Below are positions 1 to 64,000 of a DNA stretch of 64,000 nucleotides, piece after piece. This DNA is from Azospirillaceae bacterium (lineage in GTDB: Bacteria; Pseudomonadota; Alphaproteobacteria; Azospirillales; Azospirillaceae). Made by a program: the position numbers and the translations under genes. The DNA is taken from the NCBI GenBank assembly GCA_035645145.1, contig DASQNC010000048.1, positions 1 through 64,000 on the forward strand, in the 5' to 3' direction. Below the pieces are notes generated by a model. It had not been told where the DNA came from and made no database searches. It saw nothing but the letters and a program-made list of their open reading frames with translations. The number at the start of each line of letters is the position of its first letter. Position 1 is the first letter of the stretch.

Positions 1-148
1 CATCCCGCTGGGCGCCAAGCACCGGCTGGCCAATCCGGGCAAGGTGCTGCTGCACCTGATCGAGGTGCAGTCCGGCCCCTACCTGGAGGAGGACGACATC
101 GTCCGCTACGACGAGACCCTCATCGTCCCCCCGGACGCCGCAGGCTGA
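1..148 (+). CDS. manC: Mannose-1-phosphate guanylyltransferase / mannose-6-phosphate isomerase, C-terminal end (partial)
   Basis: Only the last 48 codons are present, read from base 2 to the TGA at 146-148. The peptide (starting [14 protein letters not shown], then LIEVQSG and [11 protein letters not shown]-like residues) matches the conserved C-terminal cupin domain of bifunctional ManC/AlgA enzymes, which turn mannose-6-phosphate or mannose-1-phosphate into GDP-mannose in the cytoplasm. GDP-mannose is the substrate for the gmd/rmd pair further along this window, so the gene fits the surface polysaccharide theme. The N-terminal nucleotidyltransferase domain lies outside the window, so a separate type II PMI cupin protein cannot be excluded. 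Confidence 0.8.
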
Positions 149-210
149 CGACACCCCCGGCCACGTCGGGCCGGGTTCATTGGTATCGCCACACCGCAGG
201 ACGGTCTGGA

Positions 211-1431
211 ATGAACGCCTCCATGTTCGGCGCACTGCTCCATCGGCATGTCTGGCAGCGCCTCCCGCGCGACAGCCGGCGAGAGGCCGCCGTCCGCGTT
301 GCCGCCCTGCTGGCGCCGCGCCCGTCCTTGGATCCGATCCCGGCCGCGGGCCCGATCATCGTGGCCGGCTACCTGCGCGCGGCGACCGGCCTCGGGCAGT
401 CCGCGCGGCTGTGCCTGGAAGCGCTCCGGTCGGCGGGCCTGCCCGCCTACGGTTACGACCTCAGCGGGCCGTTCCGGCAGGGAAAGGCGATCGATGTCGA
501 TGGGCTGGCGGACCCGCAGGCCGATTTCGCGGGGCCCGGGGCGCTTATCCTCCATGTGAATGCGCCCTTTGTGCCCATGGCGCTGCGCCTGCTTCCGCGC
601 AGGTGGATCCGGGGCAAGCTCGTGGTTGGGTATTGGGCCTGGGAATTGCCGGGTCTGCCGGCCCTGTGGCGGGTTGGAGCCCCTTTCGTCCACGAAGTCT
701 GGACGCCAAGCCGCTTCGTGTCGTCGGCCGTCTCGGCGGATTTGCCGGAGCTGCCGGTGCACACCGTTGCCCACCCCGTCGCGCTCCGCGCACCGGCTGC
801 GAAAGTGCCGTCCGAGGACGGCCGGCTGCGCGTGCTGACCATGCTCAACATCGCTTCGAGCTTTGCCCGCAAGAACCCTCTGGCAGCCGTCGCGGCGTTC
901 CGCGAAGCGTTCGGGAAGGATCCCTCCTGCCATCTGACGATCAAGGTTCAGAATGGCGCAGCCTACCCCGAGGGTCATCGGCGGCTTCTCGAAACCGTCG
1001 CGGACATGCCGAACGTCACGGTCGACGAGCGCACCCTGGCACCCGGCGAGGTCGTGGCCATGGTCGCCCGCCACGACGTGCTTTTGTCACTGCACCGGTC
1101 GGAGGGGTTCGGCCTGCACTTGGCCGAGGCGATGCTGGCCGGGTTGGTGGTGGTCGCGACCGACTGGTCGGGCAGCACGGACTTCATCCGGCCGGACTGG
1201 GCGATGCCCGTGCCCTACCGGCTGGTGCCCGCCGCCGATCCCCAGGGCGACTACGACCAATCCGAATTGAGGTGGGCGGAAGCGGACGTCGGGGCGGCCG
1301 CGGAGGCCCTGCGTGGGCTCCGCGACCCCGCGGTGCGGGCCCCGCTCGGGCGCCGGGCACAAGCCGAGGCGCAGGCGATGTTCTCCGCCTCGGCGTACGC
1401 GGCCCGCGTGCGCGCCCTGCTCGGGCGGTGA
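211..1431 (+). CDS. Glycosyltransferase, GT4-like (GT-B fold)
   Basis: This 406-residue protein has the GT-B layout of family 4 glycosyltransferases. An N-terminal domain contains a Gly-rich acceptor segment (GYLRAATGLGQSARL, about residues 55-70). The C-terminal nucleotide-sugar domain carries the EGFGLHLAEA motif near residue 297, the usual EX7E-type donor-binding region. No membrane segments are seen, so it is probably cytoplasmic or peripheral on the inner membrane. It lies 62 bp downstream of the ManC end on the same strand and is convergent with the T1SS genes, only 7 bp from the HlyD stop. The likely role is adding a sugar to an extracellular polysaccharide or O-antigen; donor and linkage cannot be told from sequence. 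The ATG at 211 follows a weak GGA and is the first good start. Confidence 0.85.
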   Translation: MNASMFGALLHRHVWQRLPRDSRREAAVRVAALLAPRPSLDPIPAAGPIIVAGYLRAATGLGQSARLCLEALRSAGLPAYGYDLSGPFRQGKAIDVDGLADPQADFAGPGALILHVNAPFVPMALRLLPRRWIRGKLVVGYWAWELPGLPALWRVGAPFVHEVWTPSRFVSSAVSADLPELPVHTVAHPVALRAPAAKVPSEDGRLRVLTMLNIASSFARKNPLAAVAAFREAFGKDPSCHLTIKVQNGAAYPEGHRRLLETVADMPNVTVDERTLAPGEVVAMVARHDVLLSLHRSEGFGLHLAEAMLAGLVVVATDWSGSTDFIRPDWAMPVPYRLVPAADPQGDYDQSELRWAEADVGAAAEALRGLRDPAVRAPLGRRAQAEAQAMFSASAYAARVRALLGR

Positions 1432-1438
1432 AGCGCCC

Positions 1439-2833
1439 TCAGCGCTCCCGCATCGCGTAGTCGACGATCTGGCTGAGCGGATCGATCAGGTATTGGAGTG
1501 CGGTCCGTTCGCCGGTCGCGATCATGACGTCGGCCGGCATACCCGGCACCAGCCGGCGGTCGCCGATCTTCTCCAGGCTTTCCTCGTCGATCAGGAGCCG
1601 CGCCTTGAAGTAGGGGGTTCCCGTGCGCTCATCCACCAGACGGTCGGCCGAAACACTCAGGACCGTTCCGGTCAGGTTCGGCAGCGTGCGCTGCTGGAGC
1701 GCGGTGAAGTTGATGATGCCGCGCTGGCCGACGACCACGTTCTCGACGTCGGTGGTCTGCAACTGCGCTTCGACGAGCAGCGTGTCGCGCACCGGCACGA
1801 CCTGCAGGATCGTGCGCCCCGGGGCGATGACGGCACCGACCGTTGTCACGGCCAACCCGACCACGGTCCCGTCCGCGGGGGCGCGGATTTCAAGGCGCCG
1901 CACCACGTCCAGGGCCGCCGTCTCCCGCTCCTGAAGCTCCAGGATCTGGTTCTGGGCCTCCTGGAGGGACTTGGCGACTTCCTCCCGGAAGGTGCGGGTG
2001 AGTTGGAGGATCTGGAGTTCCGCCTCCCCGATCGACTGCTGGGTTCGCGCCAGGGCCGCCAGATGCTCGCCCCGGTCGCCCTCAAGGCGGGCCGTTTCGC
2101 GCTCGAGTGCCAGCACCTTCGTGCGGGGAGCGTAGCCCTTCTCCGCCAAGTCGCGCGTGCCGCGCAGCTCCTCGCCGATGAGCCGGATCTGCCGGTCGCG
2201 GGACTGCTCCTGCGCCCGCAGGCCGCCAATCTGCTGCTGGAACTGGCCGATGCGCTGGCGCAGGATTTCGGTCTGGCCATTGATCGAGTTGCGCCGGGCC
2301 TTGAAGATCTCCTCCTGGCCGCGCAGGAGGTCGTTGATGGCGGGATCGTGCGCTCTGGCCACCAGATCGGCGGGGAACTCGACCTGGGACGCGCCGGATT
2401 GTTCGGCACGCAAACGCGCCTGCAGCGCCCGCGTCGCATCGAGCTGACCGCGCACGATGGCAAGGGATGCATGGGCACGGGTCGGGTCCAGACGAATCAG
2501 GACATCGCCGCTGTTCACCACCGCCCCGTCACGGACCAGGATCTCGGCGATGATGCCGCCGTCCAAGTGCTGCACGTCGCGGCGGTTGCTCTCGACGACC
2601 ACGACGCCTTGGGCAACGACGGCGCTGTCCAGAGGTGCCAGCGCGGCCCAGACCCCGAACCCGCCGAACGTGATCGCGATCGTCACCAAGCCGGCAATGA
2701 TCGGGCCGGTCGGGTTCATCGGTGCCGGTCCGATGCGGCCCGCTTCGTGAAGGTGCGGTGCTTCGGGTTCGGCAGCAGCCGCCTTGTCCCGCTTGCCCAA
2801 GCCAAGGCCCGGGAGGGCGATCCGAAATGCCAT
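1439..2833 (-). CDS. HlyD-family type I secretion periplasmic adaptor
   Basis: A 464-residue membrane fusion protein of the HlyD/PrtE/RsaE type. A short cytoplasmic N-terminus is followed by one hydrophobic segment at about residues 43-63, a lipoyl-like half motif (HLDGGIIAEILVRDG, about 88-102), a long coiled-coil hairpin with many Glu/Arg/Gln heptads (about 140-290), and a beta-barrel/lipoyl return ending in the LVPGMPADV stretch typical of these adaptors. It links the inner-membrane ABC transporter to a TolC-type outer membrane channel. The ABC transporter gene ends 23 bp upstream, so the two form an operon. No TolC homologue lies in the window. The nearby RsaA-like protein and DUF4214 protease are plausible substrates; this is inferred from proximity and the Caulobacter rsaADE precedent. 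Confidence 0.93.
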   Translation of the reverse strand: MAFRIALPGLGLGKRDKAAAAEPEAPHLHEAGRIGPAPMNPTGPIIAGLVTIAITFGGFGVWAALAPLDSAVVAQGVVVVESNRRDVQHLDGGIIAEILVRDGAVVNSGDVLIRLDPTRAHASLAIVRGQLDATRALQARLRAEQSGASQVEFPADLVARAHDPAINDLLRGQEEIFKARRNSINGQTEILRQRIGQFQQQIGGLRAQEQSRDRQIRLIGEELRGTRDLAEKGYAPRTKVLALERETARLEGDRGEHLAALARTQQSIGEAELQILQLTRTFREEVAKSLQEAQNQILELQERETAALDVVRRLEIRAPADGTVVGLAVTTVGAVIAPGRTILQVVPVRDTLLVEAQLQTTDVENVVVGQRGIINFTALQQRTLPNLTGTVLSVSADRLVDERTGTPYFKARLLIDEESLEKIGDRRLVPGMPADVMIATGERTALQYLIDPLSQIVDYAMRER

Positions 2834-2856
2834 GTGCGATGTCTCTGGAAATGGGA

Positions 2857-4584
2857 TCAGGCGGAGCCGCCGTGGGCGGCCACGGGTTGGGCCACAGCCT
2901 GCGCGACGGTCGGCCGCGTAACGCGCGCCAGCACCTCGGCACGAGGCCCGAACATCTGAACGGCACCGTCGCGCATCACCAGCACCTTGTCGACGTTGGT
3001 GAGGACGCTCGGCCGGTGCGCAATGATGACAATGGTCTTCCGCGCGGCCTTCAGTTGCCGGATCGCCTCGATCAGGCAGCCCTCGCCCTCCTCGTCCAGG
3101 TTCGAGTTCGGCTCGTCGAACACGAAGATGGCGGGGTCGCCGTACAGGGCGCGCGCAAGGCCGAGACGCTGCTTCTGACCACCCGAGAGCTGGTTTCCGG
3201 CCTCACCGACCGGGGTGTCATACCCTTTGGGCAGTCGCAGGATCATGTCGTGGACGCCGGCCTTGCGGGCCGCGTCGACGACCTTGGCGGCATCGATCTC
3301 GCCGAAGCGTGCGATGTTCTCGGCAATCGTCCCGTCGAACAGCTCGATGTCCTGGGGCAGGTAGCCGATGTACGGACCGAGGCGTTCGCGCGGCCAGACC
3401 TGCACATCGGCCCCGTCAATGCGGACCTTGCCATTGACCGCCGGCCATACGCCGACGATAAGGCGCGCCAGGGTGGACTTGCCCGCGGCACTGGGGCCGA
3501 CAATGCCGACCGCCTCGCCGGGCTGGATCTCGAAGCTGACGCCCCGGAGGGTCGGGACGGATCCGCCGGGGGGGACGGCCACGACGCCCTCGAGGGTGAT
3601 GCGCCCCTCGGGTGCGGGCAGTTCCATGCGCTCCGGGCGCGGCGGCACGGCGCGGAGCAGATCGTCGAGCCGGCGGAACGCCAGACGGGCGCCAACGACC
3701 GCGTTCCAGGTCCCCACCGCCATCTCGACCGGGGCGAGCGCCTTTCCGGCGATGATCGAACCGGCGATCATCATGCCGGGCGAAATTTCCCCCTCGATGG
3801 CGAGCAGCGCACCGGCCCCCAGCATGCAGGACTGCATGGCGACGCGGACGAACTTGGTGGCGGAATTGATCAGGCCGGCCCGATCGCTGGCCTGCGCCTG
3901 GAGCGCGAGGACACGGCCATGCCGGTCCAGCCAGCGCCGGCGGACGCCGGGCAGCATGCCCATGGCCTCCAGCACCTCGGCGTTGCGCAGGCTGGTTTCC
4001 GCGAAATACGTGCCCGCGATATGCTCGGCACTCGCCTGCCCCAGCTTGCCGCGGGTCGCCATTTCGGTCGCAATGGCCAAGCCGAACAGGAGAATGCCGG
4101 CGACAAGAGTGATGGTGCCCAGAAGCGGGTGCACCATGAACAGGAACAGCAGGAAGACCGGCGTCCAGGGCGCGTCGAAGAACGCGAACAGGCCCTGCCC
4201 GGTCAGAAACTGCCGCAACGTCGTAAGATCGTTGAGGGGCTGTGCGCGGTGCCCGCGCGCCATCCGCAATTGACGCTCGAAAACCGCACCGAACAGCCGG
4301 CTGCTCAGCAGATGGTCGAGGTACGCGCCAACCCGCACCAGGATGCGCGACCGCACCATCTCGAGGATGGACATGACCAGGATGAGGCCCACCGTGATGA
4401 TGGTGAGCATGACCAGGGTGCTTTCGCTGCGGCTGTGCAGCACCCGGTCGTAGACCTGCATCATGTACAGGGGGGAAACGAGCAGCAGCAGGTTGATGGC
4501 AAAGCTGAAGCCGGCCGCAGCCAAAAGCGGCCGCGTGCACCGGCTCAACGTCTCCAGCAGCTCGGACTTGGGTTTCGGGTTCAA
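2857..4584 (-). CDS. Type I secretion system permease/ATPase (PrtD/RsaD-like)
   Basis: A 575-residue half-transporter. The N-terminal membrane domain (about residues 20-300) has several hydrophobic helices, and the ABC domain occupies about 330-560. Walker A is GPSAAGKST near residue 361, the signature LSGGQKQR near 465, and Walker B FVFDEPNSNLD near 490. Length and the LYMMQVYDRVL segment after the first helices are typical of PrtD/AprD/RsaD transporters that export C-terminal-signal proteins without a leader peptidase domain. It is the first gene of an operon with the HlyD adaptor. The reading frame opens with TTG at 4584, with a GGCGGAG just upstream; no better ATG precedes the conserved region, so the exact start is uncertain. 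Confidence 0.93.
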   Translation of the reverse strand: MNPKPKSELLETLSRCTRPLLAAAGFSFAINLLLLVSPLYMMQVYDRVLHSRSESTLVMLTIITVGLILVMSILEMVRSRILVRVGAYLDHLLSSRLFGAVFERQLRMARGHRAQPLNDLTTLRQFLTGQGLFAFFDAPWTPVFLLFLFMVHPLLGTITLVAGILLFGLAIATEMATRGKLGQASAEHIAGTYFAETSLRNAEVLEAMGMLPGVRRRWLDRHGRVLALQAQASDRAGLINSATKFVRVAMQSCMLGAGALLAIEGEISPGMMIAGSIIAGKALAPVEMAVGTWNAVVGARLAFRRLDDLLRAVPPRPERMELPAPEGRITLEGVVAVPPGGSVPTLRGVSFEIQPGEAVGIVGPSAAGKSTLARLIVGVWPAVNGKVRIDGADVQVWPRERLGPYIGYLPQDIELFDGTIAENIARFGEIDAAKVVDAARKAGVHDMILRLPKGYDTPVGEAGNQLSGGQKQRLGLARALYGDPAIFVFDEPNSNLDEEGEGCLIEAIRQLKAARKTIVIIAHRPSVLTNVDKVLVMRDGAVQMFGPRAEVLARVTRPTVAQAVAQPVAAHGGSA

Positions 4585-4940
4585 GGCTCCGCCACTGAAT
4601 AGGGTTAAACCGTATGGGTGATGAGTATCAGGACGATCGAAGGGGTGTCAAGGTTGGCCACCCGCATAGGAGATGCGCCGTCGTGACAATCCGGCGCCAC
4701 TCGCATACTTACGTGCATTTCGATGCAGGTGCACGCGTAATTGAAATGCGGCGTCCACCGCTTGGGGTACAGCCGTCTCCCGCGCCGTTCATTGCTTGAT
4801 GCACTGCCGGCCATGGTCTGTTTCGTGCGGCCAAGGATCTTGCACCCGAAACCGCACACGCCCCATTCTCGGCCGCCGTTCATGGCCTGCGGACCGATCG
4901 GCCCGTAGGCGCTCCCCTCTCCATCCAGGCTCAACGCGGC
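4585..4940. other. Divergent intergenic region between the T1SS operon and the SapC-like gene
   Basis: These 356 bases separate two divergent genes and must hold both promoters. No convincing ORF is present. The notable structure is an imperfect dyad at 4712-4735, CGTGCA then TGCACG separated by 12 bases, overlapping a second pair GCATTTC/GAAATGC. It resembles an operator in form only; I cannot match it to a known regulator. Confidence 0.4.
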
Positions 4941-5720
4941 ATGTACAAGAAGCTTGCCCCCCTTTCCCGCGACCGCCACGCACGGCTGAAGCTGAAATCG
5001 CCGGCAACCGGCCCGTTCACGCATGCGGAAGCCACCGCCACGGTCGCGGTCTGCTCGGCCGAGCTGTCCCTGGCCGTGCATGAATTTCCCATGACCTTCG
5101 TGTCCGGCCCCGACGGGCGCTTCCGCCTTCTTGGCGTGCTCGGCGTCAAGCCCGGGGAAAATCTTTTCGTCGCCCACGATGGGCGCTGGCTGGGGCGGTA
5201 TGTCCCCGCCCAGTTCCGCGGATATCCGTTTGCGATGGGACGCACCGAGGATGGCCGCGCGGCCTTGCTCGTGGACGAGGGGAGCCCCTGGCTTTCCGAG
5301 GATGAGGGGTCGCCCCTGTTCGGAGAGGACGGGGAACCATCCGAGGCGATCAGCCGGATGGGGGGCTTCCTCGCCCAGGTGGCCCAGCAGTTGGCCGCCG
5401 TCGACGCGGCCTGTGACGCGCTGCACCGGCACGGGCTGATCGTGCCATGGCCGGTCAAAATCAAGGGCGAGAACGGATCCCCGACGGAAATCACCGGCTT
5501 CCACAGGGTCGACGAGGAACGTCTGCGGCAGATCCCGGAAAGCGCGATCGCGGAGTTGCAGCGCACCGGCGCGCTCCAGATTGCGTACGCCCAGATCTTT
5601 TCGATGCCGCTGATCGCGCGATTGCCCGAGGTCGCGGCCCTGCGTCAACGGACGGGCCCCGCAGCCCCGGCCCTTCCGGACACCCCGGACGCACTCCGAG
5701 ACCTTGAGTTCAAGTTCTGA
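4941..5720 (+). CDS. SapC family protein
   Basis: A 259-residue soluble protein resembling SapC-family proteins (named after an S-layer-associated Campylobacter fetus locus). It shows the usual opening (MYKKLAPLSRDRHA), the AELSLAVHEFPMTF block, and the GRYVPAQFRGYPFAMG and GSPLFGEDGEPSEAI blocks characteristic of the family across Proteobacteria. It has no signal peptide or membrane segment. The biochemical function of the family is not established; members often sit beside surface or secretion genes, as here beside a T1SS. It is divergent from the T1SS operon and ends 5 bp before a strong hairpin terminator shared with the next gene. The start at 4941 has only a weak ribosome-binding site but gives the family N-terminus. 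Confidence 0.85.
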   Translation: MYKKLAPLSRDRHARLKLKSPATGPFTHAEATATVAVCSAELSLAVHEFPMTFVSGPDGRFRLLGVLGVKPGENLFVAHDGRWLGRYVPAQFRGYPFAMGRTEDGRAALLVDEGSPWLSEDEGSPLFGEDGEPSEAISRMGGFLAQVAQQLAAVDAACDALHRHGLIVPWPVKIKGENGSPTEITGFHRVDEERLRQIPESAIAELQRTGALQIAYAQIFSMPLIARLPEVAALRQRTGPAAPALPDTPDALRDLEFKF

Positions 5721-5725
5721 ACGCG

Positions 5726-5763
5726 GAATGGACGCCCCCCACCGCGATGGGGGGCGTCCATTC
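5726..5763. terminator. Bidirectional hairpin terminator
   Basis: A 15-bp perfect stem (5726-5740 pairing with 5749-5763) with an 8-base loop lies exactly between the convergent SapC-like gene and the Ala/Pro-rich gene. It overlaps the latter's stop codon. There is no long T-run on either strand, but the stem is very strong and placed to end both transcripts. Confidence 0.8.
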
Positions 5764-7459
5764 AAATGTCGATGACGCCGATCAGTTTGATCGTCGAGCC
5801 GACGTCGAAGCCCAGCTCGAGGGGGGCCGCAACCGCCTTTGCGGCCAGCGACGGGGAGACCTGATCGGCACTGACCATCGCCACGCCCGGCATCAGCATG
5901 AAAACCTTCCTATCCAGGCCGGCACCTTCGAACAGGAGGATTCGGTCGACATTCGCGGGCATGGTCTCATCGAATGATAGGGCCGAATGAATGGAGGAGA
6001 GCTCCGCCCCGTCGACCGCGATTTCACGCGCCGCATCCCAAGTGAAATCGATGATGGCCAGAGCCGCCTTTTCCGCGGAGGACCGAGGCACTTGGTGATC
6101 GGATGGGGGACCGTCCACCGGCTCAGGGGAAACAGGCAGGATCTTCGGACCGTCATCGGGTGAGGTCAAACCCGTCCCGGGCACATCCCCGGTCCTGGGA
6201 GCATCGGATCCGCGTCCCGGTTCGGACGGAGGCAGCATACCGATCAGGACCGCGCCATCGCGATAGAAATCACCCCAGGTAAACGTAACGATCTCATGGG
6301 CCGGGGCTTTTGAAACGCCCCCCCCGACCGTTGCCGGATCCCCCTGCCCTCCGCTTTCCCCGACATTGGGGGCCTTTGCTGCGAGCACAACCGCCTCGGC
6401 CGGCGGCAGCGGATTGGGAACCGCCCCCGCCGTGACGGCCCCTGTCGCAACGCCCTCCTTCGGGTGGTCGACGAGGGCGGCAACGGTGTCGGCATCGACG
6501 GATGGGGCCAGAGGAGCCGTTTTCAACGGCACCTCGCCCAGCAGGCCGGTGGGATCGAAGGAGGCAAGGTTGAATTCACCGCCAGGATCCTTGTGAGCCG
6601 CCAGCGGATCGGGCGACTTCAGGGCGATTGCCTCCGCCTTCACATCGGCGGGTGGGTTGGCGGTGGCAGATGCCGTCGCCACGGGCAGCCCGCCCCCATC
6701 GGATGCCGAAAGCGGCGGCTCGCCCTCGAACGACGGGGCGAACGCGATGGTGGAGGCCCCCTCCTCCTCCTTGGCCTCCGCAGGTGCGGCGGCCGGCTCG
6801 ACCTGCAACCCCGGAAGGGATCCGTCCAGCGTCAGCGTGATTGTGGCCACCACCGCTGCTGCGGCTGCGGCCACGTGGGCAAAGCCCTGACCATCGGCCG
6901 GGCGCGCCGCGGTTTCCGCGGAGGTGGAGAGAGCCGCGCGTAATACGTTGACCTGTGGTGTCCCGGCATCCGTGCGCTTGGCGGTCGGATCAGCGGTTTC
7001 CGATGCCGCCGCGGTTCGGACGAAATCGCCGCCGGCAAAAATCTCTTCATGCGCGGAGTACGCGAAAGCCGTGGCAATGAACGCGGCGAGGATTGCGGCG
7101 GGGTGCATGTGCACCCGCGGCCCCCCCCCCTTGGATGGGGGCATCACAAGGGGCTGCGTGCGAAGGACCTGATCCAGAATGTCACGCAGGACGCGGCCAC
7201 GAATGACGTGTTCGTTGGCGACGCTCGACGCCACCATCTCGCCATCGATCCGGGCGAGGTGCGCAATCACATCCTGGGTGTCTTCCCGGACGAAGACCAG
7301 CCACGGGTCCCCCTCGTCCGACTCCCCCGTTTCAATTCCAACCGGAAGGCCGGCGCGGGCCAGCAGGTCGACAATCCGGTAGCACTCGGAAATTTCGTCC
7401 GTCGACCAGCGCCGGGGGGCCTGCGGCCTTGCCGCGAAGGGGAGGATAACAGCCGCCAT
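5762..7459 (-). CDS. Ala/Pro-rich membrane-associated protein of unknown function, with G10 tract
   Basis: A 565-residue protein I cannot assign. The N-terminal ~105 residues are a compact acidic domain (DEISECYRIVDLLARAGLPV, then a segment mentioning GDPWLVFVRED). Two hydrophobic stretches follow at about 120-136 and 193-210. Residues 215-470 are low-complexity, rich in Ala, Pro, Gly, Asp and Glu. The last ~90 residues are again well structured (VDRILLFEGAGLDRKVFMLMPGV). The layout suggests an anchored protein with a flexible linker between two domains. Codons 110-113 contain a run of ten G (7121-7130 on the plus strand as C), just before the first hydrophobic stretch, and a second run of eight lies at 6318-6325. 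Downstream of an XRE regulator on the same strand, so possibly co-regulated. Confidence 0.75.
   Translation of the reverse strand: MAAVILPFAARPQAPRRWSTDEISECYRIVDLLARAGLPVGIETGESDEGDPWLVFVREDTQDVIAHLARIDGEMVASSVANEHVIRGRVLRDILDQVLRTQPLVMPPSKGGGPRVHMHPAAILAAFIATAFAYSAHEEIFAGGDFVRTAAASETADPTAKRTDAGTPQVNVLRAALSTSAETAARPADGQGFAHVAAAAAAVVATITLTLDGSLPGLQVEPAAAPAEAKEEEGASTIAFAPSFEGEPPLSASDGGGLPVATASATANPPADVKAEAIALKSPDPLAAHKDPGGEFNLASFDPTGLLGEVPLKTAPLAPSVDADTVAALVDHPKEGVATGAVTAGAVPNPLPPAEAVVLAAKAPNVGESGGQGDPATVGGGVSKAPAHEIVTFTWGDFYRDGAVLIGMLPPSEPGRGSDAPRTGDVPGTGLTSPDDGPKILPVSPEPVDGPPSDHQVPRSSAEKAALAIIDFTWDAAREIAVDGAELSSIHSALSFDETMPANVDRILLFEGAGLDRKVFMLMPGVAMVSADQVSPSLAAKAVAAPLELGFDVGSTIKLIGVIDI
7121..7130 (-). 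repeat. Homopolymeric G10 tract inside a coding region
   Basis: Ten consecutive C on the plus strand, read as G10 in the coding sequence of the Ala/Pro-rich protein, spanning Lys110-Gly113. A one-base slip would end translation shortly afterwards, before the hydrophobic segments, so the tract could act as a phase-variation switch. It could equally be a sequencing or assembly hotspot. Confidence 0.7.
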
Positions 7460-7536
7460 GCGTCAGGGCCCCGCGTACCATCTACCGGATTGGCAACAGA
7501 CTACCTAATGGAGTGCCCCCGGGCCGGCAAGTGACA

Positions 7537-7860
7537 TCAGCCCTCGCCCGTGCCGGCGCTCGCCTCTTGAGGGAACAACAAGCCGTAAGTCACCGGATCG
7601 TAATAGCGCATCAGTTCCTTGACGAAGACGGCCGGCTCCATACCCAGCGACTCCGCCCACACTTGGTATCGGTCGGGCGGGATGCGACCGCGCCCGGCCT
7701 CCAACTGCGAGACGAAGGTGTAATAATCCAGGCCGACCTTATGCGCGAGCTGGCGCTGGGAAAGCCCGCTTGCTTCACGCAACTGTTTCAGCCACTTCCC
7801 CGCCTGTTGGCGGAGCGCCTTCACATCGTGCGATGCCAACTGTTGGGGGTGCGCGTACAT
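7537..7860 (-). CDS. XRE-family helix-turn-helix transcriptional regulator
   Basis: A 107-residue DNA-binding protein. An HTH_3 domain covers about residues 15-70: LKQLREASGLSQRQLAHKVGLDYYTFVSQLEAGRG shows the classic recognition helix and the SQLEAGR turn. The tail (MEPAVFVKELMRYYDPVTYGLLF) is short, so there is no separate ligand domain. I chose the ATG at 7860 over the longer frame opening at 8031, because a GGAG lies 7 bases upstream and the promoter-like GGGTATAGTAAC lies inside the longer frame. The Ala/Pro-rich gene follows 77 bp downstream on the same strand. The same 12-mer promoter core occurs upstream of the S-layer gene, hinting that both share regulation, perhaps by this protein; that link is inference. 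Confidence 0.88.
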   Translation of the reverse strand: MYAHPQQLASHDVKALRQQAGKWLKQLREASGLSQRQLAHKVGLDYYTFVSQLEAGRGRIPPDRYQVWAESLGMEPAVFVKELMRYYDPVTYGLLFPQEASAGTGEG

Positions 7861-7896
7861 ACTGGGCTCCGAGGTCGTCCAACCCTCAGTCAATAA

Positions 7897-7929
7897 GTTA
7901 CTATACCCAGGAATCCGGCCCTCCCGCAA
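7897..7929 (-). promoter_or_regulatory. Putative sigma-70-type promoter of the XRE gene
   Basis: On the minus strand TTGCGG (7929-7924) is followed after 18 bases by TATAGT (7905-7900), about 40 bases before the ATG. The core GGGTATAGTAAC is identical over 12 bases to the one upstream of the surface-layer gene at 19394-19383. Confidence 0.5.
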
Positions 7930-8037
7930 CAGGGTAGTTCGAACGTCCAAACCATTTTCGCCACATTTTATCCGTTGGGCGGACCGGATCAGAACGAGGC
8001 GGAACGGCCCACCGGCCCCGCTGCCGTGCATTCCTCG

Positions 8038-10515
8038 TCAGAACTCAATCCGCAGTGTCGCCATCGCCAGGCTTTCGGGGCGGCCGGCCCGGACGTGCCC
8101 GGCGTCGAGGCTGTGGGTGAAGCCGAGACGCAAATCCATTCCGGGCCTGAGCGGACGGGCATAAGTGGCGGTCAGATCGATTTGACGGCCGCTCGGCGCG
8201 GCATCGCCCTGGAAGCGGCCACGCTGCACGCGCCCGCTCCGGTCGCGCCCGATGGGAATGTCGAAGTGGAACTCGCCACCTTCCAACCGCAACGGTTGGG
8301 AGATCGCGAACGAGAACCGATCCCGGTCGCCGAACACACCGAGCTTCCCGACTCCGACGCCGAAGGCCGAAGTCACCAGGCCCGATCCGCCGCTCAGGAC
8401 CGATCCCGCGGCTGGCGAAAACCGCGTGAGCCCGATGGAAGCGCCCGCGGCGAGTTCGAAGCCGGCGCCGAGGTCCAAGGCCATGTGGGCGCCGACGAAG
8501 GACGTGGTCGCGTCCGCAACCGCGAACGCCCCCTGCCCGATGCCCCCCAACAGGGATCCGTCCTCGCGGACGAATCCGGCCGAAAGCCCGAATGTCACCC
8601 CTTGGCCGCCAAAGCTCAGGCCGAACGCATAGGACGAGGCTTGACTGCGCTCCGGGTCGGCAATGGGAACCGAACCGGTCGCGTAGGACGCCCGCCACGA
8701 AATTCCGCGGGTCCGGCCATCGCCGACGGCGAGTGCGAATCCGCCTTCGATCATCGCCAGATGGGCGTTCGCAAGCGGGTTGCCCACGGGCCAGTCCATC
8801 CCCGGTGCGAAGCCGGGCGCGAACCCGAGCCCGTGGTCGGGCCGCACCTGGGCTTCCACAAATGCGCCCCCCAGACCAAGCCGGACTTCACGCGTGTCTA
8901 CGCCGCCGGACGGGCCCGGCCGGAAGGAAAAGGCCATGCCGCCCCCCTCACCCGTGCGGGCCGGCGCGCGCCCGAACCGGGTGAGCCGTTCGTGCAGCCC
9001 CGGACCGGCATCCATCGCACGGCCCGCGAAGGCCCCGAGATCCACCCGGTACACACGCCCGTACCCGTCGAGTGCGGCGGCGGTGCGGCCGGCGAGCGTG
9101 GCCGCCAAGGCATCGCCCAACGCGCCGCCCGCGAGAACCCCGCTGTGGTCGACCCGGGCGCCGCCGGCGGCCGCGTCCGGGCCGGCGGCAAACACGAGGG
9201 GCCCAACCGGACGCGTCGCCCGCTCCAGGTCCACAAGGCCCCAGCCGTAGATCTCGTCGACACCGGGAGCGCCAAGATCCTGAGCCGTCTCCTTGAGGAT
9301 GCGGAGGATTTCCGGCGTGGTCAGTTCCGGGAAGAGCTGCATGAGGATGGCGACCGCGCCGGAGACGTGCGGGGCGGCCAGCGACGTGCCGGTCAAAGTC
9401 CGCATGCCGCCGTCGTGGAACGTCGATGGGATCGCGACACCGGGGGCGGCCAGGCAGAACGCCTTGGCGTCGCCGCATCGGTTGCTGCCCTCCCAGATCT
9501 GCCTGTTCCGGTCGACCGCCACCACGGCCACCCAATGGCCGGCCAGTTCCGGGATCACGACCGGCAAGCCGGCCTCCCACGCCGGGTTCGCCTGCCGGTC
9601 GTTTCCCGCCGCGAAGACGATGGCGCCATCCAGATTGGCGACGTAGCGCCCACTCTCCAGGATGCCGCCGGCCGCGAACTCCACCAGTTCGCGGGGAATG
9701 TCGCCCGCGTACCGGTTGGAGGCCCAACTGTTGTTGAACACCCGGGCGCCGGCGTCCGCACCGCGCCGCCAGGCGTCACCCACGTTGACGTAGCGTTCGC
9801 CGGGCGTGACCGTGTGATCCTCCGCCAGGATCTTGAAGGGGATCACCTGGGCGCCGAACGCCACGCCGTGCACGCCGTTACTGTTCCGGCGTGCGGCGAT
9901 GATGCCGGCGACATGGGTTCCATGGCCGATCCGGTCGCCGACCTCCGCCGTTCCATCCAGGACATTGCGCCCACCCGGGGCAACCGCGCCGGCCAGGTCC
10001 GGGTGGGTCGCGGCAATTCCGCTGTCGATGACGGCCACCTTCACCCCGGCGCCCGTGTACCCCCGCGCATAGGCGTCGGCAGCCCGGATGAGGCCAAGTC
10101 CATGCTGGGCGCGGTGTTCGTTCGTCAGATAGTCCTGCACATCGCGTCGCGGGAGCGGCGCGGCGACCGGGGGCCGCGGCGGCGGCTCCGCCTGCGGGGG
10201 CGGCTTCTGCACGACTTTACCGCCACCGCCGCCCCCGGGCGGAAGCACGGTCCCCGGCAGAATGGTGGCAAGGCCGCCCAGGACCAGGCGCCCCACCCCA
10301 GGGGACGCCGCCCGCCCCTCGGCTTGACCGGTCGTGCGCGGCGGATCGGGGGGAGCGGACCATTCCACGGCGGCCAGGATGTCGGCATAGGTCGCGGCCA
10401 ATGCCCGGATCGGGTTGTCCGGTTGGAGGTCTTGAGCGGCGTGCACAGGGTTGGGGACCGCAACCTGCATCAAGATGCAGCATCCGGACAGGCCCACCGG
10501 AAAATGGAGCCGCAC
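8038..10515 (-). CDS. Subtilisin-like (S8) serine protease autotransporter
   Basis: An 825-residue type V secreted protease. With the GTG start at 10515 (a GGGAGG lies 5 bases upstream) it begins with a signal-like segment ending near VHA. An S8 domain follows at about 125-440: Asp in VAVIDSGIAATH near residue 164, His in GHGTHVAGI near 199 and Ser in GTSLAAPHVSG near 377, so the triad is complete. The last ~260 residues form an autotransporter beta-barrel ending in an aromatic residue (LRIEF). The passenger should be displayed or released at the surface. The signal segment contains LSGC, a possible lipobox; NalP and SphB1 are lipidated relatives, but the h-region here is short. A start at 10563 would lengthen the N-terminus by 16 residues and lacks a ribosome site. 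Confidence 0.92.
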   Translation of the reverse strand: MRLHFPVGLSGCCILMQVAVPNPVHAAQDLQPDNPIRALAATYADILAAVEWSAPPDPPRTTGQAEGRAASPGVGRLVLGGLATILPGTVLPPGGGGGGKVVQKPPPQAEPPPRPPVAAPLPRRDVQDYLTNEHRAQHGLGLIRAADAYARGYTGAGVKVAVIDSGIAATHPDLAGAVAPGGRNVLDGTAEVGDRIGHGTHVAGIIAARRNSNGVHGVAFGAQVIPFKILAEDHTVTPGERYVNVGDAWRRGADAGARVFNNSWASNRYAGDIPRELVEFAAGGILESGRYVANLDGAIVFAAGNDRQANPAWEAGLPVVIPELAGHWVAVVAVDRNRQIWEGSNRCGDAKAFCLAAPGVAIPSTFHDGGMRTLTGTSLAAPHVSGAVAILMQLFPELTTPEILRILKETAQDLGAPGVDEIYGWGLVDLERATRPVGPLVFAAGPDAAAGGARVDHSGVLAGGALGDALAATLAGRTAAALDGYGRVYRVDLGAFAGRAMDAGPGLHERLTRFGRAPARTGEGGGMAFSFRPGPSGGVDTREVRLGLGGAFVEAQVRPDHGLGFAPGFAPGMDWPVGNPLANAHLAMIEGGFALAVGDGRTRGISWRASYATGSVPIADPERSQASSYAFGLSFGGQGVTFGLSAGFVREDGSLLGGIGQGAFAVADATTSFVGAHMALDLGAGFELAAGASIGLTRFSPAAGSVLSGGSGLVTSAFGVGVGKLGVFGDRDRFSFAISQPLRLEGGEFHFDIPIGRDRSGRVQRGRFQGDAAPSGRQIDLTATYARPLRPGMDLRLGFTHSLDAGHVRAGRPESLAMATLRIEF

Positions 10516-10825
10516 CGCCGCCTCCCTCTGGACGGACACACGCCCAACGCGCAGAGGGTACAACGATAAATTTCACACCGTGAAAGCGCGTATGGGAATA
10601 TCGCGCAAGCGCTAACCACCGCCGCAGTTCACACTTAGACCATACCCCTGTTAACGGGAAACCTACTTTATAGACACCAGGCCATGACCGGCGATTTTAA
10701 TCAGATCAGCTTCCCCCTCCCCCCTCTATATTTCAATTATGCACACAGACAGCCAAGCATTTCCGCCCCCGAGGGGCGACGATGGCGGATGCCGGCATGT
10801 TGACGTGCGCGGGTTGCCCCACGGA

Positions 10826-12433
10826 TCAGGCGTACCAGAGCCCATTGTCGATCAAGGCGGCATTCGCCCGCCCCTCGGGGCTCGTGGCAAGGGCATGCAG
10901 CAGTTCGGCCGGGGTCATGCCCTGCCGCAGGAGGCTGGTCCAATGGCTCCAGCCCTCGGCCTCCGGGTCACGCTCGAAGGCGCTCCGGTAAAGATGGGTG
11001 ACCAGACGCTCGGGTTCGGACGCGGGATCGGCGCCGAAACGGGCCAGGAACTCCCCCGAAGCCAGGAAGTTCGCGGCCATCGAGACCGGGTCCATCCCGT
11101 GGGCGGCGTGTTCGGCCCAGAAGCGGAGGCCCGCCTCTTCCGGGGCGCGGTCGAGCGCCGCGTTGTAGAGGCTCGTCACGAGCCCGACATGGCCCGCCGT
11201 GTCCGCACGGCCGACGGGCATGGTGGCGGCGAGAAGCCCCGGGGTGTCGTCATCGACGATGGTCCGCATCGCCCGCAGCCGTGTGTGCCCCCAGGGGAAT
11301 TCACCGCCTTTCGGATCGAAGGCTTCCAGGAAGAAGGTCTCCGGCCCTTCGGCGACCGTGTCGCCGATGACTTCCACCGGGACCACCGCCTTCGTCTCGC
11401 CCGGGTGGAGTACCAGACGGCCCGCGACGGGAATGTAATCCTGGCCGGCATGCGCGGTGCCGTCCACGGTGCGGAACTCCACGGAGCCGCCGCCGGGACC
11501 GGGATTGGAGAGTTCGACAAGGAAGTACACGAGGCGGGTGCCCGCGTTCCCTTCGGCCACCTCCCGGGCGACCTGCCCCGCGGAGGCCGGAACGCCGGGC
11601 AGGGTCGCCTGCACCGTCCTGTCGATCCACTCGGCGAAGTGGGAGACCCGCTGCGCGGAGCCCATTTCCCCGAACGAGCTGTCCAGGCGGCTGTTGATGT
11701 CCGGTTGGGCCAGCCGGTCGACAATGCGGAAAATATAGCTGGTGACCCCGGCGACCTTCCCGTCGATCAGCCACGGCCCGCCGCTGTCCCCCCGGCTGAT
11801 CAGCACCTCCTGCGCCCCCAGGCCCACATGGGGAACCCCGGCAAGCCGGCCCAGCGCATCGCGTGCCGCCGTGCCGTCGTCGAAGTCGATCGCAAGTTGC
11901 GAGCCCGGCCGCACCCACCAGCCGGCCGGCCGGGTGTTCACCACCTGATCGGTGGGGAGATCGACGGTGTTGTAGCCGAAGCGCTTGGCCGACGCCGCCG
12001 ACGCGATTTCCCCCGTCGGGCCGGTGGCCGTCATGCCGTAGCCGGCGATCATCACCGTCCGCCCGACCTCGTCGGCATCGCGGTACAAGGCGAAACGCCC
12101 GGCCTGGACCGGAGCAGGTGACGCCAACCCGAGCACGGCGATGTCCGCATTGAGCCCGGAGGTGACCACGGGCATGTGCCGGGTGGCCACCGGGATCGTG
12201 ACCGGCCCGGACGGCAGGTCGAAACGCACCGACAGGGCGGAGACGGGCGCGTCGTCGACGACATGCGCCGCCGTCAACACGTGCCGTCCGGTGGCGAGCA
12301 GCGTGCCGGACCCATAGACCGGTCCGGCACCGACCCGAACCACGCCATCGAGACCGGAGCCGGGGGGCACCTTGTAGGTGCCTGCCGTGTAGTCGGAAAC
12401 GGGGACGCTGACCATGGCCCGATGAACGCCCAT
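10826..12433 (-). CDS. Trypsin-like serine protease with Calx-beta and DUF4214 domains
   Basis: A 535-residue mosaic protein. The S1 protease domain spans about 25-245 with His57 in LTAAHV, Asp97 in LNADIAV and Ser217 in GDSGGP. A Calx-beta domain covers about 265-385 (VYFLVELSNPG, VEFRTVDGTAHAGQDY, ending IVDDD). A DUF4214 module fills about 415-525 (LYNAALDRAPEEAGLRFW; LYRSAFERDPEAEGW). There is no Sec signal peptide. Together with the extracellular domain types this suggests type I export, possibly by the T1SS at 1439-4584; this is inferred. An alternative start is Met7 at 12415. The first ~75 codons and upstream DNA are partly duplicated in the pseudogene at 14699-14977. A role in processing surface proteins (compare Caulobacter Sap) is a guess. 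Confidence 0.88.
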   Translation of the reverse strand: MGVHRAMVSVPVSDYTAGTYKVPPGSGLDGVVRVGAGPVYGSGTLLATGRHVLTAAHVVDDAPVSALSVRFDLPSGPVTIPVATRHMPVVTSGLNADIAVLGLASPAPVQAGRFALYRDADEVGRTVMIAGYGMTATGPTGEIASAASAKRFGYNTVDLPTDQVVNTRPAGWWVRPGSQLAIDFDDGTAARDALGRLAGVPHVGLGAQEVLISRGDSGGPWLIDGKVAGVTSYIFRIVDRLAQPDINSRLDSSFGEMGSAQRVSHFAEWIDRTVQATLPGVPASAGQVAREVAEGNAGTRLVYFLVELSNPGPGGGSVEFRTVDGTAHAGQDYIPVAGRLVLHPGETKAVVPVEVIGDTVAEGPETFFLEAFDPKGGEFPWGHTRLRAMRTIVDDDTPGLLAATMPVGRADTAGHVGLVTSLYNAALDRAPEEAGLRFWAEHAAHGMDPVSMAANFLASGEFLARFGADPASEPERLVTHLYRSAFERDPEAEGWSHWTSLLRQGMTPAELLHALATSPEGRANAALIDNGLWYA

Positions 12434-12456
12434 GCCGAGGCACCGCGATCATCTTA

Positions 12457-12485
12457 GCGCCGAGTCATTTACAGGTTGTTGTCGC
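12457..12485. repeat. Conserved upstream element of the protease gene, copy 1
   Basis: This stretch (AGCGCCGAG, one variable pair, then CATTTACAGGTTGTTG and CG) recurs at 14944-14972 with about two mismatches and no gap. The neighbouring duplicated coding DNA is only about 80 percent alike. It may be the protease promoter/operator or the edge of the duplicated segment. Confidence 0.6.
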
Positions 12486-12604
12486 GATGCCTGGAATGCT
12501 TCGCCAAATACCCGGAGCTCAGCAATGTTTCAATTTGGATTTGGACAGCGGCAACCCTGGATAATCTTGTGTTTTTTTGCTGCTCTCGGTTGCACTCTTG
12601 TATC

Positions 12605-12619
12605 GTATTAATTAAATAC
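12605..12619 (+). promoter_or_regulatory. AT-rich inverted repeat in the promoter region of the PAS-RadC gene
   Basis: GTATT and AATAC arms flank the 5-base centre AATTA, 19 bases before the ATG. The local sequence is unusually AT-rich for this window, with TTG-rich bases and TATCGT just upstream. Its position suggests an operator or -10 region overlapping a dyad. Confidence 0.4.
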
Positions 12620-12637
12620 AATGGCAGGAGATGACCC

Positions 12638-13843
12638 ATGAGCATGGTGGTGCGTCCGATCAAATTCCGGGCGAAGGGGATCCACGCCGAAATCGGAGGC
12701 GACGATCTGCGGGGAACGGTGTCGAAGCGCGAGTTCCCGATCGATGCAGCCCTGGATTCCGATCACCTAGCACCATTTTTGCGGCTATGGCGCGAGTATG
12801 GTTCACCCGAGTGCTTGCCGACGTTAGCGGACTTCGGTGCCCTATGGCAGGAGCCCGATGGCGTTGGCCTGCACCTAATCGAAACCAACGACGGCCCGGT
12901 CGATACTTGGCGGTTTCTACGTTTCGATGCACGGGTCGCCACTCACGGCCGGGACCTCGCTGGCACGACCCTGGGGGACTATCCCAATCCGCTGATCCGC
13001 GTCGCCTGCAACATGGATCTGCACACGGCCGCTCGTCTGAGGCGTCCATCCCTGATCGAAATCGGCGGACCGGTTGGCGGTTTCCTGCGCCTGCTGCTGC
13101 CGTTACGGGCTGATGGGCACACCGAACGGGCGCCGGTACTGCTCATGTCCATTGTCCAACTGACCCAGATCGGAGTCGGAGGCCGCCGTCCTCGCCGCGG
13201 TCGCAGCGTAGAGCATCGTCCTCCCGAGCAGATGTCGGATGCAGAACTGCTGGCGGAGGCAATCGGATCCGAGTTACCGTCGGCTGCGGCCCATGCCCTG
13301 GCGATACGCCTGCTGGAAACGTTCGGGACAGCCGCCGGTGTCCTGCAAACCCGCACGGATGCATTCCTGCGCGTACCGGGCGCAAGCAGAAGAATTCACG
13401 TGCGTCTCCGGGCAGCGGCCGAACTCGGGCGGCGCAGTGTACCGGTTGGCAGCAACGCCTGCGCCGTTTTCCTGCAGAGGAAGGCGCTGATCGATCACGT
13501 CGTCCAGCGGATCAGCGGTCAACCGACCGAAGAGCTATGGGTCTTCCACTTCGACACGCGCGATCGATTGGTCCGTCAGGAACGCCATTCCAAGGGCACT
13601 GTCGACTACGTGCAATTTTTCAACCGCGAGCTTGTCGCCTCTATCCTCGACAGCGGGGCAACATCCATCATTCTGGCGCATAACCACCCCAGCGGTATTC
13701 CCGAGCCCAGCCGCGAGGATGTGGTCAACACCAATCATGCCGCGGAGTACCTGATACGGCTCCGTGTGCATCTGAAGGACCACATCATCGTCGGCGGGGG
13801 CAGCTACGTCAGTCTGCGCGAGCGTGGCGTCCTGAAATACTGA
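12638..13843 (+). CDS. PAS_5-like domain fused to a RadC (HhH-JAMM) protein
   Basis: A 401-residue fusion. Residues ~40-175 resemble the PAS_5 domain common in Alphaproteobacteria: HLAPFLRLWREYG, then FDARVATHGRDLAGTTLGDYP, then RLLLPLRADG. Residues ~195-268 form the RadC helix-hairpin-helix region (MSDAELLAEAIG; FLRVPGASRR). Residues ~285-401 are the RadC MPN/JAMM domain with Glu299, His348-x-His350, Ser358 and Asp361, so the metal-binding and catalytic set (HNHPSG, PSREDV) is complete. RadC proteins are predicted Zn-dependent isopeptidase-like or nuclease-like enzymes whose role is unsettled; the old DNA-repair assignment was withdrawn. AGGAG lies 7 bases before the ATG. The gene is convergent with a GNAT-like gene, and the pair sits between an intact protease gene and a fragment of its copy. 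Confidence 0.85.
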   Translation: MSMVVRPIKFRAKGIHAEIGGDDLRGTVSKREFPIDAALDSDHLAPFLRLWREYGSPECLPTLADFGALWQEPDGVGLHLIETNDGPVDTWRFLRFDARVATHGRDLAGTTLGDYPNPLIRVACNMDLHTAARLRRPSLIEIGGPVGGFLRLLLPLRADGHTERAPVLLMSIVQLTQIGVGGRRPRRGRSVEHRPPEQMSDAELLAEAIGSELPSAAAHALAIRLLETFGTAAGVLQTRTDAFLRVPGASRRIHVRLRAAAELGRRSVPVGSNACAVFLQRKALIDHVVQRISGQPTEELWVFHFDTRDRLVRQERHSKGTVDYVQFFNRELVASILDSGATSIILAHNHPSGIPEPSREDVVNTNHAAEYLIRLRVHLKDHIIVGGGSYVSLRERGVLKY

Positions 13844-13864
13844 GCCGGAGCTCAAACATTCGGA

Positions 13865-14644
13865 TCAACGCAGCTTGGCCAGACTCCACTCAGCGGAAGG
13901 TTCGGGAAACGCCCCGGAGGATCGCAATTCGCGCAGCAACTTCTCGAAGTCAGAACCGATCCGGTACCGCCGATCTGCCGCGAGCAGTGCGCCATCCTCG
14001 GCGAACTGGCGCGGGATTGCATCGCCGGATCGACTGACAAGCACCAAGTCCTGTGGCGGGTGCCCGGGGATCATATATTGCCGAGCGAACATGTCCTGGC
14101 GTTCGAACCCTTGTGAGTAGAGCGGCAGCAGCGATGAGGCCATGCCGGGGTAGACGAAGCCGAAATCGTAGTCATGCGCCCACCGGTCTGCGGCGAGTGC
14201 ACGGGTCAAGCGCGCCAGGAACCAGGTTATTCCCAGGCCTCGGTGGTCCGGTGAGATCCAGCCTGCGCCCAGATACACGAAACAGCCATTGGGAACAGGG
14301 ACGTCGGGCGCGACGACAATGTCGAGTGGACGGTGGCAAGTGAAGGTGTCCCCATACCAGAACCGGTACGAGCGCGTTAGATCCAGCAGGTCGCCCTCGA
14401 CCAGTCGAGCGGCGCCGAAAGCCACTGTATTGCGGTTGCGATCAAAGAGACGGACCCAGAAGCAGCGGCCCGGACCAACCGCATCGCCGTGCAGCAGCGG
14501 GTCGAATTCCGGGTTGCCCCACTTCTTGTTGCTGATGCGGACAATGGCGTCCAGCAGGCCGCCGATATCCTGTTCGATTTCGACGGCGTATTCGGCGTCG
14601 TTGAAGGCGTCGACCAATTGGTTAGCAAAGGTGATGGCAGACAC
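13865..14644 (-). CDS. GNAT-like N-acyltransferase of unknown specificity
   Basis: A 259-residue protein with a recognisable acetyltransferase core: a beta strand (CFVYLGAGWI, about 121-130) followed by SPDHRGLGITWFLARLTRAL (about 131-150). The RGLG turn is the acyl-CoA pyrophosphate-binding motif A. The N-terminal ~110 residues contain a WVRLFDRNRNTVAFGAARLV strand pair seen in larger GNAT proteins. No membrane segments are present. Substrate unknown; the length is closer to large N-acyl amino acid synthase-type GNATs than to small antibiotic acetylases, but I cannot be specific. It converges on the PAS-RadC gene with 21 bp between stop codons. Its start at 14644 follows AGGAGAC-like bases on the minus strand. 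Confidence 0.65.
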   Translation of the reverse strand: MSAITFANQLVDAFNDAEYAVEIEQDIGGLLDAIVRISNKKWGNPEFDPLLHGDAVGPGRCFWVRLFDRNRNTVAFGAARLVEGDLLDLTRSYRFWYGDTFTCHRPLDIVVAPDVPVPNGCFVYLGAGWISPDHRGLGITWFLARLTRALAADRWAHDYDFGFVYPGMASSLLPLYSQGFERQDMFARQYMIPGHPPQDLVLVSRSGDAIPRQFAEDGALLAADRRYRIGSDFEKLLRELRSSGAFPEPSAEWSLAKLR

Positions 14645-14698
14645 GAGGTGTCTCCTCCTATTGGGTGTGGAAGAGACATCTGTACTAAGAGATCCTGC

Positions 14699-14977
14699 TT
14701 AGGCTGTAGTCCACATCAGGCAGGCGCCTGCACACAGTCGCGCGCTACGGCAGGTGGAAGCGCACGGACAGAACGGAACAGGAACGTCATCGACGGCATG
14801 CGCCACGGCGAGCACCTGCCGCCCGGTGGCGAGCAGCGTGCCGACCCCGTAGACCGGGCAGGTGCCGACCCGCACCACGCCATCGAGACCGGATCCAGCG
14901 GCCTCTTTGTAGGTGGTTGCCGTGGGGTCGGAAACGGGAATGTCAGCGCCGAGGCATTTACAGGTTGTTGCCGTCAC
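14699..14977 (-). pseudogene. Degenerate partial copy of the trypsin-like protease 5' end
   Basis: The frame reads ...IPVSDPTATTYKEAAGSGL then DGVVRVGTCPVYGVGTLLATGR, clearly matching residues ~9-50 of the intact protease at 10826-12433. It then loses the frame: the catalytic His is still visible in AVAHAVDD, after which the reading becomes Cys-rich nonsense and stops. At DNA level 14750-14972 aligns with 12209-12485 at roughly 80 percent with several small indels and a deletion of about 45 bases around the start. The upstream AGCGCCGAG..CATTTACAGG element is retained. No Asp or Ser region remains, so it cannot encode a protease. Confidence 0.85.
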
Positions 14978-14995
14978 CCAGGCACCACCGGAACC

Positions 14996-16516
14996 TCATG
15001 CGATACCGAGTTGCCGGTATAGTGGCAGCCACTGGGTCCGGAACACCTCAGCACGCGCACGGAGCTCGGCGATGTTTTCCCCGGGGCTCTCAAGCGCCTT
15101 GCCGTCCCTGGTAAGTCTTTCGTCCTGCTTATCCAAGACCTGCCAAGTGAATTCGGCCGGATCCGCGTTCCCCTGCATCGCCAACAGGAAAAGCTGGTGG
15201 AAGCGGTTAACGTTTATGCCGCCGCCCGTTACGGGAGACGCCAGGAACATGAGTTGATCGGAATAGCGGGCGGCATTCATGACAGCGGCGTTGAAGGCGC
15301 GCGTTCCGGCAACCCGATCCGCCTCACCGGTCTCCGGGAGGCATGGTTCGACCTGCCTCATTGCCGCCAGCACCGTTACCGCCTGCACGAAGGACGGGAA
15401 GCCGACCGCCCTGACGCTATCCATGGCAAGAAGTTCGCCCAATGTCGCGGGCCCCTTTGCCAGGGCGTACAGAACGGGCCCGTAGGTTTCCTCGCGGAGC
15501 TTCACATCGCCCAGGGCGAAGGTTGCCTCCAGCGGTACCAAGGCACGAGGCGCCACCAGGACGAAGCGGGTTTTGAGCAGGAGTTCGGCCTTCTCCTGAG
15601 CGGACAGCCGGACCGCGCCCTTGACGAAGATGTCCTTGCGGAACTTCTGGTTCAGAAAATAGTCCCGAACTGTTTCCCGGAACAGGACATCGTCGATTTC
15701 CGCCAGCATTTTTTGCGCGTCGGACGTCAGGTTGACCACGTCCACATGGTCCGCGGGGTTGGCGGAGGCAGCGAAGCTCAGCTTGGCACCGCCCAATTCG
15801 CGTGCGACTTCGGCGAAATACTTCGGTGTCCAATCCCGGTTCAAGTATTCGTGCACGAGATAAGCCGATGGCTGCCTCTTCAGGAGTTCCAGACGGGCGG
15901 CAACGCCGGGGTTTTGGGCGAAGTAGCCGGCCTTCATCTCGACAAGCCGGTCGGCAAACGCAATCCCCTGCCGCACCTGCTGAACTCGGCTTTCCCGGGC
16001 CGTGGCGCCATATTCGGCCATGAGCTGGCGCAACGGCATGGCGGCCGACCAGCCCGGCAGGCAATTGTAGCCGATGTACACCGCACCGCCCGGCTTGAGC
16101 TTGCGGCGGATGATTTCGACGATGGCCGCCCGGTTCTCGGGGCTGACCCACGAATAGATCCCGTGCAGCACGATCAGGTCGAACTCCGGCGTCTCGAGAT
16201 CCCGGAATTCGGCGAAGCTTTTGTCGTAGAACCTCACATTGCCCGTTCCCGCCGACATCGCGAGCTGGCTGGCACCTGCGGCGTGGGATGGGTTGAAGTC
16301 GGTCGCCCAGAAATCGCCCTGGGGATTGGCGGCGGCGATCAGATTGGTGCTGAAGCCCTGGCCGAAACCGAGTTCGCAGTAAGAGAAGGAGGACAGCGGG
16401 GGCGGCCGGAGGCCTTTGAGAAGGATGCAGAAGGCCAGAAAACCCGGCGTCAGTTCGCGATAGAAACCATGCGTATAGTCGATGTCCGTAACGTAACCAT
16501 CGCTCCAGTCGCTCAT
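14996..16516 (-). CDS. Class I SAM-dependent methyltransferase with methyltransferase regulatory domain
   Basis: A 506-residue protein. The N-terminal Rossmann domain (about 20-190) has the SAM-binding glycine motif in YCELGFGQGFSTNL (about 46-59), the acidic strand FWATDFNP and a FDLIVLHGIYSWVS motif IV. Residues ~215-300 fit the methyltransferase regulatory domain (PF10119-like: YLVHEYLNRDWTPKYF), and the C-terminal half is the helical extension of that family. Substrate unknown. I start it at the ATG at 16516 (MSDWSDGY), preceded by GAGGGGG, rather than the ATG at 16528. It lies upstream of the protease remnant and downstream of the surface-layer gene, all on the minus strand but separated by a terminator. 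Modification of a surface glycan is possible. Confidence 0.85.
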   Translation of the reverse strand: MSDWSDGYVTDIDYTHGFYRELTPGFLAFCILLKGLRPPPLSSFSYCELGFGQGFSTNLIAAANPQGDFWATDFNPSHAAGASQLAMSAGTGNVRFYDKSFAEFRDLETPEFDLIVLHGIYSWVSPENRAAIVEIIRRKLKPGGAVYIGYNCLPGWSAAMPLRQLMAEYGATARESRVQQVRQGIAFADRLVEMKAGYFAQNPGVAARLELLKRQPSAYLVHEYLNRDWTPKYFAEVARELGGAKLSFAASANPADHVDVVNLTSDAQKMLAEIDDVLFRETVRDYFLNQKFRKDIFVKGAVRLSAQEKAELLLKTRFVLVAPRALVPLEATFALGDVKLREETYGPVLYALAKGPATLGELLAMDSVRAVGFPSFVQAVTVLAAMRQVEPCLPETGEADRVAGTRAFNAAVMNAARYSDQLMFLASPVTGGGINVNRFHQLFLLAMQGNADPAEFTWQVLDKQDERLTRDGKALESPGENIAELRARAEVFRTQWLPLYRQLGIA

Positions 16517-16642
16517 AAGCCCCCTCATTCAGAACCCCCGGACAATCCCCCAGATAAGGCTACAAGCTCATTAAAGACAAGGTGTTCGACCCAGCCTGCC
16601 TCTTTGCCGTGGACACACCGGGCGCGAGCGGCCCCTTAAAGC

Positions 16643-16678
16643 GGCAAGGGGCCGGCCCCGAAGGACCGGCCCCTTGCC
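16643..16678 (-). terminator. Hairpin terminator of the surface-layer gene
   Basis: A 13-bp perfect stem (GGCAAGGGGCCGG at 16643-16655 with its complement at 16666-16678) and a 10-base loop lie 57 bp after the stop of the leftward surface-layer gene. A short GCTTTAAGG follows rather than a pure T-run. Confidence 0.8.
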
Positions 16679-16734
16679 CCAGAAGGCACCGTCCGTTGCG
16701 AGGCCGCCGGAGCGGCCCCGCGCAGGAGCGGGTG

Positions 16735-19338
16735 TTACATGACGTAGAACTGGTCGGTCCCGACTTCGCCCAGCTTCGTGATGCCGGTCAGGCCGGTCAG
16801 CTCCACCACGAGGTCCTGAGTGCCGTTCTGGACGAACAGGTAGCTGTTGGCACCGTACTGGAACACCACGGCGTTGCCAAGGGTGACATCGCTGTTGATC
16901 TCGGCGATGGCGTCGCTGAGGCTGCCCGGGGCAGCCAACAGGGTCGAGAAGCTGACCACACCGTCGGTGATCTTGACGTCCGTGGTCGTACCCGCCGCGT
17001 TGGCGGCAACCGCGTAGCCCACCCCCGCGATATCATCCACGAACACGAGGTCGTAGCCCTTACCGGCGGCCAGCTCCTCCGCAGTGGCCTTGTTGAAGCC
17101 GATGAGCTTGTCCGGAGCCGAGGCGGCCGACGGGGAGGTCCCGGTGCCGCTGTCGACGGTCGCGGTGATCACGTCGTCGCCGCCACCCAGCTTGACGGTC
17201 AGCTGGCTGTTGGTCGCCGCCAGGTCGAGCTTCAATGCGCCGGTCATGCCGGACGCATCGACTTCCTTCAGCACGTCCGACTCCATCGTGCCGGTCTTGT
17301 ACACCTTGGTCACCGTCAGGGCCTTGTCGCCGGTGACCACCAGCTTCTCGGCCTTATCGGACACCAGCGCCGTCAGCTCGTTGCTGATGTTCTTGCCGCC
17401 GCCCGACACGATGTTGACGGTCTCGATCCCGTTCAGGGTGAGGCTGGCCGCCGTGATGGTCGATGCGGCCGCCGCATCGGCCCCGGCGAACGTCACCGTG
17501 AAGGTGTCGGTCTTGCTGTCGGCGGCGCTGGCGCCCTTCTGGACGACCGTCAGGCCGTGGGCATCGCTGCCGGTGATGTCCAGGCCGATCCCCTTGGCGA
17601 CGTTCTCGATCGCCGCGTTGACGCTGCCGCTGTTGCCCGACAGCACCAGCTTGCCGATGGTGTTGCTGGAGCCGATCAGCTCCGCATCGAACGTGCGGCC
17701 GCCGAGGCCGACGAGGTCGACGTTCTCGAAGTTCTTGAACGCTGCCCCGTTGGAAACGTTGACCAGCGCAACGGCCAGGGTGTCGGTGCCCGCGCCGCCG
17801 TCCACGACGGCGTCGACGTTCACCGCACCGGTGCCCACGATGGAGTCGTTGCCATCGCCCAGCTCGATGACCGCGCCCTTGGCGACGGCGTTGCTGGCGA
17901 TGTTGAGCTTGTCGTCGCCCAGGCCGAGGCGGACGAAGCCCTTGTCGGCCAGCGCGGCGCCCAGCGTGATGCTGTCCTTGCCCGCACCGGTGGTGACTTC
18001 CTGCAGAGCGGCACTGCCGGTGGCGGTGACCCCGCCGGCAGCGGCCGTGGCCGTCAGGGTCTTCACCGCGGCGCCCAGGATGTTGAGGTTCGCCTTGCCC
18101 GGACCGGTGACGTTCACCTTCGTGGCGGCGGTGAAATTGTCGACGTCAAGCGCAAGCGCGGCGTTGGCGGTGACGTTGATGGTCTTGACGGTTTTGACAG
18201 CGGCGCCCTCGAGGATCTCGATGGTGTCCGCCGTACCGCCGGTGACCTTGCTGGAACCGGCGACGTTCAGCGTCTCCAGTGCGGCGCCATCGACGGTCAG
18301 CGTGCCGTCGGTCGCACCGGCTTCCAGGGATGCGTTGTTCAGCGAGACCGACGCGACCTTCGCCGTCGCGGCGTACTCGGCCGTGACGTCCGCCTTGGTC
18401 GTCGAATTGACGGCCGAGGTCCCCTTCAGGCCGAAGGTCTGGCCCTCGGCGAGGCCGGTCACGGTCGCGCCGTCGACCACGTTGCTTGCCAGCGTGATGG
18501 TCTTGGCGCCGTCGAACGCCGCGACACCCAGCTTGTCGGTGACGTCGAAGCCGCCGGTGAGGTTGGTGACGACGATGTTCTCGACGCTCTTGGTCTCGAA
18601 CCCGGCCGGCAGGACCTTTGCCGTCGCGATGATCTCGAGGGTGTCGGTGCCGCCGCCGCCGTCGACCACGTCGCCGGTGTTCAGCGTGGCCCCGGCCCCG
18701 CCGAGCACGGCCTTGATGGTGTCGTTGTTGGCGGTGCCGGTGACCTGCTCGCCAACCTTGTCGGTCAGGGTGAAGGTCTGGCCCGGCGTGCCGCCGTTGC
18801 CGCCGGCGGCGACGGTGGCCGCGACCTGCGTGGCGACCACGGCCTTGGCGGCGTCGCGCGAGGCCTCGGTGGCGCCGACGGTGGCCAGGAACTCGCGGGC
18901 GACCTGGGCGGCGGCGGCGCCAGCATAGCCCAGGATCTCAGGCGTGGTGTCGACCTCGGCGGTGAACGCCTGGGCCACTTCCACCTTGTTGGCCATCACC
19001 TTGGCGTCGTCGCCCTGGGCGCCGTTGGCCATGGTGAAGGCGATGTTGCCGACGTTCACCGTGCCCCTGGACAGCGCGTCGACCCAGAACTCCAGACCGG
19101 CCTTCTCGGCGTCGCGGCCGAACAGGTTGTTGTAGAGCTGGTTGACGATCTGCGCGTTGTTCAGGCCGGCGTACAGGTCCCTGTACTCCTGCGAGGCGCT
19201 GAAGGCGTTGATGACGGCAGCGAGGTTGCCGCCGTTGTCGGCGACCTGCTTCTCCCACCAGGCCAGACCGAGCGGATCGGCGGGGCGGTTGAAGAACGCA
19301 ATGTAGGCCTTCTGAATGGCAGCGGTGTGAGTCGTCAT
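16735..19338 (-). CDS. RsaA-like surface-layer protein with N-terminal DUF4214 and RTX-type repeats
   Basis: An 867-residue Ala/Thr/Val/Gly-rich protein with almost no Cys. Residues ~1-135 are a DUF4214 module (YIAFFNRPADPLGLAWWEKQ; LYNNLFGRDAEKAGLEFWV). The rest is beta-rich, with TGTANNDTI and scattered Ca-binding RTX-like turns (GAGKDSITLG, GLGDDKLNIA, GDGNDSIVG, GGGDDVITA). The C-terminal segment (VFQYGANSYLFVQNG then LVVELTGL) resembles the type I secretion region of Caulobacter RsaA. It has no Sec signal, which fits export by the T1SS at 1439-4584. As an abundant S-layer subunit it would coat the cell and anchor to LPS made by the neighbouring O-antigen genes; that role is inferred. It has its own promoter and terminator, as expected for a highly expressed single gene. 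Confidence 0.85.
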   Translation of the reverse strand: MTTHTAAIQKAYIAFFNRPADPLGLAWWEKQVADNGGNLAAVINAFSASQEYRDLYAGLNNAQIVNQLYNNLFGRDAEKAGLEFWVDALSRGTVNVGNIAFTMANGAQGDDAKVMANKVEVAQAFTAEVDTTPEILGYAGAAAAQVAREFLATVGATEASRDAAKAVVATQVAATVAAGGNGGTPGQTFTLTDKVGEQVTGTANNDTIKAVLGGAGATLNTGDVVDGGGGTDTLEIIATAKVLPAGFETKSVENIVVTNLTGGFDVTDKLGVAAFDGAKTITLASNVVDGATVTGLAEGQTFGLKGTSAVNSTTKADVTAEYAATAKVASVSLNNASLEAGATDGTLTVDGAALETLNVAGSSKVTGGTADTIEILEGAAVKTVKTINVTANAALALDVDNFTAATKVNVTGPGKANLNILGAAVKTLTATAAAGGVTATGSAALQEVTTGAGKDSITLGAALADKGFVRLGLGDDKLNIASNAVAKGAVIELGDGNDSIVGTGAVNVDAVVDGGAGTDTLAVALVNVSNGAAFKNFENVDLVGLGGRTFDAELIGSSNTIGKLVLSGNSGSVNAAIENVAKGIGLDITGSDAHGLTVVQKGASAADSKTDTFTVTFAGADAAAASTITAASLTLNGIETVNIVSGGGKNISNELTALVSDKAEKLVVTGDKALTVTKVYKTGTMESDVLKEVDASGMTGALKLDLAATNSQLTVKLGGGDDVITATVDSGTGTSPSAASAPDKLIGFNKATAEELAAGKGYDLVFVDDIAGVGYAVAANAAGTTTDVKITDGVVSFSTLLAAPGSLSDAIAEINSDVTLGNAVVFQYGANSYLFVQNGTQDLVVELTGLTGITKLGEVGTDQFYVM

Positions 19339-19382
19339 GTCTCGGGAAGCTCCTATCGGGACCCAGTTGGACAGGTCAGTGG

Positions 19383-19412
19383 GTTACTATACCCCCATAG
19401 ACCGGGTGTCAA
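19383..19412 (-). promoter_or_regulatory. Putative strong promoter of the surface-layer gene
   Basis: On the minus strand a perfect TTGACA (19412-19407) precedes TATAGT (19391-19386) by 15 bases, or TAGTAA by 17 bases. The 12-mer GGGTATAGTAAC is shared with the XRE gene promoter. The leader is about 45-50 bases with AGGAG 11 bases before the ATG. Confidence 0.6.
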
Positions 19413-19499
19413 TCGCCGGATGCGCCTGTCCAATGGTTGCCACACTACTCGAAATCGCGTTGCAAATCCGCAACACGCGGGTGGGTCAAACGGCTTGCG

Positions 19500-23786
<4,287 letters not shown>

Positions 23787-23790
<4 letters not shown>

Positions 23791-24950
23791 GACAGCAGCG
23801 CCTCCACGAAGCGGTTCGCAACCACATCCCAGGCCGTGTTCATCCGGGCGAAGTGGCGCCCCGCCTCGCCCAGCCGTCCACGCTCCACCGGATCGGCGAG
23901 GACCGACAGGCCGTCGATCATCTCGTCGGCGTCCGACACGGCAAATCCCCCGCCGCTCAAAGTGACGAACTCGGTGGTGACGTCGCACTTGGCGTTCACG
24001 AACACCGGGACGCCGAGCAGCCACGCCTCGAAAATGACGATGGAGAAGCTCTCAAGGGCCGAGGGGTTGACCAGCGCGCGGGCGCCACGGATCGCCCCCG
24101 ACTTCACGGCCGGATCGACGAAGCCGAGATCGACCACCCGCGGGTCGGGCGGCAATGCGACGCCGTTCCCGCCACCGACCAGCACGAGCTTGAGATCCGG
24201 CATCCGTGCCCAGACGGCCCCCATCCATTCCAGAAGCTGCGGCAGCCCCTTCCCGGCGTCCTTTCGACCGACGTACACGATGTAGGGGCCGTCGACCGGT
24301 GCCGGGCCGGGAGCGGCGGGCGCGTCGACGCCCAGGCCGACCACCGGGCTTTCGACCAGCCGGCGCCCGGTGGCGAGGCCGTGTTCCCGGATCGCCAGAC
24401 GTTTTTCGGCCGCCGACAGGAACGCGCAGTTCCGCGCCCGCTCGATCATCGCGCGCGTGCTCGGCCAATAAAGCTGGCCTTCGTCATGCAGGCAGGGCAT
24501 CAGCGTCAGCGCATCGCCCAGGACCTCGGCGGCGGAATAGGCCAAGCCCTGCGTATAGGGCAGCGCCAACGTCACCCCGGCGGGCTTGGCCGCGGCATGG
24601 TCCAGCAGCGCCGCGCTGTTGCAACTCGAACGGGCCAGGACGTGGTACTCGTCCGGCGCCAGCGTCTCCCCCCGCAGAACGCGCGACAGCAGCGCCTCGT
24701 AGTCCGCGCGGCCGCCCTTGTCGACCGGGAACCGGCGCACGACCAGATTCGTCCCCTGTTCGTGCGGTTCCTCGCCAACCGGAAGCTGGTCCTCCCACCA
24801 ATTGTGGAAGGGGGATTGGCAGGCGGTCGCCAGCAATTCGACCGACAGGCCGCGGCGGGCGAGTTCCTGGGCATAGCGGCGCGCCGCCACTTCGGCACCG
24901 CCGGAGAAGTGGCCGAACCACGGCGTGATGATGCGGACGTCGGGTGTCAT
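23787..24950 (-). CDS. Glycosyltransferase, GT4 family
   Basis: A 387-residue GT-B enzyme. The N-terminal acceptor domain starts VRIITPWFGHFSGGAEVAA, the Gly-rich loop typical of GT4. The C-terminal donor domain holds YIVYVGRKDAGKGLPQLL and an acidic ESFSIVIFEAWLLG motif (EX7E) near residue 305. No transmembrane segment. The stop overlaps the next gene's ATG, and its own ATG at 24950 overlaps the stop of the upstream methyltransferase by four bases, so the three genes are translationally coupled. Probably a rhamnosyl- or mannosyltransferase of the O-polysaccharide; the sugar is inferred from gmd/rmd. Confidence 0.9.
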
Positions 24951-26284
24951 GCGCGAACGGCCACCAGCGCATAGTCGGGTGCCGCGAACAGGTGCCGGCC
25001 GACGGCCTCCACCATGGGATTCAGCGTCGGGGCCAAGGGGTCGTCCGCCGGAACGGGCTTCAACGGGTTGTCCAGCCGATGCTCGCTCAGCCGCATGATC
25101 CGCGGCTCGATGAAGCCGACCTCTTCCGCCAGCAGCCTCAAGAGATCGGGCACGACGGGGCGGCGGTGGGTCGGGTCGATGTAGAAGGCGCAGGCGCCGA
25201 CCACCAGGTTCTCGGGGTTCGGCGTCTCGAACACGAGCACACCGCCGGGGGCCAGCACGCGGCGGGCTTCGGCCAGAAGCCGGACGAGATCGGTCAGGCT
25301 GATATGCTCGATCACGTGGAACGCCGTGATGCCGCGCAGGCTCGCATCCGGTTGCCGCGCAACCCAGGCGACCGCATCCTCCTCGGCGACGTCGTGCCCG
25401 CGCCCGCGGACATCCCGCAGGAAGTCGGGGTTGAGATCGACCCCCAGGGTCTTGACCCCGTTCTCCTGCAGCAGGTCGAGCCACTCCCCACGCCCGCAGC
25501 CAAGATCGGCAACGGGCAGTGACGCAAGGGCGTCGGGCTGGCCGGCGAACAGGGGCAGGTAGACGGACTGGCGGCGGCGGACAAGCTCGGTGCTGCCCCG
25601 GAACGCGGCCTCGAACCGGGCGTAGAAGCCGGGCATGAGGGTGAAGTCGAGCTCCTGCCCGCCCCCGCCGCTCCCGGCGGGTGCCGCGGGCTGGCCGGCA
25701 GCGGCCGCCGTCGGCGCCCCGAGCCGGTTCCTCAACTCGAGCGCATCGATCTGGCGGGAGAACCGCACCTCCGCGTCGCGAACGGCGGCTTGCGTCAAGG
25801 TCTCGAGCTCCGACCGCAGCTCCGCGAGTTCGCTCCGGCGGGCGGATCGGCGCAGTTCGGCATCCCACCGCCGCCCCTCGTGGGCCAGGCGGCGTTCGAG
25901 ATCCGCCGTCTGCGTGGCCAGGACGCGGACGGCGGCAAGCGCATCCTCCAGGGCCCGGCGCTGGTCGTAGCCGAGCATCGCCATGATGCGCAGGCCGATC
26001 CGCTTCAGGATCGGGAATTGGCGGAACGGGAACCGGTCCAGGGTCACGGGCCAGGTCGCCCGCGGCCGGGTTCCGGCCGTCGCGGCGGTCACCAACGCCT
26101 CGAACCGGGCCCAGGCCCCCGTGTTGCCCGCCCCGGCTTCGTCCGTGCCCGCCCGCGCCAGCGCCACCGCCTGCGCCGCGACGACGTCGATCTCCGCCAC
26201 CGGAGGCCGGGGCGCACCGCCCGTGCCGGTCGCCCGTGGCGTGGCCGTCACGCCGGATTGCGCGGGCGCTTCATCGAACTTCAT
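24947..26284 (-). CDS. Coiled-coil-containing SAM methyltransferase (WbdD-like)
   Basis: A 445-residue protein. Residues ~1-110 are Ala/Pro-rich with a basic FPILKRIGLRIMAMLGYDQRR patch that may touch the membrane. Residues ~110-190 form a charged coiled coil (LERRLAHEGRRWDAELRR; SELAELRSELETL). Residues ~230-445 are a class I methyltransferase: VADLGCGRGEWLDLLQENG is SAM motif I, followed by GVDLN, and FHVIEHIS is motif IV. The order differs from E. coli WbdD (enzymatic head, then coiled coil), but the combination and its place beside wzt/wzm suggest a chain-capping methyltransferase that sets O-antigen length. No kinase domain is present. Confidence 0.8.
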   Translation of the reverse strand: MKFDEAPAQSGVTATPRATGTGGAPRPPVAEIDVVAAQAVALARAGTDEAGAGNTGAWARFEALVTAATAGTRPRATWPVTLDRFPFRQFPILKRIGLRIMAMLGYDQRRALEDALAAVRVLATQTADLERRLAHEGRRWDAELRRSARRSELAELRSELETLTQAAVRDAEVRFSRQIDALELRNRLGAPTAAAAGQPAAPAGSGGGGQELDFTLMPGFYARFEAAFRGSTELVRRRQSVYLPLFAGQPDALASLPVADLGCGRGEWLDLLQENGVKTLGVDLNPDFLRDVRGRGHDVAEEDAVAWVARQPDASLRGITAFHVIEHISLTDLVRLLAEARRVLAPGGVLVFETPNPENLVVGACAFYIDPTHRRPVVPDLLRLLAEEVGFIEPRIMRLSEHRLDNPLKPVPADDPLAPTLNPMVEAVGRHLFAAPDYALVAVRA

Positions 26285-26412
26285 TCCGTCCCCCTACTGC
26301 CGGGCGCCCCAACTGCCGGTTGATTGCCGCCCACCAAACCCCGGCTTGGCGGAGGCCCTCCACAGGCTCCGACCGAGCGGCGGCGCGTTCGGCGCCGCCG
26401 GAATATGACGGT

Positions 26413-27669
26413 TCACGGTACGTCGCAAGTCGTTCCGCACCCCTGCGCGGGGGCGGAAACCGCAGCCTCGTCGAGGATCAGCTCCGGCTCCAGGCGGCAG
26501 ACGCCGTAGAAACGGGGACCGAGGAAACCCGCCACCTCGAAGTCCGTCAGGCCGTCGCACCAATGGTAGCATTGGTGCAGGTGCGTTTCCTCGCTGTGCA
26601 GCGCCGCGGTCACCGTGTACATCCCCGGCCCGAGGTTCATCGGCATGCGCAGCACGACATCGGACGTCGTGCCCGCCTTGAACCGGAGGCCGCGGCCGAG
26701 CAGGTGGGTGTTCGTCCCGAAGACATCCTGGCCAAGCCGGTTGCGGATCATGATCCCCAGGGTGGCGTCCTCTGCCAGTTCGGCATTGGCCCGAATCCGC
26801 AGCACAAGGTCGGCGACCTCGCCCGAGCCGACCACCCGCCCCCCGGACCGGCTGCCGACCAGACGGGCCCCCACGAATTCCAGCTCCCGCGTGCCGTAGC
26901 CGATCCCGGCGGCACGCCGCTGGCCGCCGGCCGACGCGAGATCCCCCTCCTCCATGCCGGCGATGATCTGGTTGTAGACGTTCACCGCATCGTCGGGACT
27001 GGCGGTGGTGACCACCCGGCCACGATCCAGGACCATGGCCCGGTTGCACACGACCTTGATGGCGTTGAGGTCGTGGGAGACGAGGACGATCGCACCGCCT
27101 TGGGCACGGAAGTCGGCGATGCGGCGCATGCATTTCTGCTGGAAGTGCGCATCGCCCACCGCGAGCGCCTCGTCGACCACCAGACAGGCCGGTTCGGCAT
27201 GGACCGCGATCGCGAACGCCAGCCGGACGACCATGCCCGACGAATAGGTCTTCAGGGGACGGTCGATGAACTCCTCGAGTTCGCTGAACGCGATGATCTC
27301 GTCGCGTTTGCGGGCAACCTCCGCAGGGGTCATGCCGAGGAGGGCGGCGTTGAAGCCGATATTGGCATCGCCGCTGAGTTCGGGGTTGAAACCGGTGCCG
27401 AGTTCCAGCAGCCCCGTGATGCGGCCATCCACATGGACCGAGCCCGCGTCCGGGAGGCTGATGCCCATGACCAGCTTGAGCAACGTCGACTTGCCGGCGC
27501 CGTTGCGGCCGATGATGCCGAACGCCTCGCCCGGTGCGACTTCGAAGCTGACATCCTGAAGCGCAACCGCCTCGTGGTGCAGGCGGCGGCGCAGGACGAT
27601 TTCCTTCAGGCGGTCGGCCGGCTGCCGGTAGACGCGGAACCGCTTGCTGACATTGGAGACCCGGATCAC
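26413..27669 (-). CDS. wzt: O-antigen ABC transporter ATP-binding protein with C-terminal glycan-binding domain
   Basis: A 418-residue Wzt. The ABC domain (about 1-245) has Walker A GRNGAGKST (about 55-63), the degenerate signature YSSGMVVRLAFA typical of Wzt/TagH, and Walker B CLVVDEALAVGD. A C-terminal beta-sandwich (about 265-405) fits the Wzt carbohydrate-binding domain that recognises the capped chain end (FGTNTHLLG; GMYTVTAALHSEE). That fits recognition of a terminal methyl or other cap placed by the upstream-encoded methyltransferase. The permease gene ends 10 bp upstream. The gap of 128 bp before the methyltransferase gene may carry an internal start signal. Confidence 0.95.
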   Translation of the reverse strand: MIRVSNVSKRFRVYRQPADRLKEIVLRRRLHHEAVALQDVSFEVAPGEAFGIIGRNGAGKSTLLKLVMGISLPDAGSVHVDGRITGLLELGTGFNPELSGDANIGFNAALLGMTPAEVARKRDEIIAFSELEEFIDRPLKTYSSGMVVRLAFAIAVHAEPACLVVDEALAVGDAHFQQKCMRRIADFRAQGGAIVLVSHDLNAIKVVCNRAMVLDRGRVVTTASPDDAVNVYNQIIAGMEEGDLASAGGQRRAAGIGYGTRELEFVGARLVGSRSGGRVVGSGEVADLVLRIRANAELAEDATLGIMIRNRLGQDVFGTNTHLLGRGLRFKAGTTSDVVLRMPMNLGPGMYTVTAALHSEETHLHQCYHWCDGLTDFEVAGFLGPRFYGVCRLEPELILDEAAVSAPAQGCGTTCDVP

Positions 27670-27679
27670 CGCAAGCCCC

Positions 27680-28495
27680 TCACAGGAAATCCCGGATATC
27701 GCGTTCGAGGCGGCGGATCACCCGCAGGGCGATCCAGGAACCGACCGCGCCGGCACACAGGCTCAGGATCATGAGCCCGTACGACGGCGGCGCCCCGAAC
27801 ACCAGCGCCCTATGGTAACCGTCGATGAACCAGTTCGCCGGATTGAACGACTGGAGCGCCTGCACCGGGGCGGGCAGCACCGACAACACGTAAACGATTG
27901 GCGTCAGCCAGAACCAGATTTGCAGCACGACGGCCAAGGCATCCTTGGTGTCGCGGATGAACACCGTCAGCACCGCCCCGGCCGCGCCGAGGCAGAACGC
28001 CAGCAATTGCTGCTGGGCGACAAGAAGCGGCAGGTACAGCACGTTCGGCGTCAGCCCGCCGAATGCAAGCTGCAAGGCCACGACGACCAACAGGATCGCG
28101 GACAGCACGATACCTTCGGAAATCGCGATGTGGACGGCGATGGTGGGAAGTCCGACCGGCACCTTCGTCAGGATCGCGCGCCGCTCGATGAAGACGCCGG
28201 CTGTCCGCACGACCGTGTTGGCGAACGCGGCCCACGGCATGATCCCGGAAACCAGATAGGTCCCGTAATCATAGACCGACGCGTTGCCCGGCAGACGCGG
28301 GGCGAACAGCCCGGAGAACACTGTCGTGAAGATCAGGATCTGGGTGATCGGATTGATCAGGAGCCAGGCGCTTCCGAGGGTGGACCCCGCGTATCGCTCG
28401 AGCAGGTCCTGGCGCACGAGGCGCACGAGAAGTGGCGGTATCATTGGGCGGGGTTCTAGCAAAAGGCGGCGGACCATACCGGTTCGGGACGTCAT
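27680..28495 (-). CDS. wzm: O-antigen ABC transporter permease
   Basis: A polytopic inner-membrane protein of about 271 residues of the ABC-2 type. It has about six hydrophobic segments and the family's LLVRLVRQDLLERYAGSTLGSAWLLINP opening (given here from position 22 in two blocks), the amphipathic start of Wzm/KpsM permeases. WFWLTPIVYVLSVLP and FNPANWFIDGYHRALV are conserved Wzm segments. With Wzt it flips the finished, lipid-linked O-polysaccharide into the periplasm. Start is uncertain: ATG at 28495 (GGGGTG upstream) was preferred over GTG 28504 and ATG 28444. Confidence 0.93.
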   Translation of the reverse strand: MTSRTGMVRRLLLEPRPMIPPLLVRLVRQDLLERYAGSTLGSAWLLINPITQILIFTTVFSGLFAPRLPGNASVYDYGTYLVSGIMPWAAFANTVVRTAGVFIERRAILTKVPVGLPTIAVHIAISEGIVLSAILLVVVALQLAFGGLTPNVLYLPLLVAQQQLLAFCLGAAGAVLTVFIRDTKDALAVVLQIWFWLTPIVYVLSVLPAPVQALQSFNPANWFIDGYHRALVFGAPPSYGLMILSLCAGAVGSWIALRVIRRLERDIRDFL

Positions 28496-28567
28496 AGGCC
28501 ACACCCCAGAATTCCGGGAGCGATGGTGCCGCCCGACCGCGGCATTTGTGCAACGCGGCAGAAACCG

Positions 28568-29713
28568 TTACGAGGCCCCGACCGCCCGCGAACGGGCTGC
28601 CGGCCCGCCCTCCACGGCCAATGCCGACGCCAGCGCCTCCACGAACGCGGGCATCGAACGGGCTTTCGCCGTCGCGGCCGCACCGCGCGCGCAGGTCTCG
28701 TACAGGCCGGGCTCCTCGATAAGGTGGCGTATCGCGTCGGCCACCCCCGCAGCGCTTGCCTCCGCCGCCAGAAGCCCGTCGACCCCGTGGGACACCTGTT
28801 CCCGCAGCCCGCCGACGGGGGTGGCGACGACGGGCAGCCCGGCCGCGTGCGCCGCCGCAACCACACCCGACTGGCTGGCCTCGATGTAAGGCAGGACCAC
28901 AATGTCGTGGGCGCCCAGCACGCTCCCCACCTCCGCATGCGGAACCCAGCGGTTGTGAACCTCGACCCCGGGGGCCGGCAATCGCCCGGCGAATGGAGCA
29001 AGGTCCCCGTCGCCGACAATGGTCAGCGTGGCGGAGACCCCATCCGCCCGCAGATTGGCGTAAGCGTCGAGCAGGAGGTCGAGCCCCTTGTAGGCGAGTA
29101 TGCGCCCGAAGAAGAGAAGGCGACTCGGCCGGCCGGTGCGCGCCGCGGCCGCCGGGGCATAGCCCATGGTCGGGTGGAAGAGCGTGGCGATGCGCGTCTC
29201 CGGCACGCGCGCTTCGACGCGCCGGGCGACATGGGTGCTGAGGGCGACCACACGGTCGGCGCGCGAGAACTCCCATTCCCAATACTTGTCGAGCAACGCC
29301 GATCCCTCCCCCGGGTGATGCACGGCGTCGTGGACCACGGTGGCGTAGCGGATTCCCCGTGCCTGGACGGCTCCCACCAGGAACGGCGACCAGATGTGCG
29401 GCATGAGGGTGACGACCCATGAAACCCCCGCCGCCTCGGCATAGGCCGCGACCCGCCGGGCGAGCCGGGGCAGGCCGAGCGTCCTGGCAAGGGTGGCCGG
29501 CACCGAACCGATCGTATCGACCTCGAGCGTGGGCACGCCGAGGCCGCGCAGCTCGTCGATCAACTCGTTCTGGCGGGACACCGACAGCAGGGGGACGAAG
29601 GGACCAGCCGATGCCGCACGGGCGAGGTCGACGGTGAAACGGCTCAACGCCCCCCGCCGCCCCCAGAAGAGAAGCAGAACGCGCGGCTTTTCCTCGCTCA
29701 AGGGGGGACGCAT
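28568..29713 (-). CDS. Glycosyltransferase, GT4 family
   Basis: A 381-residue GT-B glycosyltransferase: N-terminal PRVLLLFWGRRGALSRFTVDL, middle LFFGRILAYKGLDLLLDAY (donor domain start) and VVLPYIEASQSGVVAAAHAAG as the EX7E-type motif. I start it at the ATG at 29713 with GGAGAG six bases upstream, because the longer frame to 29908 adds a low-complexity Pro/Ala/Arg stretch. It is the first gene of the leftward O-polysaccharide cluster, 72 bp before wzm, and divergent from the acyltransferase gene at 30020. Likely role: adds a sugar to the primer or the adaptor region; not provable from sequence. Confidence 0.88.
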   Translation of the reverse strand: MRPPLSEEKPRVLLLFWGRRGALSRFTVDLARAASAGPFVPLLSVSRQNELIDELRGLGVPTLEVDTIGSVPATLARTLGLPRLARRVAAYAEAAGVSWVVTLMPHIWSPFLVGAVQARGIRYATVVHDAVHHPGEGSALLDKYWEWEFSRADRVVALSTHVARRVEARVPETRIATLFHPTMGYAPAAAARTGRPSRLLFFGRILAYKGLDLLLDAYANLRADGVSATLTIVGDGDLAPFAGRLPAPGVEVHNRWVPHAEVGSVLGAHDIVVLPYIEASQSGVVAAAHAAGLPVVATPVGGLREQVSHGVDGLLAAEASAAGVADAIRHLIEEPGLYETCARGAAATAKARSMPAFVEALASALAVEGGPAARSRAVGAS

Positions 29714-30019
29714 CGGCGGCTCTCCGGTCGCAATGTCCGTCGGACGGCACGGGGCTCGCCCCGGGAAACGGTCGGAACCACTAGCGTCCGCACACGCCCC
29801 TGTCACGTCCGGAGGGGCGACGGCAACACCATCCCCGGGGGCCGGACGGGAGGGAGGCGCCACCGGCGCATGTCGCAGGCGCTTGCACGACCGCATCCCG
29901 GCGAACATTATCCGCGCCCGATCCCCGCGACGGCACCTTGGCCGCCGGGCTGAACCCGCGGTGGCAACTGTGACGCTGTGACATTGCCCCGGCCATCAAC
30001 AGGCAATGGTGTATTGCGG
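29714..30019. other. Divergent intergenic region
   Basis: Just over 300 bases separating the leftward O-antigen cluster from the rightward acyltransferase. I see no credible small gene, hairpin or repeated box here. It presumably carries both promoters, but no clear -35/-10 pair stands out in the GC-rich sequence. Confidence 0.4.
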
Positions 30020-31168
30020 ATGCACACGGCGACACACAAGGCAAACGGCTTCACGTTCCTGCGGATCGTGGCCGCGCTGCTGGTGATCATCACCCACAGC
30101 TATGTCGTCCTGGGGCTTCCCGGCGATCCGCTGGACCGTTTGCATCTCCCCCCGTTCAGCAAGTGGGGCGTGGACACCTTCTTCGTGATCAGCGGCTTCC
30201 TGGTCACGGCATCCTTGATGCGCAACGGCGATCCCGTCCGTTACATCCGGAACAGGGCCCTGCGCATCCTCCCCGGCCTGTTCGTCATGGTTGCGCTGAC
30301 CGTGTTCGTGGTCGGCCCGCTGTTCTCGTCCTCGCCGGGGTATTGGTCGCGCGAGGCGTTCCAGTATTTCTGGAATGTCCTCATCTTCAAGCTCACCCCC
30401 TTCCTGCCGGGCGTCTTCGCCGACAATCCGGTGGCGGTCGTGAACGGGTCCCTGTGGACCCTGCCGATCGAGGTCCTGTGCTACGCCGGCCTTTTGGTCA
30501 TCGGCTGGGCCGGCGCGCTGAAGCCGCGGATCATTGCCGTCCTGATTGCCGTCACGACGCTGCTGCATATCGGCAGCGCCTTCCGTCCCGGCGACTATTT
30601 CCTGACGGTTGAAAAGCTGCGCCTGAACGAGTTCGCCGCCCTCTTCCTGGGCGGGGCATTCCTCGCATCCCTGGGCAACAGGCTCCCGATCACATGGAAG
30701 CGGATGGGACTGTGCGCCGCCGGCGTCGTTGCCGGTCTTCTTCTCAGCATGAGGGTGTGGCACCTCCCCGTGGTGGGTGCCGTCCAGTGGCAGGTGGCAT
30801 CGCTCGCCCACCTGCTCCTGTTCCCCTATGTCGTGATCTCGACGGCGCTGCTTCTGCGGCGCCTGGACTGGCTGAACAAACACGACATTTCCTACGGCCT
30901 CTACATATATGCCTGGGTCGTTCAGCAGATCGTCGTCGCCACCCTGGGCCGGGATGTCGGACCTTGGGTGCTGACCGCCCTGTCGATTTTGATGACCGGC
31001 ATCCTCGCGGTCTTGTCATGGCGGTATGTGGAAGGGCCGGCGCTTCGGCTGAAGGACGCTGCGCCGTGGCGTCGCGGCCCTGCCGGCCGGCAGGGCGCGG
31101 CCACCGAACCGTATCCGGCTGCCGGAAACGAAAAGAGCCCCCTGCCCGCGTCTGTTCGGCAGGGCTGA
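30020..31168 (+). CDS. Membrane acyltransferase (acyltransferase 3 family, OafA-like)
   Basis: A 382-residue protein with about ten hydrophobic segments. FTFLRIVAALLVIITHSY near the N-terminus contains the family's R-x(10)-H region, and WGVDTFFVISGFLVTASL is the hallmark VDxFFVISGF motif. The YRNRALRILPG-like segment (YIRNRALRILPG) is also conserved. These enzymes O-acetylate or acylate periplasmic or cell-surface glycans. The neighbourhood suggests O-antigen or exopolysaccharide decoration. ATG at 30020 starts just before the first helix; a GTG at 29978 would add 14 residues. Faces the FkbM gene tail to tail. Confidence 0.92.
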   Translation: MHTATHKANGFTFLRIVAALLVIITHSYVVLGLPGDPLDRLHLPPFSKWGVDTFFVISGFLVTASLMRNGDPVRYIRNRALRILPGLFVMVALTVFVVGPLFSSSPGYWSREAFQYFWNVLIFKLTPFLPGVFADNPVAVVNGSLWTLPIEVLCYAGLLVIGWAGALKPRIIAVLIAVTTLLHIGSAFRPGDYFLTVEKLRLNEFAALFLGGAFLASLGNRLPITWKRMGLCAAGVVAGLLLSMRVWHLPVVGAVQWQVASLAHLLLFPYVVISTALLLRRLDWLNKHDISYGLYIYAWVVQQIVVATLGRDVGPWVLTALSILMTGILAVLSWRYVEGPALRLKDAAPWRRGPAGRQGAATEPYPAAGNEKSPLPASVRQG

Positions 31169-31192
31169 CCGGTCGGTGACCGGCACCGTGCG

Positions 31193-31212
31193 GCGGGGCG
31201 TTAACGCCCCGC
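31193..31212. terminator. Perfect 20-bp palindrome between convergent genes
   Basis: GCGGGGCGTTAACGCCCCGC is self-complementary over all 20 bases, lies 24 bases after the acyltransferase stop and overlaps the TAA of the FkbM gene. It most likely acts as a two-way terminator, although with no loop it would form a hairpin only with a few central bases unpaired. Confidence 0.5.
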
Positions 31213-32295
31213 GTCCGGGAGAAGTGCCGGATTGCGCCATCCCTGGACGCCATCCACGACGACGTCCGGCCCCTTGTCACTCAGCGTTAGGATTGCCGGG
31301 CGTTCGATTTCAAGACGCCAGCCGGCCTTGAGGAGCGTGTCCATGATGCGCCCCTCGATCTGCCGGGAATGGGTGCCGATCACCATGTAGGCCACACGGC
31401 CGCAAAGCGTTTCCAGGCATTCGTCGACCAGATCGGCCTCGCCACCCTGGATGTCCACGTGCAGCAGGTCCAGGCGATCGTGGTCCCCGATGACCTGGTC
31501 CAGTGCGATCATCGGCAGTTCCTCGTAACGGCCGGACGACCGGGCCCGCATCCGTTCGTCATCGTCGGCATTGAAAATGGGCTGCAACCCCCAATCCGAG
31601 CCTGCCGCCACCTGACGCGGGAACAGGGCAATGCCCGATGTCGCGGCAGCGATACCGTGGTGCAGTGTGATCTCGCCGGCATCGAAACCGTTCACCGCAC
31701 AGGACTCCCGGGCAAAGGCGAGATGACCCACGTCACCCTCCACGCCGATGACGTGGACTTTCTTCCCCTTCCGCTTTGCCGCCATGCCGGTGTTGTTCAT
31801 CCAGCAACCCCAGCCGCAGCCGAGCTCGACCATGGTGAACGTCTCTCGCGCAAAATCGACGGCGCGGAGTGCGGCCGCCCACTCGGCGATATCGGCGTGC
31901 CAGTTGGACGGGATCGGGATGGACTCAACCTGCCCAGCCTTTTCCTTCAAGAGATTTGGTTGGAATTTTGGATCAACCAAAACACCGAGATAGTTGGTCA
32001 CATAACCTTCTCGTGGCTCCAGGCTCGGGACCGCATGGCCCCTCAACGTACCCACAGCATCAAAACACGAGTGATAATAATAGAACGGGCTTTTTCTCAC
32101 CCGATCAGCGAATTCTTCCGAATTTCCGATGGCACGAACTATACTTTCCCAGCTGCCAAATGCTTTATATCCATCAATGACAGCCTCGCTCTCCGGCTCC
32201 CGATCGAGGAGTATTTTATAGATATCAATAACATCACTGTCGGAAATTTTCTTTTCCCGCCTGAACGCAAACACACGAACCCCCAAGAAATACAA
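31201..32295 (-). CDS. FkbM-family methyltransferase with N-terminal DUF4214-like segment
   Basis: A 364-residue protein. Residues ~18-65 resemble a short DUF4214 unit (DVIDIYKILLDREPESEAV; IVRAIGNSEEFADR), as often found at the start of glycan-modifying enzymes. The methyltransferase core spans about 140-340: FTMVELGCGWGCWM is SAM motif I, GVEGD follows, and LLHVDIQGGEADLV is the FkbM-family motif. It probably O-methylates a sugar. The first ~80 codons and upstream DNA are clearly more AT-rich than the surroundings, suggesting acquisition by transfer. It lies downstream of, and on the same strand as, the TviB-type dehydrogenase, after a 192-bp gap. Confidence 0.85.
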   Translation of the reverse strand: MYFLGVRVFAFRREKKISDSDVIDIYKILLDREPESEAVIDGYKAFGSWESIVRAIGNSEEFADRVRKSPFYYYHSCFDAVGTLRGHAVPSLEPREGYVTNYLGVLVDPKFQPNLLKEKAGQVESIPIPSNWHADIAEWAAALRAVDFARETFTMVELGCGWGCWMNNTGMAAKRKGKKVHVIGVEGDVGHLAFARESCAVNGFDAGEITLHHGIAAATSGIALFPRQVAAGSDWGLQPIFNADDDERMRARSSGRYEELPMIALDQVIGDHDRLDLLHVDIQGGEADLVDECLETLCGRVAYMVIGTHSRQIEGRIMDTLLKAGWRLEIERPAILTLSDKGPDVVVDGVQGWRNPALLPDAGR

Positions 32296-32487
32296 TCAAT
32301 TTTGCAGAGCACCGGACACAAAGTGCCCAGCAGCAAAACCCGTTGGATGTTGCTTGCCGCAGCAGGCTGTTTCCGGCCACACAATAATCAAGGCCAAGCG
32401 CAAAAGCCACCCGCCCCCAGGTGGCTACCCGCCGACCAACAGGCCGCCGCAAGCGAAAATCGAAGAGCCTGGAGGTCCGCCCCTCGC

Positions 32488-33780
32488 TCAAGGACGCCAG
32501 AGATGGACGTCAGCCGGCTTGCGAGCACGGTCGAGGGTGGATTTCACATCCATGACGATGCCGCCGTCCGGTCCGAGTAGTCCCCGCACGAGATCCCATC
32601 CTCCTTGGCGGAACTGTGCATGCTGGACGGCAACGATCACCGCATCAGCCGGCTTCAGGGCGCCCATGGGAAGCAGGGCCAAGTCATACTCGTGCCGGGC
32701 TGCCTTCTCATCGGCGATGGGATCGTGGACTTGAACCTCCACTCCGAATGCGGCCAGTTCGCGGATGATGTCCACGATCTTACTGTTGCGGATGTCGGGC
32801 ACGTCCTCCTTGAAGCTGAGGCCGAGAACGGTCACCCGATAGTCCCTGCCATGGCGCACTTGGCGCAGGAGCAACTTGATGCACTCCTGGGCGATGCGCA
32901 TACCCATCCCGTCATTGACCCGGCGACCGGCGAGAATGACCTCGGGGTGGTATCCGTACCTTTCCGCTTGGAAAGTCAGGTAATAGGGGTCGACGCCGAT
33001 GCAATGACCGCCGACCAGGCCGGGCTTAAAACTCAGGAAATTCCATTTGGTGCCGGCGGCCTCGAGCACATCGCCGGTATCGATACCCATCCGCCCGAAG
33101 ATCGCGGACAATTCATTCACGAAGCCAATATTGATGTCCCGCTGCGCGTTCTCGATCGCCTTGGCGGCTTCCGCAACCTTGATCGACGGAGCCACATGGA
33201 TCCCAGCCGTGACCACCGCCCCGTAGGTTTCGGCAACGATGCGGGTGGTTTCGGCGTCGAAGCCGGAGACGACCTTCCGGATGGTCTCGAACCGGTGGGC
33301 CCGATCGCCGGGGTTGATGCGTTCGGGCGAATAGCCCACGCTGAAATCGCGCCCGCAAACCAGGCCGGACAGGCGCTCCAGCAAGGGAACGCACTCCTCC
33401 TCGGTTGCGCCGGGATAAACCGTGGATTCGTACACCACGATGTCCCCCCGCTTCAGCACGCCGGCAATCGTCTCGGTCGCCTTGCACACGGCCGTGAGGT
33501 CCGGGCGGTTCGCATCATCGATCGGGGTCGGCACCGTCACGATGAAGAAATCGGCCTGCGCAAGCTGCCGGTGGTCGGCGGTCAGCTTCATGGGCACGTC
33601 TGCCAACTCGCTGGTCGAACACTCGTTGGTGCGATCGAAACCGCGGTTCAACTCGTCGATCCGTGTGGCGTCGATATCGAACGCCACCACGTCGAACCGC
33701 TTCTTGGCGAAAGCAACCGCAACCGGCAAACCAACGTAACCAAGGCCGATCACGGCGATTTTGCGCATTCCCTGGGACAT
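32488..33780 (-). CDS. tviB: UDP-N-acetylhexosamine 6-dehydrogenase, TviB/WbpA type
   Basis: About 430 residues of the UDP-glucose/GDP-mannose dehydrogenase family. The NAD-binding motif is IAVIGLGYVGLPVAVAFA near the N-terminus. YSPERINPGDRAHR and KVAEAAKAIENAQRDINI form the central domain. GGHCIGVDPYYLT contains the catalytic Cys. The SPERINPGD and ENAQRDINIGFVNE signatures are those of TviB/WbpA/Cap5L-type enzymes, which oxidise UDP-GlcNAc or UDP-GalNAc to the uronic acid, rather than UDP-glucose. The product would feed an acidic exopolysaccharide. ATG at 33780 (MSQGMRKI) is chosen; 33792 is an in-frame alternative. It follows the GT4 gene after 147 bp. Confidence 0.9.
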   Translation of the reverse strand: MSQGMRKIAVIGLGYVGLPVAVAFAKKRFDVVAFDIDATRIDELNRGFDRTNECSTSELADVPMKLTADHRQLAQADFFIVTVPTPIDDANRPDLTAVCKATETIAGVLKRGDIVVYESTVYPGATEEECVPLLERLSGLVCGRDFSVGYSPERINPGDRAHRFETIRKVVSGFDAETTRIVAETYGAVVTAGIHVAPSIKVAEAAKAIENAQRDINIGFVNELSAIFGRMGIDTGDVLEAAGTKWNFLSFKPGLVGGHCIGVDPYYLTFQAERYGYHPEVILAGRRVNDGMGMRIAQECIKLLLRQVRHGRDYRVTVLGLSFKEDVPDIRNSKIVDIIRELAAFGVEVQVHDPIADEKAARHEYDLALLPMGALKPADAVIVAVQHAQFRQGGWDLVRGLLGPDGGIVMDVKSTLDRARKPADVHLWRP

Positions 33781-33927
33781 AAGGTTCCCCAACTCCGATG
33801 GCGTCGGGAATCTGACCCGCGCGCAAGACCGAGGCGAGCGTTTGAAACTGTGCTCGACGCCACCTTGAAACTCAACTTGGATGTGATACCGCCATAGAAC
33901 GATCGGCCAACCCGGCCCAAACCTGGA

Positions 33928-35097
33928 TTACGGCACCAAAAGGCTACGGTAACATTCGACCATCCGGCGTCCGACCTCATCCGCCGAAAAGCCCATGGCC
34001 GCCAAAGACCGCGCCGACTCGCCGTACCGCACGCGAAGGGCCGCGTCGCCCGCCAGATGCACCAGGGCATCGGCCAGCGCCCGGACGTCCCCGACCGGAA
34101 CCGTCACCCCGCTTTCGCCATCGCGCGTGATGTCGGTGCACCCGGGAACACGGGATGCCACGACCGGCCGCCCGCAGGCGGCGGCCTCCAGAAGGCTTTT
34201 GGGAACCCCCTCCCCGCCCACCGACATCAGGACGGCAATGTGGGCCCTCGCCCAAACCCGGCGCACATCCTCCACGTGGCCGAGCCATTCCACACCGGGC
34301 AATCCGGCCCAGCGGCGGACCGTGTCCTCGTCGAAGGAGGTGGGGTTGTCCGGGTCGGGCTTTCCGGCGAGCAGAAGGCGCAGGTCCACGCCCCTGCGGC
34401 GCACCTCCTGCACGGCCTCGACCACGACATCCACGCCCTTGTTCCGCAGCATGCGGCCGACATAGGCCACCGTGACGGGGCCGGCGGGCTCCGGCAGCAC
34501 CTGGAATTGATCCGGGTCGACGCCGGACCCGCGGATCACCCGGATCCGGTCCGCGGACACGATGCGCTGGTCCTGGAGCACCTGGCGGTCATGGTCGTTC
34601 TGGACCACCGCGACCGTGCGCGGCTCCCCGCCGAACACGCCACGGAGCAACCGGGTGATGACGAAGCGGCGAGCCCGCGCGCCCCAGCCGGTGGCCGTGA
34701 ATGCCGTCCCGAGGCCGTTGATGCCGTGGACGACGGCCGGCACGCCGGTCAAACGCGCGGCCAGCCCGCCCACGAGCACGGGCTTCAAGGAGACATTGTG
34801 AACGATGTCCGGGCGGGTGCGCCGGAACAGTGCCGCGACCTCGCGCACCTGACGAACCACCGAGGCGGGATCGTTCCGGCTCCGCCGCCAGGCCAAGGGA
34901 TGCACGGCGAACCCGGCAGCCTCGATCAGCCCGCCGTGCCGGTCCACCCGTGTCGCCACATGCACGTCGTAGCCGGCCGCCGCCGCGGCCTGCGCCATGG
35001 GCAACCGGTGCGACCAGAAGTACCAGTCCTCGGTGACGAGGAACATCAGCCGCGGTCGCCGGGGGACCACCGTCCCGTCCGTCCGGAAGCCCTCCAC
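33928..35097 (-). CDS. Glycosyltransferase, GT4 family (PglA/WbpX-like)
   Basis: A 389-residue GT-B enzyme. LMFLVTEDWYFWSHRLPMAQAA at the start, VHNVSLKPVLVGGLAARL and VVHGINGLGTAF are the pattern of PglA/WcfI-type GT4 transferases that act on undecaprenyl-linked N-acetyl sugars. The donor half has VAYVGRMLRNKGVDVVVEA and MSVGGEGVPKSLLEAAACG (EX7E). It starts 9 bp after the CapD/FlaA1-type gene and so belongs to the same operon. Together with the WecA-type initiator and TviB-type dehydrogenase it suggests assembly of an N-acetyl-sugar-containing glycan distinct from the D-rhamnose polymer. Confidence 0.9.
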   Translation of the reverse strand: MEGFRTDGTVVPRRPRLMFLVTEDWYFWSHRLPMAQAAAAAGYDVHVATRVDRHGGLIEAAGFAVHPLAWRRSRNDPASVVRQVREVAALFRRTRPDIVHNVSLKPVLVGGLAARLTGVPAVVHGINGLGTAFTATGWGARARRFVITRLLRGVFGGEPRTVAVVQNDHDRQVLQDQRIVSADRIRVIRGSGVDPDQFQVLPEPAGPVTVAYVGRMLRNKGVDVVVEAVQEVRRRGVDLRLLLAGKPDPDNPTSFDEDTVRRWAGLPGVEWLGHVEDVRRVWARAHIAVLMSVGGEGVPKSLLEAAACGRPVVASRVPGCTDITRDGESGVTVPVGDVRALADALVHLAGDAALRVRYGESARSLAAMGFSADEVGRRMVECYRSLLVP

Positions 35098-35106
35098 GAC
35101 CGGCCC

Positions 35107-37185
35107 CTAGGTTCGTGCCGCGGCGTTGCCGGGTGCCTCCAGATCGGCGCCGACGGATGGCGACGCGGGTCCGGCGTATCCGGGAACGATGGCCCGCAGC
35201 ATGGCCACCAGCCTCTCGACCGCCTCGTCCGCGACCGCCCGCTCCATCTCCTCGAGGCTGCGCGCGAGCAAGCCGTAGTCGATCACCAGAGGGGAGGCGA
35301 CGAACACGCCTTCCACCGGCGTGGGCAGCGTCTGTTCGACGGGGTCGAACAGTTCCTCGTACAGTTTTTCGCCCGGACGCAGGCCGGTGTATTCGATCCG
35401 GACGTCCCGGTCCGGCCGCAGCCCGGCAAGCCGGACCATCTGCCGGGCGAGATCCACGATCTTCACGGGCTTGCCCATATCGAGGACGAAGATCCGCCCC
35501 GCTTCCTCGGCGCGGGCCAGACCGAACGCCGAGGCCTGCAGGACCAGCTGCACGGCTTCGGCGATCGTCATGAAATACCGCTCCACCTCGGGGTGCGTGA
35601 CCGTGATCGGCCCACCCGCCGCAAGCTGGGCCTGGAACAGCGGCACGACGGAGCCGCTCGACCCCAGCACATTGCCGAAACGGACGGTGATGTAGCGCGT
35701 CCGTTCCCCGATCCGACGGGACTCCTGAACATCCATGGCCTGGCAATAGGCCTCCGCCAAGCGCTTGGTCGCCCCCATCACGCTGACCGGCCGCACCGCC
35801 TTGTCGGTCGAGATGAACACCATTGAGCGGGCGCCCGCCTGCCGTGCCGCATCGGCCACGTTGCGGGTGCCAAGGCAGTTGGTGGCGATGCCCTCGGCGA
35901 TATGGGTCTCCACGACCGGCACATGCTTCAGCGCAGCCGCGTGGAAGACCAGGTTCGGGCGCTCCTTCTGGAACAGCCGCATCACGCGGTTGCGCTGGCG
36001 GACGTCACACAGGATCGGCACGATGTCCAGGTCCGGGAAGGTCTCCGTCAGCTTCCGGTGGATGCTGTAGAGCTGGAATTCGCTGTGCTCGACCAGGATG
36101 AGCCGCGACGGCCGGTCCGACGCGATCTGATGGCACAGCTCGCTGCCGATGCTGCCGCCGGCCCCGGTGACCAGAACGCGCGCGCCGGCGACCATGGCGG
36201 AGACCGGCTCGCGGTCCAGCTGCACCTGCGGCCGCCCGAGGAGGTCCTCGATGGCGACGGGCCTCAACGCGACGGATCCGACTCCATCCGTGGACCGGAA
36301 ATCGGTCAGGCTCGGCAGGCGTGACAGCGTCAGGCCCAAGGCATCGCAACGTTCGAGCAGGTTGCGGGTGACCTCGCCCTTGATCTCCTGCCCAGGGTAC
36401 GAGATCACGACGCGCTGCGGCCCCTCGCCCGCCGCCGCCAGATCGGCAACCACCCTCTCCAGATCCTCGATCGTCCCCAGCACCTTCACGCCATGGATGG
36501 CACGGCCGACATTGATCGGCTTGCGGTCGAGGATCCCGCAGACACGGTAGGCGGCATTCACATCGGCCGCCAGCGAGCGGATGAACAGCTCGGCGTTCAG
36601 GTCCGACCCGACCAGAAGGAGGGGGGTCCGGCCCGCCCCGGCCATCATCTGCCTTTTCGCCAAGCGGCGGTCCTTGACCATGCGGTACAGCAGGCGCGGC
36701 CCGCCCAGCATCACGATCAGGACGAACCAGTTGATGACCGGAACCGAGCGCGGGATCGGATCCAGCCGGTTCACCAGGAACATGGCCAACAGCAGCAGGC
36801 CGATGGCGATCGACACGGCGCGCAGCAGGTTCAGCAGATCCGGGGTCGAGGAATAGCGCCAGATACCGCGGTAGAGTCCGACCGCACGGTATGTGACGGC
36901 CGCGATGGCGGCAAAGATCGGCGTTCCGGTCAGCAGCGCTTCCGCATAGGTGCCGAACGCCTGCTCGCCAACGCGCAGATAGAAGGACACCACGAACGAG
37001 ACGCAGGTCACAACGATGTCGTGCGCGAACGCTAGGTCCTGTCGCCGGATCAAGCGCGGGCTCCCGGATGGCAGCGATCGATGGGCGGCGTTGGGACGGC
37101 CGCCCGCAACAAGCCGGTCAACGACCGGCCCAACCTTGTCGATGTACGCCGCCGGACGGCGCCGCGTCCAGTATCGAAGCCCCAT
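35107..37185 (-). CDS. Membrane-bound nucleotide-sugar epimerase/4,6-dehydratase (CapD/FlaA1/WbpM-like)
   Basis: About 692 residues. The N-terminal part has four hydrophobic helices (about 55-165; FAHDIVVTCVSFVVSFYLR). A CoA-binding-like Rossmann domain follows (LLLVGSDLNAELFIRSL). The catalytic SDR domain from ~325 has [32 protein letters not shown] and STDKAVRPVSVMGATKRLAE, where Met replaces the usual Tyr of YxxxK, as in WbpM/PglF. These enzymes make UDP-4-keto-6-deoxy-GlcNAc for surface glycans. Start: ATG 37185 assumed; ATG 37260 has a better ribosome site (AAAGG) and would add 25 residues. Divergent from the WecA-type gene. Confidence 0.9.
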   Translation of the reverse strand: MGLRYWTRRRPAAYIDKVGPVVDRLVAGGRPNAAHRSLPSGSPRLIRRQDLAFAHDIVVTCVSFVVSFYLRVGEQAFGTYAEALLTGTPIFAAIAAVTYRAVGLYRGIWRYSSTPDLLNLLRAVSIAIGLLLLAMFLVNRLDPIPRSVPVINWFVLIVMLGGPRLLYRMVKDRRLAKRQMMAGAGRTPLLLVGSDLNAELFIRSLAADVNAAYRVCGILDRKPINVGRAIHGVKVLGTIEDLERVVADLAAAGEGPQRVVISYPGQEIKGEVTRNLLERCDALGLTLSRLPSLTDFRSTDGVGSVALRPVAIEDLLGRPQVQLDREPVSAMVAGARVLVTGAGGSIGSELCHQIASDRPSRLILVEHSEFQLYSIHRKLTETFPDLDIVPILCDVRQRNRVMRLFQKERPNLVFHAAALKHVPVVETHIAEGIATNCLGTRNVADAARQAGARSMVFISTDKAVRPVSVMGATKRLAEAYCQAMDVQESRRIGERTRYITVRFGNVLGSSGSVVPLFQAQLAAGGPITVTHPEVERYFMTIAEAVQLVLQASAFGLARAEEAGRIFVLDMGKPVKIVDLARQMVRLAGLRPDRDVRIEYTGLRPGEKLYEELFDPVEQTLPTPVEGVFVASPLVIDYGLLARSLEEMERAVADEAVERLVAMLRAIVPGYAGPASPSVGADLEAPGNAAART

Positions 37186-37286
37186 CTCCACGCAACGGAG
37201 ACTTGCGCGGAAGGGTCCGGTGGGACGAGGAATACGGCCCGCGGCGTCCCCGCCGGCCATGATTTGCCTTTGTTGAACCAACCGGA

Positions 37287-38333
37287 ATGACCAGCACCCA
37301 ACCGATCCTCGGCCTTCTCGTGGTCCTTGCCAGCGGCGCCGGTGCGTGGGCGGTGACGGGCCGGGTCCTCCGGCATCTGCGGCGCCGTGCGATTCTCGAT
37401 ATGCCGAACGAACGGTCCAGCCACACGGTGCCGACCCCGCGCGGCGGCGGATGGGGCATCCTTGCCGGCATTGTTCCGGCTTGGCTGGTGCTCGGTGTCG
37501 CCGGCGGCGATACGACGGCGCTGGCCGCCTTGCCGGGTTGTCTTGTTGTGGCCGCCGTCTCGTGGCTGGACGATCGCGGCGGCCTCGGCCCTGCGGTGCG
37601 TCTTGCCGCCCAGTTCGCGGCCGCCGGGCTGGGCATGTGGATGCTGCCCCCCGATGCCCTGGCACTCCAGGGCCTGGTTCCCGTCTGGGTGGACCGTGTC
37701 CTGGCCGCCGTCGCCTGGGTCTGGTTCATGAACCTCTACAACTTCATGGACGGCATCGACGGGATCGCCGGCAGCCAAGCGGCGTCGGTCGGCGCCGGGA
37801 TCGCCCTGGTGGTCTGGACGGCCGGGCTGCCGGACGGGAATGCCTGGCCCGCCCTGTCGCTTGCGGCCGCGGCGGCGGGGTTCCTGGTCTGGAATTGGCA
37901 CCCGGCGCGCGTCTTCATGGGGGATGTGGGCAGCGTCCCGCTCGGTTACCTCCTGGGATGGCTGCTGCTGGGTCTGGCCGTGCACGGACAATGGGCGGCC
38001 GCCCTGCTGCTGCCGCTGTTCTTCGTGGCGGACGCCACGACCACCCTTGTGCGGCGGGCCGCGGCGGGCAAACCGGTCTGGCTGGCGCACCGGGAACATG
38101 CCTACCAGAAGGCCGTGCAGCGCGGATTGCGGCACGACACGGTGGTGGTACGAATGCTGGGCCTCAACGGTGTCCTGCTCATCCTGGCCGCGGTGGCCAC
38201 GGCCGGTCCAGCGGCGGCGGTCGCGGCGGCGGCGGCCGGGCTGGCGATCACACTGGCGGCACTGCGGCTCCTGGCAGGGCCGGGCATGGGACGCACCTCC
38301 GCGGAAGAAGCGGGTGCCCCGCCCTCCGGCTGA
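37287..38333 (+). CDS. Undecaprenyl-phosphate sugar-1-phosphate transferase (WecA/MraY family)
   Basis: A 348-residue polytopic protein with about ten membrane segments. Family motifs are MPNERSSHTVPTPRGGG near residue 40, AVSWLDDRGGL (the Mg-binding Asp pair) near 94, NLYNFMDGIDGIAGSQA near 150 and VFMGDVGSVPLGYLLG near 210. LAHREHAYQKAVQRG is the HxxxY-type cytoplasmic loop. It transfers GlcNAc-1-P, QuiNAc-1-P or a related sugar to undecaprenyl phosphate, starting glycan assembly. It is divergent from the CapD/FlaA1-type gene, whose product could be processed into its substrate. It is not MraY proper; the Ala-rich C-terminus varies in WbpL-like enzymes. Confidence 0.93.
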   Translation: MTSTQPILGLLVVLASGAGAWAVTGRVLRHLRRRAILDMPNERSSHTVPTPRGGGWGILAGIVPAWLVLGVAGGDTTALAALPGCLVVAAVSWLDDRGGLGPAVRLAAQFAAAGLGMWMLPPDALALQGLVPVWVDRVLAAVAWVWFMNLYNFMDGIDGIAGSQAASVGAGIALVVWTAGLPDGNAWPALSLAAAAAGFLVWNWHPARVFMGDVGSVPLGYLLGWLLLGLAVHGQWAAALLLPLFFVADATTTLVRRAAAGKPVWLAHREHAYQKAVQRGLRHDTVVVRMLGLNGVLLILAAVATAGPAAAVAAAAAGLAITLAALRLLAGPGMGRTSAEEAGAPPSG

Positions 38334-38354
38334 ACGGCGCCCCGGGCCGAAATC

Positions 38355-38603
38355 TCAGGGTTTCTGGCCGGCCTTGCGCAGAAGCTCGTCGATCTTCCTG
38401 TCCGCCTCGCTGCGGGTCAGGTTGCCCGGGAATTCCTCCCCGGCGTCCATCGTCAGGACCTGGAGCTGCGCCCGCTGGGCATCGGTCATCGCCTCGCTCC
38501 GGGCCGCCGTGCCGTCCTCCTCCGGGAAATCGTCGGGATTCCGGCTGGTCTCGGCGGACCAGGTGCCCGCCCCCCCGTCCTTCGTACGGTCGTCTTCCAT
38601 CAT
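38355..38603 (-). CDS. DUF3072 family small protein
   Basis: An 82-residue acidic, soluble protein. The C-terminal half (MTDAQRAQLQVLTMDAGEE then LTRSEADRKIDELLRKAG) is the DUF3072 motif, a short helical segment of unknown function. The N-terminal half is charged and low-complexity. Start ATG at 38603 with GAGG five bases upstream, preferred over 38648. It lies downstream of the small membrane protein gene on the same strand. Function unknown. Confidence 0.8.
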   Translation of the reverse strand: MMEDDRTKDGGAGTWSAETSRNPDDFPEEDGTAARSEAMTDAQRAQLQVLTMDAGEEFPGNLTRSEADRKIDELLRKAGQKP

Positions 38604-38694
38604 GCCTGCCTCGCGCCCGAGGGCCTCGCCTTGGCGAGCTTGCCCCACTCAATCGCGCGGAACGGACAAGGTTCCGTGGCGCCGGGCGACCGGA

Positions 38695-38940
38695 TCAGGC
38701 GTGGCGGGCCTGCGGACACCCGTCCCGTCCACAGGCCCCGCCACCGGCGGCCACGAAGGTGCCGCAGGTCCGGCAACGCACCATTTCCTCCACCTGCCGG
38801 CGCGGGCCGTCGCGGCCGGTTCGGGCCGGGTCCGCATCGAGCCGCTCCTTCAGCAGTGCGATCCGCCGGTACCATTTGAATGCGGCCCAGACGGCGGCGA
38901 TGATGGCGGCCAGCGCCAGCAATTTGGAAAGGCTGAACAT
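38695..38940 (-). CDS. PP0621-like small membrane protein with zinc ribbon
   Basis: An 81-residue protein: one N-terminal transmembrane helix (LSKLLALAAIIAAVWAAF) followed by a basic linker and a C-terminal CxxC...CxxxxC cluster (VRCRTCGTF; GACGRDGC) that could hold a zinc ion. This arrangement, helix plus VRCxxCG, is that of the PP0621 family of unknown function. It starts 3 bp after the S49 peptidase stop, so the two are co-transcribed. Confidence 0.75.
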   Translation of the reverse strand: MFSLSKLLALAAIIAAVWAAFKWYRRIALLKERLDADPARTGRDGPRRQVEEMVRCRTCGTFVAAGGGACGRDGCPQARHA

Positions 38941-38943
38941 CGG

Positions 38944-39822
38944 CTACAGCCCGTAGCGTGCCCACATGGCACGCTCATCCAGGGTCGACAGGGCCGCCGC
39001 CACGGTATCCGCCGTGATCCCGGCGGCAAAGGAACGGCCGAGCGCCTCGTCCGACAGGCCGCGGCGCCAGGGCAGCCACCCCCGCTGTGCGGATACCAGG
39101 CGAAGCCGCACCTCCTTGCCGAAGCGGGCACGCATCACCGAACGCACGTCGCCGAGCCCGTCGATCAACCCGCGCTCCAACGCCCCCCGCCCCGCCCAGA
39201 AGGCGCCGCTGAACAGCTCCGCCTCGTCGCCCTTCAGGCGCTCCCCGCGGCGGGCGCGGACCATGGCCTTGAAGGCGTCGTGGATGTCGCCCTGGATGCC
39301 GCGCAGAAGGTCGATGTCCTCGGGGTCTTCCGGGCGGAAGGGATCCAGGACCGACTTGCGCGTCCCGGCGGTGTGGACCCGCCGTTCGATCCCGTGCCGG
39401 GCGATCAGGTCCTGGAAGCCGAAGCCGGCATAGATCACCCCGACCGACCCGATGATCGAGCTTTCGTCGGCGAAGATCTCGTCGGCGGCACAGGCCAGCC
39501 AATAGCCACCGGACGCGGCGACATCTTCGCAGAAGGCGAGGACCGGAACCTTTTTCTCGGCAGCCATCTGGCGGATGCGTCCGGCAATCAGCGAGGACTG
39601 CACCGGCGATCCGCCGGGGGAATTGATCAGGAGGGCAACGGCCTTCTGCCCATCCGGGGCGAATGCCCGCTCGATCACCTGTGCAAGCGAGGCCAGTGTC
39701 AGGCCGCCGCGCAGGCCGCCCGAACCAATGACGCCGGACAGCCGGATGACGGACACCAGCGGCGGCGGATTGCGCCACCGCTTGATGGGAATGACGGATC
39801 GGAGACGTTCGGGGATCTTCAT
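38944..39822 (-). CDS. S49-family peptidase (SppA/SohB-like)
   Basis: A 292-residue signal-peptide-peptidase-type serine protease. VIRLSGVIGSGG opens the ClpP-like fold, LLINSPGGSPVQS forms the oxyanion region, EDVAASGGYWLACAADEIFA carries the nucleophile Ser, and GTRKSVLDPF the general-base Lys of the Ser-Lys dyad. There is no clear N-terminal membrane anchor, unlike SohB or E. coli SppA, so it is a short cytoplasmic or membrane-associated form. It likely degrades leftover signal peptides or membrane-protein fragments. Confidence 0.93.
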   Translation of the reverse strand: MKIPERLRSVIPIKRWRNPPPLVSVIRLSGVIGSGGLRGGLTLASLAQVIERAFAPDGQKAVALLINSPGGSPVQSSLIAGRIRQMAAEKKVPVLAFCEDVAASGGYWLACAADEIFADESSIIGSVGVIYAGFGFQDLIARHGIERRVHTAGTRKSVLDPFRPEDPEDIDLLRGIQGDIHDAFKAMVRARRGERLKGDEAELFSGAFWAGRGALERGLIDGLGDVRSVMRARFGKEVRLRLVSAQRGWLPWRRGLSDEALGRSFAAGITADTVAAALSTLDERAMWARYGL

Positions 39823-39897
39823 GCAAACAGAGATGGTGCACGCCGCCCCAACCTGAAAGCGGTTCGGGCCGGGACGCGGCGCGTCAGGATGACAGCG

Positions 39898-40668
39898 TCA
39901 GGACGACAGGGGGGCGGCGTCGCGCAGAACCGCCTCCGCCGCCGGGGTGAACCGCCCGTCCTCCATGTGCAGCACCAGCCCCGGCAGAAGGCGCGCCGGC
40001 CCCCGCGCGCCCAGCCTGGCACTGACCACCACACGCTTCGCAGGTTCGCCGGCACGCGGCCAGACCGGCAGCAGCGAAACCGCTCCGAACCGGCCGGACA
40101 GGCACCCGACCACCTCGTCGAACCGGTCCGCACGATGGATCATGGTCAACCGGCCGCGCGGGCGCAGGAACCGCACCGCGGCATCGATCCATGCACGAAG
40201 GCCGGCATCGCCTTCGCCGTTCGCCGCCGCCTTCGAGGGGTTCGGCGCCGGGGTGTGCTCGCCCGTCCGGAGATAGGGCGGATTCGCCATCACGTGGTCG
40301 AAGCTTTGCCGTGCCAGGGTTCGGGGAGGTCGTGCCAGGTCGCCGGCCAGGAAGGCAACCCGGTCGGACAGTCCGCTCTGCGCCGCGCCGTCGACGGCGC
40401 AGGCCACCAGCTCCGGCTGAAGCTCCAGCCCGGTGACCTGTACGCCCTGGATGCGTGCGGCCAAGCACAGCGATGCGGCGCCCGCCCCGGCCCCCAGGTC
40501 CAACACCGACATTCCGGGTCCGGCCGGCACCGCCGCGGCCAGGAGCACCGGATCGATGGCCGCACGATACCCGCCGACCGGCTGGACCAGGCGCACCCGA
40601 CCGCCGAGAAGCCCGTGGGCCTCGCGTCCCACAGGGGATTGCGCACCACCCGGGTCAGGCAAGGTCAT
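39898..40668 (-). CDS. TrmN6-like tRNA1(Val) adenine-N6-methyltransferase
   Basis: A 256-residue class I methyltransferase. VLDLGAGAGAASLCLA is the SAM motif, and VMANPPYLRTGEH contains the NPPY motif of amino-methylases. RVRLVQPVGGYRAAIDPVLLAAAV at the N-terminus is the family pattern (Q-x-x-x-G-Y-R...D..LL). E. coli TrmN6 modifies A37 of tRNA1(Val); many alphaproteobacterial members are less well characterised. ATG at 40668 has GAGGCAGG upstream and overlaps the end of the DUF2007 gene by 14 bases. Confidence 0.85.
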   Translation of the reverse strand: MTLPDPGGAQSPVGREAHGLLGGRVRLVQPVGGYRAAIDPVLLAAAVPAGPGMSVLDLGAGAGAASLCLAARIQGVQVTGLELQPELVACAVDGAAQSGLSDRVAFLAGDLARPPRTLARQSFDHVMANPPYLRTGEHTPAPNPSKAAANGEGDAGLRAWIDAAVRFLRPRGRLTMIHRADRFDEVVGCLSGRFGAVSLLPVWPRAGEPAKRVVVSARLGARGPARLLPGLVLHMEDGRFTPAAEAVLRDAAPLSS

Positions 40669-40867
40669 GGCCTGCCTCGCGCATGACGCGGCACGCGGTC
40701 GCATGATCGTCATCGTCCACCATCAGCCGGCGCGGGATCGCAAGCAGGCTGCCCTCGACGATGCTGGTATGGGTGTCCAGCACCACCGCGTCTATGCCGG
40801 CGTCGGCCAGCAGTGCGGTCAGCCAGGAAATCAGGACGGGATCTGTGGTTCGGATCAACTCCTTCAC
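40655..40867 (-). CDS. DUF2007 putative signal-transducing protein
   Basis: A 70-residue protein. KELIRTTDPVLISWLTALLADAG followed by VVLDTHTSIVEGSLLAIPRRLMV is the typical DUF2007 sequence, an acylphosphatase-like small fold of unknown role. I start it at the GTG at 40867 (GAAGAG just upstream), which gives the family's usual N-terminus; an ATG at 40891 would add eight residues. It overlaps the TrmN6-like gene by 14 bases, an arrangement common in related genomes, and is divergent from the prenyl synthase gene. Confidence 0.85.
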   Translation of the reverse strand: MKELIRTTDPVLISWLTALLADAGIDAVVLDTHTSIVEGSLLAIPRRLMVDDDDHATACRVMREAGHDLA

Positions 40868-40991
40868 TTGCTCTTCACCGTTCAACGGCATAAGGCCAGG
40901 GGCGTGCACCGCTTGACCGTCAGGGATCGCTACTTATGCTCGCTGCGGCGTACACCGATCGTCAATTCCCTCGCGCGCGGAGACCAAAGCT

Positions 40992-42044
40992 TTGAGCGCC
41001 GCCCCGCACAGACAATCCACGCCCGAATCGACGCCGGGTCCGTCGGCGCAACCGGCTTCGGAGGGCCGTACCCCGCTCGACACCCTCATCGGCTTGGTCG
41101 AACCGGATTTGGCGGCGGTCAACCAGCTCATCGTCGACCACATGCAGTCGCCTGTTGCGCTGATCCCGCAATTGGCCGGTTACATCGTGCAGGCCGGCGG
41201 CAAGCGGCTGCGCCCCGTTCTGACCCTGGCGAGCGCGCGCCTGTGCGGCTACACCGGAACCCGCCACCGCGGCCTGGCGGCCAGCGTGGAGTTCATCCAC
41301 ACCGCGACGCTGCTGCACGACGACGTGGTGGACGAAAGCAACCTGCGCCGCGGCCTGGCATCCGCCAATGCGGTGTTCGGGAACCAGGCCAGCGTGCTCG
41401 TCGGCGACTTCCTGTTCAGCCGCGCCTTCCAATTGATGGTCGCGGACGGCTCGCTGGAGGTGCTGCGCATCCTGTCCAGCGCATCGGCGGTGATCGCCGA
41501 GGGCGAGGTCCTGCAGTTGGCGACCACGAACGACACCACCACCGACGAGGATGCCTATATGGCGGTGGTCCGCGCAAAGACCGCGGAACTGTTCGCCGCC
41601 GCCTGCGAGATCGGGGCCGTGGTGGCGGACCGGCCGGCCGAGGAGGCCGCCGCGCTGCGCACGTTCGGCATGAACCTGGGCCTCGCATTCCAGTTGGTCG
41701 ACGACGTCCTGGACTATTCGGCCCTGCAGGCACGGCTGGGGAAGACGGTCGGGGACGATTTCCGCGAGGGCAAGATCACCCTGCCCGTGATCCTCGCCTA
41801 CGCCCGCGGGGACGAGTCGGAGCGGACGTTCTGGCGGCGGACGTTGGAGGAATTGGACCAGCACGATAGCGACCTGGGCCATGCCCAACGGCTGCTGGCC
41901 CGGCACGGTGCGTTGCAGGAGACGGTCGCCCGCGCACGCGTCTTTGCGGAAGAGGCACGTACGGCCCTGTCCGTGTTCAGGAACAGCCCGGAAAAGGCGG
42001 CGCTGTCCGAGGTCCTCGATTTCGTCGTCGATCGGGAATATTGA
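40992..42044 (+). CDS. ispB: Polyprenyl diphosphate synthase (octaprenyl type)
   Basis: A 350-residue trans-prenyltransferase. AGGKRLRPVLTL, LLHDDVVDESNLRRG (first Asp-rich motif, near 109-113), and LVDDVLDYS (second motif, near 236-240) are all intact. The residues before the first motif (EFIHTATLLHDD) fit long-chain synthases. It elongates farnesyl diphosphate with IPP to make the side chain of ubiquinone (probably C40-C50). The frame opens with TTG at 40992, with GGAG nine bases upstream; the homologous region begins at about residue 30. Confidence 0.92.
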   Translation: MSAAPHRQSTPESTPGPSAQPASEGRTPLDTLIGLVEPDLAAVNQLIVDHMQSPVALIPQLAGYIVQAGGKRLRPVLTLASARLCGYTGTRHRGLAASVEFIHTATLLHDDVVDESNLRRGLASANAVFGNQASVLVGDFLFSRAFQLMVADGSLEVLRILSSASAVIAEGEVLQLATTNDTTTDEDAYMAVVRAKTAELFAAACEIGAVVADRPAEEAAALRTFGMNLGLAFQLVDDVLDYSALQARLGKTVGDDFREGKITLPVILAYARGDESERTFWRRTLEELDQHDSDLGHAQRLLARHGALQETVARARVFAEEARTALSVFRNSPEKAALSEVLDFVVDREY

Positions 42045-42117
42045 TCCAATCACGGGCTTGCAGGCGGGATTGGTTCCCGCTATATGAGCGCACCACGCCG
42101 GCCCACGGGCCGAGTGA

Positions 42118-42194
42118 CGGAGAGTAGCTCAGCCTGGTAGAGCACTGCTTTCGGGAGGCAGGGGCCGGAGGTTCGAATCCTCTCTCTCCGACCA
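42118..42194 (+). tRNA. tRNA-Pro(CGG)
   Basis: A 77-base cloverleaf: acceptor CGGAGAG pairs with CTCTCCG, the D arm is AGCTCAGCCTGGTAGAGCA, the anticodon arm CTGCT-TTCGGGA-GGCAG gives anticodon CGG, and the T arm contains GGTTCGAATCC. The 3' ACCA is encoded. It is followed at once by a hairpin terminator. No duplicated 3' end or integrase is seen, so it does not look like a used integration site. Confidence 0.97.
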
Positions 42195-42198
42195 AAAG

Positions 42199-42236
42199 AA
42201 ACGGGGCGTCCCCCAAGGGCCGCCCCGTTTGCTTTT
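42199..42236 (+). terminator. Intrinsic terminator after tRNA-Pro
   Basis: AAACGGGGCG (42199-42208) pairs with CGCCCCGTTT (42221-42230), with a 12-base loop, and is followed by GCTTTT. It starts 5 bases after the tRNA end. Confidence 0.9.
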
Positions 42237-42294
42237 CCGTACAGGCTTCCCCTCGACCGGCCGCATCAGCCATTCCGATTTCGCCGGCCAAGCG

Positions 42295-42837
42295 TCAGTC
42301 GGCGGCATCCTGCATTGGCATGAGCAGGGCATGCCGGCTGCGAGGGGTTATCGCACCCTCCAAGCGGTTCAGGATCGCGGCAAGGGCGGCATGCTCCACG
42401 GGGCTGAGCCGGCCAAGCACCGCCTCGACCTGAAGCAAGGGATCCAATTCGAGCAGGCGGTGCCCGGTCGCGGTCAGGGAGACGGTCCGACTCCGCCTGT
42501 CCTGCCGATCCACCTCGGCTGTCAGATAACCGCGCCCGATCAAGGTCGATACCGTCCGCGACGCCGGCGGCTGCGTTACGCCCAAATGTTGGGCGAGGCC
42601 GCTGACCGTACGCCGCTTTTCAGGGGCGCGCGCGAAGTACCGCAGGGCCGACCACTGGACCGGATGCATCCCTTCGGCAAAACACACGGTGTGAATGAAG
42701 CGTGCGACCTGTTCAAGCTGAGCGGCGAGGCTCTTCAACACGGTCCCTTGGACTTCGGAGGCCATCATCAGCACGTATGCGCATTCGGAATACATAGGTT
42801 CGATAACATAGCCATTTCCCTGCCAGCAACGCTCCAT
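42295..42837 (-). CDS. MarR-family transcriptional regulator
   Basis: A 180-residue winged-helix regulator. The dimer helix is followed by MHPVQWSALRYFARAPEKRRTVSGLAQHLGVTQPPASRTVSTLIGRGYLTAEVDRQDRRSRTV in outline: helix-turn-helix at about 80-105 (GLAQHLGVTQPPASRTV) and the wing DRQDRRSRTVSLT. ATG at 42837 is chosen because GGGAGGGG lies seven bases upstream. An ATG at 42795 is the main alternative. The target is unknown; it is divergent from the OmpA-like porin gene with about 245 bp between them, so regulation of that gene or of itself is possible. Confidence 0.9.
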   Translation of the reverse strand: MERCWQGNGYVIEPMYSECAYVLMMASEVQGTVLKSLAAQLEQVARFIHTVCFAEGMHPVQWSALRYFARAPEKRRTVSGLAQHLGVTQPPASRTVSTLIGRGYLTAEVDRQDRRSRTVSLTATGHRLLELDPLLQVEAVLGRLSPVEHAALAAILNRLEGAITPRSRHALLMPMQDAAD

Positions 42838-43082
42838 GGCCAGCCCCTCCCCCGTTCGGAGCACCACACCCCCCCTTCGGACAGGCGGTGTGACGCGGAA
42901 CCGGCCCGCTGACATGCCGCACTGTTGCAGGGCAGCAACATGCCGAACATTCAAGCAATCCGGGAATCTATTGGTATGGCGCTGGGGGCGGGGATCGGCT
43001 AACCGTCTCCGCGAATTGTGCTCCGGCGGCACCATGCGTCCGGCGGGGCGTGGCCGAAACGAAAATATGGACGGAAACGATC

Positions 43083-44150
43083 ATGCGGCTCCGCACCACC
43101 CTGTTGGCGACCTGCGCGGTTGCCCTTCTTTCGACCGCTGCCCAAGCCCAGGTGCAGCAGGGCTTCTACATCGGTGGCGCCACCGGCCTGAACCTGCTTC
43201 AGGACATCGATGGCGAACTCGGCATCGTCGGCAGCCCCCAGCGCCTCGACCTGGATCTCGACAGCCGCCTCGGCTGGGCGTTGGTCGGTCAGGTCGGTTA
43301 TGCGCTCGGCAACGGCATGCGCTTTGAGGTCGAGCCCGGCTTCCGCCACAACAGCGTGGAGGGCGGTCGCGTCCGGACCTACTCGCTGATGGCCAACGCC
43401 CTGTACGACTTCAACACCGGCACGGCGTTCACGCCGTACGTCGGCGTCGGCGTCGGCGTTGCCCGCGTGGGGCTCGACGTGTCGGGCGCTGCGGGTGCGA
43501 CCCGCGGTGAAATCGACGGCCCTGACAATGCCTTCGCGTACCAGGGCATCCTGGGCGTGGGCTACGCCCTGACCCGGAACCTGACCCTGGACCTGAGCTA
43601 CCGCTACTTCGGCACTGCCGGGACCGACCACGAGGGCGATGCCGTCGTCGGCGGCACCCGCGTTGGCCTCGACTACGACACCGACCGGCTGCACAACCAC
43701 ACCCTGATGGTGGGCGTGCGGTACGCGTTCGGCGGCCCGGCCGCCCCGCCGCCGGCCCCGGTTGCCGCCCCCGCGGCCGCCCCGGCCCCGGCCCCGGCCC
43801 CGGCGGTTCGCCAGGCCCAGACCTACCTGGTGTTCTTCGACTTCGACAGCGCCGAGCTGACCCCGGCGGCCCGCGACACCATCGCGACCGCGGCCAACAC
43901 GGTGCGTTCGGGCGGCGTCGCCCGGATCGAAGTGGTCGGCCACACCGACACCGCCGGCTCGCCGCAGTACAACCAGCGCCTGGGCCAGCGCCGGGCCGAC
44001 GCCGTGCGCACCGAAATGGTTCGCCGGGGCGTTGCCCAGAACACCATCACGACCCGCTCGGCCGGCGAAAGCCAGCTGCGCGTTCCGACGGCCGACGGCG
44101 TCCGCGAAGCGCAGAACCGCCGTGCGGAAATCGTCCTGCCGCCGACCTAA
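43083..44150 (+). CDS. OmpA-family outer membrane protein
   Basis: A 355-residue porin-like protein. A signal peptide (LRTTLLATCAVALLSTAAQA) is followed by an eight-stranded barrel (about 25-215, ending in an aromatic-Ala VRYAF), an Ala/Pro hinge (about 218-240) and a C-terminal OmpA peptidoglycan-binding domain (about 245-355): VFFDFDSAELTP, VVGHTDTAGSPQYNQRLGQRRADAV and AQNRRAEIVL. It tethers the outer membrane to the cell wall. ATG at 43083, not 43050, gives the signal peptide. A strong terminator follows, so it is probably monocistronic and well expressed. Confidence 0.95.
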   Translation: MRLRTTLLATCAVALLSTAAQAQVQQGFYIGGATGLNLLQDIDGELGIVGSPQRLDLDLDSRLGWALVGQVGYALGNGMRFEVEPGFRHNSVEGGRVRTYSLMANALYDFNTGTAFTPYVGVGVGVARVGLDVSGAAGATRGEIDGPDNAFAYQGILGVGYALTRNLTLDLSYRYFGTAGTDHEGDAVVGGTRVGLDYDTDRLHNHTLMVGVRYAFGGPAAPPPAPVAAPAAAPAPAPAPAVRQAQTYLVFFDFDSAELTPAARDTIATAANTVRSGGVARIEVVGHTDTAGSPQYNQRLGQRRADAVRTEMVRRGVAQNTITTRSAGESQLRVPTADGVREAQNRRAEIVLPPT

Positions 44151-44171
44151 TCCGGCAGCACATCGGACGGG

Positions 44172-44203
44172 AAAGGGCGCCGGTCATCCGGCGCCCTTTT
44201 TCT
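44172..44203 (+). terminator. Intrinsic terminator of the OmpA-like gene
   Basis: A 12-bp perfect stem, AAAGGGCGCCGG (44172-44183) with its complement (44188-44199), around a TCAT loop and followed by a T-rich tail. It lies 22 bp after the stop codon. Confidence 0.93.
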
Positions 44204-44291
44204 TGGTCCATCCGGAATTGACAGCAAGAAACGGGTGGCGGGCGAGGTGCGGTGGCGGGCCTGATAGGGTCCCAACCGACAGGAGACGCCC

Positions 44292-44762
44292 ATGGCATTC
44301 CGCATCACCGGGCTGTCGCCCGAGCCGTTCCAGCACCTTTATGGATTGCCTGACGACGAATTGGCCAAGCACGGCGTGAGGCGCTACGTCGCCAATGCGA
44401 AGCCGGGCTTTCCCGACCGGATTGAGATGCGCGATGCCGAGCCGGGCGAGACGCTCCTCCTGCTCAACCATGTCCACCAGCCCGCCAACACGCCCTACCG
44501 GGCCTCGCACGCCATCTTCGTGCGCGAGGGTGCCACCAAGAGCTACGACCAAGTGGATCAAGTGCCCGAGCTCCTGCGGGTACGCCTGCTCTCGCTGCGC
44601 ACCTTCGATGCCGACGGCATGATGCACGAAGCGGACGTGGTCGAAGGCGAGAAGGTCGAGCCCCTTATCGAGCGGCTCTTTTCCAACCCCAGGGTAAGCT
44701 ACATTCAGGTTCACACGGCCAAGCGCGGCTGCTACCTGGCCCGGATCGACCGGGCCGACTGA
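44292..44762 (+). CDS. DUF1203 family protein
   Basis: A 156-residue soluble protein. FRITGLSPEPFQHLYGL at the start, RDAEPGETLLLLNHVHQP, YRASHAIFVRE and SYIQVHTAKRGCYLARI are the conserved blocks of DUF1203, a family of unknown function widespread in Alphaproteobacteria. The ATG at 44292 follows ACAGGAGACGCCC, a good ribosome site. It stands alone between the OmpA terminator and the convergent YihY gene. Confidence 0.9.
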   Translation: MAFRITGLSPEPFQHLYGLPDDELAKHGVRRYVANAKPGFPDRIEMRDAEPGETLLLLNHVHQPANTPYRASHAIFVREGATKSYDQVDQVPELLRVRLLSLRTFDADGMMHEADVVEGEKVEPLIERLFSNPRVSYIQVHTAKRGCYLARIDRAD

Positions 44763-44932
44763 CCTCGCCGGCCCTGGACCACCCCCGGGCCACGGTGGAG
44801 GGCGGCATACCGACTGCGCCAAGTCACCACGGTGCCCCGGGACAGTGTGTCCCCCCACAAGACGATGAAGCAGTAAGACGCCCAACGCACCGTCGAGGGG
44901 GCCTGGTGGCGGACCGGACGCAGGCCGGGGGG

Positions 44933-45976
44933 TCAGGAGGACGGCGACCCGATCGTGTCGGCCATGTAGGCCTTGCGCCGGCCCAGCGGCGCCTCCGGGC
45001 CGGTCGTGGTGTCCCGGAGCGTCTGGTGTTCGATCTCCGCGTTCAATTCGGCACCGATCAGGACGGCGTATGCGGTCAGGTAGAACCAGAACAACAGGAC
45101 GACCACGGCGCCGATCGAGCCGTAGGTCGCGTTGTAGTCGGCAAAGTTCTGAACATAGAGCGAAAAGAGCGCCGACACCCCGACCCAGAGCACGGTCGCA
45201 ACGGACGCCCCCCAACTCACCCAACGCCATTTGGGTGTGGCCCGGCAGGGACCGAAACGGTAGAGCACCGCAAGCGCCAGCATGATGAGGGCGATCAGAG
45301 CCGGCCACCGTACGATCAGCACGACCCATTCGCCGAACCGGCCGAACGGCAGCAGTTCGACAACCGCCGGCACAATCGCCACCAAACCGAGAGCAAGGGG
45401 CAGGAAGATGATCCCCCCCAGCGTGAACAGCAGGGCGATGCCATAGAATTTCAGGGTGCTACGGTTTTCCTGCTCCTCGTAAGCGATGTTGAGCGCCGTG
45501 AGCAGGTTTTGAACCGCCGCGGACGCGGTCCACAACCCGATCAACAGGCTGACCACCAAGCTTACCCCCAGGCCGGATTGGGGTGCTGTCACGATGCTGT
45601 GCAATTGCTTGAACACCAAATCCTGCGCTTGCGGCGGCAGGAGCCCGCCAGCCGACTGCAACTGCCGTTCGACGGTGGCGGGATCGGCCACCAGGCCGAA
45701 GATGGACACCATGGCCGTCAGCGCCGGAAACAGGCTGAACAGCATGTAATAGGCCACGCCCGCGGCAATAACGGAGATATTGTCCCGGGATTGTTCGGCC
45801 CAGACACGGGTCAGGATGTCCCACCAACCGAGACGGGGGATTTCCGACGGGGCACCGGCGCTCCGGCCGCGTGCCCGTCCATTGGTGTTCCCTGCTCTGC
45901 CCGGGCTTGTCCTGTTCGTTCGGTGGGTCCGGGGCAGCGGACTATCCTGGAATGGAATTGCAAGGATCCCCAGCAT
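44933..45976 (-). CDS. YihY/BrkB-family inner membrane protein
   Basis: A 347-residue polytopic protein. DNISVIAAGVAYYMLFSLFPAL is the signature of the YihY/RNase BN-like family, followed by six hydrophobic segments and the conserved NATYGSIGAVVVLLFWFYLTAYAVLIGAELNAE near the C-terminus (shown in outline). The N-terminal 60 residues are Arg/Pro-rich and cytoplasmic. It was once thought to be RNase BN; it is not. The function may be transport or envelope integrity. The ATG at 45976 lies 4 bp after the stop of the DUF3618 gene, so they form an operon. Confidence 0.9.
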   Translation of the reverse strand: MLGILAIPFQDSPLPRTHRTNRTSPGRAGNTNGRARGRSAGAPSEIPRLGWWDILTRVWAEQSRDNISVIAAGVAYYMLFSLFPALTAMVSIFGLVADPATVERQLQSAGGLLPPQAQDLVFKQLHSIVTAPQSGLGVSLVVSLLIGLWTASAAVQNLLTALNIAYEEQENRSTLKFYGIALLFTLGGIIFLPLALGLVAIVPAVVELLPFGRFGEWVVLIVRWPALIALIMLALAVLYRFGPCRATPKWRWVSWGASVATVLWVGVSALFSLYVQNFADYNATYGSIGAVVVLLFWFYLTAYAVLIGAELNAEIEHQTLRDTTTGPEAPLGRRKAYMADTIGSPSS

Positions 45977-45980
45977 CGGC

Positions 45981-46811
45981 CTAACCGCGCGCGGTCCGAA
46001 GGGCACGGATCCGATTGCAAACCACCTCGACCTCGTGGAAATGGGCCCCGAGTGGGACGCGGAGTTCATCCGGCAGGTCGTGGTGCAGGGCTTCGCGGGT
46101 CAGCTCCAGCGTGCCGTGCAAGCCCTGCTCGATCCGGTCCAGGATCCTTGGCAGATCCTCGCCCGGGGTGATCCGCTCGACGTCCCGCCAATTCCCATCC
46201 GCCGCCATCCCAACCGGTTCGACACCCCCGTCGGCGTGGGACGGCACGGCGAACCGCAGGGTCTCGGCCGTTCGCTCGTAATCCTGGGCAATCTCCTGCA
46301 ACGGGTCGACCGCAGCCGTGCCGACCAGCGTCTGGGCCGCACGGCGCAGGCTCGTACGGCCGGCCTCCGCATCGAGCGCAATCGCCGCCAGCAGATGCCG
46401 AAGATCCGACCTGCCTTCGCCGCCCTGCCCCGCCGTACGGCCGACCACCCGGCCGGATGTCGCATCCGTGGCGGAAACGGCCGGCTGGCTGGGTGCCGGT
46501 CGGCGGGCGGCAAGGAACAGCCAAGCGAGGCCGACGCCGATCAGGGCAACCGCCATGGGATGGCGGCGGATCGCGTCGGCGTAGGGGTTGGGATGCCCGT
46601 TGACCAGATCCCGCACGACGTTCGATGCGGCGCCGACCAGCCGCTCCCCCGAGGCTTGGTCGCGAAGTTCCGCCATGGTGCGGTCCATCCGCGCGCGGGT
46701 TTCGGCGATCTCGCGCTCGATGTCTTCCGGCCTCCGGCGCGCGGTCGGCTGGCGGCCGGATCGGTTCCGGGCCGATCGGCCAATGGCCGAAGCGGATGAA
46801 TGTTCGGTCAT
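45981..46811 (-). CDS. DUF3618 domain protein with C-terminal ferritin-like region
   Basis: A 276-residue protein. The N-terminal part has PEDIEREIAETRARMDRTMAELRD, the DUF3618 motif, then a membrane helix at about residues 84-101 (HPMAVALIGVGLAWLFLAA). The C-terminal ~130 residues are helical (RHLLAAIALDAEAGRTSLRRAAQTL) and resemble four-helix ferritin-like bundles only in pattern. DUF3618 proteins commonly sit with YihY-like genes, as here. ATG at 46811 has GGGGGCAG upstream. Possibly involved in membrane stress; not proven. Confidence 0.8.
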   Translation of the reverse strand: MTEHSSASAIGRSARNRSGRQPTARRRPEDIEREIAETRARMDRTMAELRDQASGERLVGAASNVVRDLVNGHPNPYADAIRRHPMAVALIGVGLAWLFLAARRPAPSQPAVSATDATSGRVVGRTAGQGGEGRSDLRHLLAAIALDAEAGRTSLRRAAQTLVGTAAVDPLQEIAQDYERTAETLRFAVPSHADGGVEPVGMAADGNWRDVERITPGEDLPRILDRIEQGLHGTLELTREALHHDLPDELRVPLGAHFHEVEVVCNRIRALRTARG

Positions 46812-46974
46812 ATCTGCCCCCGGGACCAGGGTCCGTTCATTGCGCCGGAAGAACGCCCGCAACGGTCGAAGGGTTCCTGCCGCGGTTCGCGCGGGGAGGT
46901 CTGCCCCGGAAGGTCGAGGGTCTGGTGCCGGAAGTGCCGGGGCAGTCGGTCGGGAGCGGCTGGTTGCTCTCAGG

Positions 46975-47784
46975 TCAGACGGCGCGCAGCGCGAGGACGG
47001 TCAGCATCACGCTTCCGACGGCGATCCGGTACCAGGCGAACGGCCCGAAACCATGCCGGGCCACGAATGCCACCACCGACCGCACCACCAGCAGGCCCGC
47101 CAGGAACGCCGCGACGAAGCCGACCCCGATGACCAGCATCCCATCGGACGTCAGGGCATCGCGGTTCTTGTAAAGGTCGTACGCGGTGGCACCGAGCATG
47201 GTCGGGATGGCAAGGAAGAACGAGAATTCCGCCGCCGTCCGCCGGTCCAGGCCGAACATGAGGCCGCCCAGGATCGTGGCACCCGACCGCGACACACCCG
47301 GGACCAGGGCCAGCATCTGGCACAGTCCGACGCGCAGCGCACGGCCCGCCGAAATTCCGTCCACCTCGAACACCTGCGGCCGCATCGCCAAGCGTTCGAT
47401 GAACAGGATGGCGGCGCCCCCCGAGATGAGGGCCACGCTGACCACGAGCGGCGAGAACAGGACGGATTTGATGAAGCCGTGCAGCAGAACGCCGGCCACT
47501 GCGGCTGGCAGGAACGCGATCGCAACGGCAAGGGCGAACCGTCTGGCCCCGGGGTCGCGGGGCAGGTCGAACAGGGTCCGGAGCAGCTTTGCACGGTAGA
47601 GCCAGCAGACCGCCAGGATCGCGCCCAGCTGGATCACCACTTCGAACACGCGTCCGGGCGGCCCCTGGAAGCCCAGCAGATCCACCAGCAGAATCAGATG
47701 CCCCGTCGACGAGACGGGGATGAACTCGGTCGCACCTTCGACGATGCCGAGCAGGACCGCGGCCAGGAGGCTGGAAGTTGTCAT
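46975..47784 (-). CDS. uppP: Undecaprenyl-diphosphatase
   Basis: A 269-residue polytopic enzyme of the BacA/UppP family. LLGIVEGATEFIPVSSTGHLILL (residues ~12-34, in outline) holds the catalytic Glu/Ser/His motif, and VPGVSRSGATILGGL the second motif with catalytic Arg. Eight hydrophobic segments fit the family. It removes phosphate from undecaprenyl diphosphate in the periplasm to recycle the carrier used for peptidoglycan and for the wecA-type glycan made in this window. A separate small unit, 130 bp from the DUF2336 gene. Confidence 0.95.
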   Translation of the reverse strand: MTTSSLLAAVLLGIVEGATEFIPVSSTGHLILLVDLLGFQGPPGRVFEVVIQLGAILAVCWLYRAKLLRTLFDLPRDPGARRFALAVAIAFLPAAVAGVLLHGFIKSVLFSPLVVSVALISGGAAILFIERLAMRPQVFEVDGISAGRALRVGLCQMLALVPGVSRSGATILGGLMFGLDRRTAAEFSFFLAIPTMLGATAYDLYKNRDALTSDGMLVIGVGFVAAFLAGLLVVRSVVAFVARHGFGPFAWYRIAVGSVMLTVLALRAV

Positions 47785-47913
47785 CGGGGCGTTTCGGAGG
47801 ACTCATCAGGGCGGCGCAACGCGCGGCCGGCGGCGGCGCCGGCCACGGGAATGCGCGCGGACTGTGCCCCTTCTCCCGTCGCACCGGCAAGCGCGGGGAT
47901 GGAGGCCCGAACC

Positions 47914-49014
47914 TCAGCCGACGAGGTCACCCAGTTTGTGCAGGAGATAGTCCAGATCCTCGGGCGCCATGTCCTCGTACTGGGTGAGGATGCGTTCGAG
48001 GATACGGCGGCGATAGCGGTCCCGATCGCCCGCCTCGCCGTCGTACGGGGTCTCCCGGATCACCGAAAGCGCGACTCGCACCGCCGGCAGAAGGGCCGCC
48101 GGGAGGCCGGCACGGTCGTAGATCGCCCTCAACCCCAAGGACCCGCCGTCGTGCACCAGGATGCGGGCATTGGCCAGCGGCACGTCCGCCAGGCGGGCCA
48201 ATGCGGCCTCCAGGAATGCCACGTCGCCGGTGCACAGCATCCGCAGGATCAACGACGGTGTCAGACGGCCGCCGTCGGCAAGCTGGGCGACCAACTGCTC
48301 AAGGGCGGCATCGTCGGCCGTCTCCAGCAGCGAGGCGGTCGCCCGTTCGCGCACATGCAGGACGAGGTCGCTCAACACCTGCGGTGACAGGTCGTGCCGT
48401 GCGGCCAACCGGTCCACAAGGCGGCCGGACAGCAGCGCGACCAGCCGCTCCGATACGGTCAGGGGCAGCCGGACGCGGCCGGCCATGGACTCCGCGACCT
48501 CGCCATCGGCGCCGAAACGGTCAATCGCCTGCGAGAAGGACGCCTCGGCGATCCGGGCCCCGTCGTTGCGCATCAGCGTGGCGACCGCCGCCTCGTCGGC
48601 TTCCGAGACGATCACCTCCGACACCGTTTCCGACACGTCCGGGCGTGCGGCGACGGCGACCTGCCGGCGCGGATCGCCCGACCGGACGATGTCGATCAGG
48701 TCGGCATCGGTCAGAACCTGGGACAATTGGATCACGGGCAACGCCACGCTTTCCACGTCCATGGCCATTGCCTGCGCCACATCCCGCGGCAGGGAGGACG
48801 ATTGCTTGACATGCTCGGCCAGGGCTTGGCGGACGCGCACCTCGGCGTCCTGCGCCATCCGGCGCACGATGTCCTCGGCCAACCGGCGTTCGACCGGGGT
48901 CAGCGTCGGCACATCCAGCTGCGCACCGACCTTCGCCGCCAGATCCGCCCGCGCCTCGCCCGAAGGGTCGGACAGAAGGCGCAGGACGTCGTCTTTGGTC
49001 AGATTCTGCGCCAT
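47914..49014 (-). CDS. DUF2336 family protein
   Basis: A 366-residue all-helical protein. It starts MAQNLTKDDVLRLLSDPSGEARADLAAKVG and continues with repeated helical units such as SSLPRDVAQAMAMDVESVALPVIQLSQVLTDADLIDIVRSG (in outline), typical of DUF2336, a HEAT-like alphaproteobacterial family. Function unknown. No membrane segment or enzyme motif is seen. ATG at 49014 is preferred to the upstream frame start at 49080. It is on the same strand as the Mla operon, 134 bp downstream, with no clear terminator between. Confidence 0.88.
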   Translation of the reverse strand: MAQNLTKDDVLRLLSDPSGEARADLAAKVGAQLDVPTLTPVERRLAEDIVRRMAQDAEVRVRQALAEHVKQSSSLPRDVAQAMAMDVESVALPVIQLSQVLTDADLIDIVRSGDPRRQVAVAARPDVSETVSEVIVSEADEAAVATLMRNDGARIAEASFSQAIDRFGADGEVAESMAGRVRLPLTVSERLVALLSGRLVDRLAARHDLSPQVLSDLVLHVRERATASLLETADDAALEQLVAQLADGGRLTPSLILRMLCTGDVAFLEAALARLADVPLANARILVHDGGSLGLRAIYDRAGLPAALLPAVRVALSVIRETPYDGEAGDRDRYRRRILERILTQYEDMAPEDLDYLLHKLGDLVG

Positions 49015-49147
49015 GGTGGACTTCCGTTCCCGCACGAACCCTGCCGACGGGCGGCGATGCGCCCGGCACGCAGGATACACGAGCCTTGCGTTCGGGACAG
49101 CCCCGCCGCAACACCCCTGTTTACGCCCTGTCCCCCGATCCGCTTCG

Positions 49148-49783
49148 TCACCGCCGCGGGATGCCGTTGCCGGTGCGCAACGTCCATTCCACGACGCGCT
49201 TCAGGACGGCCCCCAGGGATGCGTCGAAGGCTTCCATCAGGGCCGGGAAATCGGCGGCGGAGGCCTGGGTGCGGGCTTCGAAGCTCTGCGTCGCCTCGAT
49301 GGACCGGCGGGGCATGGCGACCAGCCGGGCGATGATCCGCACGACGGCAAACGGCCGGGGATCGTCGGGGGCGAACTCCGCCTGGAACTCGCGCAGCTCG
49401 GTCCGCAGCACGAAATCCGCCCGGAGCGCGACGCTTTCGCGACCAACGGCGATGATCCGGCCGGAGTTCTCGAAGCTCTCCAACAGCAGCGTCTGCACCA
49501 TCAGCGGCGCACGGTCGATCCAGGCCACATTGGCGAAATAGTCCACCATCATCCCGGTGCGCATCAGGACGATGCGCGCCGTGTCGATGGCCGCCGGGGC
49601 CGAGGGGGTTTCGACCAGCAATTGCCAATCCACCCTGGGCACCTCCGGCGAGAAGGTGCTCTTGGGCGTCAGGGTGTAGAGCTGCGGCGGGGACGAAATG
49701 AGGTCCACCGGGTTGCAGGCCGCAGCCGCCCCGGCCAGGGGCAGCATGCCGACCCTGAGAAGGTCGCGGCGGTTCATCGTCAC
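49148..49783 (-). CDS. ABC-type transport auxiliary lipoprotein (PqiC-like)
   Basis: A 211-residue probable lipoprotein. A twin-Arg-like MNRRDLLRVGMLPLAGAAAAC leader ends at Cys23, a plausible lipidation site. PQLYTLTP and VDWQLLVETPSAP fit the ABC-type transport auxiliary lipoprotein (PqiC/MlaD-associated) family, as does the C-terminal FPALMEAFDASLGAVLKRVVEW. It is the last gene of the Mla-type operon and overlaps the mlaD stop by four bases (ATGA). It probably joins the outer membrane side of a phospholipid shuttle. Confidence 0.85.
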   Translation of the reverse strand: MTMNRRDLLRVGMLPLAGAAAACNPVDLISSPPQLYTLTPKSTFSPEVPRVDWQLLVETPSAPAAIDTARIVLMRTGMMVDYFANVAWIDRAPLMVQTLLLESFENSGRIIAVGRESVALRADFVLRTELREFQAEFAPDDPRPFAVVRIIARLVAMPRRSIEATQSFEARTQASAADFPALMEAFDASLGAVLKRVVEWTLRTGNGIPRR

Positions 49784-50784
49784 CGTCTGGTCTCCACACC
49801 ATTGCGCGTGCCGCCCAGCAGGGCCCCGGCCGGATCACGTTCCAGCCGCAGGGTGAACCGGGACAGGCTGCCCACGAGGTCGCGCAGCTCGTTCAGCAGC
49901 TGGGTCACTTCGTACAGGCCCGTGCCGGTGAAGTCGCGCACCGGCTCGCGGTTTTCGGACACCAGGGCGGCGAGCTGGTCCGAGGTCCGGCGGATGGATT
50001 TGAGCATCTCGCGCAGGTCGCCGCCGCTCTGCCCGATTTCCTTTTCCAGCGACCGCGAGGTGTTCTCGAAGCTGGCCATGGTCCTGCGCGCCTGCTCCGC
50101 GGCGCTGTCCACGTCCTGAAGGATGCCCGGCAGCACGGCGCGCAGCTCGCGTGTCAGGGCGCCGACATCGGCCAGCGCCTGCTCGCCCGAACGGATGCCG
50201 GGGGCGAGGCTGGTGGAGACGCCCGCCAACTGCTCCGAGAGGGTCTGGACATTGACCAGGATTTCCGTCAGCGCCCGCTGGTTCTCCTCGCTGAACAGGT
50301 TCGTCGCCCGCCGGGTCAGCGTGACCATGTTTTCGAGAAGGAGGGGCGTGGCGTCGAACAGCGCCGCCAGGTTGGACGGCCGGGACGGGATCACCCGCGG
50401 CCAGTCCTGTTCGGCCAGGAGCGGCGCCTCCTGGCTGCCGCTGGAGATCTGGATGAAGACGCCCCCGGTCAGCCCTTGCAGTTCGAGCGAGGCGACGCTG
50501 TTCGTCTTGATCGGGGTGCCCTGGTTGATATCCACCGTCACGCGCACCCGCCGCACGTCCTCGGGGTCGATCTCGATATTGCCGACGGTGCCCACGGGAA
50601 TGCCCAGGTAGCGGACAGGGCTTCCCGGCTGGAGGCCGCTGACGGCGCCGCTGAAATAGACGAGGTAGCGGTCGGACGCGCGTTCCAGGTGGGTGCGGGT
50701 CAACCAGGCGACGAATGCGACCAGGACCGCGATGAGGACCAGGACGAAGCCGCCGACGGCGATGTAGCTGGCGCGGGTTTCCAC
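49780..50784 (-). CDS. mlaD: MlaD-family membrane-anchored lipid-binding protein
   Basis: A 334-residue protein: one N-terminal helix (YIAVGGFVLVLIAVLVAFVAW), an MCE domain (about 40-120, with FSGAVSGLQPGSPVRYLGIPVGTV) and a long helical tail (about 150-310) rich in Leu/Glu/Gln. The tail is longer than E. coli MlaD, as in PqiB- or alphaproteobacterial MlaD. It carries phospholipids between membranes. I start at GTG 50784, five bases after the ATPase stop; the frame extends upstream to 50856 but overlaps the previous gene. Confidence 0.92.
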   Translation of the reverse strand: METRASYIAVGGFVLVLIAVLVAFVAWLTRTHLERASDRYLVYFSGAVSGLQPGSPVRYLGIPVGTVGNIEIDPEDVRRVRVTVDINQGTPIKTNSVASLELQGLTGGVFIQISSGSQEAPLLAEQDWPRVIPSRPSNLAALFDATPLLLENMVTLTRRATNLFSEENQRALTEILVNVQTLSEQLAGVSTSLAPGIRSGEQALADVGALTRELRAVLPGILQDVDSAAEQARRTMASFENTSRSLEKEIGQSGGDLREMLKSIRRTSDQLAALVSENREPVRDFTGTGLYEVTQLLNELRDLVGSLSRFTLRLERDPAGALLGGTRNGVETRR

Positions 50785-50788
50785 GGGT

Positions 50789-51571
50789 TCAGCCCTGCTG
50801 GTTCTGGGCCTGCTGGTGCATGGCCGCCCGGCCACGGGGGCCGTGGAAGTATTCACGGACCCACGGGTGCGGAAGTTCCAGCATTTGCCCGAGCGTGCCG
50901 ACGACGATGCGCTTTTCGATCAAAACCGCGATCCGGTCGCACACCGCGACGAGGCTGTCGAGGTCGTGGGTCACCATGACCACCGTCAGCCCGAGGCTTT
51001 TCTGCAATGTCCGGACCAGCGTGTCAAAGGCCGCGGCGCCGATGGGGTCGAGCCCGGCCGTCGGCTCGTCCAGGAACAGGATGTCCGGATCCAACGCCAG
51101 GGCGCGGGCGAGACCGGCCCGCTTGCGCATACCGCCCGACAGCTCCGACGGCTTTTTGTTGCCGGCCTCGGGCGGCAGGCCGGCCAGACTGATCTTCACG
51201 CGGCTGATGTCGCGGCACAGCGCGGTCGGCAGGTCGGTGTGCTCGCGCATCGGGATTTCGACGTTTTCGGCCACGGTGAGCGAACTGAACAGGGCGCCGT
51301 CCTGGAACAGGACGCCAAGCCGCCGGTCGAGTTCGATCCGCCGGTTGCCCGGCAGACCCACGGTCTCCTGGCCGAAGATCTCGATGCTGCCGGCCGCCGG
51401 GCGGATCAGGCCGAGGATGGTCCTCAGCAAGACCGACTTGCCCGTGCCCGAGCCGCCGACGATGCCCAGCACCTCGCCCGGCATCACGTCCAGGTCCAGC
51501 CCGTCGTGCAGCACCTGGCGGCCGATGCGGGTCACCAGGCCACGGATCCGGATCACCGGTTGCGCGTCCAT
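50789..51571 (-). CDS. mlaF: Phospholipid ABC transporter ATP-binding protein (MlaF-like)
   Basis: A 260-residue ABC ATPase: Walker A GGSGTGKSV near 36, signature LSGGMRKRAGLARAL near 143, Walker B ILFLDEPTAGLDP near 164, and H-loop VTHDLDS. LSGGMRKR is typical of the Mla/Ttg2A class. It starts 3 bp after the permease stop. With the MlaE and MlaD homologues it forms the inner-membrane Mla complex that maintains outer membrane lipid asymmetry. Confidence 0.95.
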   Translation of the reverse strand: MDAQPVIRIRGLVTRIGRQVLHDGLDLDVMPGEVLGIVGGSGTGKSVLLRTILGLIRPAAGSIEIFGQETVGLPGNRRIELDRRLGVLFQDGALFSSLTVAENVEIPMREHTDLPTALCRDISRVKISLAGLPPEAGNKKPSELSGGMRKRAGLARALALDPDILFLDEPTAGLDPIGAAAFDTLVRTLQKSLGLTVVMVTHDLDSLVAVCDRIAVLIEKRIVVGTLGQMLELPHPWVREYFHGPRGRAAMHQQAQNQQG

Positions 51572-51574
51572 GCC

Positions 51575-52717
51575 TCAGATCCTCATCATCTGGAAGGCGA
51601 CCGCGAAGATCGCGTCGAGGACGATGACCAGGAAAATGCTTTCGACGACCGAGCGGGTCGTCTGCCTGCCCACGCTTTCGGCGCTTCCGCCGACCTGGAG
51701 GCCCTGGTAGCAGCCCACCAGCCCGATCGCGCAGGCGAACACCGGCGCCTTGACCAGCCCCACCACCACGACGGTCACGTTCACCGCCCCCCGGAGCTGC
51801 CGCAGGAACTGGCCGAAGGGGATGTCCAGCACCGCCCAGCACATCAAGGCACCGCCCAGCAGGGCCATGATGGAGGCGTAGAAGGCCAGCAGCGGCAGTG
51901 CCACGACGAGCGCCCCCAGCCTCGGCAGCACCAGGAGTTCGACCGGGTCCAGCCCCATGGTCCGCATGGCGTCGACCTCCTGGTTGACGACCATGGTGCC
52001 GATCTGGGCCGTGTAGGCGGATCCCGACCGGCCCGCCACCAGGATGGCCGTCAACAGGATGCCGAGTTCGCGCAGGACCGAGATCGCCAACAGGTTGACC
52101 ACCAACAGTTCGGCACCGAACTGCTTCAACTGCTGGGCCCCCTGGAACGCCACGACGACGCCGATCAGGAAGGACAGCAGGCCGAGGATCGGCAGTGCGT
52201 TGACCCCCGTCTGCTCCAGGTGCGCGGCCAGCGACGTCAACCGCACGCGGGCGGGATTGGCCAGCCCGCGTGCGGTCGCGAGCGAGACCAGGCCCAGGAA
52301 GCCCAGTAGCTGACCGCCCCGCTCGAACAGCTCGACCGTCCCGCGGCCGGTGCGTTCCAACAGGTCCAGCAGGGGGTGGCGGCGCTGGCGTGGCAGGCGC
52401 GGGGCGTTGTTGGCCTCTGCCACCGCCCGCAACAGGGCGGCATGCCGGTCCTGCACCCCGCGGACGTCAACGGTGCTCCCCTCGTTCCGAAGGCGTTCGG
52501 CCAGTTGCGCGATCAGCAGCGCTCCGACCGTGTCCAGTGCCTCGACCTGCACCAGATCCAGCACCACGCGGGCACGGGGCCCATGGGCGGCCGGGGCGAT
52601 CTCCGCCATGGCCCGGTCCAGTTGGACGGCGTGCGCCAATGTCCACGCGCCCGATGGCACCAGGACCAGGGTGCCGCCGTCGGTCGTGCTTCGAATGCCA
52701 GGTTCAGCCGGTTTCAT
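51575..52717 (-). CDS. mlaE: MlaE-type permease with N-terminal STAS domain
   Basis: A 380-residue protein. The first ~110 residues look like a STAS domain ([22 protein letters not shown]), the job done by separate MlaB in E. coli. The rest is a MlaE permease with about five hydrophobic segments and conserved [30 protein letters not shown] (in outline) and [15 protein letters not shown]. The MlaB-MlaE fusion is common in Alphaproteobacteria. It heads the operon mlaE-mlaF-mlaD-lipoprotein. ATG at 52717 is chosen; 52747 adds ten basic residues. Confidence 0.93.
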
Positions 52718-52972
52718 GGCCCGCGTCGGAGTGCGTTTGCGCGGCATTCATCTGGTTTACGCCGATCGCGTCAACCATGCTCGCACGACGTGGCCGGGCC
52801 GGGGCGGCGCCATGGTGTCCTTGGCCGGACGCGCGCAACCGGCGGGGGCATGGCGACCATCCGCCGCGTATTTCGGTGCCCATGGCCGAACTCAAGGCCG
52901 GGCGGCCGGTTGAACAGGGCGGCAATCCGGGCTATGGGAGCCTGGAGAGCACGCGACACCCCGGAGACACAC

Positions 52973-53605
52973 ATGGTCGACTACATCCGCGCCGATGACG
53001 AGGACGAGCGCGACGACGAGCCGGAAAAGAAGGAGGACGACAAGAAGCCGGAGGCCCAGGCACCGAACAACGTCCTGCAGAACCTCTTCAAGGCCCGCAC
53101 CGTGTTGATCTTCGGCGAGATCAACATGAAGCTCAGCCAAGCGATCGTCGCCCAGCTGCTTGCGCTGGCGGTCGAAAGCGACGACCCCATCCGGGTGGTG
53201 GTCAACTCCCCCGGCGGGCACGTGGAGTCAGCCGACTCAATCCACGACGTGATCCGGTTCATCAAGCCCGAGGTCAAGATGCTCGGCACGGGCTGGGTGG
53301 CATCGGCGGGCTGCCACATCTATCTGGCGGCCAAGAAGGAAAACCGCTTCTGCCTGCCCAACACCCGGTTCCTGATCCACCAGCCGCTGGGCGGTACCGG
53401 CGGCCGGGCGTCCGACATCGCGATCGAGGCGAAGGAGATCATCAAGATGCGGGAGCGCCTGAACCGCATCATCTCCGCCGAGACCGGCCAGCCCTACGAC
53501 CGCGTGGCCAAGGACACCGACCGGAACTACTGGATGGGTGCGGACGAGGCCAAGGAGTACGGCATCGTCAACAAGATCATCAGCGACTGGGACGCCATCA
53601 TGTGA
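52973..53605 (+). CDS. ClpP-like serine protease with acidic N-terminal extension
   Basis: A 210-residue ClpP-fold protein. The N-terminal ~30 residues are a highly acidic stretch ([20 protein letters not shown]) not found in standard ClpP. Nucleophile Ser111 lies in GWVASAGCH (usual context AASMG) and His136 in FLIHQPLGG. The position of the third residue, normally Asp in DTDRD, reads DTDRN, so Asp is Asn185. The usual ClpX/ClpA partners are not adjacent. The ATG at 52973 with GGAG seven bases upstream is a clear start. Likely a second ClpP-like subunit; an inactive or regulated form is possible. It is divergent from the Mla operon. Confidence 0.88.
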
Positions 53606-53632
53606 TGGGGCGTTCCGCCCTGTAAGCGCCCG

Positions 53633-53674
53633 ACGGGCGCATCCGCCGCCCTCCCGGCGGGTGCGCCCGTTTCG
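53633..53674 (+). terminator. Hairpin terminator after the ClpP-like gene
   Basis: A long stem (53633-53648 with 53655-53670, one mismatch) with a 6-base loop is followed by TTTCGCTT. It lies 28 bp after the stop codon. Confidence 0.8.
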
Positions 53675-53708
53675 CTTGATCCCTCGACAGTGACCGGCAG
53701 GTGCAGCC

Positions 53709-54407
53709 ATGATCCCCACCTATTCCACGGCCCTGATCGTCGGCGCCGGGCCCGGGCTGGGATCGTCATTGGCCCACCGGTTTTCCCGGGAAGGCCTGAG
53801 CGTCGCGCTGGCCGCCCGTGACCCGGGCAAGCTCACCCCCCTGGCCCAGCAGATCCACGCCCGGACGTTTGCGGCCGACGCCGCCAATGCGGACGATATC
53901 GTCCGCCTCTTCCGCGAGGTGGAGGAGGCCGTGGGTGCGCCCGACATCGTCGTCTACAACGCCAGCGGCCGCGTGCGCGGCCCCTTCACCGAACTCGACC
54001 CCGCCACCGTGCAGCAGGCGCTGATGGTGTCGGCCTATGGCGGTTTCCTGGTCGCGCAGGAGGCGGTGCGGCGCATGCTGCCCAAGAAACGGGGGGCCAT
54101 CCTGTTCACCGGCGCCTCGGCCAGTGTGAAGGGCTACGCCCGCTCCGCCCCGTTCGCGATGGGCAAATTCGCCCTGCGCGGCTTGGCGCAGAGCCTTGCC
54201 CGCGAACTCCACCCGCAGGGCATCCACATCGGCCATTTCGTCATCGACGGCGCCATTCGCACGTCGGCCCGCCCGGACCCCACGGACCGGCCGGACAGCG
54301 CGCTCGACCCCGACGCCATCGCGGAAGCGTACTGGAACCTGCTGTGCCAGGACCGCAGCACCTGGACCTGGGAGGTGGAGTTGCGCCCCTGGGTGGAGAC
54401 GTTCTGA
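53709..54407 (+). CDS. Short-chain dehydrogenase/reductase with Phe in place of the catalytic Tyr
   Basis: A 232-residue Rossmann protein: LIVGAGPGLGSSLA (9-22) is the cofactor-binding motif and VVYNASGRVRG matches the NNAG-type turn. Where classical SDRs have YxxxK the protein reads FAMGK (Phe149, Lys153), and the Ser is near 137. NADP-type sequence ARD follows the beta-2 strand. The Tyr-to-Phe change recurs in some SDR subfamilies and may mean a non-oxidoreductase or slow enzyme. The ATG at 53709 is preceded by AGGTGCAGCC. The downstream small gene is 55 bp away. Confidence 0.85.
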   Translation: MIPTYSTALIVGAGPGLGSSLAHRFSREGLSVALAARDPGKLTPLAQQIHARTFAADAANADDIVRLFREVEEAVGAPDIVVYNASGRVRGPFTELDPATVQQALMVSAYGGFLVAQEAVRRMLPKKRGAILFTGASASVKGYARSAPFAMGKFALRGLAQSLARELHPQGIHIGHFVIDGAIRTSARPDPTDRPDSALDPDAIAEAYWNLLCQDRSTWTWEVELRPWVETF

Positions 54408-54461
54408 GGCACCGCCACGGTCCGGTTTGCACGCTGGCGCGCCCGGACCGCGAGGGAGACC

Positions 54462-54782
54462 ATGGCAAGGAAGCCACCCAAGCATCCAGCCCCCCCTGCC
54501 GTCGGCCCCTGGGGAGACCGGACCGCACATCTGCGCCGGCGGGCCATTTGGGCCACCCGCTGGTCAATCGGCATTGGGTTCTCCGCCGTGTTGTTGTCGC
54601 TGGTGGCGGAATTTCACAGCGCGGTCGGCGTGATGGGCGTATCGCTCGGCCTTGCCTCGGTCGCCACCTTGACGGTGGACGAGCTGCGCGCCCGCCGTGG
54701 CACCCGGATGACCGCCGTCAGCTGGCTCGATGCTGCCGCGCTGGGGGCCATGGGGGCCTTCGTCTATTTCGCGGTGGCTTGA
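54462..54782 (+). CDS. Small membrane protein of unknown function
   Basis: A 106-residue protein with a basic, Pro-rich N-terminus (MARKPPKHPAPPAVGPWGDR) and about three hydrophobic stretches at 34-47, 53-69 and 88-105 (TRWSIGIGFSAVLLSLVA; VGVMGVSLGLASVATL; AALGAMGAFVYFAVA). I do not recognise the family. GAGGGAGACC just before the ATG is a strong ribosome site, which supports real translation. It follows the SDR on the same strand and may be co-transcribed. Confidence 0.6.
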   Translation: MARKPPKHPAPPAVGPWGDRTAHLRRRAIWATRWSIGIGFSAVLLSLVAEFHSAVGVMGVSLGLASVATLTVDELRARRGTRMTAVSWLDAAALGAMGAFVYFAVA

Positions 54783-54798
54783 GGCGGAATCACGGCGG

Positions 54799-55023
54799 CT
54801 AGGCTCCGGGCCCCCGTGGCCCATTGCGCTGCAACAGGCGCACCTCCGCCTTCAGGTCGGTGATCTGCCGGTCGTAGCCGCTCTTGAGCCGCCACACTGC
54901 ATAGACCACGGCGGCCATCAGCACGCCGTCCACCAGCCGTGACAGCAGCATGGCCGCGAAATCGATGATCGTACCCAGGATCGCCAGAACGACGACCAGG
55001 ATCAAAAGGGTCTTCTCGTTCAC
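54799..55023 (-). CDS. Small membrane-anchored coiled-coil protein
   Basis: A 74-residue protein if started at the GTG at 55023: a hydrophobic stretch (TLLILVVVLAILGTIIDFAAMLL, in outline) is followed by a second stretch (VLMAAVVYAVWRL) and a charged helix (YDRQITDLKAEVRLLQRN) with heptad character. A GGAGG lies 11 bases upstream of the GTG, rather far. The longer frame to 55296 adds a low-complexity leader and seems unlikely. Convergent with the previous gene. Function unknown. Confidence 0.5.
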   Translation of the reverse strand: MNEKTLLILVVVLAILGTIIDFAAMLLSRLVDGVLMAAVVYAVWRLKSGYDRQITDLKAEVRLLQRNGPRGPGA

Positions 55024-55400
55024 GCGCGCTCGGGCCTCCGAAACGTTTTCCGGCGAGGGTGGGCCGAAGACGGCCTTGGATGGAGGAACCAGCGCATGCC
55101 GTTCCAACCTCCCTACGCTGCGCGTGGGCGCTGCTGTTTTCAATCCGCGCCCCAGTGGTGCCCCATCCAGCAGACTGTGGAAAAGGGACGCCGGATCGGG
55201 GAGTTGGCTTCCGCGCGGCGGTCCTGGACACGCCCCAAACTCATCCCAGGGATGCCGCCAGACCGGAGGCGGCAATCCGCCTCCGGGAGAACCCATTCAA
55301 AAGTCTTAACTACAAGATATTTTAAACTTATTCCGCCTACTGTCCATTTGGGCGCCGCAGCCCGCAAACAAAGCTAAAGAACAGCAGGATGGCGTGAACG
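55024..55400. other. Intergenic region with AT-rich promoter-like segment
   Basis: This gap holds no gene I can support. Bases 55299-55337 are strikingly AT-rich for the window (CTTAACTACAAGATATTTTA and onward) and lie about 65-100 bases before the solute-binding protein ATG, so they probably contain its promoter. Confidence 0.45.
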
Positions 55401-56123
55401 ATGGGAATGTATTGGAAGTGGATCGCCGCACCGGCCATCGTCCTTGGCCTGTGGACCACCCAGGCCAGCGCGGCCGACCGGACCGCATCCTTGGCCCAAC
55501 TGCCCGCCCTTGCCGAGTCCGAGACCCGGGGCATCCTGGTCGACCTGATCAAGGCAATGGACAAGGCCACCGGCACAACCACCAAGATCATCGTCGCGCC
55601 CTTTCAGCGCTCCATGAAGAACGTCGCGGACGGTCAGGCGGATTACCATCTGCCCATTCTGGACAACCCGGAGCGACCGGCCCAGCTGGATGGATTGATG
55701 CTGGGCCGGAAGACCACGGTCGTGAACGCAAGGTTCGGCCTCTATACCCACAAGGACCGGCCGGTCGACCTTGCCAAGGCCGACCAGTTCCGATTGGAGA
55801 CCGAGGCGGCGCACACCGACTTGTTCCCGATGAAGATCGCCCCGTCGACCTGCCTGGAGTGCAGCCTGCGCAAGATCCTGGCCGACCGGATTGATGGCGT
55901 GGTCTTCGCCATGCTGGAGATGGACAAGCTGCTTGCCAGTCTCGAAGGCAAGGAAAACATCCGCCGCAGCGTTTACCGGGTCTACCGCGGGACCGCCATC
56001 CTGCCGGCCAACGCCAAGGGCGAGGCCACCGACGCCTTCCTCGCGGATGCCATCGAGAAGTTGAAGCAGAACGGCGAATACCAGCGCATTCTCGGGCCGC
56101 TGCTGGAACCGAACAGCGACTGA
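55401..56123 (+). CDS. Periplasmic solute-binding protein (SBP_bac_3-like)
   Basis: A 240-residue secreted protein. A signal peptide (KWIAAPAIVLGLWTTQASA) ends at about residue 24. The rest resembles family 3 amino-acid-type binding proteins: GILVDLIKAMDKATG, PFQRSMKNVADGQADY, VVNARFGLYTHKD, FLADAIEKLKQNGEYQRIL. A CLECS pair (about 153-157) could form a disulfide. No permease or ATPase is adjacent, so it may serve a remote transporter or a sensor kinase, as seen for many such orphan proteins. The ligand is unknown. It is convergent with the GH2 gene. Confidence 0.82.
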   Translation: MGMYWKWIAAPAIVLGLWTTQASAADRTASLAQLPALAESETRGILVDLIKAMDKATGTTTKIIVAPFQRSMKNVADGQADYHLPILDNPERPAQLDGLMLGRKTTVVNARFGLYTHKDRPVDLAKADQFRLETEAAHTDLFPMKIAPSTCLECSLRKILADRIDGVVFAMLEMDKLLASLEGKENIRRSVYRVYRGTAILPANAKGEATDAFLADAIEKLKQNGEYQRILGPLLEPNSD

Positions 56124-56231
56124 ACGGTATCCCCCTCCCGCGCGGGGAGCCGCGGAAACCGGTGGCAGACGCCGCCGCCCACCCTGCGCCCGGGTCGCCC
56201 TGCACGAGGGGAAGATCGCCCGATCACGACG

Positions 56232-56261
56232 CCGGGGGCGGGCCCATGGCCCCGCCCCCGG
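56232..56261 (-). terminator. GC-rich hairpin downstream of the GH2 gene
   Basis: CCGGGGGCGGG (56232-56242) pairs with CCCGCCCCCGG (56251-56261) around an 8-base loop, 13 bp after the leftward GH2 stop. There is no T-run, so it may pause polymerase or stabilise the transcript end. Confidence 0.55.
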
Positions 56262-56274
56262 GTCCATGGCTCGA

Positions 56275-59007
56275 TCAGACCGGCTCGACCTGGGTGACGC
56301 GCTCCAGCCGCGGGTCGGCGGTGCCGAGCGCCAGCGTCGCCAACCGGTCCAGAAGTGCCGTGGCCGTCGGGTCGGCCCCCGGCGCGTCCCGGAACAGCCG
56401 GAAGGTGGACACCACCAGCCGGCCCTCGCCGTAGCCCCGCTCCACCGCAAGACCCACCGCCTTGTGGATCCAGCCGACCACCAGGCCCGCATGGACCCGC
56501 GACTGGAAGTCCATCAGGTTGCAGCCCGAAATCACGTGGGTCGGGATCACCCGGTCGAAGGCCTCGTCCAGCAGCGGCCCGCCCGGCATGTCGCGGAAGA
56601 CATTCCCGCGGCGCAGCCATGCGAACGACGAGGCCCAGTCGCCGGCCCACATGGTGCCTTCCCGATTCACCACCTTCACGGCCTGCCAGTGCGGGAAGAA
56701 CGGGGTGAGCGAAACGTCGGCCTCCGGCAGCAGGAGCAGGCGGCCGCCGGCGCGCACGCGCTCGACGATGGCCGCGTCGGCCGCCGTCGCCACCACCAGC
56801 GCGGCGGAGTCCAGGTCGTCCGCCAACCGGTATCCGAGGGCGTCCAGCCGCACGCGGATGGACGGATCGGGCGACCACACGGGCACGTCGATGGACGCGC
56901 GGCGTGCGGGATGCACCGCCAGGTCCAGGTGGTTGGTGGCGACGATCCGCCCCCCGCCGTCGCGCAGTTCGAGCACCAGCCGGTGGATGCCGGGTTCGGT
57001 GGCCCGGGGCACGGCGAACTCCAGGGTGCCGAGGTCGGCGACGGAGCCGGGTTCCAGACGCGGCACCGGCACCAGCCGGCCCTCGCCCAGGAAGGCCTCG
57101 AGGGTCGCGCCCTCCAGCGGCTCCCCTGCCCCGTGGGCCACGGCCAGTTCGATCCGGGCGGTCTCGCCCGACCAGTACGACAGCCGCTCCCAGCGCGGCA
57201 CGATCACGGTGTCGGCGTTGACGGTGCCGAAGACATTGTGGAAGACGCGCGGATTGCGGCGCATGTCCAGCAACCCGTTGGACTCCCAGTGGCAGTCGGT
57301 CAGTTCGGTGATGACGTAGCCGGCCAGGGTCGGCTTCCGCCGCATGGCCTCGATCTCGTACTTGAAGGCCCGGAACTGCTGCCACTGGGCCGCTTCGACG
57401 AAGCCGCGGAGCGAACCGAAGACCCGGTCCAGACTCCAGTCGTGGAACCGGTTCTGCACGCCGTGGGCGTACATGACGCCTTCGCCCCAGTCATGGCCGG
57501 TCTCGAACCACCAGGGCTCGCGGCCCTCGGCGTCGGCCAGGTCCTCGGGGTGGGGCAGCCCCCAGTTGCCGAACTCGGAGCACATGAGCGGCTCCTGCCC
57601 GGTGGTTTCGGCGTCGCCCTCCTGGCTGAACAGCCAGGCCGGGCGGGAGGCGAGTTCGTCCACGAACCGGTCCCACTGGTCGCGATGGTCCGGGACGGCC
57701 GCGTAGAAGTGCATGTCCGCGATGTCGGTGCGCACGTGCATGCTGGGCGCGAGCGGCGAATTGTCGACCACCAGCCGGGTTGGATCGTAGGATTTCAGCC
57801 AGGCATAGGTCCGCTTCAGCCACGCCCGGTGCTCGGCGTTGTGGACCAGATCGGTGCCCCAGTTCTCGTTGATGATGGTCCAGATCACGATGGACGGGTG
57901 GTTGCCATCCCGATCGACGATGGCCTTCAGCAGCGCCTCGGCCCGGCCGCGGGCACGCTTGGTGAGCCGGCCGCCGTTGGGCAGCTCGGTCCAGATCAGC
58001 ATGCCCAGGCGGTCGGCCACCTCGTAGTAGCGGGGGTCGGCGACCTTGATGTGGCAGCGCAGGGTGTTGAGGCCGAGATGCTTGGCCTTCCGGAGCTGGT
58101 CTTCCAGGAACTCGACCGAGGGCGTGGTGCAGAGCCCGTCCGGGTAGTAGTCCTGGTCCAGCGCCGCGCGCATGTAGAAGGGCTTGCCGTTCAGGTAGAA
58201 ACGACCGTCGCGGGTTTCAAAGGTGCGGAAGCCGAAGCGCTCCTCCACCCGGTCCACCAGGCGCCCGTCGCGACGAAGCGAGACCGCAAGCGTGTAGAGG
58301 TTCGGCGTGTCCGGCGACCAGGCATGGACCTCGGCCAGGTGGACCGGCAATTCGACGCTCTCCGCCCCCTCGCAGGGGGTCTCGATCCGGTCCGCCACCA
58401 CACGGCCCATGGGATCGCGCACGGCAATCTCCACCTCCATCCGGCCGGACACGGGGCGGGCCAGCGCAATGGTGGTGGCCACACGGCCGGTGGCGAGGTC
58501 CGGCGAGACGCGGACCCGCGCCACATGGTCGGGATCGCGCCGCTCCAGGGTGACGGATTGCCAGATACCGGACTGGGGGCCGTACCAGCTCTGCTTGCCG
58601 AACGGCATCTCGGCCAGGGAGCCGTCGGCGTGGGTCTGCTCGCAGTCCACCGGGCTTTCGACCCGGACCGTGATCTCGTTGCGGCCATCCACCAGGACGC
58701 GGGTCACGTCGAAGGCGAAGGGCAGCCAGCCGCCCTCGTTCTCGCCCACCGGCACGCCGTTGACCCAGACCGTCGCGTTGTGGAACGCGGCCCCGAAGCG
58801 GAGCCAGACCTGGCCATGAACCCAGCCCTCCGGCAGAACCACGTCCCGCCGGTAGATGCCGACCCCCGACTTCATGCGCAGATCGTCGAACTGCGCCTGC
58901 CAGGGGCCGGGGACTTGAATGGACCGGACCCGGCCTGGCGCGGCGGAGGGTCCGGCCGCGTGCTGAAATTCCCAGGTCCCATCCAATGTCACGCGGCAGG
59001 CGATCAT
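56275..59007 (-). CDS. Glycoside hydrolase family 2 (beta-galactosidase/beta-glucuronidase-like)
   Basis: A 910-residue cytoplasmic-looking enzyme without a signal peptide. A jelly-roll sugar-binding domain (about 1-160: GIYRRDVVLPEGW; ATVWVNGVPVGENEGGWLPF), an immunoglobulin-like domain (about 165-265) and a TIM barrel (about 265-590) follow the GH2 order. The acid/base Glu381 lies in IINENWG and the nucleophile Glu478 in MCSEFGNWG. The C-terminal ~300 residues are beta domains plus an unusual helical region. It could hydrolyse beta-galactosides, glucuronides or mannosides; the substrate is unknown. ATG at 59007 follows AGGAG by five bases. Paired operator-like repeats lie upstream at 59082-59123. 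Confidence 0.92.
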   Translation of the reverse strand: MIACRVTLDGTWEFQHAAGPSAAPGRVRSIQVPGPWQAQFDDLRMKSGVGIYRRDVVLPEGWVHGQVWLRFGAAFHNATVWVNGVPVGENEGGWLPFAFDVTRVLVDGRNEITVRVESPVDCEQTHADGSLAEMPFGKQSWYGPQSGIWQSVTLERRDPDHVARVRVSPDLATGRVATTIALARPVSGRMEVEIAVRDPMGRVVADRIETPCEGAESVELPVHLAEVHAWSPDTPNLYTLAVSLRRDGRLVDRVEERFGFRTFETRDGRFYLNGKPFYMRAALDQDYYPDGLCTTPSVEFLEDQLRKAKHLGLNTLRCHIKVADPRYYEVADRLGMLIWTELPNGGRLTKRARGRAEALLKAIVDRDGNHPSIVIWTIINENWGTDLVHNAEHRAWLKRTYAWLKSYDPTRLVVDNSPLAPSMHVRTDIADMHFYAAVPDHRDQWDRFVDELASRPAWLFSQEGDAETTGQEPLMCSEFGNWGLPHPEDLADAEGREPWWFETGHDWGEGVMYAHGVQNRFHDWSLDRVFGSLRGFVEAAQWQQFRAFKYEIEAMRRKPTLAGYVITELTDCHWESNGLLDMRRNPRVFHNVFGTVNADTVIVPRWERLSYWSGETARIELAVAHGAGEPLEGATLEAFLGEGRLVPVPRLEPGSVADLGTLEFAVPRATEPGIHRLVLELRDGGGRIVATNHLDLAVHPARRASIDVPVWSPDPSIRVRLDALGYRLADDLDSAALVVATAADAAIVERVRAGGRLLLLPEADVSLTPFFPHWQAVKVVNREGTMWAGDWASSFAWLRRGNVFRDMPGGPLLDEAFDRVIPTHVISGCNLMDFQSRVHAGLVVGWIHKAVGLAVERGYGEGRLVVSTFRLFRDAPGADPTATALLDRLATLALGTADPRLERVTQVEPV

Positions 59008-59081
59008 GTGCACTCCTAAGGCGGGGTCCCGGAGGCGGGCCGTCGCCGGCCGCGCGCCTCGTCATGGGAATAGCCTTAGGC

Positions 59082-59123
59082 CGTTATGGTTAACGACCCC
59101 TTACTAATATGGTTAGCGGCCCC
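59082..59123. promoter_or_regulatory. Paired operator-like repeats upstream of the GH2 gene
   Basis: ATGGTTAACGACCCC (59086-59100) and ATGGTTAGCGGCCCC (59109-59123) are direct repeats with a 23-bp period, about two helical turns. Each contains a small dyad: CGTTA-TGGT-TAACG (59082-59095) and CTAA-TATGG-TTAG (59104-59116). Placed 75-115 bases before the GH2 start, they fit binding sites for a dimeric regulator. The regulator is not encoded next to it. Confidence 0.5.
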
Positions 59124-59275
59124 ATGCTAATTCGAGACCCCGGGATCTTGGATTTACGCGCTCACCCGGGCGCCATCGCCGAAGGGCATGGGCCCACCAT
59201 GGGGGGAGCGCAGTACCGAGCCTCGGGATGTGGAGCCGGAACCGTTCAGGGGAAGGTTCCGGTGCACTGATCGGA

Positions 59276-59312
59276 AATAAAAACAGGCCCCCCTGTCATT
59301 CGACAGAGGGGC
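59276..59312 (-). terminator. Intrinsic terminator of the second solute-binding protein gene
   Basis: On the minus strand GCCCCTCTGTC (59312-59302) pairs with GACAGGGGGGC (59297-59287) with one mismatch around a 4-base loop, followed by CTGTTTTTATTT. It lies about 20 bp after the stop codon. Confidence 0.88.
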
Positions 59313-59330
59313 ACGTAATCGCACCAGAGA

Positions 59331-60125
59331 TTATTCGCTGTACTTGGCTGCCAAAGCCTCGGCGCTTACGTCCCGGTGCTTCGCGAGGGTCTCCCAGAAC
59401 TTACGGATGAGACCAGGGTCTTTCCTTGCGATCTGGTGGCTAAACAGCAGGTAGTAGTGCTTAACCACCAATGCCGGAGTTACTTTCTCGATGCCGGCGA
59501 AATCGGCCCTCTTCAGCAATTGGTCCGCCGTAAATTCCTGCGCTGCGACCGCACCGACGCGGCCAGCCTTGAGCTTTGCGAGATCAAGGGGGGTCGCGGA
59601 GCTCTCCTCGACCGTCACCCCGATCTTCCGCAGATCGGCGACAATGGAATACCCGGCCGGCGCTCCCACGGGGCCGTTCAGATTGCTGACGGTCTTACCA
59701 TCCCAGCTGACGTTGCCGCCCTTTTGACGATAAAGGGAATAGGCGATGGTTCCGATACGCAGACTTTCGTCCGGCGCGTCGTCCTTCATTGGATAGACGC
59801 CAATCTCCAACCGGTCTGCGCTGAACGAGCCGGAAAAGACTCCATCAACTTCGCCGCTCTTCAGCGTGTCGAGAGCACGCTTCCACGGCATGCGAACGAG
59901 CTTGAGAGCGATCCCCAGTTCGGCGGCGGTCACCTTCACCAACTCGACGTGCACGCCCGGCTTGGCCGGATCGATCTCGGCCGAGTTGCCCAAATAATTG
60001 GGGAATTGCTCCTTATCCTCGAACGCAATGGTCAGTTCGGTTGCTGCCCGGGCGGGAAGGCAGGCAAGGGAAAAAAGGCCAACCAGCGTCGCGCCTAACA
60101 CCTTCGCGCTAAAAAGCCTATTCAC
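59331..60125 (-). CDS. Periplasmic solute-binding protein (SBP_bac_3-like)
   Basis: A 264-residue secreted protein starting at the GTG at 60125, which gives a clean signal peptide (KVLGATLVGLFSLACLPARA). The mature part has ELTIAFEDKEQFPNYLG, GVHVELVKVTAAELGIAL, MPWKRALDTLKSGEVDGVFSGS and AVAAQEFTADQLLKRA, fitting family 3 binding proteins. No transporter genes are adjacent. Its base composition is slightly lower in GC than the flanking genes. GGGAGA lies about nine bases before the start. The ligand is unknown; the MPWKRALDTLKSG segment is shared with orphan polar-amino-acid-type binding proteins. Confidence 0.82.
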   Translation of the reverse strand: MNRLFSAKVLGATLVGLFSLACLPARAATELTIAFEDKEQFPNYLGNSAEIDPAKPGVHVELVKVTAAELGIALKLVRMPWKRALDTLKSGEVDGVFSGSFSADRLEIGVYPMKDDAPDESLRIGTIAYSLYRQKGGNVSWDGKTVSNLNGPVGAPAGYSIVADLRKIGVTVEESSATPLDLAKLKAGRVGAVAAQEFTADQLLKRADFAGIEKVTPALVVKHYYLLFSHQIARKDPGLIRKFWETLAKHRDVSAEALAAKYSE

Positions 60126-60434
60126 GATGATGGATCTCCCGGTGAATTTCTGCAGGCCATACGCAACATGGGTCTGGCCTATTGACCGCACGGTTGCAGT
60201 CTCATCAACATTCGAGGTTACAATTACCAGTTCCCGCGTAACAAGCACTCACAGTTGCATTGCGACGCTATATCTCCACGACACGCCCTCCGAATTGGAG
60301 CGTGCCCGGGTGCGCCCGCGGGCCCACCTGCCATGGCTTGATGGCGGGGAAGCGGAGCCACCCAGCTCCATGGTCCGGTCAGATGAGGCAAGACTCCGGC
60401 CCCACCCGGAAGGCGGCCGGAAGGATGCGAGGGG

Positions 60435-61454
60435 TCAGGGTATTGGCTGCTGCTGGGTGATGCAGTGGATGCCGCCGCCGCCGCGGACGATGTCCAGGAC
60501 CGGGATCTGCACCACCTCGCGGTCGGGGAAGGCCTTGCGGACGGCCTGATAGGCCGCGCGGTCGGCGGGATCGCCGAAGGCCGGCATCACCACCCCGCCG
60601 TTGGCGATGTACATGTTGGCATAGGACAGGGTCAGGCGACGGCCGCGCCAGTCCTCGCGGGCCGGCTGCTTCAGTTCGATCACCTCGAACGAACGGCCGT
60701 GGGCGTCGCGCGCCTTCTTCAGGCGGTCCAGATTGTCCTGGAACGCCTTGAAGTTGGCGTCCGCCGGGTCGTCGGTGGTCAGCGCCAGCACCACACCCGG
60801 CCGGGCGAACAGGCACAGCTCGTCCACATGCCCGTCGGTCTCGTCGTCCTGGTAGCCCTCGCCCAGCCAGACCACCGTCCGGATGCCCAGATACGCCTTC
60901 AGGTATTCCTCGATCTCGGACCGGGTCAGGCCGGGATTGCGGTTGGGGTTCAGAAGGCACTGTTCCGTGGTGATCAGCGTCCCTTCGCCGTCCACATGGA
61001 ACGCCCCGCCCTCCATCACCAGCGGGGCCTCGTAGCGGGGCAGGTTCACATGCTCCAGCAGGCGCCGCGCCAGAAGCTGGTCCTCGCGGCAGTCGGGGTA
61101 GTTGCCGCCCCAGGCGTTGAATTGCCAATCCACACCGGCCACGCGGCCGTCGGGGTGGACGAGAAAGCTCGGACCGGTGTCGCGGGTCCAACTGTCGTCC
61201 AGCGGCATCGGCAGCACGTCCACACCCTTGCCGCAGGCCAGCGACGCCTCGGGCACATCGGCCTGGCGGCAGATCATGGTCACCGGCTCGAACGCGCAGA
61301 TCGCCTGCGCCACTTCGGCATAGGCGCGCTTGGCCGCCTCGAACGCCTCGGCGGTGCCCCAGGTCTCCTCCCGCACGGGCCAGGCCATCCAGCACCGGGC
61401 ATGGGGCGCCCATTCGGCCGGCATGACGAAACCGTCGGCTGCGGGTGTGGACAT
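60435..61454 (-). CDS. aguA: Agmatine deiminase
   Basis: A 339-residue member of the guanidino-group-modifying enzymes. MPAEWAPHARCWMAWP near the start, DDSWTRDTGPSFLV (substrate Asp), MEGGAFHVDGEGTLITTEQCLLN, DDETDGHVDELCLFA (catalytic His/Asp) and GGGGIHCITQQQP (catalytic Cys331) are all present. It converts agmatine to N-carbamoylputrescine, an entry to polyamines. The partial permease at the window's right end resembles PotC/PotI, which fits polyamine handling. ATG at 61454 with GAAGG upstream. Confidence 0.96.
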   Translation of the reverse strand: MSTPAADGFVMPAEWAPHARCWMAWPVREETWGTAEAFEAAKRAYAEVAQAICAFEPVTMICRQADVPEASLACGKGVDVLPMPLDDSWTRDTGPSFLVHPDGRVAGVDWQFNAWGGNYPDCREDQLLARRLLEHVNLPRYEAPLVMEGGAFHVDGEGTLITTEQCLLNPNRNPGLTRSEIEEYLKAYLGIRTVVWLGEGYQDDETDGHVDELCLFARPGVVLALTTDDPADANFKAFQDNLDRLKKARDAHGRSFEVIELKQPAREDWRGRRLTLSYANMYIANGGVVMPAFGDPADRAAYQAVRKAFPDREVVQIPVLDIVRGGGGIHCITQQQPIP

Positions 61455-61732
61455 GGGCGAACCTTCGAAAATTCAATCGACCAGCGGCGGAGTGAAGCAA
61501 AGCGCACCGGTCTTGGCAACGGCGCGCCGCCTCGTGCGGGCCCCGTGCGGATCGGGCCGCACCGGCAACATGCCGGGCCGGTCCCGTGGTGCGGCAGTGC
61601 GTCCTTAAGCCATAGGCCACGCCGCATCACCGTCGCGCGTTTCCCGTTTGCGCCGGGCACGGGCCGAACGGCCCCCGGATCCAAGACAACCGGGGTCCAA
61701 GACAATAAGCCGGGCGCGGGGGAGCGGCGAGG

Positions 61733-63799
61733 ATGACCAGAAACGACACGGGCGCGGCCGGTGGATCGGCATGCGCCCCCCCGTCACTCCCGCGGCCGAC
61801 ATGGCCGCGTGCCCCCAAATCACGCCTGTGGCGGGTCGGCGTGCTCCGCACCGCCACGCTGGCCGCCGGCACGGCCGTTGCCTTCGCGGTCGGAACGGCC
61901 GCTGCCCAGGACACCCGCGTGTTCGGCGACAGCCTCAGCGATGACGGCAACATCCGCAACTACATCGGCGTGGTCTTCCCGCCCCCGCCGTATGCGGGCG
62001 GCCGGTTCAGCAACGGACCGGTGTGGGCGGAGTACCTTCCGGGCCTGCTGGGGGTGACGTTGCGCGACGAGGACAACGTGGCCGTGGGCGGCGCCTTCAG
62101 CGGACGCGAGAACGCCCTCAACGACGAGGCCATCATCCGCGCGCTGGGCGTCCGCCTGCCCGGCGTCCTGGACCAGGTGGATGCCTTTGTGAACACCGGC
62201 CGGCGGGCGGCGGCGGGCGACCTGGTGGTCGTGTGGGGCGGCAACAACGACACGATCGCGCTGGCCGACACGCTGGCCGAAACGCCCGAAGCCGCCCGCC
62301 CGGCCCTGCTGGCGGAGCGGTCCGCCGTGGTCGCCACGAACCTGGAGACCGCGGTCCGGGGACTGGCGGCGGCAGGGGCGCGGCGCTTCGTGGTGCCCAA
62401 CCTGCCCGACCTGGGACAGGTCCCCGATGAGGAGATGCGGGCCGCCGGCCCCCTGGCCACCCTGGCGGCCGCCACCGTCAACGCGCAGGTGGTGGAGCGG
62501 ATGGCGGCCTTGTCGCGCGAGTTGGGCGTGGCGATCGAAGTGGTCGATGTCAGCGCCCTCCTGCGGGACGCGGTGGCGGACCCGGCGCGCTACGGCTTCA
62601 CCGACGTGACGACGCCCTGCGTCGACAGCCTGGAATGCCTGATCGGCGGCCGGGAAGTGCAGGACGGCTTCCTGTTCTTCGACGATCTGCACCCGACCAC
62701 CCGCGCGCATGCGCTGCTGGCGCAGGCGGTGGCCGCCGCGCTGGCGCCGTCGGTTGCGGCACCGGCCCAGATGGAAGTGGCCCGCGCGGGGCAGCGCCTG
62801 ACGGGAACGGCACTGCGCACCCGGCAGGCGGCCCGGCGCGCCGGTGCCTCCGGCATGTCCATGGTCGGGCCCATGTTCCTGGTCGATCCCGCCCGGTTCG
62901 GCCAGGGCGGGGGCGGTGCCGGATCCGGTGGCTATCTGGAACGGCCTGCGCCGAACGCCCTGGACCACCCGTTCTCGCTCTTCATCAGCGGCACCTATGC
63001 CTGGGGGGATCGGGGCGGCGGGCAGGACCGCACGGGCTTCGAGTACGACCAGTCGATGGTCATGATCGGGGGCGACTACCTGTTCGCCGAAGGGCTGCTG
63101 GCCGGGGCCGCCATCGGCTTCGGCCGGGGGCACGCGGGCCTGTCCGGGGGGGCCGGCGAGCTGTCGCAGGACAGCTTCACCGGATCGCTGTACGGAAGCT
63201 GGTTCGGCGACCTGTGGTACGTGGACGTGGCCGGCACCGCCGGCCGCGACCGGTACGACCCGATCCGCCGCCGCACCTTCATTCCCGGCCTCACGGCCGA
63301 AGGGCGGACGGCGGGTTGGACCGTGGCAGCCCAGGCGGAGGCCGGCCTGGGCCTGCCGGCGGGGCCACTGCGCCTGGGGCCGTTCACGGGGGTGCGTTGG
63401 AGCCGCACCACCATCGACGGCTATGACGAGGAAGGCGCCTTGTTCCTGAACCGCCGGTCGGATGCGCAGGAGGACGTCTCGCGCACCGCCTTCGTCGGCG
63501 TGCAGGGCGAGGCGGTGTTCCGGGTGGGGGCCATGACCCTGGCGCCCCGGCTGCGGGCGGCCGTGGAACGGGAGTTCGGCGACGGCGACCGGATCGTCGG
63601 TTCACGCCCCGTCGGCACGGCCGCCCTGCCGGTTGTCGCAACAGCGCCGGGAACGGACCGGACGCTCGGGCGCCTGTCGGCAGGGCTCGACCTGCGGTTC
63701 CGGGAAAGCCTGTCGGTGCTGTTCGAAGGCGAAACCGTGGTCGGCCAGGACGATGGGCGCGCCAAGGCGGTGACGGTGCGGATGCGCTATCGTTTCTAA
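61733..63799 (+). CDS. GDSL/SGNH esterase autotransporter
   Basis: A 688-residue type V secreted hydrolase. Residues 36-59 are a signal-like hydrophobic segment (VLRTATLAAGTAVAFAVGTAAAQ) after an unusually long basic, Pro-rich N-terminus; a GTG at 61841 would remove it. The GDSL domain runs from about 60 to 345: FGDSLSDDGN with nucleophile Ser67, VVVWGGNND (Asn block) and DDLHPTTRAH with the catalytic Asp/His. The final ~270 residues form an autotransporter beta-barrel ending RMRYRF. Family members such as EstA cleave short-chain esters or lipids at the cell surface. Confidence 0.93.
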   Translation: MTRNDTGAAGGSACAPPSLPRPTWPRAPKSRLWRVGVLRTATLAAGTAVAFAVGTAAAQDTRVFGDSLSDDGNIRNYIGVVFPPPPYAGGRFSNGPVWAEYLPGLLGVTLRDEDNVAVGGAFSGRENALNDEAIIRALGVRLPGVLDQVDAFVNTGRRAAAGDLVVVWGGNNDTIALADTLAETPEAARPALLAERSAVVATNLETAVRGLAAAGARRFVVPNLPDLGQVPDEEMRAAGPLATLAAATVNAQVVERMAALSRELGVAIEVVDVSALLRDAVADPARYGFTDVTTPCVDSLECLIGGREVQDGFLFFDDLHPTTRAHALLAQAVAAALAPSVAAPAQMEVARAGQRLTGTALRTRQAARRAGASGMSMVGPMFLVDPARFGQGGGGAGSGGYLERPAPNALDHPFSLFISGTYAWGDRGGGQDRTGFEYDQSMVMIGGDYLFAEGLLAGAAIGFGRGHAGLSGGAGELSQDSFTGSLYGSWFGDLWYVDVAGTAGRDRYDPIRRRTFIPGLTAEGRTAGWTVAAQAEAGLGLPAGPLRLGPFTGVRWSRTTIDGYDEEGALFLNRRSDAQEDVSRTAFVGVQGEAVFRVGAMTLAPRLRAAVEREFGDGDRIVGSRPVGTAALPVVATAPGTDRTLGRLSAGLDLRFRESLSVLFEGETVVGQDDGRAKAVTVRMRYRF

Positions 63800-63816
63800 C
63801 GCCCGACGCCCGCCCC

Positions 63817-64000
63817 TCATCCCCGCGCGGCCAGGGCCTCGGCGTCGCGCCGGCGGCGTTCGGAGCGGGCCATCAGGACACCGGCCACGATGATGCCGGT
63901 CGTCACCACCAGGACGACCAGCGAGGCCAGGGCGTTGATCTGCGGATTGAGCCCGCGGCGCATGCTGGAGAACACCTGGACCGGCAGCGTCGTCGCCCCC
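63817..64000 (-). CDS. ABC transporter permease, PotC/PotI-like, C-terminal end (partial)
   Basis: The last 60 codons are present, read from 63999 down to the TGA at 63819-63817. TTLPVQVFSSMRRGLNPQINAL and LVVLVVTTGIIVAGVLMA (in outline) are the C-terminal end of spermidine/putrescine-type inner-membrane permeases: a periplasmic loop with the RRGxxPxINA motif and the last transmembrane helix. Agmatine deiminase 2.4 kb away strengthens the polyamine reading. The rest lies beyond the window. Confidence 0.85.
   Translation of the reverse strand, partial: GATTLPVQVFSSMRRGLNPQINALASLVVLVVTTGIIVAGVLMARSERRRRDAEALAARG

Follow-up and report, generated by a model that had tools for sequence, protein, structure and literature searches.

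Whether RadC proteins can be placed under the control of a signal received within the same polypeptide is raised by a gene of an Azospirillaceae bacterium (GCA_035645145.1), found on contig DASQNC010000048.1, positions 1 to 64,000 of the forward strand (this 64,000-nucleotide stretch is hereafter the window). RadC is very widespread among bacteria, but what it acts on and what it does are unsettled, and its DNA-repair name is disputed; radC mutants are cited as normal in their DNA-damage sensitivity (PMC11981726). A natural fusion of RadC to a regulatory domain would hint that its activity can come under signal control.

Integrity of the fusion gene

The original prediction, made by reading the DNA, had described an open reading frame in which a PAS_5-like domain precedes RadC, and the sequence bears out that frame together with its start signal:

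12624..12630 (approximate), plus strand: Shine-Dalgarno-like AGGAGAT ahead of the ATG, read off the sequence
12638..13843, plus strand: PAS_5-like-HhH-RadC fusion gene, 401 aa, with uniform codon-position composition across the ORF

All 401 codons are free of stops, and the GC content by codon position is 0.69/0.47/0.71 in the first part of the ORF and 0.69/0.45/0.72 in the second. Codon log-odds prefer the frame of the gene in both halves and all along the ORF, its codon bias resembles that of neighbouring genes, and neither frame nor composition shifts at the domain junction. The lack of a compositional seam makes a frameshift or the artefactual joining of two genes unlikely. Such an error, whether of sequencing or of assembly, had been raised in advance as a possible undoing of the fusion, and would agree with the draft state of the genome (74 contigs) and with the lack of the fusion in any second genome. 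However, the open frame runs on unbroken, carries a single codon bias and follows a good ribosome-binding site; by eye, no second such site is obvious ahead of the RadC half, and the locus lies inside a 117.5-kb contig, distant from its ends. No artefact is apparent, and we consider one extremely unlikely. The gene is thus predicted to be genuine and intact and to encode a two-module protein, which is probably cytosolic.

The N-terminal domain is related to PAS_5

The N-terminal module and the segment that follows it were delimited as follows:

12758..13126, plus strand: PAS_5-like domain, residues 41-163 (hhalign, profile score against controls, alignment)
13127..13222, plus strand: residues 164-195, comprising the last stretch of the PAS-like part plus the basic linker GGRRPRRGRS (alignments, low-confidence model)

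Of the two Pfam families that had been proposed for this protein, PF04002 was recovered in the C-terminal half (E 6e-30), while neither PF07310 nor any other Pfam family matches the N-terminal half, even at E 10; for this reason we call the domain PAS_5-like. Its affinity emerges from comparison with relatives. The N-terminus matches a PAS_5 protein encoded on contig C16 of the same genome (E 0.0026), which is itself recognised by PF07310 (E 1.6e-10), and a locus in a family relative (E 2.8e-4) that reads as PAS_5-type sequence. When 34 PAS_5 proteins of the host genome and its relatives were made into a profile, it gave the domain 21.4 bits; the highest control scores were 7.1 bits among 2000 shuffles of the domain and 7.6 bits among 2468 fragments of real ORFs taken from DNA elsewhere. 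Furthermore, hhalign against PAS_5 gives 92.4% across 121 columns (residues 41-163), against a maximum of 1.1% among 150 control pieces. Both values lie far above their controls and support the proposed placement of a PAS_5-like domain before RadC.

The alignment with PAS_5 proteins (PF07310), for example Caulobacter MopJ, is collinear, and the conserved W, P, G and LLPL positions coincide. Several other consensus positions are lost, the RxDxDP and RLxGT motifs being altered. The domain is thus supported as PAS_5-like but diverged, and the altered part could be a relic. It also differs from its relatives in setting, standing alone in MopJ and its orthologues (PMC4432633) whereas here it is attached to an enzyme and escapes recognition by Pfam. 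The assignment rests on sequence homology, since structure prediction left the PAS part, for which a five-stranded fold would be expected, unmodelled: a single-sequence prediction of the whole protein had a mean pLDDT of 31, and the N-terminal part stayed below 50 both there and in a prediction from an alignment with RadC relatives and no PAS_5 relatives. Matches of the PAS_5 profile to PDB sequences were weak (the best being the LOV protein EL222, E 0.47) and are not used as evidence.

A diverged RadC with a complete JAMM motif

The second module consists of two parts:

13220..13444, plus strand: UPF0758_N/helix-hairpin-helix-like part, residues 195-269 (PF20582 below its cut-off, model, alignments)
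13481..13828, plus strand: RadC JAMM/JAB domain, residues 282-397 (PF04002, model against 2qlc, invariant columns)

The PF04002 match to residues 282-397 scores 104 bits against a cut-off of 22.1. The JAMM motif, E-Xn-H-x-H-x7-S-x2-D, is complete, and its residues are invariant across aligned RadC relatives. All of them are therefore intact, as the original prediction had it; His348, His350, Ser358 and Asp361 stand where it placed them, and only the glutamate was off by one, the invariant residue being Glu298 rather than Glu299. The RadC half is about 30-36% identical to any relative, and the retention of every JAMM residue at this distance argues that the catalytic site is under selection. 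The argument covers the catalytic part and not the pairing of PAS_5 with RadC, of which there is one example.

In the helix-hairpin-helix (HhH)-like part, PF20582 (UPF0758_N) reaches 18.8 bits on residues 195-269, under its cut-off of 27.1, and the hairpin is degenerate, its second Gly being replaced (GAS). Aligned to RadC relatives for modelling, the RadC half is well predicted, most blocks reaching pLDDT 85-95, and structure comparisons covered this half alone. The model matches the RadC structure 2qlc with Z 18.6 and rmsd 2.1 over 122 residues, and other JAMM structures follow at Z of about 8-11 (BubCD 11.1, PfJAMM1 10.2, CBASS Cap3 8.4). The modelled HhH-like part resembles the Hef HhH structure 1x2i with Z 7.8 and rmsd 3.7 over 67 residues.

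In its order of parts, an HhH-like region followed by a JAMM domain, the protein agrees with the RadC family (UPF0758; PF04002, TIGR00608; 2qlc), and differs from it by an additional N-terminal domain, PAS_5-like and about 125 residues long. It also remains under the NCBIfam cut-offs, with 144.9 of 180 bits for the equivalog NF000642 and 128.8 of 133.85 for the subfamily TIGR00608, and is thus a RadC relative that is not filed as an ordinary RadC. A further difference is that it is a second copy. RadC is present in 241 of 289 class genomes, and the host carries a separate ordinary RadC in a 266-codon open frame on contig C25, which in the tree groups with the RadC of the sister genome, within the family clade. 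The fused RadC falls outside the housekeeping clade of the class, on a terminal branch of 2.71 substitutions per site, so long that its placement is unsure. The housekeeping copy on C25 leaves the fused one free to specialise; the long branch is consistent both with relaxed constraint and with specialisation.

What the JAMM site would act upon bears on the two functions first offered for the gene, those of a signal-controlled isopeptidase or nuclease; the isopeptidase would cleave a ubiquitin-like modifier. The predicted JAMM/MPN+ fold of the RadC half, with its matches to PfJAMM1, BubCD and Cap3, is in keeping with isopeptidase activity. On the other hand, PADLOC finds no defence-protein match for the fusion gene or for the GNAT-like gene beside it, and the Pfam matches of close neighbours include nothing that indicates a ubiquitin-like protein, E1 or E2. 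PMC5512222 argues, moreover, that RadC JAB domains, which occur in nucleic-acid contexts, probably lack a groove in which a ubiquitin tail could lie and are likely to process nucleic acids or nucleotides. By this published reasoning an isopeptidase is less likely than an enzyme of nucleic-acid processing, and we regard it as very unlikely.

Distribution of the fusion

The fusion had been expected to recur. A full-length search of 82 Azospirillaceae genomes, which make up the whole order in the genome sample searched, however, showed the PAS_5-RadC architecture in the host and in none of the other 81. It was not found elsewhere among about 385 class genomes, again by full-length search, nor among 398 phylum genomes searched with a chimeric profile, in which PAS_5 and RadC sequences were joined artificially to favour fusions (the family, class and phylum samples overlap). 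Matches of this profile in genomes G809 and G520, starting at profile positions 88-137, are ordinary RadC N-termini by eye. In a scan of genome contigs with the fusion protein, the matches fell in its RadC part and began no earlier than residue 145, and none of 72,556 plasmids and 50,697 phage records covers 80% of the protein. The RadC of a Palleronia plasmid has an N-terminus of 120 residues that is not PAS_5-like by eye.

About 100 other PAS_5 matches, in 59 genomes, were also considered, part of them by reading, and no RadC fusion was seen. The open frames at these matches are either too short for RadC or long through spurious upstream frames in high-GC DNA, and the long ones were rejected as fusions. 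The gene is thus a singleton across the genomes, plasmids and phages searched; as these are samples, the fusion may exist in other genomes. Within the material searched it is a new predicted domain architecture for both the RadC and the PAS_5 families (n = 1), and as a single example it carries limited weight, as a one-off clue and no established system. Larger proteins in which the RadC JAB domain is one module among several, as it is here, have been described (PMC11981726, PMC5512222). According to the available text of these two papers the partners are a helicase, ArdC-N, HhH and others; a PAS-type partner was found neither there nor by a full-text literature search.

Possible role of the PAS_5-like domain

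A signal-controlled RadC is a plausible hypothesis. The protein consists of a diverged PAS_5-type domain, which is probably regulatory, a short basic linker and a second, fast-evolving RadC with HhH and JAMM metallohydrolase parts; this anatomy is shown by the sequence, and gating and substrate are inferred. The PAS_5 module may sense a small molecule or, like the stand-alone regulator MopJ with its partners (PMC4432633), bind another protein, and would thereby gate or direct the zinc JAMM site in cis; nucleic acid or nucleotides, and not ubiquitin-like tails, would be the probable substrates of that site. In its most novel form, this proposal describes a RadC that, for the first time, carries its own signal-input domain: binding of a ligand or partner to the PAS_5 module would turn the metallohydrolase on or off. 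We regard this form of the proposal as unlikely. If true, it would offer a handle on the RadC substrate, to which a search for ligands or partners of this compact protein could lead.

The domain might instead act in targeting or scaffolding, recruiting RadC to a site or a partner without ligand sensing. MopJ, one well-studied PAS_5 protein, provides a precedent, as it localises to the poles and there regulates cell-cycle proteins (PMC4432633). Nevertheless, MopJ acts as a stand-alone protein without an effector domain, and a partner for the fusion is hypothetical. We judge this role distinctly unlikely.

A probable insert between two protease 5' ends

The fusion gene shares its surroundings with the following features:

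12211..12484, minus strand: left repeat copy, comprising the promoter and 5' end of an intact trypsin/Calx-beta/DUF4214 gene (direct repeat, Pfam)
13865..14644, minus strand: gene for a GNAT-like protein (259 aa, GNAT motif by eye), in convergent orientation to the fusion gene
14747..14973, minus strand: right repeat copy, in which the protease 5' end survives as a truncated remnant with 81-88% identity (direct repeat)

The fusion and GNAT-like genes fill a 2.3-kb stretch (12485-14700) between the copies of this direct repeat of about 260 bp, which is present in the host genome in these two copies only. The GNAT-like protein has no Pfam match, and its gene has no relative in the 81 other family genomes. 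Its family is scattered, being found in 31 of 385 class genomes including the host, with distant relatives in the 30 others. The absence of both genes from the 81 family genomes, together with the flanking repeat copies, suggests that the two were acquired together, as an insert in a duplicated protease locus. The GNAT-like neighbour was considered as a functional partner of the fusion, and no conserved pairing could be shown. Two close-by copies of GNAT-like relatives occur in genomes G394 and G164, and their genus also holds the best-matching RadC proteins of the class. An Rfam search gave no match.

A locus of this kind might also harbour a chance fusion, lying in an acquired and eroding stretch with little or no expression, its PAS_5-like part having no role for RadC. 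The adjoining truncated remnant would fit such a history, as would the altered PAS_5 and HhH consensus positions, the extreme divergence of the fused RadC and its singleton status in all searches. Against it stand the stop-free frame, the neighbour-like codon bias, the ribosome-binding site and the retention of every JAMM residue at about 30% overall identity; a chance fusion of this kind is, we consider, somewhat unlikely. Our preferred reading is that of an acquired and expressed two-module protein, in which the PAS_5-like module would gate or direct a diverged RadC metallohydrolase, and whose gene most likely entered the lineage along with the GNAT-like gene, into the duplicated protease locus. 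Taken as a whole it is tentative and falls just short of an even chance.

The neighbourhood has some further features. The intact protease (10826-12433) ends in DUF4214, and a large DUF4214 protein of repetitive sequence, which is probably secreted and exposed at the surface, is encoded at 16735-19338 on the minus strand. A gene for a SAM methyltransferase with a MethyTransf_Reg domain (14996-16528, minus strand) adjoins the putative insert. On the other side of the insert, a subtilase gene (8038-10563, minus strand) encodes a long C-terminal part that resembles an autotransporter barrel, with phenylalanine as the final residue.
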